A stretch of DNA of 37,191 bases, taken from contig JAFUVM010000008.1 of NCBI GenBank assembly GCA_017483665.1, forward strand, positions 1 to 37,191. The letters run 5' to 3'. Of the stretch, positions 1 through 37,191 are shown one piece after another. The notes beneath the pieces are model-generated. The model searched no databases. It had not been told where the DNA came from and saw only the letters and a program-made list of their open reading frames with translations. Each line of letters begins with the position of its first letter. The stretch's first letter is position 1. The position numbers and the translations under genes are program-made. Source of the stretch: Bacteroidaceae bacterium (GTDB lineage: Bacteria > Bacteroidota > Bacteroidia > Bacteroidales > Bacteroidaceae).

Positions 1-20
1 AACACAAAACTACAAAAAAG

Positions 21-121
21 CCCCTGAATGGCAATCGCATTCAGGGGTCAATCTTATTTTGCCGCAGAGGGTCATTCATATTTTGCCCGTGAGGGTCAAC
101 ATCGCTTGCCCTCGGGGGTCA
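21..121. repeat. 24-bp tandem array with hairpin, possible IS end
   Basis: The hexamer GGGTCA recurs at 45, 69, 93 and 116, giving a 24/24/23-bp period. The units share a core of GGGTCA followed by a TTTTGCC-type tail. A perfect 10-bp inverted repeat (cccctgaatg at 21-30, cattcagggg at 38-47, 7-nt loop) leads into the first unit. IS21-family elements are known to carry multiple short repeats at their ends, so this could be the terminus of such an element whose genes lie left of the window. That is inference, because no transposase is visible. A short open frame across the array (28-315) is not credible as a gene. Confidence 0.5.
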
Positions 122-317
122 AACGAGCTCGGCTTTTCCAATTGCATTTGTTATGTTTTCTTTCAACCATTTTGTTCGCCAACTCATACTATTCTCTTTT
201 TATGATTAAATCAAAATTATCTTGGTACAGCAAAAATAGCAATATTCATTCAAATAATTTTCTATTTGGGTTCGGTAGGTATGAATATGTTCATTTATGG
301 TACAACTTTTATTAATA

Positions 318-1376
318 TTACTTGCCTTTATATGATTTTTGGATTAAACGACTAACCTCATCAAATCTCTCGTATACAAAAATCTTGATTTCGTTATTTG
401 TAGCAAAAGAAATTTGTGTGATAGGAATATTGGTATATGTTGCATTTTCTAAGAAAATTTCTTTTATTATTATAGGGACATTGGTAATGTCTTTTATTTG
501 GCTATCCTGAATCACGAGACCTTCATTAATGTCTGCATTGATGATGACTGGTCGTGTATCCTTTCCAGAATTGACTTTTTCATCCATAGAAATAACTTCA
601 GATAACTCAATAAATCCATTCTCAAGTATATGGCCGTTCTGTTGATTTGGAGCCGCAAAAATAACCTTCCGGTTTTGTGGATTAACATTATACCATTTCT
701 TAAGTTCTTCTTTACCTTCATCATTGATTTCAGACAAGGGTGAATTAATTTTCAATGTACATTCACCATTTGGTATAACCTTATCTAATGCACCATTCTC
801 AATAAAACGTAGACCGCCTTTGAAGTCTATTTCATTAAACTTACCACTAATTGTATTTGTTTTAAGTTCTTTTACTCCTGCTGGGATAGTAAGTTTTCTT
901 AAGACATGTTCAAAACAAATGGATCCTGGGGAAAGATTTAGAAGATGTTCATCTAGTTCTATGTGTTGCACTGTTTGACGATCTCTATGAAGATGATACA
1001 AGGTTTTCATGTCTTTTGAAAATAATGACCCTGCGGAAGTTCCTAATAAAAATAGATTTATTCCACTTTGTAATTCAATACGACAATTGTCGGCATTACA
1101 ATATTTTTTACCGTTAGGTCTATCTATAGTAACCGATTCAACTGTAAAAGGCAGCAGCAAATGCTTAACGTCGCATTGAATAATAACGGAAGTTATAATA
1201 TAATCAATACTATTATTCAATATTTGTCCTGTAAGATCTATTCTATCATATACAGCTCGGTCTTCATCTTCAATTAAAGTTACTTGAACTTCATTGTTCT
1301 TAATAATATAGCACGGGAAGCGTCTTTTCTCACTGTAGTTCCCGATGCAAAAATCATAAAAGAAATCGTATTTCAT
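318..1376 (-). CDS. BspA-like leucine-rich hypothetical protein
   Basis: This is a 352-residue protein with no signal peptide or membrane segment. The middle part (about residues 150-200) reads LTIPAGVKEL, then an FNEIDFKGGLRFIENGALD stretch. This resembles the BspA-type LRR_5 pattern of Bacteroidales, in which strands such as LTIP, ITF and IGxGAF repeat. Only one or two units are recognisable, so the assignment is weak and the function is unknown. The gene is AT-rich compared with the genes right of 2689. It starts at an ATG at 1376 and has no clear promoter of its own. It lies downstream of the promoter and terminator described at 1473-1864, so it may be expressed by readthrough. It could belong to a genomic island beside tRNA-Ser. 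Confidence 0.6.
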   Translation of the reverse strand: MKYDFFYDFCIGNYSEKRRFPCYIIKNNEVQVTLIEDEDRAVYDRIDLTGQILNNSIDYIITSVIIQCDVKHLLLPFTVESVTIDRPNGKKYCNADNCRIELQSGINLFLLGTSAGSLFSKDMKTLYHLHRDRQTVQHIELDEHLLNLSPGSICFEHVLRKLTIPAGVKELKTNTISGKFNEIDFKGGLRFIENGALDKVIPNGECTLKINSPLSEINDEGKEELKKWYNVNPQNRKVIFAAPNQQNGHILENGFIELSEVISMDEKVNSGKDTRPVIINADINEGLVIQDSQIKDITNVPIIIKEIFLENATYTNIPITQISFATNNEIKIFVYERFDEVSRLIQKSYKGK

Positions 1377-1472
1377 ATACGTAGTCTTTAGTTATAACCC
1401 TAGGCTCCCGTCAGGCGTTAAACCTTAAAAACTATCCATCGGAATAAACAGAAGTTCAAACCTTTTGAACAT

Positions 1473-1826
1473 AAAAAGCGTGAAGCCGATTGATGCTACT
1501 CATGCTTCACGTCTCAAGAGCCTTAGGACTTGCTCTGCCATTTATGAAACATCGAGCAACGTCAAAGACTCCACGCAGTGATATATACACACTACACCCT
1601 TCCTAATAAAAGGATGCGGTATGACATACATACTGTTGGCATCTTATCGTTGCTTGGTCCTAAATGGCATATTGGCATATGCACCCAGAGTGTCCTAAGT
1701 TCTGAGACAGAACACAAGCGTCAACAAAACGCTTTTTTAATATGTTACCTCCGCCGACACCATCTCCGTTGAGTAGGTCATAGAGCGAAAGGATGTAGCG
1801 CAAGTATGTCCGCAGAAATACTTTTG
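1473..1826 (-). ncRNA. Candidate structured RNA or attenuated leader
   Basis: A full Bacteroidota promoter at 1833-1864 points leftward, giving a start near 1826. About 350 nt later a stem (CGTGAAGC with GCTTCACG, 1479-1511) is followed on the minus strand by five T residues (1473-1477), like an intrinsic terminator. Between them there is no credible gene, but there are smaller stems, such as AGAGC/GCTCT around 1517-1536. Beyond the terminator lies a further perfect 7-bp stem at 1454-1470. Open frames inside are short, for example an 8-codon ATG frame encoding MVSAEVTY. It is not tmRNA, RNase P RNA or 6S RNA as far as I can recognise. It could be an independent small RNA or an attenuator for the gene at 318-1376. 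Confidence 0.45.
1479..1511 (-). terminator. Intrinsic terminator-like hairpin
   Basis: An 8-bp perfect stem CGTGAAGC/GCTTCACG encloses a 17-nt loop. On the minus strand it is followed, after one base, by TTTTT at 1477-1473. It would end or attenuate the transcript that starts near 1826. Confidence 0.5.
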
Positions 1827-1832
1827 CCGTTG

Positions 1833-1864
1833 CAAAAGTAATGATTAATTCTTAAATAACCAAA
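1833..1864 (-). promoter_or_regulatory. Bacteroidota-type promoter
   Basis: On the minus strand TTTG (1864-1861) is followed after 20 bp by TACTTTTG (1840-1833), matching the TTTG-N19/20-TAnnTTTG consensus. The nearest coding start downstream is about 450 nt away, which suggests a long leader or an RNA gene. Confidence 0.6.
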
Positions 1865-2138
1865 GAATTCCTAAAATATCCTAATTATTTTAAATGTATT
1901 TAAGGTTACAAAAGTGAATAGCACTAATATTCTTATGGATTAGCCTTGGACATTTGGCAAAAGTTATACAAAATCTTTTATGTCATGCCTTTTGAAAATA
2001 AAACGTATGGGGAGTATAACGGAAATTCATATTAATATACGAAGAAGAGAGAAACTTTTCAAAAAACGTAGTACAATATATAAAACTTTTATTAGTACGA
2101 TTATGAGAAAATAGATTTTCACTGACAAGAAAGAAGTT
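1865..2138. other. AT-rich intergenic, nothing recognised
   Basis: This is AT-rich DNA between the leftward promoter at 1833-1864 and the DUF3853 gene. I see no gene, clear TAnnTTTG box for the rightward gene, or repeat. Open frames on the minus strand across 1983-2362 are antisense to the DUF3853 gene and look random. Confidence 0.5.
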
Positions 2139-2468
2139 ATGAAGAAACTTCTCACCACTATGTACGATAGTGTATGCGCACAGAAAGAGTTGTTGGAACT
2201 GCTCATAGAAGAATTTGAAGCAGAAGAAAGCGAACAGTCGCAGATAAAAGATGAGCCACGAGAACTCATCAAAGGTGTCAGCGGGCTTGCTAAATTCCTT
2301 GCCTGTGGAAGCACGAAGGCCCAAAACATTATTAACTCCGGCATCCTGCAGAAACGAGACATCGCCTATCGTGCTGGAAACAGGTGGCGTTTCAACAAGA
2401 CACTACTAACAAGACTGCTTGAGGATGAACCAGAGATACTCAACAGAGTTTGCTCTGAAGCAGCATAA
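2139..2468 (+). CDS. DUF3853 family helix-turn-helix protein
   Basis: This 109-residue protein has an acidic, helical N-terminus (residues 1-45, many Glu). The C-terminal part is winged-helix or excisionase-like, with the core IKGVSGLAKFLACGSTKAQ, then a turn and GNRWRFNKTLLTRLL. The order of a GLAKFL helix, a recognition helix with SGIL and a wing ending in arginine or lysine matches the DUF3853 family. That family is common on Bacteroidales integrative elements and is thought to bind DNA. No integrase is beside it here. The gene ends in a strong hairpin at 2488-2529 and sits just beyond a tRNA-Ser, consistent with a mobile-element remnant. Confidence 0.75.
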   Translation: MKKLLTTMYDSVCAQKELLELLIEEFEAEESEQSQIKDEPRELIKGVSGLAKFLACGSTKAQNIINSGILQKRDIAYRAGNRWRFNKTLLTRLLEDEPEILNRVCSEAA

Positions 2469-2487
2469 GCAAAACCCCTACATCATT

Positions 2488-2529
2488 AACAGCCATATGG
2501 TATTTCGACATGATTGCTATATGGCTGTT
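2488..2529 (+). terminator. Hairpin terminator after DUF3853 gene
   Basis: A perfect 11-bp inverted repeat, AACAGCCATAT (2488-2498) and ATATGGCTGTT (2519-2529), has a 20-nt loop and starts 20 bp after the stop codon. The following T-rich tract is short, so termination strength is uncertain. Confidence 0.55.
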
Positions 2530-2641
2530 TATCAGATACATACTTTAACATCTCCTTGGATAGTTTAGGAATCGCTATTTTCAGAATTCTCCGAGTTTTG
2601 GATGAGATTTGGGTCTGATTTTGGGTAACGGAGAATAAGAA

Positions 2642-2682
2642 AATCTGCGTAACCTATTGAAAATCAATTAGTTACGCAGATT
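2642..2682 (-). terminator. Terminator of the tRNA-Ser transcript
   Basis: A 12-bp perfect stem, AATCTGCGTAAC (2642-2653) with GTTACGCAGATT (2671-2682), lies 6 bp beyond the tRNA 3' end. On the minus strand it runs into a TTTTCTTATT tract, as expected for an intrinsic terminator. Confidence 0.75.
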
Positions 2683-2688
2683 AATCAG

Positions 2689-2773
2689 CGGAGAGAGAGG
2701 GATTCGAACCCCCGGTGCCTCTCGGCACGCCGGTTTTCAAGACCGGTGTAATCGACCACTCTACCATCTCTCC
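2689..2773 (-). tRNA. tRNA-Ser (UGA)
   Basis: The 85-nt gene folds as a class II tRNA. The acceptor stem GGAGAGA (2773-2767) pairs with TCTCTCC (2696-2690), with discriminator G at 2689. The anticodon loop CTTGAAA contains TGA. The variable arm is long (GTGCC GAGA GGCAC) and the T loop is TTCGAAT. CCA is not encoded. A promoter box lies just upstream and a terminator just downstream. Its 3' end borders the AT-rich segment at 1-2688, a typical arrangement for an element integrated at a tRNA. Confidence 0.95.
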
Positions 2774-2801
2774 GAACCGGGTCGTTACCGATTTTGCGGT
2801 G

Positions 2802-2809
2802 CAAAGGTA
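2802..2809 (-). promoter_or_regulatory. -7 box of tRNA-Ser promoter
   Basis: TACCTTTG on the minus strand matches TAnnTTTG and lies 28 bp before the mature tRNA 5' end. No clean TTTG is present at the -33 position. Confidence 0.6.
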
Positions 2810-3082
2810 CGACAAAAAAAGGAAACTGAGAAGTGAAACGCAAAAAATTATTGGTTCCTCGACCGTTTTTTGATGGTTTCCTGGCTATTTTTGATGGTTT
2901 CTCCCCCAAAAGGAACACTCCAACTCGCTGTTTTCCGACCTTTTCCGCGCCTCGGCCTTGTTTCGGACACCTTGCAGACAGATTTTCCTCATTTCGCGGA
3001 AACAATGACCTCTGCCCACGGGGACTAAAATCTCACATCACGGACACAAATTCTTCAACCCACAGCATCATTTGCCTGCGGG
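2810..3082. other. Intergenic DNA with a short 21-bp repeat
   Basis: This is gene-free DNA between the tRNA promoter and the DUF554 gene. The 14-mer TTTTTGATGGTTTC occurs at 2867-2880 and 2888-2901 (period 21), and a more degenerate unit appears to precede it from about 2851. The rest holds no recognisable gene or RNA. Confidence 0.5.
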
Positions 3083-3865
3083 CTAAAGGCTTTTGATGAG
3101 GTAGAAGACAACGGGAACCAAGAGGCTTGGCAGGAGGTTGACCGTTTTGCAGTCCTTGATGCCGAGGATGCTGAGGCCGGAGCTGAGGATGAGTACGCCG
3201 CCTACGATGCTGAGCTCCACGCGCATCGGCTCGGGCATGCCGTCGCCACAAAAATAGCCTATGGCATAGAAAAGCCCTTGCCAGCAGAACAATATCGGTG
3301 CGGCGAGGAGCATAATCCAACCGTAGGAGGCGGCAAGGACCGCAGAGGAGACGAAGTCGAGCGTGGCGTTGGTATAGAGAAAGGTGTTGGCCGGCTCGCC
3401 CCAGGACCAGCCTGCCGTGGGCGAGAGAGCCGAGAGGACGGGGCCAACGATGGAGAAAGTGCCGATGCAGTAAAGCAGGCAGCCGGTGACAAGACCTTGG
3501 ACAGAGCCCGCCGGGCCACCAGACCCTCCCAAACCTTCCCTTAAAGGGAGGGCTTCCTTTGCGGCAGGTTTCTTCCCTTTCAAGGGCGACACGGAAGGAG
3601 TCTTCGCGTTGAACCGTTCGATGCGTCCTGCCAGGTTGAGCCGTGTGCCGATGAGTCCGCCTATGGCAAGGCTGAGGATGAAGAGGACGGGGTACTCGCT
3701 CTTCGACATATTGGGGAGCGACGCGTTCATGCCGAGCACGAGGCAGCAGAGGCCGAGCCCGTCGAAGAGCGTCTTCTTGTACTTCTCTCCGATGCCTGTG
3801 CGGACGAGTGCCCCGAAGGCGCTGCCCGCGAGGATGGCGCATGTGTTGACGATTGTTCCTAACAT
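3083..3865 (-). CDS. DUF554 family membrane protein
   Basis: About 260 residues of an integral membrane protein of unknown function (DUF554, YdfK-like). The N-terminus MLGTIVNTCAILAGSAFGAL and later glycine-rich hydrophobic helices (GTFSIVGPV, SYGWIMLLAAPIL, IVGGVLILSSGLSILGI) are typical of the family. I chose the ATG at 3865 because family members start with MLGT. It overlaps the upstream gene by 7 nt, suggesting translational coupling. An upstream in-frame ATG at 3889 would add eight unusual residues. A hydrophilic insert (TPSVSPLKG to LPLREGLGGSGG) in the cytoplasmic-loop-like middle is encoded by a palindromic DNA element at about 3515-3601. It is the last gene of a leftward three-gene operon. 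Confidence 0.85.
   Translation of the reverse strand: MLGTIVNTCAILAGSAFGALVRTGIGEKYKKTLFDGLGLCCLVLGMNASLPNMSKSEYPVLFILSLAIGGLIGTRLNLAGRIERFNAKTPSVSPLKGKKPAAKEALPLREGLGGSGGPAGSVQGLVTGCLLYCIGTFSIVGPVLSALSPTAGWSWGEPANTFLYTNATLDFVSSAVLAASYGWIMLLAAPILFCWQGLFYAIGYFCGDGMPEPMRVELSIVGGVLILSSGLSILGIKDCKTVNLLPSLLVPVVFYLIKSL
3515..3601. repeat. In-frame palindromic element inside DUF554 gene
   Basis: The DNA contains the paired blocks CCTTCCCTTAAAGGGAGG (near 3534-3551) and CCCTTTCAAGGG (near 3575-3586), giving a degenerate palindrome. It is read through in frame as about 29 residues, PSVSPLKGKK... and LPLREGLGGS, that do not fit the membrane family. Boundaries are approximate and set by where the protein stops looking like DUF554. 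It resembles the clearer element at 12054-12140 in logic but not in sequence. Confidence 0.6.
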
Positions 3866-4530
3866 CGGGGTGACGTACGGTCTAGCCACGCTACGAGTTC
3901 CCCTTCGCTGGTCATGACATAGCGGAACATCTGCGAGCGGCTCTTGTTGTACTGCTGCTCGATGTAGCGCAGGGAATCGTCGGTCTGGCCTTCACGAAGA
4001 CGCTGCAGGGAGGCGTCGCTGATAACGAGCACATCGGTAGTGTCGTCGATGTAGGCATTGGCATAGATGCCGCGATTGCCGAGCTGCTGGTAGAGGTCGG
4101 GCGACACGTCGGGCGAGAGGTAGAGTTCCTTCGTGTAGAGCGGGTTCATGCTGCCGCCATAGTTCAGCTGTCCGCGGAGGTAATGCTGGAGCGTCAGCCG
4201 CAAGTCCTTGACCGTCTGCGCCGGGACGACGTAGGGACTGTAGTGCCCCGCAAAGATGTCATCAAGGTCGCTTTCGCTCAGCACTCTTGGCCGGAAGCCG
4301 TGATAGGCCAGTCCGTCCAGTCGCTCGCGGGCTTCGGCGGGCACGTCCTTGCCCAGCACCGCATAGTGTAGGCCGCGGCTGGGTGCCTGCTTGATGTCGG
4401 CCCCAAGCTCATGAAGCCTCTTCTGCAGGGTACGCGAGGCCGTGCGGAAGGTGCCGAGCAGGCAGACGGAGCGCTGTGCAAAGGGCGACTCCTGCCGGAA
4501 GTCTGCATCGCTGAAGAGTTCGTACTGCAT
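3859..4530 (-). CDS. Conserved hypothetical protein with BRCT-like domain
   Basis: A 223-residue soluble protein. Residues about 20-90 (VCLLGTFRTASRTLQKRLHELG, ..., HYAVLGKDV, ..., RPRVLSESDL) follow the BRCT pattern: a glycine-ended first strand, a helix with RxxLxxRLxxLGA, a strand like xxVLGKD, and a closing helix led by SESDL. BRCT domains bind phosphopeptides or DNA ends and occur in bacterial ligase and epsilon-like exonucleases. No catalytic domain is visible in the C-terminal 130 residues, which I do not recognise. It sits 16 bp after the lipoprotein gene and overlaps the DUF554 gene, so all three are probably cotranscribed. Function is unknown. Confidence 0.65.
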   Translation of the reverse strand: MQYELFSDADFRQESPFAQRSVCLLGTFRTASRTLQKRLHELGADIKQAPSRGLHYAVLGKDVPAEARERLDGLAYHGFRPRVLSESDLDDIFAGHYSPYVVPAQTVKDLRLTLQHYLRGQLNYGGSMNPLYTKELYLSPDVSPDLYQQLGNRGIYANAYIDDTTDVLVISDASLQRLREGQTDDSLRYIEQQYNKSRSQMFRYVMTSEGELVAWLDRTSPRC

Positions 4531-4546
4531 AGTGGTCAGGCGAGGT

Positions 4547-5257
4547 CTATTCCGTCTTCTTCGCAGGAAGCTGACGGACGGTGATACGGTCGGACACTTC
4601 GCCGCTGGTCAGGACGAGCACCGTCTCGCGCCCATTCTCGGTGTCGGTGTTCGGCGTAAGCGTAAGGTTCACCTGGTTTTTCCCCGCCCGTCCGGTATTC
4701 TTGTCGAGCACGAGCCAGTCGGAGGCAGCGCCGTCGGCGAACGTCAGCTCCCACTGGTTATGCACATAGAAGCTGATAGAGTCGGCCTCCCAGTTGGCGC
4801 TGTCGGTCAGGACGTGCAGGGCGACGTCGGGCAGCAAAGCGGCTTCATCGAGGTAGGACTCGACGGTATAGGCCGGACGCGTCACGTCGAGCATGCCAAA
4901 CTGATAGAAGGGCACGGAGTAGGAATAGTCGTACGAACGGACCTGCACCAGCCCTTGGCGCGTATGCCCCGTCGTGTTCGGAAGGACCGACACGTCGACG
5001 CGGCAGAGGTAGCGCTTCGTGTAATCATATTTAATATCCGCGTGCGAGTCGCCCTCTATGCGGAGCCAGTCGGCCTGCGACGTCACAGTCCAGCTGTCGA
5101 AGGTGTAGAAGAGTACGGAGTCCGCTGTCTGGTCGGCAAAAAGGACGGAGCCGCCGGTCACGGGCATGAGCTGATGCGTCTCGGGGTCGCCGGCGCAGGA
5201 GGCGAAGAAAAACGTGAGGCTGCAAAGGAGCAGCAAAGGCTTTGACAGATGCTTCAT
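4547..5257 (-). CDS. BACON-domain lipoprotein
   Basis: A 236-residue protein with a lipoprotein signal (MKHLSKPLLLLCSLTFFFASC, acylated Cys at 21). It should be membrane-anchored after export. Residues about 35-125 and 145-232 look like two beta-sandwich units. The second is a clear BACON repeat: WLVLDKNTGRAGKN, then LTLTPNTDTENGRETVLVL, then DRITVRQLP. BACON domains are Bacteroidota-specific and usually occur on surface glycan-binding or mucin-associated proteins. No catalytic domain is present. A good promoter (5285-5315) precedes it. It is the first gene of the leftward operon and is divergent from the rhamnose operon; a link to rhamnose is possible but unproven. Confidence 0.8.
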   Translation of the reverse strand: MKHLSKPLLLLCSLTFFFASCAGDPETHQLMPVTGGSVLFADQTADSVLFYTFDSWTVTSQADWLRIEGDSHADIKYDYTKRYLCRVDVSVLPNTTGHTRQGLVQVRSYDYSYSVPFYQFGMLDVTRPAYTVESYLDEAALLPDVALHVLTDSANWEADSISFYVHNQWELTFADGAASDWLVLDKNTGRAGKNQVNLTLTPNTDTENGRETVLVLTSGEVSDRITVRQLPAKKTE

Positions 5258-5284
5258 TTTCGTAATATGTTTCTTATTTTAGGG

Positions 5285-5315
5285 CAAAGTTAGACAAAAA
5301 GACACATTCTGCAAA
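5285..5315 (-). promoter_or_regulatory. Promoter of lipoprotein operon
   Basis: On the minus strand TTTG (5315-5312), a 19-bp spacer and TAACTTTG (5292-5285) match the Bacteroidota consensus exactly. The coding start follows at 5257. Confidence 0.8.
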
Positions 5316-5351
5316 ATCTTTTGACCAAAGATTTCGTTTATTCGAAGATTT
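5314..5351 (+). promoter_or_regulatory. Candidate RhaR operator at rhaB promoter
   Basis: Two AAGATTT direct repeats lie at 5328-5334 and 5345-5351, 17 bp apart, just upstream of the -7 box. The first is also half of a perfect 8-5-8 inverted repeat, AAATCTTT TGACC AAAGATTT (5314-5334). AraC-family activators usually bind paired half-sites about 17-21 bp apart next to the promoter, so this placement is suggestive. The regulator at 21621 is the natural candidate. Confidence 0.4.
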
Positions 5352-5363
5352 TACGTAAATTTG
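5333..5363 (+). promoter_or_regulatory. Promoter of the rhamnose operon
   Basis: The -7 box TAAATTTG (5356-5363) fits TAnnTTTG. At -33 there is only TTCG (5333-5336) at 19 bp, a poor match, as expected for a promoter needing an activator. Confidence 0.6.
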
Positions 5364-5384
5364 CAGGGTGAAGAACATCCGAAC

Positions 5385-6860
5385 ATGAAGCAATACTTTT
5401 TCGCAGCAGACTTGGGAGCGACAAGCGGACGGACAGTCCTGGGCTCCATTGAAAACGGCAAACTGGAACAAGAGGAACTCACCCGCTTCGACAACAACCT
5501 TATCGAGACAGGCGGACACTACTATTGGGACATCTACGCCATATACAACGAAATCATTCGCGGCCTGAAGCTGGCAGCCGCCCGGCAGCTCGACATCACG
5601 AGCATCGGCATCGACACCTGGGGCGTCGACTTTGTCTGTGTCGGTCAGGACGGCGCCCTGCTGCGCAACCCGCTGGCATATCGCGACCCGCACACCGTGG
5701 ACCGCATGGAGGAATACCTCGGCCAAGTCATGTCCCGAGAGGAGGTCTACGACATCACCGGCATACAGTTCATGAACTTCAACTCCCTGTTCCAGCTCTA
5801 TGCCATGCGGCAGGCAGGCAACAGCGCCCTGCAGCACGCCCGCACCATCCTCTTCGTGCCCGACGCCCTGAACTGGATGCTCACGGGGAAGGCCGTGTGC
5901 GAATACACTATTGCCTCCACCTCGCAGCTCCTCGACCCCCGCACCGGCGACCTCGACCCGCGCCTCCTGGCGAGCGTCGGCCTCAGCCGCGACAAGTTCG
6001 GCCCCATGGTGCAGCCCGGCACACAGATCGGCACTCTCACCCCAGAGGTGCAACGCCTGACCGGACTCGGAGCTGTGCCCGTCATAGCCGTGGCCGGACA
6101 TGACACCGGCAGCGCCGTGGCAGCCACACCGGCCCGAGGCCCGCACTTCGCCTACCTCTCCAGCGGAACATGGAGCTTGATGGGCATCGAGAGCAAAGAG
6201 CCCATCATCAACGCGCAAAGCTACGAACGCAACTTCACAAACGAGGGCGGCATAGAGGGCACCACACGCTTCCTGAAGAACATCTGCGGCATGTGGATCT
6301 ACGAACGTTGCCGCAAGGAATGGAAAGAAGCAGCCGATGGTCCGGCCGACCTCGCACATCTCTCCCTGCAGAAGGCCGCCATTCAGTCGGAACCCTTCCG
6401 CAGCATCATCAATCCCGACGACGCCGTCTTTGCCAACCCCTCCTCCATGCTTCAGGCCATCCGCGACTACTGCCTGCGCACCCGTCAGCCCGTCCCCGAG
6501 ACACCGGCCCAAGTGTGCCGCTGCATTTTCGACTCGCTGGCTCTCCGCTACCGCCAGGTGTTCGGCTGGCTCAGGGAGTTTGCTTCCTTCCCCATCGAAG
6601 TGCTCCACATCATCGGCGGCGGCTCGCAGAACAGCTACCTCAACCAGTTTACGGCCGACGCCCTCGGCATCAAAGTCTTGGCCGGCCCGCAGGAATGCAC
6701 CGCCATCGGCAACATTATGCTGCAAGCCAAGGCAACCGGCATCGTACGCGACGTTTGGGAAATGCGCCGCATCATTGCCGACAGCATCGACCTCGCAGCG
6801 TATGAGCCCGGCGACAAAGCAGGCTGGGACAAAGCCTACGAAAAGTTCCTGACGCTATAA
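5385..6860 (+). CDS. rhaB: Rhamnulokinase
   Basis: A 491-residue cytoplasmic FGGY-family kinase that phosphorylates L-rhamnulose to L-rhamnulose 1-phosphate with ATP. Visible motifs include the N-terminal phosphate-binding DLGATSGR (residues 9-16), DTWGVDF (77-83), GHDTGSA (238-244, carrying the expected catalytic Asp), YLSSGTWSLMG, and the C-terminal nucleotide-binding IIGGGSQN. Length matches the family. The frame also opens at a TTG at 5361, but that codon lies inside the -7 promoter box, so the ATG at 5385 must be the start. It is first in the operon rhaB-rhaA-rhaT-rhaD. The same kinase, isomerase, permease, aldolase order is known from the Bacteroides thetaiotaomicron rha operon, where the genes are called rhaK, rhaI, rhaP and rhaA. 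Confidence 0.95.
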   Translation: MKQYFFAADLGATSGRTVLGSIENGKLEQEELTRFDNNLIETGGHYYWDIYAIYNEIIRGLKLAAARQLDITSIGIDTWGVDFVCVGQDGALLRNPLAYRDPHTVDRMEEYLGQVMSREEVYDITGIQFMNFNSLFQLYAMRQAGNSALQHARTILFVPDALNWMLTGKAVCEYTIASTSQLLDPRTGDLDPRLLASVGLSRDKFGPMVQPGTQIGTLTPEVQRLTGLGAVPVIAVAGHDTGSAVAATPARGPHFAYLSSGTWSLMGIESKEPIINAQSYERNFTNEGGIEGTTRFLKNICGMWIYERCRKEWKEAADGPADLAHLSLQKAAIQSEPFRSIINPDDAVFANPSSMLQAIRDYCLRTRQPVPETPAQVCRCIFDSLALRYRQVFGWLREFASFPIEVLHIIGGGSQNSYLNQFTADALGIKVLAGPQECTAIGNIMLQAKATGIVRDVWEMRRIIADSIDLAAYEPGDKAGWDKAYEKFLTL

Positions 6861-6922
6861 AACGGACAACAGACAACAGACCGTCATCAAACCCAGACTA
6901 ACAACCAACTAAACATACTGAC

Positions 6923-8173
6923 ATGAAAGCTGAATTAATTGAGAAAGCCTATGCCGTAGCCAAAGAACGCTACGCCGCAATCGGAGTAGACACAGACCAG
7001 GCAATAGCCGACCTGGAGAAACAACAGATCTCGCTGCACTGCTGGCAGACCGACGACGTGGTGGGCTTCGAGAGGAACGAAGCGCTCTCGGGCGGCATAC
7101 AGACCACAGGAAACTATCCCGGCCGCGCCCGCAACATCGACGAGGTGCGCCAGGACATCGAGTTCGTCAAGACTTTGCTGGCAGGACAGCACCGCCTGAA
7201 CCTGCACGAGATATACGGCGACTTCGGAGGCAAGTTCGTCGACCGCGACCAGGTCGAGGTGAAGCACTTCGAGAGCTGGATGCAATGGGCCAAAGAGAAC
7301 GGCATGAAGCTCGACTTCAACTCCACATCCTTCTCGCACCCCAAGAGCGGCAACCTCACCCTCTCCAACCCGGACAAGGGCATACGCAACTTCTGGATAG
7401 AGCACACCAAGCGCTGCCGCTACATTGCCGACGCAATGGGCAAGGCACAGGGCGACCCCTGCATCATGAACATCTGGGTGCACGACGGCAGCAAGGACAT
7501 GCCCGTGCAGCGCAAGAAGTACCGCGAACTGCTCGCCGCCTCGCTCGACGAAATCATGGAGGAGAAGCTCGACGGCGTGAAGAACTGCTTCGAGGCTAAG
7601 CTCTTCGGCATCGGTCTGGAAAGCTACACCGTGGGCTCACACGACTTCTTCACCGCCTATTGCGCCACACGCAAGCAGATCTACACCCTCGACACCGGTC
7701 ACTACGAACCGACGGAGAACGTCTCCGACTTCGTTTCCACGCTGCTGATGTACGTGCCCGAACTGATGCTCCACGTCTCGCGCCCCGTCCGTTGGGACAG
7801 CGACCACGTGACCATCATGAACGACCAGACGCTCGACCTCTTCAAGGAACTCGTCCGTTCCGACGCCCTCGACCGCGCTCACGTCGGGCTCGACTACTTC
7901 GATGCCTCCATCAACCGCATCGGTGCCTACGTCATCGGCACGCGTGCCACACAGAAGTGCATCCTGCAGGCTCTGCTCGAACCGAAGGCAAAGCTGCGCG
8001 AGTACGAGGATAAGGACCAGCTCTTCGAGCGTCTGGCCCTGATGGAGGAAGCCAAGTCGATGCCCTTCGGCGCCGTCTTCGACTACTTCAACCTGAAGAA
8101 CGGTGTGCCTGTGGGCGACGAGTTCATCCCCTGCATACAGCAGTACGAACGCGACGTAACGAGCAAACGCTAA
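6923..8173 (+). CDS. rhaA: L-rhamnose isomerase
   Basis: A 416-residue enzyme that converts L-rhamnose to L-rhamnulose using a divalent metal. The sequence shows the full family pattern: the HCWQTDDVVGFE start region, the QTTGNYPGRA loop, KSGNLTLSNPD, NIWVHDGSKDMP, the metal-site region FGIGLESYTVGSHDFF, LDTGHYEPTENVSD and HVSRPVRWDSDHV. Length is close to the E. coli enzyme. It starts 62 bp after rhaB on the same strand. In B. thetaiotaomicron nomenclature this gene is rhaI. Nothing is truncated. Confidence 0.96.
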   Translation: MKAELIEKAYAVAKERYAAIGVDTDQAIADLEKQQISLHCWQTDDVVGFERNEALSGGIQTTGNYPGRARNIDEVRQDIEFVKTLLAGQHRLNLHEIYGDFGGKFVDRDQVEVKHFESWMQWAKENGMKLDFNSTSFSHPKSGNLTLSNPDKGIRNFWIEHTKRCRYIADAMGKAQGDPCIMNIWVHDGSKDMPVQRKKYRELLAASLDEIMEEKLDGVKNCFEAKLFGIGLESYTVGSHDFFTAYCATRKQIYTLDTGHYEPTENVSDFVSTLLMYVPELMLHVSRPVRWDSDHVTIMNDQTLDLFKELVRSDALDRAHVGLDYFDASINRIGAYVIGTRATQKCILQALLEPKAKLREYEDKDQLFERLALMEEAKSMPFGAVFDYFNLKNGVPVGDEFIPCIQQYERDVTSKR

Positions 8174-8185
8174 GGAGACTGCGCT

Positions 8186-9220
8186 ATGGAAATCGTCATC
8201 GGACTCATCATCATCGCCATCGGCGCGTTCTGCCAGTCGAGCTGCTACGTGCCTATCAACAAGGTGAAGGACTGGTCTTGGGAAACCTACTGGCTGGTGC
8301 AGGGCGTGTTCGCCTGGCTGGTGCTGCCGTTGCTGGGAGCCCTGCTGGCCGTTCCCGCAGGCGAGTCGCTGCTCGGTCTGCTGGCCGGAGCGCCGTCGTT
8401 CAACCTGTGGATGACCATTCTGTTCGGCGTATTGTGGGGCATCGGCGGCCTGACGTTCGGTCTGTCCATGCGCTACCTCGGCGTAGCGCTGGGGCAGTCG
8501 ATAGCCCTCGGCACTTGTGCCGGCCTGGGCACCATCATGGGACCCGTGCTGCTCAACATCTTCTTCCCCGAGCTGAACGCCTTGCAGTCGCTCACCTTCG
8601 CCGTCCTTCTCGGCGTAGGCGTCACGCTGGTCGGCATCGCCATCATCGGTGTGGCGGGTTCAATGAAGGCTGCATCGCTCTCCGAGGAAGAGAAGAAGGC
8701 AGCCGTACGCGACTTCAACTTCCCCAAAGGGCTTGCCATCGCCCTGCTGGCCGGCTTTATGAGCGGCTGCTTCAACGTGGGCCTGGAGTTCGGCAAGGAC
8801 ATCAACTTCGGCGACCTGACCGACCCGATGTTCCGCACGTTGCCTGCCACGATGCTCGTCACGCTGGGCGGCTTCGTGACCAACGCCGTCTACTGCCTCA
8901 GCCAGAACCAGCGGAACCACACCTGGAGCGACTACGGCAAGACGGCCGTCTGGGGGAACAACCTGCTGTTCTGCCTGCTGGCCGGTGCGCTGTGGTACAG
9001 TCAGTTCTTCGGTCTGTCGCTGGGGCGTTCGTTCTTCCAAGCAGGCAGCGCAATGGACACGCTCTCCTTCTGCATCCTCATGGCGCTCAACGTGGTGTTC
9101 TCCAACGTGTGGGGCATCATCCTCCGGGAGTGGAAGGGCTGCTCCGCAAAGACCATCGCTGTGCTCATCTGCGGCATCGTCGTGCTGATAGTGTCCAGCT
9201 TCTTGCCACAACTGATATAA
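8186..9220 (+). CDS. rhaT: L-rhamnose/proton symporter
   Basis: A 344-residue inner-membrane transporter of the RhaT family with about ten hydrophobic helices. Family features include the N-terminal IGAFCQSSCYVPINKVKDWS, the GLTFGLSMRYLGVALGQS loop, LGTCAGLGTIMGPV, and the central GFMSGCFNVGLEFGKDI. It imports free L-rhamnose with protons. A good ribosome-binding site (AAGGAG) overlaps the rhaA stop region, and the start is 12 bp after rhaA, so translation is probably coupled. In Bacteroides nomenclature it is rhaP. Confidence 0.94.
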   Translation: MEIVIGLIIIAIGAFCQSSCYVPINKVKDWSWETYWLVQGVFAWLVLPLLGALLAVPAGESLLGLLAGAPSFNLWMTILFGVLWGIGGLTFGLSMRYLGVALGQSIALGTCAGLGTIMGPVLLNIFFPELNALQSLTFAVLLGVGVTLVGIAIIGVAGSMKAASLSEEEKKAAVRDFNFPKGLAIALLAGFMSGCFNVGLEFGKDINFGDLTDPMFRTLPATMLVTLGGFVTNAVYCLSQNQRNHTWSDYGKTAVWGNNLLFCLLAGALWYSQFFGLSLGRSFFQAGSAMDTLSFCILMALNVVFSNVWGIILREWKGCSAKTIAVLICGIVVLIVSSFLPQLI

Positions 9221-9233
9221 ACAATAAACAGAT

Positions 9234-10043
9234 ATGAAGAGTATATTGGATAACCGTCCGGCGCTGAAGGCCGAGGTGGAGAAGATTGCCGAGGTGGCCG
9301 GCTACCTGTGGCAGAACGGCTGGGCCGAACGCAACGGCGGCAACATCACGGTCAATGTGACCGACCTCGTGGACGATGAGGTGCGCAACCTGCCGGCCAT
9401 CAGCGAGGTGAAACAGATAGGCATCACGCTGCCCGCGCTGAAGGGCTGCTACTTCTACTGCAAGGGAACGGGCAAACGCATGCGCGACCTGGCCCGCCGG
9501 CCCATGCAGAACGGCTCCGTCATCCGCATCCTGGACGACTGCGCCTCCTACGTCATCATCGCCGACGAACCGGTCCTGCCCACCAGCGAACTGCCGTCGC
9601 ACCTGGCCGTACATGCCCGTCTCGTCGGGAGCGGCTCGGCGTACAAGGCCACGGTCCACACCCATCCCATCGAACTCGTGGCAATGAGTCACAACAGAGC
9701 CTTCCTGGGGAAGGACGTGCTGACCGACATTCTCTGGTCCATGATACCAGAGACGAAGGCGTTCTGCCCGCTGGGGCTCGGCGTAGTGCCCTACACCCTG
9801 CCCGGCTCCAACGCCCTGGCCGAGGCCACGCTCCGCGAGCTGGAGGACTACGACGTCGTCCTCTGGGAGAAACACGGTGTCTTCGCCAAGGGGATGGACG
9901 TGATGGATGCCTTCGACCAGATTGACGTCCTCTCGAAGAGTGCCAAGATATATGTCAATGCCAAGGCGATGGGCTTCGAGCCCGAAGGCATGAGCCAAGC
10001 ACAGATGAAAGAGATGACGGCAGCCTTCAACCTGCCGCGATGA
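9234..10043 (+). CDS. rhaD: Rhamnulose-1-phosphate aldolase
   Basis: A 269-residue zinc-dependent class II aldolase. It splits L-rhamnulose 1-phosphate into dihydroxyacetone phosphate and L-lactaldehyde. The sequence has the class II sugar-phosphate aldolase signatures NGGNITVNVTD (phosphate site), HTHPIELVAMSH (two zinc ligands) and WEKHGVFA (third histidine). It follows rhaT by 13 bp. No lactaldehyde oxidoreductase gene follows, unlike the B. thetaiotaomicron operon, so lactaldehyde reduction must be encoded elsewhere. Confidence 0.95.
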   Translation: MKSILDNRPALKAEVEKIAEVAGYLWQNGWAERNGGNITVNVTDLVDDEVRNLPAISEVKQIGITLPALKGCYFYCKGTGKRMRDLARRPMQNGSVIRILDDCASYVIIADEPVLPTSELPSHLAVHARLVGSGSAYKATVHTHPIELVAMSHNRAFLGKDVLTDILWSMIPETKAFCPLGLGVVPYTLPGSNALAEATLRELEDYDVVLWEKHGVFAKGMDVMDAFDQIDVLSKSAKIYVNAKAMGFEPEGMSQAQMKEMTAAFNLPR

Positions 10044-10050
10044 ACAAAGC

Positions 10051-10410
10051 ATGAAGAACATCTACCATAGCGACATCGTGGAGATACTGCTCGACTGCGG
10101 TAGCGGCGGCATGCGCATCAAGAACATCGCACGCCGCATCTACAACCGGCATGCCGACCTCTTCACCGCCAACCTCGACTACAACGAGATTCAGCGCAGC
10201 ACGGGACGCTACCTGTGGGAGCAGTCGAGGCGGCACGAAACGCCCTTCTGCCACACACGCTGGGGCACCTACGCCATCAAGACCGACTTCGCCATCCAGC
10301 TCGATTTCCTGCAGGACCTGGACTTCATGCCGCACCAGGAGATACGCCGCGAGCCCGCTGTGCCTGCACCGCCTCCCGGACCGCGACACATCCAGCTGGA
10401 ACTCTTCTGA
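10051..10410 (+). CDS. Small winged-helix-like protein of rha operon
   Basis: A 119-residue protein starting 7 bp after rhaD, clearly cotranscribed. Residues 1-90 read YHSDIVEILLDCG, MRIKNIARRIYNRHADLF and RGTYAIK-like strands. This resembles the HARE-type helix-turn-helix (a DI..L...G..L.I..IA..IYN pattern) found in chromatin and restriction proteins. The tail is proline-rich and ends in HIQLELF. It could bind DNA or act as an adaptor, perhaps in regulation of the operon. I know of no characterised homologue, and the fold call is a pattern judgement only. Confidence 0.6.
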   Translation: MKNIYHSDIVEILLDCGSGGMRIKNIARRIYNRHADLFTANLDYNEIQRSTGRYLWEQSRRHETPFCHTRWGTYAIKTDFAIQLDFLQDLDFMPHQEIRREPAVPAPPPGPRHIQLELF

Positions 10411-10788
10411 GGGTCACATATCATTAGTTTTGCTGGAATAATCTGCAATTCTGCCATAAGACATACAATCATCCTCAAATAACCGGGTTACAACATGGCA
10501 GATGATATGACAGATATGACAGATAAGGTTGTGAGGGAGTAAGGCTTTGTCCATTCCCAGCACATGGGAACAGCGGGGGCAGCACGTGGGAACAATAGGT
10601 ACAGTGCGCGAGAACACATAATATAATATAGTATAAGACATATTCGCCAGCTGACGGCATCCTTCGTATGAATAAACAAGGAACAGCGATGACGCTTCTC
10701 ATCACAATCAACTGATAAAGCACATGGGTTTTGACGCGACCCCTTCGCGGAGCTGCGTCGCACGGCGGTCGCTCTTGGCAATTTGCCT
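10411..10788. other. Convergent intergenic region with 22-bp repeats
   Basis: A gene-free stretch between the ends of the rha operon and the MaoC gene. It includes a 9-bp doublet (ATATGACAG twice near 10505-10523), the 22-bp array at 10558-10623, and a GC-rich hairpin-prone block at 10733-10775 (GACGC and GCGTC arms). No strong intrinsic terminator with a T-run is visible for either operon. Confidence 0.5.
10558..10623. repeat. Degenerate 22-bp tandem array, three units
   Basis: Three consecutive units begin CAGCACATGGGAACA, CAGCACGTGGGAACA and CAGTGCGCGAGAACA, at 10558, 10580 and 10602. The period is exactly 22 bp, but the distal half of each unit diverges. No spacers or associated genes suggest CRISPR. 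Confidence 0.6.
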
Positions 10789-11253
10789 TTACTTGAAGTA
10801 GTAGATAAACGTTGCCAGACCTTCGAGGGCCTTTTTTCCCGTCTCCTGGATTTCAATGGTGAACTTGATGGTCGTCTTGATGGCGCCGCGCAGGTTAGCC
10901 AGCTCCTCCAGCTTCGTCTTCATGCGGATGTGCTGGCCGCTCAGCACCGGCTGGGCAAACTTCATGCGATCCATGCCGTAGTTCATCATGCGCTCCAGGT
11001 TGTGCACCTCGATGATCTGGTCCCACAGGTAAGGCAGCATGCTCAGGGTCAGATAGCCGTGGGCTATGGTCTGCCCGAAGGGGCTCTCCTGCTTGGCACG
11101 GTCCGTGTCGACGTGAATCCACTGGTGGTCCAGCGTGGCATCGGCAAACAAATTGATACGCTCCTGACTGAGTTCCACATAGTCGCTCACGCCAAGCTCC
11201 TGACCCACATACTGCTGAAAGTCCTCGAAGGAACCGATTATAACTTTGCTCAT
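10789..11253 (-). CDS. MaoC family (R)-hydratase/dehydratase
   Basis: A 154-residue hot-dog-fold protein. The hydratase signature FADATLDHQWIHVDTDRA (residues about 36-53, with the catalytic Asp and His) is followed by the FGQTIAHGYLTLSMLP overhanging segment. Members hydrate or dehydrate 2-enoyl-CoA, or act on related acyl groups. The substrate here is unknown. The gene is alone on its strand, with a promoter box upstream and a convergent rhamnose operon downstream. Length is normal for single-domain members. Confidence 0.88.
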   Translation of the reverse strand: MSKVIIGSFEDFQQYVGQELGVSDYVELSQERINLFADATLDHQWIHVDTDRAKQESPFGQTIAHGYLTLSMLPYLWDQIIEVHNLERMMNYGMDRMKFAQPVLSGQHIRMKTKLEELANLRGAIKTTIKFTIEIQETGKKALEGLATFIYYFK

Positions 11254-11325
11254 CTTCTGTTTATCTTTTAGTCTATTAACTTCTCACGTTCTGTCCCCGC
11301 CGAGGGGAATCGTTCGTTACGGGTG

Positions 11326-11333
11326 CAAAGGTA
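11326..11333 (-). promoter_or_regulatory. -7 box of MaoC gene
   Basis: TACCTTTG on the minus strand lies about 73 bp before the coding start. The -33 element is not clear. Confidence 0.55.
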
Positions 11334-11428
11334 CAAATAAAAAAGAAAAATGGAAAATGAAAAAATAAAAATGACTGCCTATCCGAATAATTATGAATGA
11401 TGTGCAATGAATTGTGAATTAAAAGCCG

Positions 11429-11436
11429 TAACTTTG
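11429..11436 (+). promoter_or_regulatory. -7 box of phospholipase D gene
   Basis: TAACTTTG matches TAnnTTTG but ends only 5 bp before the ATG at 11442, so the transcript would be nearly leaderless. If that is unacceptable, the next in-frame ATG, at codon 18 (Met in LLCMLC), would remove the signal peptide and is less likely. Confidence 0.5.
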
Positions 11437-11441
11437 CAACC

Positions 11442-12680
11442 ATGAAAGCCAAGCGACCCCTACTTTTCGCCCTCGCGTTGCTGCTCTGCATGCTCTGCCG
11501 TGGCGAGGACTCCGCCGAACGGACGAAGCGCGACTTCCTGCAGATGGGACTCCAGCCCTACGAGGCAACGGACATAAAGCTCCTGCCCACCGCCACCGAG
11601 AAGTTCAGCGACCTCTTCGATGCCGTGGACCACGCCGAGAAGTACATCCTGCTGGACTACTTCAAGTTCCAGCAGGACAGCATCTGCGGCCTGCTCCTGG
11701 AGAAGCTGCGCCGCAAGGTCCGGCAGGGCGTGGAGGTCAGAATCATCTTCGACGGCTTCGGCAACAAGAACAGCGACCAGCCGCTCTCCGACACATTGCA
11801 GGCACGCATCCGGCAGTCCGGCATACAGATAGTGGGCTTCGACCCCATGCGCTTCCCCTGGATAAACCACCTCATGCACCGCGACCACCACAAGATAGCT
11901 GTCATCGACGGCCATACGGTCTACACGGGCGGCATGAACGTGGCCGACTACTACCTGCACGGCAAGCCGAAGGTAGGCCGCTGGCGCGACATGCACATCC
12001 GCATGAGCGGCTCCATCGTCCGGCCCTACGAAGAACTGTTCTGGAAGATGTGGAGCCTCACCCCCGACCCCTCTCCGAGGAGAGGGGAGATTTTCGCTGC
12101 AGAACTCCCCTCTCCTCGGAGAGGGGTCGGGGGTGAGGCTTTTGTTGCTTCCCGCTGGCCCAGGGAGTCGCCCCGCATCATGCGGCAGACGTACTGCACC
12201 TGCATCGACAATGCCGACCGCCTCATACAAATCGTCAACCCCTACGCCATGCTCTTCGGCGAAGTGCGGGCCGCCCTGCGCAGGGCACTGGAGCGAGGCG
12301 TACGCGTGCAGTTCATGGTCTCCACCAAGAGCGACGGCAAGGCGAACGACGACGTCATCGGTCTGGAGATGCGCAAGCTCATGAAGCGCGGAGCTGAAGT
12401 CTACTACTACGAAGACGGCTTCCACCACAGCAAAGTGATGATGGTTGACAGCCTCTTCTGCACCGTCGGCACAACGAATCTCGATGCGCGCTCACTCTGC
12501 TTCGACTACGAGGTGAACGCCTTCATCTTCTCCCCCGACGTGACGCACGAACTGCAACGCGTCTTTGCCGACGACGTCCGGCACAGCACCCTGCTCACCC
12601 CCGAGGTATGGAAGCAACGGTTTCCCCTCCGGCGCCGCATCCGCTCGCGCTTCTTCACCATCGCAAAAAGATTTATGTAA
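11442..12680 (+). CDS. Phospholipase D/cardiolipin synthase-like protein
   Basis: A 412-residue protein with a hydrophobic N-terminal signal (residues 5-20) and two HKD motifs: H149-x-K151-x4-D156 in HHKIAVIDGHTVYTGGMN, and H329-x-K331-x4-D336 in HHSKVMMVD with GTTNLDARS after it. Paired HKD motifs form one active site for phosphatidyl transfer or hydrolysis, as in cardiolipin synthase. The spacing and the GGMN/TNLDxRS followers favour a cardiolipin-synthase-like role at the membrane. Residues about 205-233 are a foreign insert (SLTPDPSPRRGE to SPRRGVGGEA) translated from a perfect palindrome. It lies between the two halves, where a loop is expected, so activity may survive. The CE15 gene follows by 15 bp. 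Confidence 0.85.
   Translation: MKAKRPLLFALALLLCMLCRGEDSAERTKRDFLQMGLQPYEATDIKLLPTATEKFSDLFDAVDHAEKYILLDYFKFQQDSICGLLLEKLRRKVRQGVEVRIIFDGFGNKNSDQPLSDTLQARIRQSGIQIVGFDPMRFPWINHLMHRDHHKIAVIDGHTVYTGGMNVADYYLHGKPKVGRWRDMHIRMSGSIVRPYEELFWKMWSLTPDPSPRRGEIFAAELPSPRRGVGGEAFVASRWPRESPRIMRQTYCTCIDNADRLIQIVNPYAMLFGEVRAALRRALERGVRVQFMVSTKSDGKANDDVIGLEMRKLMKRGAEVYYYEDGFHHSKVMMVDSLFCTVGTTNLDARSLCFDYEVNAFIFSPDVTHELQRVFADDVRHSTLLTPEVWKQRFPLRRRIRSRFFTIAKRFM
12054..12140. repeat. 87-bp palindrome inserted in frame in PLD gene
   Basis: Two perfect 36-bp inverted arms (12054-12089 and 12105-12140) enclose a 15-nt loop. Each arm contains its own small hairpin, CCCCTCTCC GA GGAGAGGGG. Total length is 87 bp, exactly 29 codons, with no stop in the reading frame used. 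The encoded peptide SLTPDPSPRRGE is not part of the phospholipase family. It looks like a mobile or amplified palindromic repeat that inserts without breaking frames. Confidence 0.9.
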
Positions 12681-12695
12681 CCCCGTATCTATATT

Positions 12696-13967
12696 ATGAA
12701 ACATACACTCCTCCTTTCCGCACTGCTCGCCTGGGCAGTCACTTCCGCAGGACAAAACAAGAATGCTCCCGTCAACTACGACGAAAGCCAAGTGCCGACC
12801 TTCGAACTACCCGACGCGCTGACGTGCTCCGACGGCACGCGCATCAAGACCCGCAAGCAGTGGGAACGCAAGCGCAGGCCCGAGCTCATGAAACTGTTCA
12901 GCGAACAGGAATACGGCCTTACGCCTTTGCAGACAGGCATCAGGGCGAAGTACGAACTCGTCGCCACGAACAACAACGCCCTTGGCGGGCTGGCTACACA
13001 GAAACAGGTGCGCTTCGTCTTCACCGGCACGAACGGACGGACGCACGAAGCCCTGCTGCTGCTCTACCTTCCGAACAGCACGGCGAAACACGTTCCCGTC
13101 ATCATCAGCTACAACTTCCAAGGCAATCAGACGACGACGCTGCAGGACGACGTCATCTTCTCTCCGTCGAAAGACCTGATGCAAAGCGCCGGCTCGGAAA
13201 AATGGGTGCGCGGCGAAGAACAGAGCCGCTGGGACTACGAGACAGCACTCCGCCGCGGCTATGCCGTAGCCACGATGTGCTACCACGACATTTGTCCCGA
13301 CTCGCCCGACCTGCTCGCACAGGGCGTTCTGCCACTCTTCCCGGACTACAACGAAGGGCAGCGCACGCTGAGCGAATGGGGAACGATAGGCGTATGGGCA
13401 TGGGGCTACAGCCGCATCGCCGACTATCTGCAGAAGAAGGAGTCCCGCATCGACGGGAAACGCATGGTGGTGATGGGGCATTCACGCCTGGGCAAGACGG
13501 TTCTCTGGGCCGGAGCGCAGGACAAACGCTTCCGTGTGGTCATCTCGAACGACTCGGGCTGCGGCGGTGCTGCCCTGTCGAAGCGTGTCTTCGGCGAGAA
13601 CATTGCCCGCATCACGGGGAACTTCCCCCACTGGTTCTGCCCGGCCTTCAACGCCTACAGCGAGAACGAAGCCGCCCTGCCCTTCGACCAGCACGAACTC
13701 TTGGCACTCATCGCCCCGCGCCACGTCTACGTCGCCAGTGCTCAGGACGACCAATGGGCCGACCCGAAAGGCGAGTACCTGAGTGCCTACTATGCCGGCT
13801 CCGTCTATCAGCTCTACCGCATGAAAGGGCTTCCGCAGGACCAGCAACCGCCCGTCCACCAACCCCTTCACTACGACGTAGGCTACCACATCCGCACCGG
13901 ACGCCACGACGTCACAGCCTACGACTGGCAGTGCTACCTTGACTTCTGCGACAAAGTCCTCAATTAA
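12696..13967 (+). CDS. CE15-like glucuronoyl esterase
   Basis: A 423-residue secreted alpha/beta-hydrolase with a signal peptide (MKHTLLLSALLAWAVTSAG). CE15 landmarks are visible: the nucleophile loop GHSRLGK with Ser263, the following SNDSGCGGAALSKR segment, NFPHWFCPAF, and a C-terminal His404 in RTGRHDVTAYDW. These enzymes split esters between glucuronic acid of xylan and lignin alcohols; gut members may act on other uronic esters. The preceding HVPVIISYNFQGN and YHDICPD blocks also match. It is probably cotranscribed with the phospholipase-like gene and overlaps the end of the convergent flavoprotein gene by 8 bp. The substrate cannot be fixed here. Confidence 0.82.
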   Translation: MKHTLLLSALLAWAVTSAGQNKNAPVNYDESQVPTFELPDALTCSDGTRIKTRKQWERKRRPELMKLFSEQEYGLTPLQTGIRAKYELVATNNNALGGLATQKQVRFVFTGTNGRTHEALLLLYLPNSTAKHVPVIISYNFQGNQTTTLQDDVIFSPSKDLMQSAGSEKWVRGEEQSRWDYETALRRGYAVATMCYHDICPDSPDLLAQGVLPLFPDYNEGQRTLSEWGTIGVWAWGYSRIADYLQKKESRIDGKRMVVMGHSRLGKTVLWAGAQDKRFRVVISNDSGCGGAALSKRVFGENIARITGNFPHWFCPAFNAYSENEAALPFDQHELLALIAPRHVYVASAQDDQWADPKGEYLSAYYAGSVYQLYRMKGLPQDQQPPVHQPLHYDVGYHIRTGRHDVTAYDWQCYLDFCDKVLN

Positions 13968-14634
13968 CCTTCATGACCAGCCGCTTGCCCAGCTCGTAAG
14001 CGTTCTTCAAGTCCGTGTCGAAATGCTCGTCGCGGTATTTCCGCTTGTCTTCTTCCGAGAACAGATTGAAGTCGTAGCGCGAGTAATCGCTGAACTGATA
14101 GGTGTTGCAGGCGTACAGGGTCTCGGAGTAGCCGAAGATGTCGGCCAGCACCTTCGTGTTCTCCTCCAGGATAGGAGGATAGCCGACCACCTTCATATAG
14201 TCCTCCGGGCAGTTCATCGTGAAGATCATTGCCGTGGGAATGACCTTGTCGCGCAGGGTGATATGCTTGCCGTCTTCGTACAGATACGTGCCGACAGGGA
14301 AGCAGAGACGCTCGATGAACGAACGCATCTCGCCCGTCGGATAACTGTAATAGACAGGCGAGCCAAGCACGATGACATCGGCTTCCCGCATGCGTTCCAG
14401 CACGGGCCGGAGGTCATCCTTCAGTGCGCACACGCCATTTGTCTTCGAGTTCTTGAGCTTACAGGCAAAGCAACTCTTGCATCCCTTGAAGTCGATGTCG
14501 TAGAGGTTCACCATTTCACATTCGGCACCAGCCTCCTGAGCGCCCTTCATCGCGCTCTCCAGCATCTTGGCCGTGTTCCATTTCTTTCTCGGACTGCCGT
14601 TCACGAAGAAGGCCTTAATCTGTTTCTTTTCCAT
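13960..14634 (-). CDS. Flavodoxin-family NAD(P)H-dependent FMN reductase
   Basis: A 224-residue cytoplasmic flavoprotein. The N-terminal FFVNGSPRKKWNTAKML is the FMN phosphate-binding loop, CKSCFACKLKN is the cysteine cluster typical of iron-sulfur flavoprotein-like reductases, and ADVIVLGSPVYYSYPTGEMRSFIERL is the second FMN-binding segment. The substrate is unknown. The frame opens earlier at a TTG at 14661, but that codon falls in the -7 promoter box, so the ATG at 14634 was chosen. Confidence 0.85.
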   Translation of the reverse strand: MEKKQIKAFFVNGSPRKKWNTAKMLESAMKGAQEAGAECEMVNLYDIDFKGCKSCFACKLKNSKTNGVCALKDDLRPVLERMREADVIVLGSPVYYSYPTGEMRSFIERLCFPVGTYLYEDGKHITLRDKVIPTAMIFTMNCPEDYMKVVGYPPILEENTKVLADIFGYSETLYACNTYQFSDYSRYDFNLFSEEDKRKYRDEHFDTDLKNAYELGKRLVMKVN

Positions 14635-14658
14635 ATCAAGTATTTGTTTCAGCAGGAG

Positions 14659-14666
14659 CAAAATTA
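14659..14666 (-). promoter_or_regulatory. -7 box of flavoprotein gene
   Basis: TAATTTTG on the minus strand fits TAnnTTTG and lies 24 bp before the chosen ATG. It excludes the upstream TTG start. Confidence 0.6.
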
Positions 14667-14882
14667 CAAAAAATCTTCGACATTACCGCCGGGTGAAGGA
14701 AAAAAAACACGACAGGCACGTCAATGGCATCGATGCCAGCGTCGGCAGCCCCAAGCCCAGGTATAAGCAACATAGCACTATTTCCATTCCTAAGGAGATA
14801 TTCGATGGGCACCTACAGACAGGAGTTCCCACATGTTTCGCATATTTTCCACCCAAACGATGGGATTTTAAAGAAAAAGTTG

Positions 14883-14890
14883 TATCTTTG
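14883..14890 (+). promoter_or_regulatory. -7 box of PIN toxin-antitoxin operon
   Basis: TATCTTTG fits TAnnTTTG and ends 20 bp before the first ATG of the small upstream gene. The -33 position has TGGG, a weak match. Upstream, 14667-14882 holds no gene, only short GTTCCCACATG-type motifs like those of the array at 10558. Confidence 0.55.
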
Positions 14891-14910
14891 CTGCCGTTAT
14901 AACATTTTTA

Positions 14911-15102
14911 ATGCACTTAATGATGAGCGAAAGAGACAAGCAGATTGAGAAGGAGCGCAAAGGCGTGGTGGAACTGCTCCTGAAGAAGAACGGACTTACA
15001 CGCAGGCAACTTGTGGATAACCTCGTGGGCTTCTGGGCCGCCAGTTGGGCACACACGCTGACCGAAGAGGAGAAGAAACAATTCCCACATCTGGTATTCT
15101 GA
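14911..15102 (+). CDS. Putative antitoxin of PIN toxin pair
   Basis: A 63-residue protein, highly charged at the N-terminus (SERDKQIEKERKGVVELLLKK), then LTRRQLVDNLVGFWAASWAHTLTEEEKK. It ends 3 bp before the PIN-domain gene, the usual antitoxin-toxin order. I do not recognise a known antitoxin family. The central LTRRQLVDNLVGF could be a short DNA-binding or toxin-masking helix. The start may instead be one of the ATGs at 14920 or 14923, which would remove three or four residues. Confidence 0.6.
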   Translation: MHLMMSERDKQIEKERKGVVELLLKKNGLTRRQLVDNLVGFWAASWAHTLTEEEKKQFPHLVF

Positions 15103-15105
15103 ACG

Positions 15106-15549
15106 ATGACACGCAAGCCAAGCCCCTTCAATTCCAACCATATCTTCGTGGACACTAACGTCCTCGTGGGTGGTTACAGCGGCGACGCACGTTTCCAGAA
15201 GGATGCCGACTGCCTGCACTATCTCTATTCCCTTACGGGTAAGCGGCTCTACATCTCGTCGCTCAGTGTGGCGCAACTCATCTCTGTCTATCAGAAGAAG
15301 AAAATAAACGACGAGATAGTCCGCATAGTCCGCGACCTGCAGCACCGCTTCAACGTCATCGACTTCACCAACCGCGACATAGACGCATCACTCACCGAAA
15401 CGGGAGCTGACATCGAGGACAACGTACAGTTCGTGCTGGCCCGGAAACAGAAATGTAGTATCATCGTCACGAACAACTACAAAGACTATCGTCTCTTCTT
15501 TAACGTCCGTGTCGTCAAGCCCGATGAAGTAAGAACGATACCACAGTAA
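15106..15549 (+). CDS. PIN-domain protein, VapC-like toxin
   Basis: A 147-residue PIN-fold ribonuclease candidate. The first acidic residue is in FVDTNVLVGGY. Another is in the helix ADIEDNVQFVLARKQKCSIIVT, and the last motif is TNNYKDY where family members usually have TxDxxDF. Thus the third conserved Asp is replaced by Asn while the fourth is kept. PIN toxins cleave tRNA, rRNA or mRNA. The partner at 14911 would neutralise it. The Asn change may lower activity. Confidence 0.75.
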   Translation: MTRKPSPFNSNHIFVDTNVLVGGYSGDARFQKDADCLHYLYSLTGKRLYISSLSVAQLISVYQKKKINDEIVRIVRDLQHRFNVIDFTNRDIDASLTETGADIEDNVQFVLARKQKCSIIVTNNYKDYRLFFNVRVVKPDEVRTIPQ

Positions 15550-15921
15550 CAGAATCCCTCCCACAAACTACCGAAACACCCCAGCAGAGTAATCCACATG
15601 CCACACCTCGGAAGGTTAAATAATGCCAACAGAGCAAACCGACGGAGCAGCGAGCGCAAAGCGATGCCCGCATCAGCTTTGCCGAGTCGCGACGGAGGAA
15701 GACTATATGTCAACATAATGACCGATCCTTTTGCCTTCGGCGTAATCGACAATAAAATTACCCCCACGCATATATTGTAAGTGGCTGCCATGTAACTTTT
15801 TCTGCGCTTCGGCGCGACGATATACCATAGGCACGTTCCGATTCCCCCTCGTGGGGAATGCGGGGCGTGCTTTTGCTATTTAACCATTTTATTTACTAAC
15901 ATTTTAAAAACAAATTCTTTT
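15550..15921. other. Intergenic region with terminator-like hairpin
   Basis: No gene is recognised. A REP-like block (GCGAGCGCAAAGCGATGCCC) lies near 15650, and the right half contains the hairpin at 15831-15870. The A/T-rich stretch from 15880 precedes the frameshifted gene. Confidence 0.45.
15831..15874 (+). terminator. Hairpin terminator of toxin-antitoxin operon
   Basis: GCACG (15831-15835) pairs with CGTGC (15866-15870), and inside it ATTCCCC (15841-15847) pairs with GGGGAAT (15853-15859). TTTT follows directly. It is about 280 bp past the toxin stop. Confidence 0.45.
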
Positions 15922-16172
15922 ATGAGAAAAAAGTACTTAGTTTGTTTGCCCTGTTGCTCTTGGCAGTGACGGGGGCATGGGCGAAAGGCGATCTCCACCT
16001 CTACGCCGATGTGAAAGGGACCGAAATGATGCTGATGTATGGTGAGGTATCCGGAGATGAGCCTTACTACGGCGCCGACACCTACGAAACCCAGTGGGAC
16101 GGGAAGCACCGCCTGCTGCACCTCCGCTTCGAGAACAAACCCGAGGGCGTGAAGGTCTGCATCCGTTGGTAG
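15922..16172 (+). pseudogene. Frameshifted small secreted protein
   Basis: The ATG at 15922 opens MRKKYL and then fails after 15 codons. One additional A in the run of six A (15927-15932) would give MRKKVLSLFALLLLAVTGAWA, a textbook signal peptide. It would fuse in frame to LHLYADVKGTEMMLMYGEVSGDEPYYG and on to a stop at 16172. The mature part would be only about 60 residues and I do not recognise it; it may be the N-terminal remnant of a longer surface protein. A homopolymer slip (mutation, phase variation or sequencing error) is the simplest cause. Confidence 0.65.
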
Positions 16173-16215
16173 AATCACTTATAGGGGCAAGGAGCAAGGG
16201 GCTCCAAAAGATAAG

Positions 16216-16908
16216 TCAGAGGGGGGCCTTATAGAGATAGTACGAGCCGCCGGTGCTCTGGCAGTAGCGGGCGAGGAGGGAAAGGATGTACTCCGCATTC
16301 TCGCGGACCCGCTGTTCGTTGCCGTCGTAGCCGTTGATAAGCACGACAAGGTGGCGCGTCTCGAGCGTCATCTTCGTGCGTTCGTTGTCGCTGGTGGGAG
16401 TGCCTACGCCGCCCTGAGCGTCGCGATAGACGGGCAGTCCCCCGATGTTGATGATGCCGCGCCCGATGCCTTCGTAGGGTTCTCCCTCGCGTCCGATGCC
16501 GAGCGTCAGCGTGTCGCCCACGAAGCGGTCTGCATCGAAGCCGCCGATGCTGTAGCCGTAGGCAATCGAAGCCAGGTTCACCAGGTCCACCAGTGTGTCG
16601 CGCTGATAGAGCTCCTTGCCCTGCAGCACGCGGCGGATGAGTGCCTCGGAAGCCGGACGATACCGCGAGGGGTCCTTGCCGCAAGCCTTGTACACGCGCC
16701 TTGTTGCGGCGATGCTCGTCAGTTCCTTCAGCGACTCGGTGGTCAGCTCCCTGCGGAAGCGTTCGCACAGCGCCCTGATCTCCTGCCACAGCGCCTCGCT
16801 CTGCGGCGTGTTCACCACTTCGGCCTCCACCATGGCCCCCACAAACTCGGGGCATACCCTTTTTATCTCGGCCGACACCAGCACGTTTATCTTTTTCTTT
16901 TCCTTCAT
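16216..16908 (-). CDS. B3/B4 tRNA-binding-domain protein
   Basis: A 230-residue protein matching the stand-alone B3/B4 domain family, related to the editing-type domain of the phenylalanyl-tRNA synthetase beta subunit. Diagnostic segments are RYRPASEALIRRVLQGKELY, LVDLVNLASIAYGYSIGGFDAD, and GGVGTPTSDNERTKMTLETRHLVVLINGYDG. Stand-alone members are thought to edit or trans-edit aminoacyl-tRNAs, but this is not shown for this one. The start at 16908 is preceded by AGGAAAG; the upstream TTG at 16956 lies within the -7 box. Confidence 0.8.
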   Translation of the reverse strand: MKEKKKINVLVSAEIKRVCPEFVGAMVEAEVVNTPQSEALWQEIRALCERFRRELTTESLKELTSIAATRRVYKACGKDPSRYRPASEALIRRVLQGKELYQRDTLVDLVNLASIAYGYSIGGFDADRFVGDTLTLGIGREGEPYEGIGRGIINIGGLPVYRDAQGGVGTPTSDNERTKMTLETRHLVVLINGYDGNEQRVRENAEYILSLLARYCQSTGGSYYLYKAPL

Positions 16909-16953
16909 CGCTTTCCTTTTTGTCCTGCGTTCGCAGGTGATACTTTCGTGGCG

Positions 16954-16961
16954 CAAAGATA
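16954..16961 (-). promoter_or_regulatory. -7 box of B3/B4-domain gene
   Basis: TATCTTTG on the minus strand, 45 bp before the ATG at 16908. Confidence 0.6.
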
Positions 16962-16995
16962 CGGATTTTTGCGGAATCCGAGGCTCAAAGCAGCG

Positions 16996-17260
16996 AATAA
17001 AATTCCGCCTGACAGGTAATAAAAATCCCTGCCGCGGGGTATGAAATCCGTCGCGGCAGGGGATAAAACTTTTTCAAAGGCTTGGAAATATATTTCAGAA
17101 GCTTGGAAATATATTTCAAAGGCACTGAAATATATTTCCAAACCACTGAAATAATTTGTTCACGCGAGGCGAAAGGCTTGTTGACGTGCGGTGAAGAACT
17201 TGTTCACGCGAGGCGAAAGGTTTGTTCACGAGAGACGAAGGATTTGTTCTCGTGCTTCTC
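16996..17260. repeat. Long intergenic 21-22-bp periodic array
   Basis: About twelve units in three sub-families. The first has AATAAAA/ATGAAAT-type starts at 22-bp spacing (16997, 17019, 17041, 17063). The second has GAAATATATTTC palindromes at 17085, 17106 and 17127, then a shortened one at 17148 (21 bp). The third has TTGTT[CG]ACG-type units at 17156, 17178, 17200, 17222 and 17244 (22 bp). The units are adjacent, without spacers. The array separates a gene reading left (B3/B4) from the end of the rhamnosidase gene, so it lies in the rhamnosidase's transcribed 3' flank or beyond. Function is unknown. Confidence 0.75.
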
Positions 17261-17309
17261 GGTGTTTTGCTTCGTGCTCCGAGTCCTTTCGCGGAACGGG
17301 GCTTGTCGT

Positions 17310-20300
17310 TTAGTTGCTCTTTATGATCTTCTTTCCGCCGGTGATGACGATGCCGCGGGCTGCGCTCTCGTCGGGCAAGAGCATGCCTTCGAGGTTGTAG
17401 TAGGTGCCTACGTCCTGACGGCTGGGCTTGGCCTTCTCGCTGATGCCCTTAATCGCGTTGGGGTCCTCGGTGCTGACGGTGAAGAGGTACGAGCCGGAGC
17501 CTACCTCGTAGGTGGCGTAGCCGTCGGCCGTCTCAACGTATGTCACGCCCTCGGCCTCCTCGGCCACTTCGCCGCTCTCGTACACGTAGAGGCCGTCGCC
17601 GACGGGCAGACGCAACGTGGCCGACGTGTTGGCGGGGATGGTGACACGGTAGGTCATCTCCTTCGAGCCGTCGCATTCCCACTCGGCCTTGATGCTGCCG
17701 TAGTCGGAAGCAAAGTCGGCTTCGGCGGACGTGATGCGCTTCTGGCTGTAGCGGAGCGTGGAGCGTGTGTCGGGATAGGGTTGCAGAACGAAGTGCTTGA
17801 AGCCGGGCTGTGCCTCGTCGGGCGCGATGCCTGCCACGTGGCGGTACATCCATTCGGCTATGATGCCATAGGCGTAGTGGTTGAAGGAGTTCATGCTGAC
17901 GGGGCCGTAGCCGCTGGCCTTGGTGTAGGAGTTCCAGCGTTCCCAGATGGTCGTGGCGCCCTGGTCGACGCTATAGAGCCAGGAGGGATCGTTGCGTTGG
18001 AGCAGCAATGTATAGGCATCGTCGTTGAGTCCGTTCTCGGTGAGCGTCTGGTTGAGGATGGCTGTACCGAGGAAACCGGTATTGAGCTTGAAGGCATTGT
18101 TCTGGATGGCACGGTGCAGATAGGTGCGGGTGCGTGTGACGGACTGTTCGTCGGGCAGCAGGTTGTAGCGGAGCGCCATGAGGTAGCCGCACTGAGTGCC
18201 CTGCGTGGGAACCTTCGAGTTGCTGAGGAAGCGCTTCTGCCACTCGGCCCTGATGTTCTGGAAGAGCTCTTCGTACTGCTCAGCCTTCTTGCTGTAGGTG
18301 TCGCCTTCCTGTTCGGAAAGGGCACGACAGGTGCGGGCCATGAGGTCGGCCACATAGGCGTAGTAGCTGACGCTGATGTAGCGTCCGTCGGTCGTGACGT
18401 AGGCCACCCAGTCGCCGTGAATGGGGTCAGAGCCGTTGTACTGGTAGCCGCCGCCTGCCTTGGTGGTGAGGAACTGCATGTAGCGCTCGTTGGCCTCGAA
18501 GTTGTCGCGCAGGATATCCTTGTCGCCGGTCATCACATAGACGTTCCAGGGCACGATGATGCCTGCCTCGGACCATCCCGTCGAAGCGTATTCCACGCCC
18601 CAATGATAGGGAGCGATGACGGGGTAGGCGCCGTCGGAGCGCTGGGCGTCGCGCATGTCGCGCATCCATTTCTTGTAGAAGTTGCGGGTGTCGCCGTTGT
18701 AGAGGCCTGCCATGGAGAAGACCTGCGTGTCGGCTGTCCAGCCCATGCGTTCGTCGCGCTGCGGGCAGTCGGTGGGCACGCTGACGAAGTTGGAGCGCTG
18801 TCCCCACATGACGTTGCTGTAGAGCTGGTTGACATCCTCGTGGCTGGTGCGGAACGAGGACTTCTCGTCGACGGCACTCGTCACGGTCTCGCCGATGACA
18901 TCCGCCAGGTCGACGTCGGCCGAGGTGGTCACCTCGATGTAGCGGAAACCGAAGTAAGTGGTGGTGGGATGGAAGCTCTCGCCCTCGGCAGCACCCTTGA
19001 GGGTGTAGTAGAGCGTGGCCTCGGCGGAACGGAGGTTCTCGGTGTAGATGGACCCGGCAGGGCCGTCGTCGCCGCGTCCGCGGTCGCCCGTCGTGTTAGG
19101 CATCTCGCCGAAGCGGAAACGCAGCTTCGTTCCGCGCTCGCCCTTTGCGGTGAAGCTCACCCAACCGGAGGCGTTCTGACCGAGGTCGATAACAGCGGTC
19201 TGGCCTGCCTTCAGCGTGAAGTTGTTCTGGTCGGTGAGTTCCGTCCGGACATCTATCGCGCCGAATGTCTTGCCGTTGGCCTTCGTGCCCTCGTATATCT
19301 GGATGGTCTTGGGATAGCGGCGCAGGCCTTCTACAGCCATGATGGCGGGACCTTCGAAGGCAAGGACCTCGCCCTTGAAGTCGTTCGACACGGCTGTACC
19401 GAACCAGTCGCTGTCGTCGAAGTCGGCTGTGAACTGCCCTGCTTCGAGACGGGCATCGTAGGTTTCGCCGTTGTAGATGTCGCCTTTGCGCAGAGGACCG
19501 TTGGTGTTGCTGCGCCAGGTGAGGTCGGTGGGGATGGTCAGGACGGAGCCGTCCTCCAGTTCCACCTTGAGCAGGGCGCGGAAGGCATTGGGCTTGTTGC
19601 CGTACATGCCGTGCACGATGCCGCCGTTCCACCAGCCTGTCGACACCTCGGCGCCGATGGCGTTCTTGCCTTCGCGCAGCAGAGCCGTCACGTCGTGCGT
19701 GGTGTAGAAGACGGTCTTCTTCATCTCGGTTGCGCCAGGCTTGAGCTCATCGTAGAGGGTCTTGCCGTCGTCGTCGGTCTGACCGACGCGTTCGCCGTTG
19801 ATAAAGACGTTGTATACGCCCAGACCCGTTGCGTAGAGACGGGCGCAACGGACTGCCGCTCCGAGCTCGAACACCTTGCGGAACATCGGCATGCCAGGGG
19901 CGATGCTGCCGTCCTGCTGCATGAGTCGCTTGCTGCCGCCCACGGCTGCCTCCATATAGCACTGGCGGCTGCCGCCGAAGTCGCGTATGTCGGTAGCGTT
20001 GAAGGCGTTGCCTGCGCCCTCGAAGTCCTCGCTGAAGATGACGGTGGGGTTGCCCTCTTCGTCGTAGACGGTCTGCCGTATGTTGTCGAAGTAAGCTTTC
20101 TCGCGCTCGCTGCCCGTGGCGCTGACGCGTACACCGAGGTCGCCGACGGCAAGCACGCCCTGCGTGTCCTGGTAGGTGTCCACGAGTACATCATCAATAT
20201 ATGTGCGCACGTAGGGTGTCTCGCACTCCAGCGTGACGTGGTGCTGCTTGCCGATGAGGTCAGTTTTGGTCAGGGAGATGGGCGTATCGCTGTAGGTCAG

Positions 20301-21428
20301 GTTGCCGTTCAGATAGACGTGACGGCGCACGACGGGCTTGGTGACGTCGAGCGTGTTGATGGCCCACATCATATAGGTGTCGCCGGAAGTGGCGCTGAAG
20401 CAGATGCTTGCGTTGTCGTTGACAAGGGTCAGGTCGTAGTCGACGTCGAAGCGTACGGGCTCTGCGACCTTCTGCTGCCAGGCGTAGGCTGCGGGGCCGG
20501 CGACGTAGAACTGCCCGTTCTGCATCGAACCTGTGCCGAACATGCAGGTGGAGCCGTCGAAGTGTTCCTCGAGGAGGACCTTGTCGCCGGAGCGGACGAT
20601 GAAGTCGTCGAAGTAGGCCTGCTCGGGCTGGTTGCCGTTGTCGTAGTCCTCGCGGAAGCCGAAGTCGCCGTATGCGAAGTCGCCCGTGCGGGTGTCGATG
20701 AGGACGTCGTCGATGTATGTGCGTGCCGTCGTGCCGCCCGTCACCTCGATGGTCAGGGTGTGCTGCTCGCCGTTCTTGATGCTGACGCCGGTGATGGCGT
20801 TCTCCGAGAGGCATGCGGGATTGCCGCCGCTCCAACGATGGGGACGGAAACGGAGGCTGCCGTTAGTGTTCACCTGCCACATGTAGTAGTTGCTGTGGTC
20901 GGAAGCGGCGAAGATGAGTCCGGCAGCCAGCTGCTTGATGTTGAACTTCACCTCCACCTCATAGTCGGTGACGGGACCCTCGCCCTCGGCACCCGGTGCG
21001 CCTGTGCTGGCCTTGATCCATTGCGCGGCACCCCACGCCGAAGCCTTCATCAGTCCGGTCTCGAAGTAGGCTTTCTCCGAGCTGACGGCCGTCTCGCCCT
21101 TGTTGTCGGTGACGGTGACGCGCCAGTAGTAGCGTGTCTCAGCCTCGGGGCTGAAGCCTTTGGCCTCTACGCCGACGCTCTGGTCGGACTCGACCGTGCC
21201 GGACTCCCACACCACATTGCCGAAGTCGGCGTCGCGGGCCACCTGGATGCTGTAGCTCGTCTGCATGACGCTGCGCTGCAGGCTCTGCATCGTCCACGAG
21301 AAATGAATGGTGCTCTTGTCGATACCGACGGGGTTGTGGTAGTCCTCGGTACGAAGGCTGTTGACGTCGAGGGCATGGGCCGACACGGCTGCCACACACG
21401 TCAGGAGGGTAAACAGAATCTTCTTCAT
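17310..21428 (-). CDS. GH78 alpha-L-rhamnosidase with inserted domains
   Basis: A 1372-residue secreted enzyme with a signal peptide (MKKILFTLLTCVAAVSAHA). Residues about 25-125 form the fibronectin-like N-terminal domain. AAQWI (135-139) begins the rhamnosidase N domain, which resumes at PMFRKVFEL (514) and LYATGLGVYNVFING. Between them lie two related lectin-like beta-sandwich repeats (about 155-295 and 325-455), each with TYIDDVLxDT. The catalytic (alpha/alpha)6 barrel follows, with CPQRDERMGWTAD (888-900; the Glu acts as general acid) and GATTIWERWN (about 1157-1166; general base). The C-terminus (YNLEGMLLP to GGKKIIKSN) resembles the type IX secretion tail of Prevotella proteins. It removes terminal L-rhamnose from pectic or plant glycans. 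Divergent AraC regulator upstream. Confidence 0.9.
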   Translation of the reverse strand: MKKILFTLLTCVAAVSAHALDVNSLRTEDYHNPVGIDKSTIHFSWTMQSLQRSVMQTSYSIQVARDADFGNVVWESGTVESDQSVGVEAKGFSPEAETRYYWRVTVTDNKGETAVSSEKAYFETGLMKASAWGAAQWIKASTGAPGAEGEGPVTDYEVEVKFNIKQLAAGLIFAASDHSNYYMWQVNTNGSLRFRPHRWSGGNPACLSENAITGVSIKNGEQHTLTIEVTGGTTARTYIDDVLIDTRTGDFAYGDFGFREDYDNGNQPEQAYFDDFIVRSGDKVLLEEHFDGSTCMFGTGSMQNGQFYVAGPAAYAWQQKVAEPVRFDVDYDLTLVNDNASICFSATSGDTYMMWAINTLDVTKPVVRRHVYLNGNLTYSDTPISLTKTDLIGKQHHVTLECETPYVRTYIDDVLVDTYQDTQGVLAVGDLGVRVSATGSEREKAYFDNIRQTVYDEEGNPTVIFSEDFEGAGNAFNATDIRDFGGSRQCYMEAAVGGSKRLMQQDGSIAPGMPMFRKVFELGAAVRCARLYATGLGVYNVFINGERVGQTDDDGKTLYDELKPGATEMKKTVFYTTHDVTALLREGKNAIGAEVSTGWWNGGIVHGMYGNKPNAFRALLKVELEDGSVLTIPTDLTWRSNTNGPLRKGDIYNGETYDARLEAGQFTADFDDSDWFGTAVSNDFKGEVLAFEGPAIMAVEGLRRYPKTIQIYEGTKANGKTFGAIDVRTELTDQNNFTLKAGQTAVIDLGQNASGWVSFTAKGERGTKLRFRFGEMPNTTGDRGRGDDGPAGSIYTENLRSAEATLYYTLKGAAEGESFHPTTTYFGFRYIEVTTSADVDLADVIGETVTSAVDEKSSFRTSHEDVNQLYSNVMWGQRSNFVSVPTDCPQRDERMGWTADTQVFSMAGLYNGDTRNFYKKWMRDMRDAQRSDGAYPVIAPYHWGVEYASTGWSEAGIIVPWNVYVMTGDKDILRDNFEANERYMQFLTTKAGGGYQYNGSDPIHGDWVAYVTTDGRYISVSYYAYVADLMARTCRALSEQEGDTYSKKAEQYEELFQNIRAEWQKRFLSNSKVPTQGTQCGYLMALRYNLLPDEQSVTRTRTYLHRAIQNNAFKLNTGFLGTAILNQTLTENGLNDDAYTLLLQRNDPSWLYSVDQGATTIWERWNSYTKASGYGPVSMNSFNHYAYGIIAEWMYRHVAGIAPDEAQPGFKHFVLQPYPDTRSTLRYSQKRITSAEADFASDYGSIKAEWECDGSKEMTYRVTIPANTSATLRLPVGDGLYVYESGEVAEEAEGVTYVETADGYATYEVGSGSYLFTVSTEDPNAIKGISEKAKPSRQDVGTYYNLEGMLLPDESAARGIVITGGKKIIKSN

Positions 21429-21486
21429 TGCATTGTGTTTTATGATTACTTATGTTTGTCTGCGTCGTCCTTATGCACCCCAAAGG

Positions 21487-21516
21487 GCAAGATATACTAT
21501 ATCTTTCGCCTGCAAA
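21487..21516 (-). promoter_or_regulatory. Promoter of rhamnosidase gene
   Basis: On the minus strand TTTG (21516-21513) is followed after 18 bp by TATCTTGC (21494-21487), an imperfect -7 box. The weak -7 suggests activator dependence. Confidence 0.45.
21489..21505. promoter_or_regulatory. 17-bp palindrome, candidate operator
   Basis: AAGATATA C TATATCTT is a perfect 8-1-8 palindrome overlapping the rhamnosidase -7 box. It contains AAGAT half-sites, as does the candidate operator upstream of rhaB. It may be the binding site of the adjacent AraC-type regulator or of another factor. Confidence 0.4.
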
Positions 21517-21570
21517 GGACGCGGTTTCCTGCCACATGGCGAAGAATTAACTGACTTTTTGATGTAACAT

Positions 21571-21601
21571 TTTGATATGTCGGGAAGATTCCTTAACTTT
21601 G
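21571..21601 (+). promoter_or_regulatory. Promoter of AraC-type regulator gene
   Basis: TTTG (21571-21574), a 19-bp spacer and TAACTTTG (21594-21601) match the consensus exactly. The coding start follows 19 bp after the -7 box. Confidence 0.8.
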
Positions 21602-21620
21602 CAAGGACAAAAACAAAGCT

Positions 21621-22493
21621 ATGGCTACCAGCAAATACCTGCTTACACACGCATCGGACCACCAGTGGGGCATCATCACAAAGACAGTGGGACTGCAGGA
21701 CATAAAGCCCGGCAGCAAGTACCCCCAGGGGGAACATCCCGAGGACTACCTTTTCTTCACCGAAGAAGGACGCACCCTGCGGGAGACGCAGATACTGTAT
21801 ATCATAAAAGGAAGCGGCTGGTTCGTCTCGGCCCACCAGCCCCGGACCGAACTCCACGCGGGCGACTCCGTCATCCTCTACCCCCACGAGTGGCACAACT
21901 ACGCCCCCGACCCCGAGACGGGATGGTCGGAAGCTTGGATCGGCTTCACAGGCAGGTTTGCAGGCATGCTCGTGGACAAGTTCTTCCCGGACCGCTCGCA
22001 CCCCATCCACCACGTGGGCGTGTCGCAGACACTCTGTACCGCCTACGAGAAAGCCTGCGAGGTGGCCGAGGCACAGATGCCGGCCTACCAGCAACAATTG
22101 GCGGGGTACATCGGCCTCATCCTCAGCACCATCTACGCCCGCAGCCAGCAACTGCCCTTCATCGACAACCCCGATACCGTCAGCATCAACTTCGCCATAA
22201 AGCGCATGAGGCAAAACTTGCAGCACAACCTGCGCATGGAGGACATTGCCGCCGAAGCCGGCATGAGCTACTCCAAGTTCCGCAAGCAGTTCAAGAGCCA
22301 CACGGGGTTCCCGCCCGCACAGTACTTCCTGCGGCTCAAGATGGAGCGTGCCAAAGACTATCTGCTCAGCACGACGCTCTCCTGCAAGGAGATTTCCTTC
22401 CGCCTGGGCTTCGACTCCGCCTCGTACTTCAACAAGATGTTCCGCATCTATCAGGGCCAGACGCCCGTAGAATACCGCACGGCCGGAGGCTGA
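21621..22493 (+). CDS. AraC-family regulator, probable RhaR
   Basis: A 290-residue transcription factor. Residues about 15-110 form a cupin-like sensor (LYIIKGSGWFVS, ELHAGDSVILYPHEWHNYAP). Residues about 190-287 carry two helix-turn-helix units, the first with MEDIAAEAGMSYSKFRKQFKSHTG and the second with CKEISFRLGFDSASYFNKMFRIYQGQTPVEYR. It is divergent from the alpha-L-rhamnosidase, so L-rhamnose is the likely effector. B. thetaiotaomicron uses an AraC-type activator, RhaR, for its rha operon. The rha operon here is 11 kb away, and its promoter carries AAGAT-type sites like those here. The gene symbol is left empty because orthology is not proven. Confidence 0.82.
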   Translation: MATSKYLLTHASDHQWGIITKTVGLQDIKPGSKYPQGEHPEDYLFFTEEGRTLRETQILYIIKGSGWFVSAHQPRTELHAGDSVILYPHEWHNYAPDPETGWSEAWIGFTGRFAGMLVDKFFPDRSHPIHHVGVSQTLCTAYEKACEVAEAQMPAYQQQLAGYIGLILSTIYARSQQLPFIDNPDTVSINFAIKRMRQNLQHNLRMEDIAAEAGMSYSKFRKQFKSHTGFPPAQYFLRLKMERAKDYLLSTTLSCKEISFRLGFDSASYFNKMFRIYQGQTPVEYRTAGG

Positions 22494-22532
22494 CGGCACG
22501 GCCTGGATATCCTGACAATTCTTGACAACAAT

Positions 22533-25500
22533 TTAGAACCTTCCGCCTCGGCCACCGAAGCCACCGAAGCCTCGGCCGCCGCCCCAGCCGCCGGGACCGC
22601 CGCCGCCAAAGCCTGCCGCACGGGCCTCCTTGTTGCCCATGAGGTTGAAGCGGTAGATGAGGTGCACCATCACGTAGCTGTGGATGGCGTTCGTCCAGGT
22701 GTCGCTGCGGTTCGTGGCACTCAGGTTGCGGCTGATGCTCGAGCGTTCACGCAGGATGTCGTACCACTGTACGCTCACCGTGGCGTTCTTCTGCTTGAGG
22801 AAGTTCTGGCTGAGCTGTGCGTTCCAAATGAGCTCGTTGGTGTTCATCGAAGCGTCGTCGTAGCCGCGACGGCTCTGCTGCGAGATGTCGCTGCTGAACT
22901 GCATGTCCCACGGCATGTTGATGACGACGTTGCCGCCATAGTTGAAGAACCAGGTGTCGCGGTTGCCGTTCGCCTGCATGTCGTTGCGTGCGTGCTGGTA
23001 GTTCATGCCGCCGTTGACGCCCACCTCCAGCAGGTCGTTGCGATAGTTCAGGCGCAGGTTGTTGCCGAGGTCGGTCGTGCGGGTGTTGGACTTGCGGAGC
23101 AGCTCGTTCTCGTCCATGTAGCGGAAGAGGTTGGTCATGTCGACTGTGCCGGTAATGAACTGCTTAGCCTGCTCGTCGATGTCGCTGCTGATGTAGCCGA
23201 CGCTGTTGTTGTGGTTGATGTTGAGGTTGACGTGGATGTTGAAGTGCTTTGCCTTGTCCAGCGCAGTATTGAAGCCCATCCACGTACGGATGTTCCAACC
23301 GCCGTCGATGTTCATGGGGCGGCTGTAGCTGATGCCCGATGCCGTGTCGTAGATGGTGGCGTTGCTGATGCTGCGACGGTTGATGTTGCCCCATCCTCCG
23401 ATGAACCATCCCATCTGACGGTCCGGTATGTAGTTGTTGTAGTCGAGGTTGAAATTGTCGCTCCACGAGCTTTTCAGCCCGGCATTACCCGTGCTGATGT
23501 AGAGCGGATTGCTGTTGTCCATGACTTCGATGAGGTTTGTCATGGATGGTTGCGACATACGTCCGTTGTAGCGGATGCGCAGCTGGCTGGTGTTCGAAAT
23601 CTTCCATCGCAGGTTGAAGCGCGGCGCCCAGTTCTGGATGGTGCGCGTCGTGTCGATGTGGACACCGCGTTTCTCGTACTCCATGTCGGTGCGCTGCGGC
23701 TGGAAGTTCACGCCGGCGTTCCAGAAAAGCTCTTGTCCGTTCTCGTATTTGTTGTTGTAGCGGAGCATGAAGTTCACGTCGTGGTTCAGCTCTTTGTAGG
23801 TGGCGTACTGGCTGTTCTCCGCGTCGCGCTGGAGCTGCGTCAGGTCGATGCCGTAGTCGGCCAACGTCAGTCCGCCGTATATCCCGTTCGCAAGCTCATA
23901 GACCGAAATGTCGGTCAGACCCTTGTCGGCCAGCGCTTTCTCCAGTTCCTTGTAGACCATCATCTCGCGGTCGCTGTCCTGGAAGCGGTATTGTATCTGG
24001 TAGCTTGCCTGTGCCACGAGTCCCTTCAGGATAGGCTCCGTGTAGCTGAGGCGTCCCTGGTAGCTGTAGTTCTTGGAGGGCGACGCGGTGTTCTGGTAGT
24101 CGGCCTTTATCTCGCCACGCTGATAGTAGCGTATCATCGAGCGGCTGAACGACTGGTTGTTGCTCTCGCTGTACGAGCCGCCGAGATTGAGGGTGAGGTT
24201 TCGCCCGGGAACCACAAGGCGGCGGTTGACCTGCAGGTCGCCGTCGACGTTGTTGCTGTGACTGTTGCCGTTGTTGAGACGTTCGTTGCCATTGACGCGG
24301 ATGTTGTTCGGGTCGCTCCAATCCTTGTACTCTTCCACGGGATCCGTCAGTCCGGCCTCGAAGGGACTCTGGTTGAAGGTGACGCTACGGCTGTCGGACG
24401 AGCTGTTGCCGTTCGAGTGGCTGAAGTTGGGACGGAACATGATGTTCGTCATACTGTCGGGGAACCACTCGAGCCGGAAATTGGCATTGACGTTCTGACC
24501 CCAGTTCGTGCCCTGGTTCTTCGAGTTGGAGAACTGGCTGATGCCCGAGGGCAGGAACATCTCGCTGTTCGTGCGGGACTGCGACTCGCTGTCGCTGCTG
24601 CTGTAGCGCACGTTGCCGCCCAGCTTCAGCAGGCCTGCCGAGTAGTCGGGCTTGCCGTTCTCCCAGGCAAAGGTCACGCCGCCCATCGTGCTCGTGGTGA
24701 TGCCGTTGCCGCCCCCACCCCAACGGCCTCCGAAGTCGTTCACGTTGTTGCGGCTGCCGATGACGGAGAGGTAGCTGTTGTCCAGGAAACGGTTCACGTT
24801 CACCTTGCCCGAGTAGCGGTCCTCGGTGCCGTAGGCTCCGTCGATGTTGCCTACCCAGCCTTCCTTCATGCCCTTCTTGACGGAGAGGTCGAGCACGGTC
24901 TCTTCTTCGCCGTCGTCGATGCCCGTGATGCGGGTGTAGTCGCTTTTCTTGTCGTACGACTTGAGCTTCTTGATGAGCTTCGAAGGCAGGTTCTTCATCG
25001 CCATCTTCGTATCGTTCTGGAAGTATTCCTTGCCGTCGACCATGATCTTCGAGACGCTCTTGCCGTTGATCTTGATGTTGCCGTCGTCGTCAATCTCGGC
25101 TCCGGGAAGCTTCTTGACGAGCTCTTCCAGCATCGAGCCTTCGGGCAGACGGTAGGCCTCGGCGTTGAAGATGAAGGTGTCGGCCTTCATCTCCACCTGA
25201 GCCAGCTTGGCCGTCACCTCGGCTTCCTTCAGCACCATGCTGTTCTCCTCGAGGGTGATGCTTCCGAGGTTGACAGACTTGTTGCCCTTGGTCAGCGTTA
25301 TGTTGCGGTAATACGTCTGGAAGCCGATGTAGCTGACGCGGAAGATGTAGTTGCCGGCCTTGACGGCAGGGAGCTTGAACTTACCTTCGAGGTCGGACGA
25401 GACGCCGGTGGCCTGCGTGCTGTCCTTGGGCTGGAGCAGCACGACGGAAGCTCCCGCCAGAGGTTCGTTCAGTGCGCCGTCCATGATAAGGCCGCTGACT

Positions 25501-25571
25501 GTTACCTTCTGCGCCATTGCTGCAAGCGAGCAAAGGCATAATATGATGAGCGTTGAAATTCTGCGTTCCAT
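22533..25571 (-). CDS. Outer-membrane beta-barrel (TonB receptor-like) protein
   Basis: A 1012-residue protein with a signal peptide (ending AAMAQ). Residues about 24-110 are a carboxypeptidase-regulatory-like domain (VSGLIMDGALNEPLAGASVVLL). About 110-230 resembles a TonB-receptor plug (LPEGSMLEELVKKLPGAEID, INGKSVSKIMVDGKEYF). The remainder is a large barrel rich in aromatic and Asn strands. The tail is glycine-rich (GGGGPGGWGGGRGFGGFG) and ends RGGRF with a terminal aromatic. This matches the outer-membrane barrel_3 group common in Bacteroidota rather than the SusC group, and there is no SusD partner. The cargo is unknown. It lies 53 bp after dihydroorotase, without a clear promoter between them. 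Confidence 0.8.
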   Translation of the reverse strand: MERRISTLIILCLCSLAAMAQKVTVSGLIMDGALNEPLAGASVVLLQPKDSTQATGVSSDLEGKFKLPAVKAGNYIFRVSYIGFQTYYRNITLTKGNKSVNLGSITLEENSMVLKEAEVTAKLAQVEMKADTFIFNAEAYRLPEGSMLEELVKKLPGAEIDDDGNIKINGKSVSKIMVDGKEYFQNDTKMAMKNLPSKLIKKLKSYDKKSDYTRITGIDDGEEETVLDLSVKKGMKEGWVGNIDGAYGTEDRYSGKVNVNRFLDNSYLSVIGSRNNVNDFGGRWGGGGNGITTSTMGGVTFAWENGKPDYSAGLLKLGGNVRYSSSDSESQSRTNSEMFLPSGISQFSNSKNQGTNWGQNVNANFRLEWFPDSMTNIMFRPNFSHSNGNSSSDSRSVTFNQSPFEAGLTDPVEEYKDWSDPNNIRVNGNERLNNGNSHSNNVDGDLQVNRRLVVPGRNLTLNLGGSYSESNNQSFSRSMIRYYQRGEIKADYQNTASPSKNYSYQGRLSYTEPILKGLVAQASYQIQYRFQDSDREMMVYKELEKALADKGLTDISVYELANGIYGGLTLADYGIDLTQLQRDAENSQYATYKELNHDVNFMLRYNNKYENGQELFWNAGVNFQPQRTDMEYEKRGVHIDTTRTIQNWAPRFNLRWKISNTSQLRIRYNGRMSQPSMTNLIEVMDNSNPLYISTGNAGLKSSWSDNFNLDYNNYIPDRQMGWFIGGWGNINRRSISNATIYDTASGISYSRPMNIDGGWNIRTWMGFNTALDKAKHFNIHVNLNINHNNSVGYISSDIDEQAKQFITGTVDMTNLFRYMDENELLRKSNTRTTDLGNNLRLNYRNDLLEVGVNGGMNYQHARNDMQANGNRDTWFFNYGGNVVINMPWDMQFSSDISQQSRRGYDDASMNTNELIWNAQLSQNFLKQKNATVSVQWYDILRERSSISRNLSATNRSDTWTNAIHSYVMVHLIYRFNLMGNKEARAAGFGGGGPGGWGGGRGFGGFGGRGGRF

Positions 25572-25624
25572 TGATTTCTTTTCGTGTTTAGCTAATACCA
25601 GTTACCTTTCTCTTTGACAAACTC

Positions 25625-27076
25625 TCAGTGAAAAGGTTTATTGTCGGCTGCGAAAAAAACGCGCTCCCCCTGAGGTTGAGGCAGGACTGACGTGCCGTTC
25701 CAAACAAGATGGCCGCCCACCCAAGTCTTCTCTGCCTGCCACTTCAGAGTACGGCCCTCCAGGGGGCTCCACCCGCAACGGCTCTCGATGCAGTCCGTCG
25801 TTACCGTCCACGGCTTGCGGCGCACTAAGGTCAGGTCTGCCTTGTAGCCCTCCCTGATGAAACCGCGCTCGGGGATGCGGTAAAGGCGGGCTGGGTTGTG
25901 GCACATCAGCTCGACGAGCCGCTCCGGGCTGAGCACGCTCTTGCTGCCGTCGGTCCCTGGCTCTTCGGTCAAGGTGAGCACGGCAGGCAGGGAGAACTGC
26001 ACCATCGGCATGCCGCTCACCGCCTTGAACACGCCGCCCTCCTTCTCGCTGAGCAGGTGGGGCGCATGGTCGGTGGCAATTGTCCGGATGCGTCCGTCGG
26101 TCAGGGCACGCCGCAAGGCATCCCGGTCAGCCGCCGTCTTGATGGCCGGATTGCACTTGATGCGGGCACCGAGCGCCTCGTAGTCTTCGTCCGTGAAGAG
26201 CAGATGCGGCACGCAGGCCTCGGCAGTGATGTGTTCGTTGCCTGGTTCGAAGAGGTCCAACTCCTGATCCGTCGTGATGTGTGCAACATGCAGACGTGCC
26301 CCTTCCTCCTTGGCAAGACGGACGGCAAGGCTCGAACTGCTGAAGCATGCCTCGTGGTCGCGGATAAGGGAATGAAGGCGAATGGAGAGGTCGTCTGGAA
26401 GTGAAGAATGAAGAGTGAAGAATGAAGAATTTCCTACCGGACTGGAAACAGGCGCGTGGGATGCCACGGTGGAAGCAAATTCTTCATTCTTAATTATTAA
26501 TTCTTCATTCCGCTTGATGCGCTCCGTGTCCTCGCAATGTGTCACTATCAGGGTCGGCGATTCGCGGAAGATGCGGTGGAGCACCTCTTCGCGGTCTACG
26601 AGCATGTTGCCCGTGCTGCTGCCCATGAAGAGCTTCACGCCCGGGGATTGCGTCACGTCGAGACGTTTGATTTCCTCGATGTTGTCGTTTGTGGCCCCGA
26701 GGAAGAAGCCATAGTTCACGTAGCAGCGTCCTTGTGCCATCGCATAGCGTTCCTGCAAAAGCTGGAGCGTCGTAGTCTGCGGCACGACGTTGGGCATGTC
26801 GAGAACAGTGGTCACGCCGCCCCGGGCCGCCGCGCGTGTCTCGGTCTGCATGTCGGCCTTGTGCGTCAGGCCCGGCTCCCGCATGTGCACATGTCCGTCG
26901 ATGACGCCGGGCAAAAGCAGAGCACCCTCTGCCTCCACCACCTCGTCGCCGTCGCGGACAGGCAGCTCCCTGCCACAGGCAATCTCAGCGATGCGTCCGT
27001 CCTCCATGCGGACAGAGCCTTCGCATCGCTTTCCCTCGCTTATGATGGTTGCTCCTTGAATGACAATCCCCTTCAT
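25625..27076 (-). CDS. pyrC: Dihydroorotase
   Basis: A metal-dependent amidohydrolase of pyrimidine synthesis that cyclises N-carbamoyl-aspartate to dihydroorotate. Motifs are DGHVHMREPG (residues 60-69, metal ligands), VKLFMGSSTG with the active-site Lys, LIVTHCED (about 177-184), LHVAHITT, and TIATDHAPH (catalytic Asp). About 483 residues from the ATG at 27076. This start is favoured over an upstream opening at 27163 because MKGIVIQGATI begins the fold. Residues about 189-226 (RNEELIIKNEEF to NSSFFTLHSSLP) are an in-frame insert from a palindromic repeat and replace or enlarge the normal surface helix after HCED. The three-methyltransferase operon ends 62 bp upstream, and no -7 box is seen between. 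Confidence 0.93.
   Translation of the reverse strand: MKGIVIQGATIISEGKRCEGSVRMEDGRIAEIACGRELPVRDGDEVVEAEGALLLPGVIDGHVHMREPGLTHKADMQTETRAAARGGVTTVLDMPNVVPQTTTLQLLQERYAMAQGRCYVNYGFFLGATNDNIEEIKRLDVTQSPGVKLFMGSSTGNMLVDREEVLHRIFRESPTLIVTHCEDTERIKRNEELIIKNEEFASTVASHAPVSSPVGNSSFFTLHSSLPDDLSIRLHSLIRDHEACFSSSSLAVRLAKEEGARLHVAHITTDQELDLFEPGNEHITAEACVPHLLFTDEDYEALGARIKCNPAIKTAADRDALRRALTDGRIRTIATDHAPHLLSEKEGGVFKAVSGMPMVQFSLPAVLTLTEEPGTDGSKSVLSPERLVELMCHNPARLYRIPERGFIREGYKADLTLVRRKPWTVTTDCIESRCGWSPLEGRTLKWQAEKTWVGGHLVWNGTSVLPQPQGERVFFAADNKPFH
26405..26510. repeat. In-frame palindromic element in dihydroorotase
   Basis: A perfect 13-bp inverted repeat, GAATGAAGAATTT (26420-26432) and AAATTCTTCATTC (26477-26489), encloses a 44-nt loop. 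It is flanked by further GTGAAGAATGAAG and TTCTTCATTCC copies. The frame stays open through it in the dihydroorotase direction. Boundaries are estimated from where the protein leaves the family pattern. Confidence 0.7.
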
Positions 27077-27138
27077 ATTTCTCTCTTTTCTTTCCTTGTC
27101 TTTTTCACAATAATGCTGTAGAGTCACTGTACTATTAT

Positions 27139-30100
27139 TTACCCCAGTAGGACTGTTTCGCACAAATCACTATATTGCTGATACGATGGAAGTTTCTCAA
27201 CCAGTGCCATTATCTTGCTTCTGCGATGTTGTAGCGTCCCAGAGTTGGGGTTAGTGTCTAGATGGGTTGCACGTAATTCACCAATGAGTTGCCGGGTGAT
27301 GTCTGCCAGTTGTTTGTGAGCGATATTTTCAGCATCGTATGACTGAATTGAAGATGGGGCCAATGTGTGAATGTGACGTTTGCCTTGTAGTCCTTCTGTC
27401 TGAAGGGGAGAAATGAGTTTAGTGATTGATTCGCTGTTGAGCAACCCTACAAGATACAGGGCTTCATCTTCACTATTTGTTGCATACCAATACAGAGTCT
27501 GGTCAACGATATATCTGTCAGAGGCATCTAATTTAACATAGGTAGCACATGGCTTGCGTCCTCCTGCTCCAAAAAGCACAAGGAACTTTTTTCCGTTGAA
27601 ACACTGCTTTTCCAATTTTCCTCGCCAATTGAGCGCATTCCTAAAGATGTCCCGATTGGCTCCTTGGAGAACTTTGTATTCGCGCTCAATCTCATTGAAC
27701 GTATTTTTGACTGGACGCGGCATAGCGTTGATGTGCTTGTCCGTCAAGCATTGCCAAATTCCGCCTGCATTTACCTTCACAGGGAGTAGTGCTAATGGAA
27801 CTTCTGACAAGCCAAAGGGTGTAACAATGTTGGAGACCAGCACCTTATAGAAGTATCGCTTGGGGATGACAGCCGGAGGAATCCTATAGTCCCTTCCTTT
27901 GTGCATGTTCTGGAGGTAATATGCGTATCTTGAATTCGGTGTTATGGAGCTGACAGAATATGCACTGCCATTCTCTTCAAGATTGAAGAAAAAGATGTTT
28001 CTCGGCATGATGTCGGCTCCTTGCTCAAAATGAGGACTTGCCGATGAGATGACTGTCTGGTGTACCTCTTCATTAGTCCATATTGTCTGACCACCATGTT
28101 GTTTTGTAATAAATACGGTTGGTTCAGCCCTTTCCTTGCTGATGATATTCATGCCAGGCAGACTGGTGAAGTCTTCCCATGACTCCTTTGTTCCAAAGAG
28201 AACAATTGCCTTGTTCTTGAAAACGCTTTCGGGCAACAGCCACAAGGAACTGAACCGCGTGTCTATTTGCATCCGAGACTTTGCAAAACCTCCCGTTCTG
28301 AATTTTTGTTGATGATGGCCTGCAAGTACAGAATGAGGAAGAACACATCCGTACACACCGTTCTCGTTTAAGTATCTTCCGATTGAACTTAAAAGAAAAA
28401 TCGTGGCTAATTCCACATGTAGGAAACTTGCATCAGAAGGCTTGATGCCCAAATCTTTTGCCAACAGATTGAGGGCGGTATGGTAGGGATTGTCGGCCAG
28501 CTTGCTTAATGCCAGCCAAGGCGTATTTGACACGATGCCATTGAACTTGGCGGTGATGAGACTTGGGCGCATCGTGTTTTTCAAGAAGAACGACCAAATA
28601 CCATTCTTGCCTTCCTCATTCAAGTCGTACATGACTTTTTGAAGGTCGCTGGCAAAATTCAGTGTTGTTTCGTCTGAGACATCAAGGCTTTCTGCTATTA
28701 TTTCAGCAAATTCTTCCCGATTGTAGGCATCTGCAATGCAATCGTAACACTTGTTGACAATCGCATCGAACAAGAGCCGATTGTCTGCCAAAAGCGATTC
28801 TGGCAATATAACATGTTTATCGAAGAGCTTAAGAATCAAATTATTGTCGTTGTCCTCAGATATGGGCTTGTGGATAAACAGCGAGTCAGCATGATAGATG
28901 GGTATCATCATGTCAAAATGATTGTCAAGGAGTGTCCCCACACTTATTATCCAGTTAATCTTAGCCAGAATGACGGCGAGCGGATCTACGTCAAAACCTG
29001 TAATGCAGTTTTGGATAACTTGCTTGTTGGCTTCAACGTCATCGCCAAGGAATGAATTGATGTGCTTGATGGTCGCAACAACCATTGAGCCGGAGCCACA
29101 ACACATATCCACGAACATCGGGACTTCGCCGTTAGGCAGCATGGATATTACGTTGGCCACCAACTTTTCGGCAATCCAGCTTGGAGTCAACTCCTGACCA
29201 AGCAACAGTCGATGACTTTTTTCTGAAAGTTGCACCATAATGAGTCCGAACAAATCTTCTTCCTGAGACCTTGAGAAGTCATAGATGCTCAGGTCTCTCT
29301 GCATGGCCTTAATTGTGGGGAGCAGGGTCTGAAGATTATCATTCAAAAGCCACCCGAAACAGTCATGCTCGGCAAAGTTGCTGATGCCACGATTCTCAAA
29401 AAAAGCGCCATCGGCAATTTGAATTAGTTGGCGGTCATCAGAGTTCAATGCCTCCTTAGATATAAAATTAGCACACAGGAGTTTAGCCAACAAGGAAATA
29501 TAGAACTCATGCGAATAGGTCTCGTTGGAGTCGATGTATTCTTGCGATGACTTTTCTATAGACGTGAACGAAGTCCACATGTCCTTAATCATCTTGAAGT
29601 ATTCGGGACAGGCGGAGACCTGAGCGCCAATATAGTCGACGACATTCTCAATATAAGGTGCGGAAAACTTACTGTCCAATCCAAAGTCCAACGCCAGTGA
29701 CTGCGCATTCAGGGGACGACCGCCTACACGGCCCAGATATTTTGAAAGGAATACTATAAGTTGTTCGGAACTTTCTTCATCGGCAGTCATAATATGGAGT
29801 CTTGCAATTTCCTTCAGTTCAATATTATCCTGCGTATATTCAGACGGAGCAAGGCTGTCATCGTTGCAAATGGCATAAACATACCAGTTCAGCGTGTCAG
29901 AGAGAACGCCTTGAACAATTTGTTTGTCGTTGCCATCTGTGACCAACGTAGCACAATATTCGCGAACCTGCCTAAGACCTTCGTCAAAGATTGACTTCAC
30001 CGTTAGATTCTTCTCGTATTCAATAGCTGTACTGGCTATAAAATTGTCGATGAAGCCTGAGACTTTGCGATTGTTACGCTCCATCTTGACGCGGTGCTCG

Positions 30101-30267
30101 CCTCGTCGGATGTGCTCTTCTACCCATTTGGTATCGGCAGGGAACATCAGCCGCAAGTATGACGTGAAATTCTCACGGAGCCTTGACTCCGGTTCGTGTT
30201 CTTCCTGCATCTGCAAGGCTATGGTGATACACTCCTTGGCTTTTTGTATATGCTGTTTATCTATCAT
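27139..30267 (-). CDS. Nuclease-like/N6-adenine methyltransferase fusion
   Basis: A 1042-residue protein, third gene of the methyltransferase operon. Residues about 25-110 contain FIDNF (D74), EYEK (E83, E85, K86) and QxxxY (Q100-Y104). This order resembles PD-(D/E)XK nucleases of type IIG fusions, though a canonical (D/E)xK triad is not exact. Residues 356-600 form the methyltransferase core: GQELTPSWIAEKLV, motif I VDMCCGSGSM (387-396), GFDVDPLA, and a motif IV that reads NTPW (582-585) instead of NPPW. The C-terminal 400 residues probably hold the target-recognition region. It overlaps the preceding gene by 4 nt (ATGA). Possible roles are a restriction-modification enzyme or, given NTPW, a methyltransferase with altered activity. 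Codon use is more AT-rich than its neighbours. Confidence 0.72.
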   Translation of the reverse strand: MIDKQHIQKAKECITIALQMQEEHEPESRLRENFTSYLRLMFPADTKWVEEHIRRGEHRVKMERNNRKVSGFIDNFIASTAIEYEKNLTVKSIFDEGLRQVREYCATLVTDGNDKQIVQGVLSDTLNWYVYAICNDDSLAPSEYTQDNIELKEIARLHIMTADEESSEQLIVFLSKYLGRVGGRPLNAQSLALDFGLDSKFSAPYIENVVDYIGAQVSACPEYFKMIKDMWTSFTSIEKSSQEYIDSNETYSHEFYISLLAKLLCANFISKEALNSDDRQLIQIADGAFFENRGISNFAEHDCFGWLLNDNLQTLLPTIKAMQRDLSIYDFSRSQEEDLFGLIMVQLSEKSHRLLLGQELTPSWIAEKLVANVISMLPNGEVPMFVDMCCGSGSMVVATIKHINSFLGDDVEANKQVIQNCITGFDVDPLAVILAKINWIISVGTLLDNHFDMMIPIYHADSLFIHKPISEDNDNNLILKLFDKHVILPESLLADNRLLFDAIVNKCYDCIADAYNREEFAEIIAESLDVSDETTLNFASDLQKVMYDLNEEGKNGIWSFFLKNTMRPSLITAKFNGIVSNTPWLALSKLADNPYHTALNLLAKDLGIKPSDASFLHVELATIFLLSSIGRYLNENGVYGCVLPHSVLAGHHQQKFRTGGFAKSRMQIDTRFSSLWLLPESVFKNKAIVLFGTKESWEDFTSLPGMNIISKERAEPTVFITKQHGGQTIWTNEEVHQTVISSASPHFEQGADIMPRNIFFFNLEENGSAYSVSSITPNSRYAYYLQNMHKGRDYRIPPAVIPKRYFYKVLVSNIVTPFGLSEVPLALLPVKVNAGGIWQCLTDKHINAMPRPVKNTFNEIEREYKVLQGANRDIFRNALNWRGKLEKQCFNGKKFLVLFGAGGRKPCATYVKLDASDRYIVDQTLYWYATNSEDEALYLVGLLNSESITKLISPLQTEGLQGKRHIHTLAPSSIQSYDAENIAHKQLADITRQLIGELRATHLDTNPNSGTLQHRRSKIMALVEKLPSYQQYSDLCETVLLG

Positions 30268-32099
30268 GACCTTGTTTCGATATATCGCTTTAGTATCTGC
30301 CTCAAATGGCTCTTCTTTTCTTCCAGCATCTTGTTCTCGAATCCTAATGCCTTTAGTAAGACATTGTCGATTTCATCGATTATTGTCTCTGCAGCCTGCT
30401 TCGGTGTTGATATGAGAACTTCGCCAAGGGCATCCAATCGGGCAACTTCAGCGTCAGTGAGTCGAGGATAATAGGCTTTCTTAAATTGTACAGCATCTAT
30501 TTTCAGGGCACCTCCACCCATCACCGTGCCACATTCCTCAACGAGGACTTTGCTCCAGGTACTGTTGAGCAGGGCAAGCAGGCTTCTAGCTGTTAAGCGA
30601 CTTCCTTCAAGAATATTGAATGTGACGAAGTTTGCATCAATTACCATTGTCTCGTCAGTGTCGTTGATGTAAGTAACGGCTTCCTTGCTATTCACTCTCG
30701 GCATAAACAGTTTTGCAACGTGGCGCGGCTGAAGCGGGGGTATCATGTACCAAAATCGGAAGGGTTTGTCCCGGCGCCCGCTCACATTGGTCTTTACCGA
30801 AGAGAGTTCAGGAATGGGTTTTCCTTTGATTTCACATTTTTCGGAGAATCGAATATATGCAGAAAGGGGTTCTGGAAGAGTGGCATACCTCCTTTTGTTG
30901 ATGTCGGGGGTAGTAGCAAGGTCTGCGCTTGTCGCGGCCTCTTGGATATACAACAGCCTGTAAGCTTGGCGGGGAGAAACAGAAAATGTATCTCCAAGCC
31001 CTCCCTGACTTTGAAGAACGCTGACAAAATACTCGTCAGAATCAGTCACCAGTTTGGGGTATAGGGAGGAATAATAGCCACCGGGCTTGGCTTTCAAGTA
31101 AAAGAAACCATTGGCACCAGTTCTCAGGCCTTGTGATACCTTGACCTGACAATCAGACAGAGAAATCAACTTTTCACTGGGTATTTCGCCCAATTGCCTG
31201 AGTTTGCTTAACGAACTAAGTCCTGTAATTTGCTCCGAAAAGAGGTCTGCCTGTCTGATACTGCTGAACTCGCACAAGCCAGGGATTGAGATTCTTTCAC
31301 GGACAACTCTCTGAAATCTTTCTGTGTCACCAATGCTCCCATATAGACTCTGACGGGTACTTGCCCTGTCATAAAGATCTATATAGGTGACGTTCAGGGT
31401 TCTATCTGCGTGACAGCATCTTTTGGCAACAACAACAGAAGTCCTAACCTGAGCAGAGTCCTTAAACCAAGTGTTGCTCACGTCGTTGATGACATATTTT
31501 ATCTCAAAAAAATCCTTCAGCAGCGTGTGTACGGGAGTGGCATATTCACGCGTTTGCCACGAATTGGGTACGACTATTGCCATCTGACCACCGTCTTTGA
31601 CAAGCATCATACAGAGCAACCAGGATGGAACAGCCAAATCTGCCAGACCGGAAAAGTCGGTGATGGCTCTCCGCATTATTATTTTCTCTGATGCTGTCAT
31701 TGTCGTTGCTTTTGCAAGATAATCCAACAGACTTTGCCGGATGTTGCCCATTGCCATCTGTATGCCACCAGAGTTGTTGAGCGTTTCGCGACGGACGTAG
31801 GGAGGGTTGGTCACTACGAGGTCATAACCTTCTATGGAATAATGCTGAATGGTAGTGAGAGCGAATGCGTCTCCACAGAATACTGTCGCCGAAGGGTAGC
31901 ATTTCCGGGCGTACTCCTGAACAAGTGCATCAATCTCAACACCAGTCATCTCCACGTCTTCGTAAGCAGAAAACATATCCCCTATGCCGCACATGGGGTC
32001 GATTATTGACTTTATGTGTGACTTGTCAACGAGCGTCGAAATCAAATGCGCCAACCTGACACCAGAGAAGAACTGGCCCAGTACCTTCTGCTTATTCAT
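30264..32099 (-). CDS. N6-adenine DNA methyltransferase
   Basis: A 611-residue protein. The amino-terminal catalytic region has LGQFFSGVRLA (motif X-like, residues 7-17), motif I DPMCGIGDM (34-42), the acidic end of strand 2 (TGVEIDA) and motif IV TNPPYV (97-102). It then continues with LVKDGGQMAIVVPNSW. This gamma-type order is that of type I/IIG N6-adenine methylases. Residues about 290-600 form the specificity-like part (WYMIPPL, ARSLLALLNSTWSKV, with the ALLNST sequence common in target-recognition domains). No nuclease motif is visible. It starts 3 bp after the gene at 32103 and overlaps the next by 4 nt, so the operon is translationally coupled. Confidence 0.85.
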   Translation of the reverse strand: MNKQKVLGQFFSGVRLAHLISTLVDKSHIKSIIDPMCGIGDMFSAYEDVEMTGVEIDALVQEYARKCYPSATVFCGDAFALTTIQHYSIEGYDLVVTNPPYVRRETLNNSGGIQMAMGNIRQSLLDYLAKATTMTASEKIIMRRAITDFSGLADLAVPSWLLCMMLVKDGGQMAIVVPNSWQTREYATPVHTLLKDFFEIKYVINDVSNTWFKDSAQVRTSVVVAKRCCHADRTLNVTYIDLYDRASTRQSLYGSIGDTERFQRVVRERISIPGLCEFSSIRQADLFSEQITGLSSLSKLRQLGEIPSEKLISLSDCQVKVSQGLRTGANGFFYLKAKPGGYYSSLYPKLVTDSDEYFVSVLQSQGGLGDTFSVSPRQAYRLLYIQEAATSADLATTPDINKRRYATLPEPLSAYIRFSEKCEIKGKPIPELSSVKTNVSGRRDKPFRFWYMIPPLQPRHVAKLFMPRVNSKEAVTYINDTDETMVIDANFVTFNILEGSRLTARSLLALLNSTWSKVLVEECGTVMGGGALKIDAVQFKKAYYPRLTDAEVARLDALGEVLISTPKQAAETIIDEIDNVLLKALGFENKMLEEKKSHLRQILKRYIETRS

Positions 32100-32102
32100 G
32101 TC

Positions 32103-33947
32103 CTACCGAAAGAAGTATTTCGCGTCAAGTGTTATCTCTAAATTGTTTTCTATACACCGCATAATGTACTTGGAAAAATTGCTGACAGCACGTTCTTTGT
32201 CTTTGCTTTCTCCGCTGGAATTAATCAGTTCGTTGGCAATGGACTTGTCATCAGCATATCTACAGGGACGTGATTCCTGATGGGCCTTGGCGAGTAGAAT
32301 GAGGGGGTCGCCCTTGACTGTGACTTTAGAATTGGTCTGCTTGAAAGTAAACTGTTTCTTGTCAAGTATGCTCACATTTTCAGATTCAAACCCCACCTGT
32401 TTGTAGGAGTCAACGATAGCACGCCATATCTCGGCTTTGGCAGAATGAAACACCAAAGTGCATTTGCCGACGTCGGAAAGGACTCTGCTCATACCGCTGA
32501 ACACCTGTTGCATCAATTCATGATAGCGCAAAAGAGGTTTGTCTTGCGACCAATTGATAATAGTCTCGTAGGTGTTGTCAGTAATATGTCCAAGCCATGC
32601 CTCGTTTATTTGGTTGATCTCTGAATAAGGGATAAAGTCGCCAAAGGGTGGATCTGTGAAGATATAATCAACCGATTTGGACTCCAGGTCAATATGGGTA
32701 CTGCTTTCATTACGGAATTCTACCACGCTATTCGAGACCTCTGTCTTTTGGAATGCCTCAACGAAAGTTTTAATCTTTCGTCGTAATCCAAGGAAGATGT
32801 TCTTTTCAACAGGAAGGCTGCTAATGTAAAGCACTCCCGGCTGTGCTCCCGTGATGACAAAGTCCTTGCTGTCCTTCTTCACCACAACACGTGTCATAAG
32901 CGTAGAGTGCGAACTGTTGTAACTCAGCAGGAATACTTTCAAGGCGTCTCGTATTTCGGCGGGATACGACTCTATTTGCTTCCACAGTTTCGACATGACA
33001 AAGACATTCCTCTGTGTATAGAAATGCTGTAGATGGGTAATGCCAAAGTGATAGCCGTGACGATAAAGTTCTCCCCAATGAATCTTGTAGTCAGGTACGT
33101 CGGACATATCAAGGCCTTGAACCAACTCACGGTAGGATTGATTGTCCTCATTGGTAGCAAGCCTGCTCCAGTTCTGGCCTTCTGTTTCTCCGTATATTTT
33201 ATACAAAACCCTTTTTTTCTGCATGACATCGACACCAAGTTTACTGTCATGCACGAGTTCGGTCACCCGCTCAACGTCTGAGGTGTTTATCTTGCCTCTG
33301 CAATATGGGCAATCAGTCTCTTTACGCATCCTCATGGGGCTGCTTTCTATAGCAACATCACTATATCTGAATGTCTGGTGGCAATGAGGACATTTTACTA
33401 CATCACTCCATATTGCATATCGGATGTGTCCATTGTTGCCTTTCGGGTCAGATGTCTGATACAGCTTTCCATATTCTTTCTCTACCGTATCCAGCAGTGC
33501 TGTGGCATAAAGCTCAAATAACCGAGAGGGGGTGTCGCACATAACTCTACCCAAAAGGCATCCGATGGTGCTGATTTCGTAGACAATCGCGTGACGAGGA
33601 CCCCATTGCAGTTTCAACCCCATTTTTGCTGCGATTTCTTTCATTGAATCAGTAGGAGCATCGGCCAGTTTTGTCGCTATTCCAGTTGTCCCGCTACCCC
33701 CAAAGGGGTCGAGTATCGTATCGCCAATATCTGTGTGACTTGCGATAAAAAGAGCCTCGGCCTCAGCGGAGATTTTTGTTGGATAGGAAAACGCGTTGAA
33801 AAGTGCACCCGACCTCGTAGACGGGAAGGGCTGAGAATAGAGAACATCCAAGCCGTTGTCTGATCCATTCCTCTGAATGGCATGAATCTGGGCAACTGGC
33901 AAGATATGTGATCTTGTATGCTCATCTATTTTAACAGCAACGCCCAT
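32103..33947 (-). CDS. Zinc-ribbon beta-type DNA methyltransferase
   Basis: A 614-residue protein, first gene of the operon. Motif IV and motif I come in the permuted order of alpha/beta N6 or N4 methylases: ILDPFGGSGTTGIA (motif I, residues 78-91) near the N-terminus and FTDPPFGDFIPYSEIN (motif IV, about 430-445) later. Between them are two CPxC knuckles, CPHC (186-189) and CPYC (213-216), likely a zinc ribbon. The overall layout resembles the adenine-specific methylases containing a zinc ribbon (COG1743-like). The N-terminus contains an RSGALFNAFSYPTKIS segment. No nuclease is visible. The operon promoter is at 34000-34007. Confidence 0.85.
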   Translation of the reverse strand: MGVAVKIDEHTRSHILPVAQIHAIQRNGSDNGLDVLYSQPFPSTRSGALFNAFSYPTKISAEAEALFIASHTDIGDTILDPFGGSGTTGIATKLADAPTDSMKEIAAKMGLKLQWGPRHAIVYEISTIGCLLGRVMCDTPSRLFELYATALLDTVEKEYGKLYQTSDPKGNNGHIRYAIWSDVVKCPHCHQTFRYSDVAIESSPMRMRKETDCPYCRGKINTSDVERVTELVHDSKLGVDVMQKKRVLYKIYGETEGQNWSRLATNEDNQSYRELVQGLDMSDVPDYKIHWGELYRHGYHFGITHLQHFYTQRNVFVMSKLWKQIESYPAEIRDALKVFLLSYNSSHSTLMTRVVVKKDSKDFVITGAQPGVLYISSLPVEKNIFLGLRRKIKTFVEAFQKTEVSNSVVEFRNESSTHIDLESKSVDYIFTDPPFGDFIPYSEINQINEAWLGHITDNTYETIINWSQDKPLLRYHELMQQVFSGMSRVLSDVGKCTLVFHSAKAEIWRAIVDSYKQVGFESENVSILDKKQFTFKQTNSKVTVKGDPLILLAKAHQESRPCRYADDKSIANELINSSGESKDKERAVSNFSKYIMRCIENNLEITLDAKYFFR

Positions 33948-33999
33948 GTCTGTAATTAATGTTTTACTTATCGCTTCGTTAGCGCGACTTCTTTGGCTG

Positions 34000-34007
34000 C
34001 AAAGTTA
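34000..34007 (-). promoter_or_regulatory. -7 box of methyltransferase operon
   Basis: TAACTTTG on the minus strand lies 52 bp before the first gene. The -33 match is weak (a TTGA-like element slightly too far upstream). Confidence 0.55.
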
Positions 34008-34159
34008 AGCATTTTCCGTGAGAATCTTTCAATTCCTCGCAAAAAATACACAGTATTTAATAAAAATCTTTGGTTTGTTGCCGGGAAAAGTGACTGCTTT
34101 TCCTCTAAAGGGAAAAAACAATTTTTTATTTGACTGCCTTATGATTCACTTAATTGTTG

Positions 34160-34167
34160 TACCTTTG
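34160..34167 (+). promoter_or_regulatory. -7 box of asparaginase gene
   Basis: TACCTTTG lies 22 bp before the ATG at 34190. The frame also opens at TTG 34154, but that is upstream of the box and cannot be transcribed from this promoter. The region 33948-34189 otherwise holds only a small hairpin (TTTTCC/GGAAAA near 34098). Confidence 0.6.
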
Positions 34168-34189
34168 CAGAAAATTCACGGACACGACT

Positions 34190-35224
34190 ATGACGAACCA
34201 AGCAAAAGTGCTGCTGATCTACACCGGCGGGACCATCGGCATGCACCGCAACCCGCACACCGGGGCGCTGGAGCCCTTCGACTTCGACGGACTCCTGCAG
34301 AATGTTCCCGAACTGAAGCTGTTGGACACACACATAGAGACCTGTCAGTTCCAGCCGCCAATCGACAGCAGCGATATGTCGCCAAAGCACTGGACGAGGC
34401 TGAGCCACGTGATAGCCGACCGCTACGACCAGTTCGACGGCTTCGTCGTGCTGCACGGCACCGACACGATGGCCTACACCGCCTCGGCTCTTTCGTACAT
34501 GATGGAGAACCTGACCAAACCCGTCATCTTCACAGGCAGCCAGCTCCCCATCGGCCAGCTCCGCACCGACGGCAAGGAGAACCTCATCACTTCCATCGAG
34601 ATAGCCTCGGCCCGGGACAGCGAGGGGCACGCCAGGGTGCCGGAAGTGGGCATCTTCTTCGACGGACACCTGCTGCGTGGCAACCGCACCACCAAGCAGA
34701 GTGCCGACGAGTTCAATGCCTTCGAGTCGTTCAACTACCCCCATCTCGTGGATGCCGGCGTGAACATCGTCTACCACAGCGAACGCATCCTCCAGCCCGA
34801 CTGGGACCGCCCCATGAAACCCCACTTCCGCCTGGACAACAACGTCATCATCTTCTCGCTCTTCCCGGGCATCCGCGAGGACCTCATCCGCCACATCATC
34901 CACACGCCCAACCTGAAGGCCATCGTCATGCGGACCTTCGGCTCGGGCAACGCTCCGCAGAACCCGTGGCTGCTCAGCGCCCTGAAGGAGGGGACACGCA
35001 ACGGCAAGGTAATCGTCAACATCAGCCAGTGCATGCAGGGCTGTGTGGAGATGAACCGCTACGACACGGGCTTCCAACTGAAGGAGGCGGGCGTCGTGAG
35101 CGGCTACGACTCGACGGTGGAGAGCGCCGTCACCAAGCTGATGTTCCTGCAGTCGCACTACGACGACCCTGAGCAAGTGCGGCGCCTGATGAACCAAAGC
35201 ATCCGCGGAGAAATAACCGTTTGA
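34190..35224 (+). CDS. ansA: Type I L-asparaginase
   Basis: A 344-residue cytoplasmic enzyme hydrolysing L-asparagine to aspartate and ammonia. The sequence has LIYTGGTIGM (first catalytic Thr, residues about 8-17), VVLHGTDTMAYTASAL (second catalytic Thr and Asp), QLPIGQLRTDGKENLI and the typical C-terminal LFPGI and QCMQGCVEM segments. No signal peptide is present, which favours the type I (ansA) form over secreted type II. The start at 34190 follows from the -7 box position. It is divergent from the methyltransferase operon and has normal GC composition for the window. Confidence 0.93.
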   Translation: MTNQAKVLLIYTGGTIGMHRNPHTGALEPFDFDGLLQNVPELKLLDTHIETCQFQPPIDSSDMSPKHWTRLSHVIADRYDQFDGFVVLHGTDTMAYTASALSYMMENLTKPVIFTGSQLPIGQLRTDGKENLITSIEIASARDSEGHARVPEVGIFFDGHLLRGNRTTKQSADEFNAFESFNYPHLVDAGVNIVYHSERILQPDWDRPMKPHFRLDNNVIIFSLFPGIREDLIRHIIHTPNLKAIVMRTFGSGNAPQNPWLLSALKEGTRNGKVIVNISQCMQGCVEMNRYDTGFQLKEAGVVSGYDSTVESAVTKLMFLQSHYDDPEQVRRLMNQSIRGEITV

Positions 35225-35234
35225 CGTGGTTAAA

Positions 35235-35344
35235 ATAAGTCCGTGGAGTTATGCCGATAAGAGCCTAGCGCTTCCGAAATAAGAGCCTTGCGCTTCCGGA
35301 ATAAGAGCCTTGCGCTTCCGGAATAAGAGCCCGGCGCTTCTTAA
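35235..35344. repeat. 22-bp tandem array, five units
   Basis: Units start with ATAAG at 35235, 35257, 35279, 35301 and 35323, an exact 22-bp period. Units 2-4 share ATAAGAGCC..GCGCTTCCG; the first and last are degenerate. No spacers. It follows the asparaginase stop by 10 bp. Confidence 0.9.
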
Positions 35345-35519
35345 TGGAGTCCGTGCCGCATTTGCCACCGCAACATGGCTCGGGCTTTTCTGCCATACCA
35401 TCTGCCATAGAGTAACCAGCTAACAACCAGCCCGCTGCAAGCCCTGTGGCAGACTTGCAGATGTTTTTGCGAAAACTCGCTGTACACGCGAAGTAATTAT
35501 TGTTTTTGCTGTTTGCCAC
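35265..35519 (-). CDS. Doubtful small Cys-containing protein
   Basis: An 84-residue frame starting at a GTG: NYFACTASFRKNICKSATG, a short hydrophobic stretch GLAAGWLLAGYSMADG, then EPCCGGKCG. The first 65 residues look protein-like, but the last 20 are just a translation of the 22-bp array (AQGSYSGSARLLFRKR), so the gene end may have been captured by repeat growth. No promoter box is seen and the start codon is weak. It may be a small exported or precursor peptide, or no gene at all. Confidence 0.35.
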   Translation of the reverse strand: MANSKNNNYFACTASFRKNICKSATGLAAGWLLAGYSMADGMAEKPEPCCGGKCGTDSIKKRRALIPEAQGSYSGSARLLFRKR

Positions 35520-35860
35520 AGAGCTGTTTGCCGTCGGAAGCCTGGCCCTCGCCCTCTCTCCATAGTCTTTAATCTTTCAGACGATATGTTTTGTATGATT
35601 TGTAAAGATTTGCAGGATTTCTCGCCCGTAGGGGCGACGGAGTTTGTGTTTCAATCCTCGATGATTCCTTTGCGTTTCTTCTTCAGGACCTGTCCCTCGA
35701 CCTCCATCGTGGAGAGGGCTTCCATGTAGCCGTCGAAGATGGCCTCCACGCGGTCCACCGTCATGCGGCGGAACTTGCCGCTGCGGGGGTAGAGCCTCGT
35801 GCCTTTCCTGTTCACGGCCACCTGTAGTAATAGAATGTACACGCGCGTACAGCGAGTTTT
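35472..35860. repeat. Imperfect 19-bp inverted repeat pair
   Basis: AAAACTCGCTGTACACGCG at 35472-35490 recurs inverted at 35842-35860 with one mismatch (18 of 19), about 350 bp apart. The enclosed DNA has only weak frames. A small inverted-repeat element or remnant is possible; no target-site duplication was found by eye. Confidence 0.5.
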
Positions 35861-35866
35861 GTTCAA
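35651..35866 (-). pseudogene. Possible gene fragment after LRR gene
   Basis: A frame opening at TTG encodes 71 residues. Residues from about 16 on (VAVNRKGTRLYPRSGKFRRM, TVDRVEAIFDGYMEALST) have ordinary protein composition and end KKRKGIIED, but the first 15 are coded within the inverted repeat. There is no ATG start or ribosome site at its beginning. It is probably a truncated remnant, and I do not recognise the family. Confidence 0.3.
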
Positions 35867-35904
35867 TGTGCTTCGCTTCGCTCAGGCGCAGGCGGTTCAT
35901 CGCT

Positions 35905-36966
35905 TCATTCAGGCGCAAGCGGTGCCACGACCTTCCTTCCGTCCCTGATGTAGATGCCTCGGGGCAGCTTTGAGCCATTCACCCTGCGGCCCTGCAGGTC
36001 GTAGACAGCCGCATCCTCACTTTGATTCCCAACTCCTGAATTGCTGATTGAGCCGATGTCTGTCGGGGTGCTGCCTTCGTATTCCTGCCACTTGCTGCCA
36101 TCGTAATACAGAGGTGTCCAGCCTTTTGCCTGTGCCGCAGCTACCTGCGTCTTGGTCATCACATTCTGTTCGTTCTCGGCCGAAAGGACATTCATTGTAT
36201 TGTGGTTAGATACTGTGGGCAGGCTCTCCAGCAGAGCATCCATCCCTGCTCCGGCGATTCGGTTTTGGTTAAAGGCCAGCCAATAGATGTTTTTATTCAT
36301 CGAAATATCGAGTGAGGTCAACTGGTTGTCGGAGCAGTCCAGAGATACTAACTTGTCGTTCTTCGATAAGTCAATTGCTGTGAGCTGGTTGCTACTAATA
36401 TACAGGTGTTCCATTGCAGGGCATCCCGTAACATCAAGTGTAGTCAACTGGTTATTGTCGCAGTATATTCTCTGCAATTCTTCACATTCTGACACGTCAA
36501 GCGTGATCAGACGGTTTCTTTCGCAGTACAGGACTTCCAATTCTCTACATTTCGACATATCGAGCGAGGTCAACAGGTTGTCGGAGCATTTCAACTCTCC
36601 CAAGACATTACTACCCGAAGCCTTGATTGATGTCAGTTGGTTGTGGGAACAATCAACATACGCCAAAGCTTTGTTCTTTGTTATGTCCAGCTCTGTCAGT
36701 TGGTTGTTATTGCACTCCAGATATGTCATTCCTGTGAGATATTCAATTCCTTTCAGGTTTTTGATTCCCTTCTCTGATACATAAACAAACTTGATGTTTG
36801 CTATCTCTGATTCAGTCAGCAAACTGTCAGCACTATAATAAAAATGCGTAAGCAGCCATTTGCGGAAGTTCTCGTCAGGGAAGTTCGTCTCGTTGATTAC
36901 CACAGCAGACACGACTCTTGAACACATCATAAAACATGTCACCAATATAATAATCAGTCTTTTCAT
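35905..36966 (-). CDS. Internalin-like leucine-rich-repeat secreted protein
   Basis: A 353-residue protein with a signal peptide (MKRLIIILVTCFMMCSRVVSA). Residues about 70-245 form about eight LRRs of 21 residues, pattern LxxLxCxxNQLTxLDxSxc (for example LECNNNQLTELDITKNKAL), as in Bacteroidota surface LRR proteins. The C-terminal region includes AAVYDLQGRRVNGSKLPRG and IYIRDGRKVV, a tail of the type IX secretion or Prevotella sorting kind. It should be exported, perhaps for adhesion. Its promoter is at 36999-37029. It has more AT-rich codon use than the asparaginase gene. Confidence 0.82.
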   Translation of the reverse strand: MKRLIIILVTCFMMCSRVVSAVVINETNFPDENFRKWLLTHFYYSADSLLTESEIANIKFVYVSEKGIKNLKGIEYLTGMTYLECNNNQLTELDITKNKALAYVDCSHNQLTSIKASGSNVLGELKCSDNLLTSLDMSKCRELEVLYCERNRLITLDVSECEELQRIYCDNNQLTTLDVTGCPAMEHLYISSNQLTAIDLSKNDKLVSLDCSDNQLTSLDISMNKNIYWLAFNQNRIAGAGMDALLESLPTVSNHNTMNVLSAENEQNVMTKTQVAAAQAKGWTPLYYDGSKWQEYEGSTPTDIGSISNSGVGNQSEDAAVYDLQGRRVNGSKLPRGIYIRDGRKVVAPLAPE

Positions 36967-36998
36967 AATTCTTGTTTGTTGTTAGTGTTTATCAATTG

Positions 36999-37029
36999 CA
37001 AAAATACGACTTTATTTGCTATTCACAAA
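36999..37029 (-). promoter_or_regulatory. Promoter of LRR gene
   Basis: On the minus strand TTTG (37029-37026), a 19-bp spacer and TATTTTTG (37006-36999) fit the consensus exactly. The remaining 37030-37191 holds no gene that I recognise. Confidence 0.8.
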
Positions 37030-37191
37030 AAATAAACGAAATAATTCACTCTAGGGGACTTCTATTAATTCATAAATTAGAGAGGAAGCCATTCCGTTAG
37101 ACTATCTTCTTTCGGAATTTCACCCTCCACAGAAGGCTACGGCTTGCGATATAGTTTGTTTATCCACTCATTGACATGTTATTTTTGACTA

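What the first reader, a model, noticed from the sequence alone, without database searches (positions are those of the whole stretch)
27139..33947. Three dissimilar DNA methyltransferases in one operon
Three coupled genes (3-nt gap, 4-nt overlap) encode a zinc-ribbon beta-type methylase, a gamma-type N6 methylase and a nuclease-like methylase fusion. The block is AT-richer than the flanking asparaginase and pyrC genes, so it was probably acquired by transfer. Standard R-M systems have one methylase; BREX and DISARM have other signature genes (PglZ, helicases) that are absent here. The set could be a compact restriction or defence module in which several methylases protect against one nuclease domain, or a modification-only system.
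Basis: partly seen in the sequence, partly recalled or inferred. Interest (0 to 1): 0.75.

Follow-up and report, generated by a model that had tools for sequence, protein, structure and literature searches.

The report
Conserved mobile three-methylase restriction-type cassette
Three different DNA-methylating genes, one of them fused to a predicted DNA-cutting domain, recur together in distantly related bacteria, a plasmid and phages, and look like a compact and possibly undescribed kind of anti-virus restriction system.

Summary
In detail: three coupled minus-strand genes (33947-32103, 32099-30264, 30267-27139) encode a Zn-ribbon amino-methyltransferase (MTase) related to the BREX-3 methylase, a gamma-class adenine MTase, and a type IIG-like nuclease-MTase fusion. 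They are one conserved unit: the same order recurs in Prevotella, a second genus of the window's family, a Hymenobacter plasmid, an Acidobacteriaceae MAG, Pseudoalteromonas and six viral-collection contigs, one with terminase, portal and capsid genes. In viral contigs genes 2 and 3 as baits give the same six contigs; gene 1 gives five of them plus other relatives. Of 17 weaker gene-3 relatives, 15 could be tested upstream and none has genes 1 or 2. In a close relative of the host pyrC lies next to ansA, so the insert holds just these three genes, without integrase. MTase motifs (except NTPW in gene 3 of this lineage) and a D...E-x-E nuclease signature are conserved; all three genes are under purifying selection. 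No ATPase, helicase or PglZ gene lies in the insert. Most likely an ATP-independent restriction-modification cassette: the third protein cuts and marks, the other two add marks. Activity, nuclease fold and DNA targets are not shown. New variant of a known kind.

The parts
32103..33947 (-). gene 1 (P0003): 614-aa amino-MTase with Zn-ribbon insert, core-only relative of BREX-3 PglXI/BrxXI
33690..33710 (-). gene 1 motif I, residues 80-86
   Evidence: D80, F82, G84, S85, G86 invariant in 10 of 10 aligned cassette copies
33300..33392 (-). gene 1 Zn-ribbon CxxC...CxxC (C186, C189, C213, C216), in the insert between motifs I and IV
   Evidence: four Cys invariant in 10 of 10 aligned copies
32643..32654 (-). 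gene 1 motif IV DPPF (432-435)
   Evidence: invariant in 10 of 10 aligned copies
30264..32099 (-). gene 2 (P0002): 611-aa gamma-class N6-adenine MTase with C-terminal target-recognition-like region
31797..31808 (-). gene 2 motif IV NPPY (98-101)
   Evidence: invariant in 11 of 11 aligned copies
27139..30267 (-). gene 3 (P0001): 1042-aa type IIG-like fusion: PD-(D/E)xK-like N-terminus, gamma-class N6-MTase, C-terminal region
29875..30189 (-). gene 3 N-terminal nuclease-like domain (residues 27-131)
   Evidence: conserved E27, E57, D74, E83-x-E85, Q100; fold not confirmed
30013..30048 (-). gene 3 D74...E83-Y-E85 putative catalytic signature
   Evidence: 11 of 11 aligned cassette copies; 12 of 13 aligned solitary relatives have D...E-x-E and one has E-x-K
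29089..29109 (-). gene 3 MTase motif I DMCCGSG (387-393)
   Evidence: invariant in 11 of 11 aligned copies
28516..28527 (-). gene 3 MTase motif IV: NTPW here (581-584)
   Evidence: NPPW in 8 of 11 copies, NTPW in the three copies of the window's lineage (window, L012, L035)
27079..34158 (.). inserted segment: stands against 169 bp between pyrC and ansA of relative G053 (L085 11549-11717)
   Evidence: blastn arms 26494-27078 (88%) and 34159-35217 (97%) are neighbours in L085
33997..34007 (-). TAACTTTGCAG, Bacteroidota-type -7 promoter motif (name recalled) heading the operon; the same motif heads pyrC in the empty-site relative
   Evidence: promoter role inferred

Best explanation
A compact, horizontally moving restriction-modification cassette. 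Gene 3 is a type IIG-like enzyme: one polypeptide carrying a PD-(D/E)xK-type nuclease (D...E-x-E), an adenine MTase and a target-recognition region; it is the predicted scanner and cutter and makes one mark. Gene 2 (gamma N6-adenine MTase) and gene 1 (BREX-3-type MTase with a Zn-ribbon recognition insert) are constant partners that add further marks, so that host DNA carries the full set and unmarked incoming DNA is cut, without ATP-driven translocation. Shown here: the unit, its order, mobility, the gene 3 clade, motif conservation, purifying selection and absence of ATPase, helicase or PglZ genes from the insert. Inferred: nuclease activity, adenine/cytosine targets, that the marks protect against gene 3, and anti-phage function.
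For: Co-occurrence by three baits: gene 3 in genome contigs gives 3 loci, 3 of 3 with all three genes; gene 3 in 395 phylum genomes gives 2 high scorers (>1200 bits), both with all three, while of the 17 weaker hits (197-380 bits) 16 were fetched, 15 with at least 3.2 kb upstream, and none has genes 1 or 2; gene 1 in viral contigs gives 26 loci, of which 5 are complete cassettes; genes 3 and 2 in viral contigs each give the same six contigs; gene 2 in 301 family genomes gives 2, both cassettes. Gene 3 copies (11) form one clade at 100/100 apart from 13 solitary IIG-like relatives. Distance matrices of the three proteins correlate at r = 0.98-0.99. dN/dS window against L012 is 0.11, 0.17, 0.11 for genes 1-3; 0.07 for residues 1-135 and 0.08 for the MTase part of gene 3. 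Empty site. Some neighbours elsewhere are defence-type: OLD-type ATPase + UvrD helicase (L013), OLD-like ATPase (L014), ABC-three-component genes (L007), PLD/NgoFVII-like nuclease (L013, L095, L096).
Against: No activity data. The nuclease fold is read from the motif pattern only: the AlphaFold model of gene 3 is unusable (pLDDT 39) and a profile of the domain finds no solved nuclease. The usual catalytic Lys is replaced by Glu. Motif IV of gene 3 is NTPW in the window's lineage. Co-occurrence is not strict for gene 1: a copy inside its clade (L097/L098) stands without genes 2 and 3. Copies in phage genomes fit self-protection of phage DNA as well as defence. Why three marks would be needed is unexplained.
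Confidence: 0.6

Rival explanations
1. Modification-only cassette: three MTases that mark DNA, protecting the carrying element (phage, plasmid) against host restriction; the nuclease-like domain is a dead DNA-binding remnant.
For: Copies sit in phage or mobile contigs, one beside terminase, portal and capsid genes; E replaces the catalytic Lys; a free-standing viral-collection copy of gene 1 exists (L097/L098).
Against: D, E, E and Q of the nuclease signature are invariant in 11 of 11 aligned copies across several phyla and residues 1-135 have the lowest dN/dS of gene 3 (0.07); some copies have defence-type neighbours and the window's copy stands alone between two metabolic genes.
Confidence: 0.22
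2. A narrower form of the best explanation (the two are not exclusive): a type IIG enzyme that needs helper MTases. All three act on one asymmetric target, gene 3 marking one strand and genes 1 and 2 completing protection of the other strand or of a degenerate site.
For: Gene 3 is nearest to type IIG models (169 bits) and its tested relatives stand without genes 1 and 2; paired MTases in type II systems with asymmetric sites are established knowledge (recalled).
Against: Two different classes of extra MTase with separate recognition regions are more than such a site requires; targets unknown.
Confidence: 0.4
3. BREX-3 or BREX-related remnant: gene 1 is a leftover BREX methylase that joined two unrelated MTases.
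For: PglXI match 346 bits over residues 46-552.
Against: Gene 1 copies, together with L098, form a clade at 100/100 with a long stem (1.12) apart from the BREX-3 rows; no BREX gene among the window proteins tested; the only PglZ domain over cut-off in the 78%-complete own assembly is fused to a response-regulator receiver.
Confidence: 0.05

Closest known systems
Type IIG restriction-modification enzymes (PADLOC REase_MTase_IIG, PDLC03630)
   Same: Gene 3: N-terminal nuclease-like domain, gamma N6-MTase, C-terminal recognition-like region in about 1040-1100 aa; alignable with solitary IIG-like proteins of Bacteroidota.
   Different: Gene 3 copies form a separate clade and in the 12 loci of that kind found here come with two extra MTases, gene 1 being frameshifted in L007 and cut by the contig end in L118.
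BREX type 3 methylase BrxXI/PglXI
   Same: Gene 1: same core over PglXI positions 112-620 in one stretch, with a four-Cys insert between motif I and motif IV (BrxXI described in PMC12839542, section 26).
   Different: Nothing matches PglXI positions 621-919 (BrxXI has a C-terminal region of three HTH-like domains), and there are no BrxC, helicase or PglZ partners. PMC12839542 section 26 reports no homologues of the insert outside BREX; these cassettes would be such a case.
DUF499-centred BREX-Related systems (Type-1 to -3 BR)
   Same: RM-like logic with a Zn-finger-insert MTase and nuclease effectors, some of HKD type (PMC12839542, sections 29 and 33 and passages).
   Different: BR systems have a DUF499 ATPase and a Swi2/Snf2 helicase; the insert here has neither. 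BR MTases carry DUF1156; gene 1 matches the DUF1156 antiphage model at 28 bits against a cut-off of 1000.
MADS (methylation-associated defence), Mad2 methylase
   Same: Weak similarity of gene 2 and gene 3 MTase domains to the PADLOC mad2 model (57 and 28 bits).
   Different: Far below the NCBIfam cut-off (16 bits against 720).

Membership tests
Type IIG R-M (gene 3) | nuclease, MTase and specificity in one polypeptide | tested here: inconclusive
   MTase motifs and a D...E-x-E N-terminus conserved; PADLOC IIG model best; nuclease fold not confirmed
Type IIG R-M (gene 3) | works as a single gene or with at most one partner MTase (recalled) | tested here: not met
   by gene content only: the 12 loci of the clade have two further MTases; whether they are needed is untested
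Type IIG R-M (gene 3) | cuts at a fixed distance from its methylation site | not testable with these tools
   needs enzyme assay
BREX type 3 | BrxXI-type MTase with Zn-finger insert | tested here: met
   one stretch 46-552 to 112-620 of 919; four Cys invariant
BREX type 3 | C-terminal HTH region of the MTase | tested here: not met
   614 aa; model positions 621-919 unmatched
BREX type 3 | BrxC ATPase, BrxHII helicase and PglZ in the locus | tested here: not met
   insert holds three MTase genes; none found among 22 other window ORFs scanned: 12 with Pfam, 10 with PADLOC; own assembly has only a receiver-PglZ protein over cut-off (assembly 78% complete)
DISARM | DrmA/DrmB helicase genes | tested here: not met
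   insert holds three MTase genes; no match among the other window ORFs scanned
MADS | Mad2 above curated cut-off | tested here: not met
   16 bits against 720
MADS | the other mad genes | tested here: not met
   insert holds three MTase genes only; own genome not searched for mad genes

The most novel reading that the evidence does not exclude
A separate, minimal class of self/non-self discrimination: a BREX-3-type methylase freed from all ATPase, helicase and PglZ parts, an adenine methylase and a type IIG-like nuclease together write and read a multi-mark identity code, so that loss of any single mark licenses cutting. It would be BREX-like marking with ATP-free restriction, carried as a three-gene cassette by phages, plasmids and chromosomes.
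Probability: 0.25. Interest if true: 0.8.

Novelty: new variant of a known kind. Interest (0 to 1): 0.6.

Why it matters
A conserved set of three unlike MTases with one nuclease-like domain does not fit the usual one- or two-methylase R-M systems (recalled). It raises a testable question: why does one restriction unit need three marks, from three unlike recognition modules? It also places a BREX-3-type methylase outside any BREX context, which may help separate what the methylase does from what the ATPase and helicase do. The clean 7-kb insertion with defined borders makes it easy to move into a laboratory strain.

Tried and rejected
Structure: AlphaFold with four-row alignments gave gene 3 pLDDT 39, pTM 0.28 (not used) and gene 1 pLDDT 55, pTM 0.53; Foldseek of the gene 1 model against PDB gave nothing at E <= 0.001. 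Sequence search of the PDB: nothing significant for genes 3 and 2; gene 1 matched DpnA/CcrM round motif I at E about 0.001-0.003; the nuclease-domain profile found no nuclease up to E 10.

Scans that found nothing: gene 3 alignment of two rows and gene 2 alignment of five rows in viral contigs, probably because the patterns drawn were narrow; wider alignments found six loci each. Gene 1 profile at E <= 1e-100 in 398 and 247 genomes drawn from the phyla of the Pseudoalteromonas and Acidobacteriaceae genomes found those two centres and one 353-bit relative, G992/L091, which groups with the BREX-3 rows in the tree: the cassette is rare. Gene 3 in 101 relatives: 5 match, and only the own genome holds a full copy. 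Phage records: one weak match each for genes 3 and 1. Plasmid records: 78, 11 and 62 match genes 3, 2 and 1; only the Hymenobacter one was found to hold the set, and neighbourhoods were read for 5 of the gene 1 matches and for none of the other gene 3 or gene 2 matches.

Rejected: BREX remnant (own clade, no partners); MADS and DISARM; the pair of gene-1-like MTases on an Arthrobacter plasmid as a close parallel (its second MTase is a gene 1 relative, not gene 2). No repeat of 14 nt or more lies at both borders of the insert; a shorter target-site duplication was not looked for.

Literature: nine searches of the held library listed no paper whose title or abstract start describes this three-gene set; most subscription journals are not held and REBASE was not searchable. 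PMC12839542: abstract, outline, sections 26, 29, 33 and passages seen. PMC12458937 and PMC12707154: passages only. All other papers: search listings only.
Full report
OBSERVATION. The three genes are as described: 614, 611 and 1042 codons on the minus strand, 3-nt gap and 4-nt overlap. The block has G+C 0.455 against 0.585 for window 3001-27000. Gene 1 (32103-33947) matches N6_N4_Mtase and, far better, PADLOC PglXI (346 bits, residues 46-552); gene 2 (30264-32099) matches Eco57I/N6_Mtase; gene 3 (27139-30267) matches N6_Mtase and PADLOC type IIG models (169 bits). The direct neighbours are pyrC (amidohydrolase) and ansA (asparaginase). Of the other window ORFs, 10 scanned with Pfam gave mainly rhamnose-use genes and a PLD-domain protein 14 kb away (11442-12680), and 10 scanned with PADLOC gave no match; some of these ORFs overlap on opposite strands and are not all genes.

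THE THREE GENES ARE ONE UNIT. With gene 3 as bait in genome contigs, 3 loci were found: Prevotella sp. RGIG3773 (L012, 85-87% identity), an Acidobacteriaceae MAG (L013) and Pseudoalteromonas sp. MMG010 (L014); 3 of 3 have genes 1, 2, 3 in order. In plasmids the best match of each gene is the same Hymenobacter cellulosilyticus plasmid, where the three are consecutive; gene 1 is frameshifted there. In 395 Bacteroidota genomes, 19 match the gene 3 profile at E <= 1e-30; only the window's genome and G330 (same family, other genus) score above 1200 bits, and both have the cassette. Of the other 17 (197-380 bits), 16 were fetched and none shows genes 1 or 2. In one of the 16 (L051) the gene starts at the contig edge, so 15 were really tested upstream (3.2 kb or more). 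The seventeenth lies on a 3.7-kb contig and was not tested; three of the 16 have broken or truncated frames. In viral contigs gene 1 as bait gave 26 loci: 5 complete cassettes (L092-L096), one cut stretch with parts of genes 1 and 2 (L099), two with gene 1 alone in what looks like one and the same sequence (L097, L098), and 18 more distant ones without genes 2 or 3 in the stretch held, some of them short. Genes 3 and 2 as baits each gave six loci on the same six contigs: those five plus one whose gene 1 is cut by the contig start (L118). Gene 2 in 301 genomes of the family gave 2, both cassettes. In all, 12 loci carry genes 1-3 (gene 1 frameshifted in L007 and cut in L118); L092/L093 and L095/L096 are near copies of each other.

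PHYLOGENY AND SELECTION. Gene 3 copies (11) form one clade at 100/100 against 13 of the solitary relatives. Gene 1 copies (10) together with L098 form a clade at 100/100 with a long stem, apart from BREX-3 and other relatives; L098, which stands without genes 2 and 3, falls inside it, next to L094-L096 at 85/84, so the 10 alone are not one clade. Pairwise distances of the three proteins over 10 loci correlate at r = 0.98-0.99: this fits joint transmission but is also expected of any genes that share a history. Between window and L012 dN/dS is 0.11, 0.17 and 0.11 for genes 1-3; within gene 3 it is 0.07 (residues 1-135), 0.11 (136-345), 0.08 (346-700) and 0.17 (701-1042).

CATALYTIC SIGNATURES. 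Gene 1: motif I, DPPF and four Cys of the ribbon in 10 of 10 aligned copies. Gene 2: NPPY in 11 of 11, motif I D-x-M-x-G-x-G in 11 of 11. Gene 3: DMCCGSG in 11 of 11; motif IV NPPW in 8 of 11, NTPW in window, L012 and L035. The N-terminus of gene 3 has D74, E83, E85 and Q100 in 11 of 11; residue 86 varies (K, R, P, S). Of 13 aligned solitary relatives, 12 have the same D...E-x-E and one (L042) has K in place of the second E. E at the Lys position is known from BamHI (recalled), so the signature fits an active PD-(D/E)xK enzyme but does not prove one. No solved nuclease matched the domain and the model of gene 3 was useless.

MOBILITY. In relative G053, whose asparaginase gene is 97% identical in DNA, pyrC and ansA are neighbours: homology runs to window 27078 and resumes at 34159, and 7,080 bp of the window stand against 169 bp there. 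So the insert is just the three genes and short flanks, with no integrase and no repeat of 14 nt or more at both borders. A TAnnTTTGCAG motif lies 25 nt before pyrC in G053 and 49 nt before gene 1 in the window, on the same strand. The cassette seems to have entered between the pyrC promoter and pyrC, and pyrC would now be read through from the operon (inference). Elsewhere the cassette lies on a plasmid (L007), near an integrase-type recombinase (L094), and in phages: L118 has TerL, portal and capsid genes beside it; L092 has endolysin, integrase-type recombinase and DNA polymerase matches.

OPTIONAL PARTNERS. A PLD nuclease (NgoFVII-like) lies upstream in L013 and directly downstream in L095/L096; the L013 and L095 copies are 44% identical. 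Small HTH proteins precede the cassette in L092, L093 and L089 (the longer stretch of L035). OLD-type ATPase plus UvrD helicase (L013, opposite strand), OLD-like ATPase (L014) and ABC-three-component genes (L007) are neighbours. None of these stands beside the cassette in the window, so the three genes seem to suffice as a unit.

MECHANISM. The best reading is an R-M cassette: gene 3 scans, cuts and marks; genes 1 and 2 add marks. The MTase part of gene 3 stays under strong constraint even with NTPW. The main doubt is whether it restricts at all; phage-borne copies would also suit modification-only protection.

RELATION TO KNOWN SYSTEMS. Gene 1 has the BREX-3 BrxXI core with the Zn-finger insert but nothing that matches its C-terminal region (PMC12839542, section 26). 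That paper reports no homologues of the insert outside BREX. The own assembly (78% complete) has one PglZ domain over cut-off, in a receiver-PglZ protein, and one hit below cut-off. It is therefore not filed as BREX, BR, DISARM or MADS. Gene 3 looks like a type IIG enzyme but differs in its constant company. I call the whole a new variant of R-M.

Noticed in passing
L097 and L098 (gene-1-like ORF at L098 7788-9818): A viral-collection sequence carries a free-standing copy of gene 1 that falls inside the cassette clade, without genes 2 and 3: loss of the partners, or use as a solitary MTase.
   Followed up: partly
L011 9977-17660 (Arthrobacter plasmid pZXY23): Two different gene-1-like MTases in tandem followed by a hypothetical protein, an ATPase and another hypothetical: a different multi-methylase cluster.
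   Followed up: partly
L013 4446-5519; L095 15199-16284; L096 15256-16341: Related PLD/NgoFVII-like nucleases (L013 and L095 copies 44% identical) recur beside the cassette on either side, possibly an optional extra effector.
   Followed up: partly
L094 11335-13947: Downstream of the cassette, a 264-aa protein without Pfam match and a 609-aa QueC-like protein (cut by the end of the stretch).
   Followed up: no
window 1-2773: AT-rich end of the window (G+C about 0.34-0.42) next to a tRNA-Ser gene at 2688-2773; may be another island.
   Followed up: no
window 25625-27163: pyrC lies 62 bp behind the cassette with no TAnnTTTGCAG motif of its own, so the acquired operon may drive a host pyrimidine gene.
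   Followed up: partly
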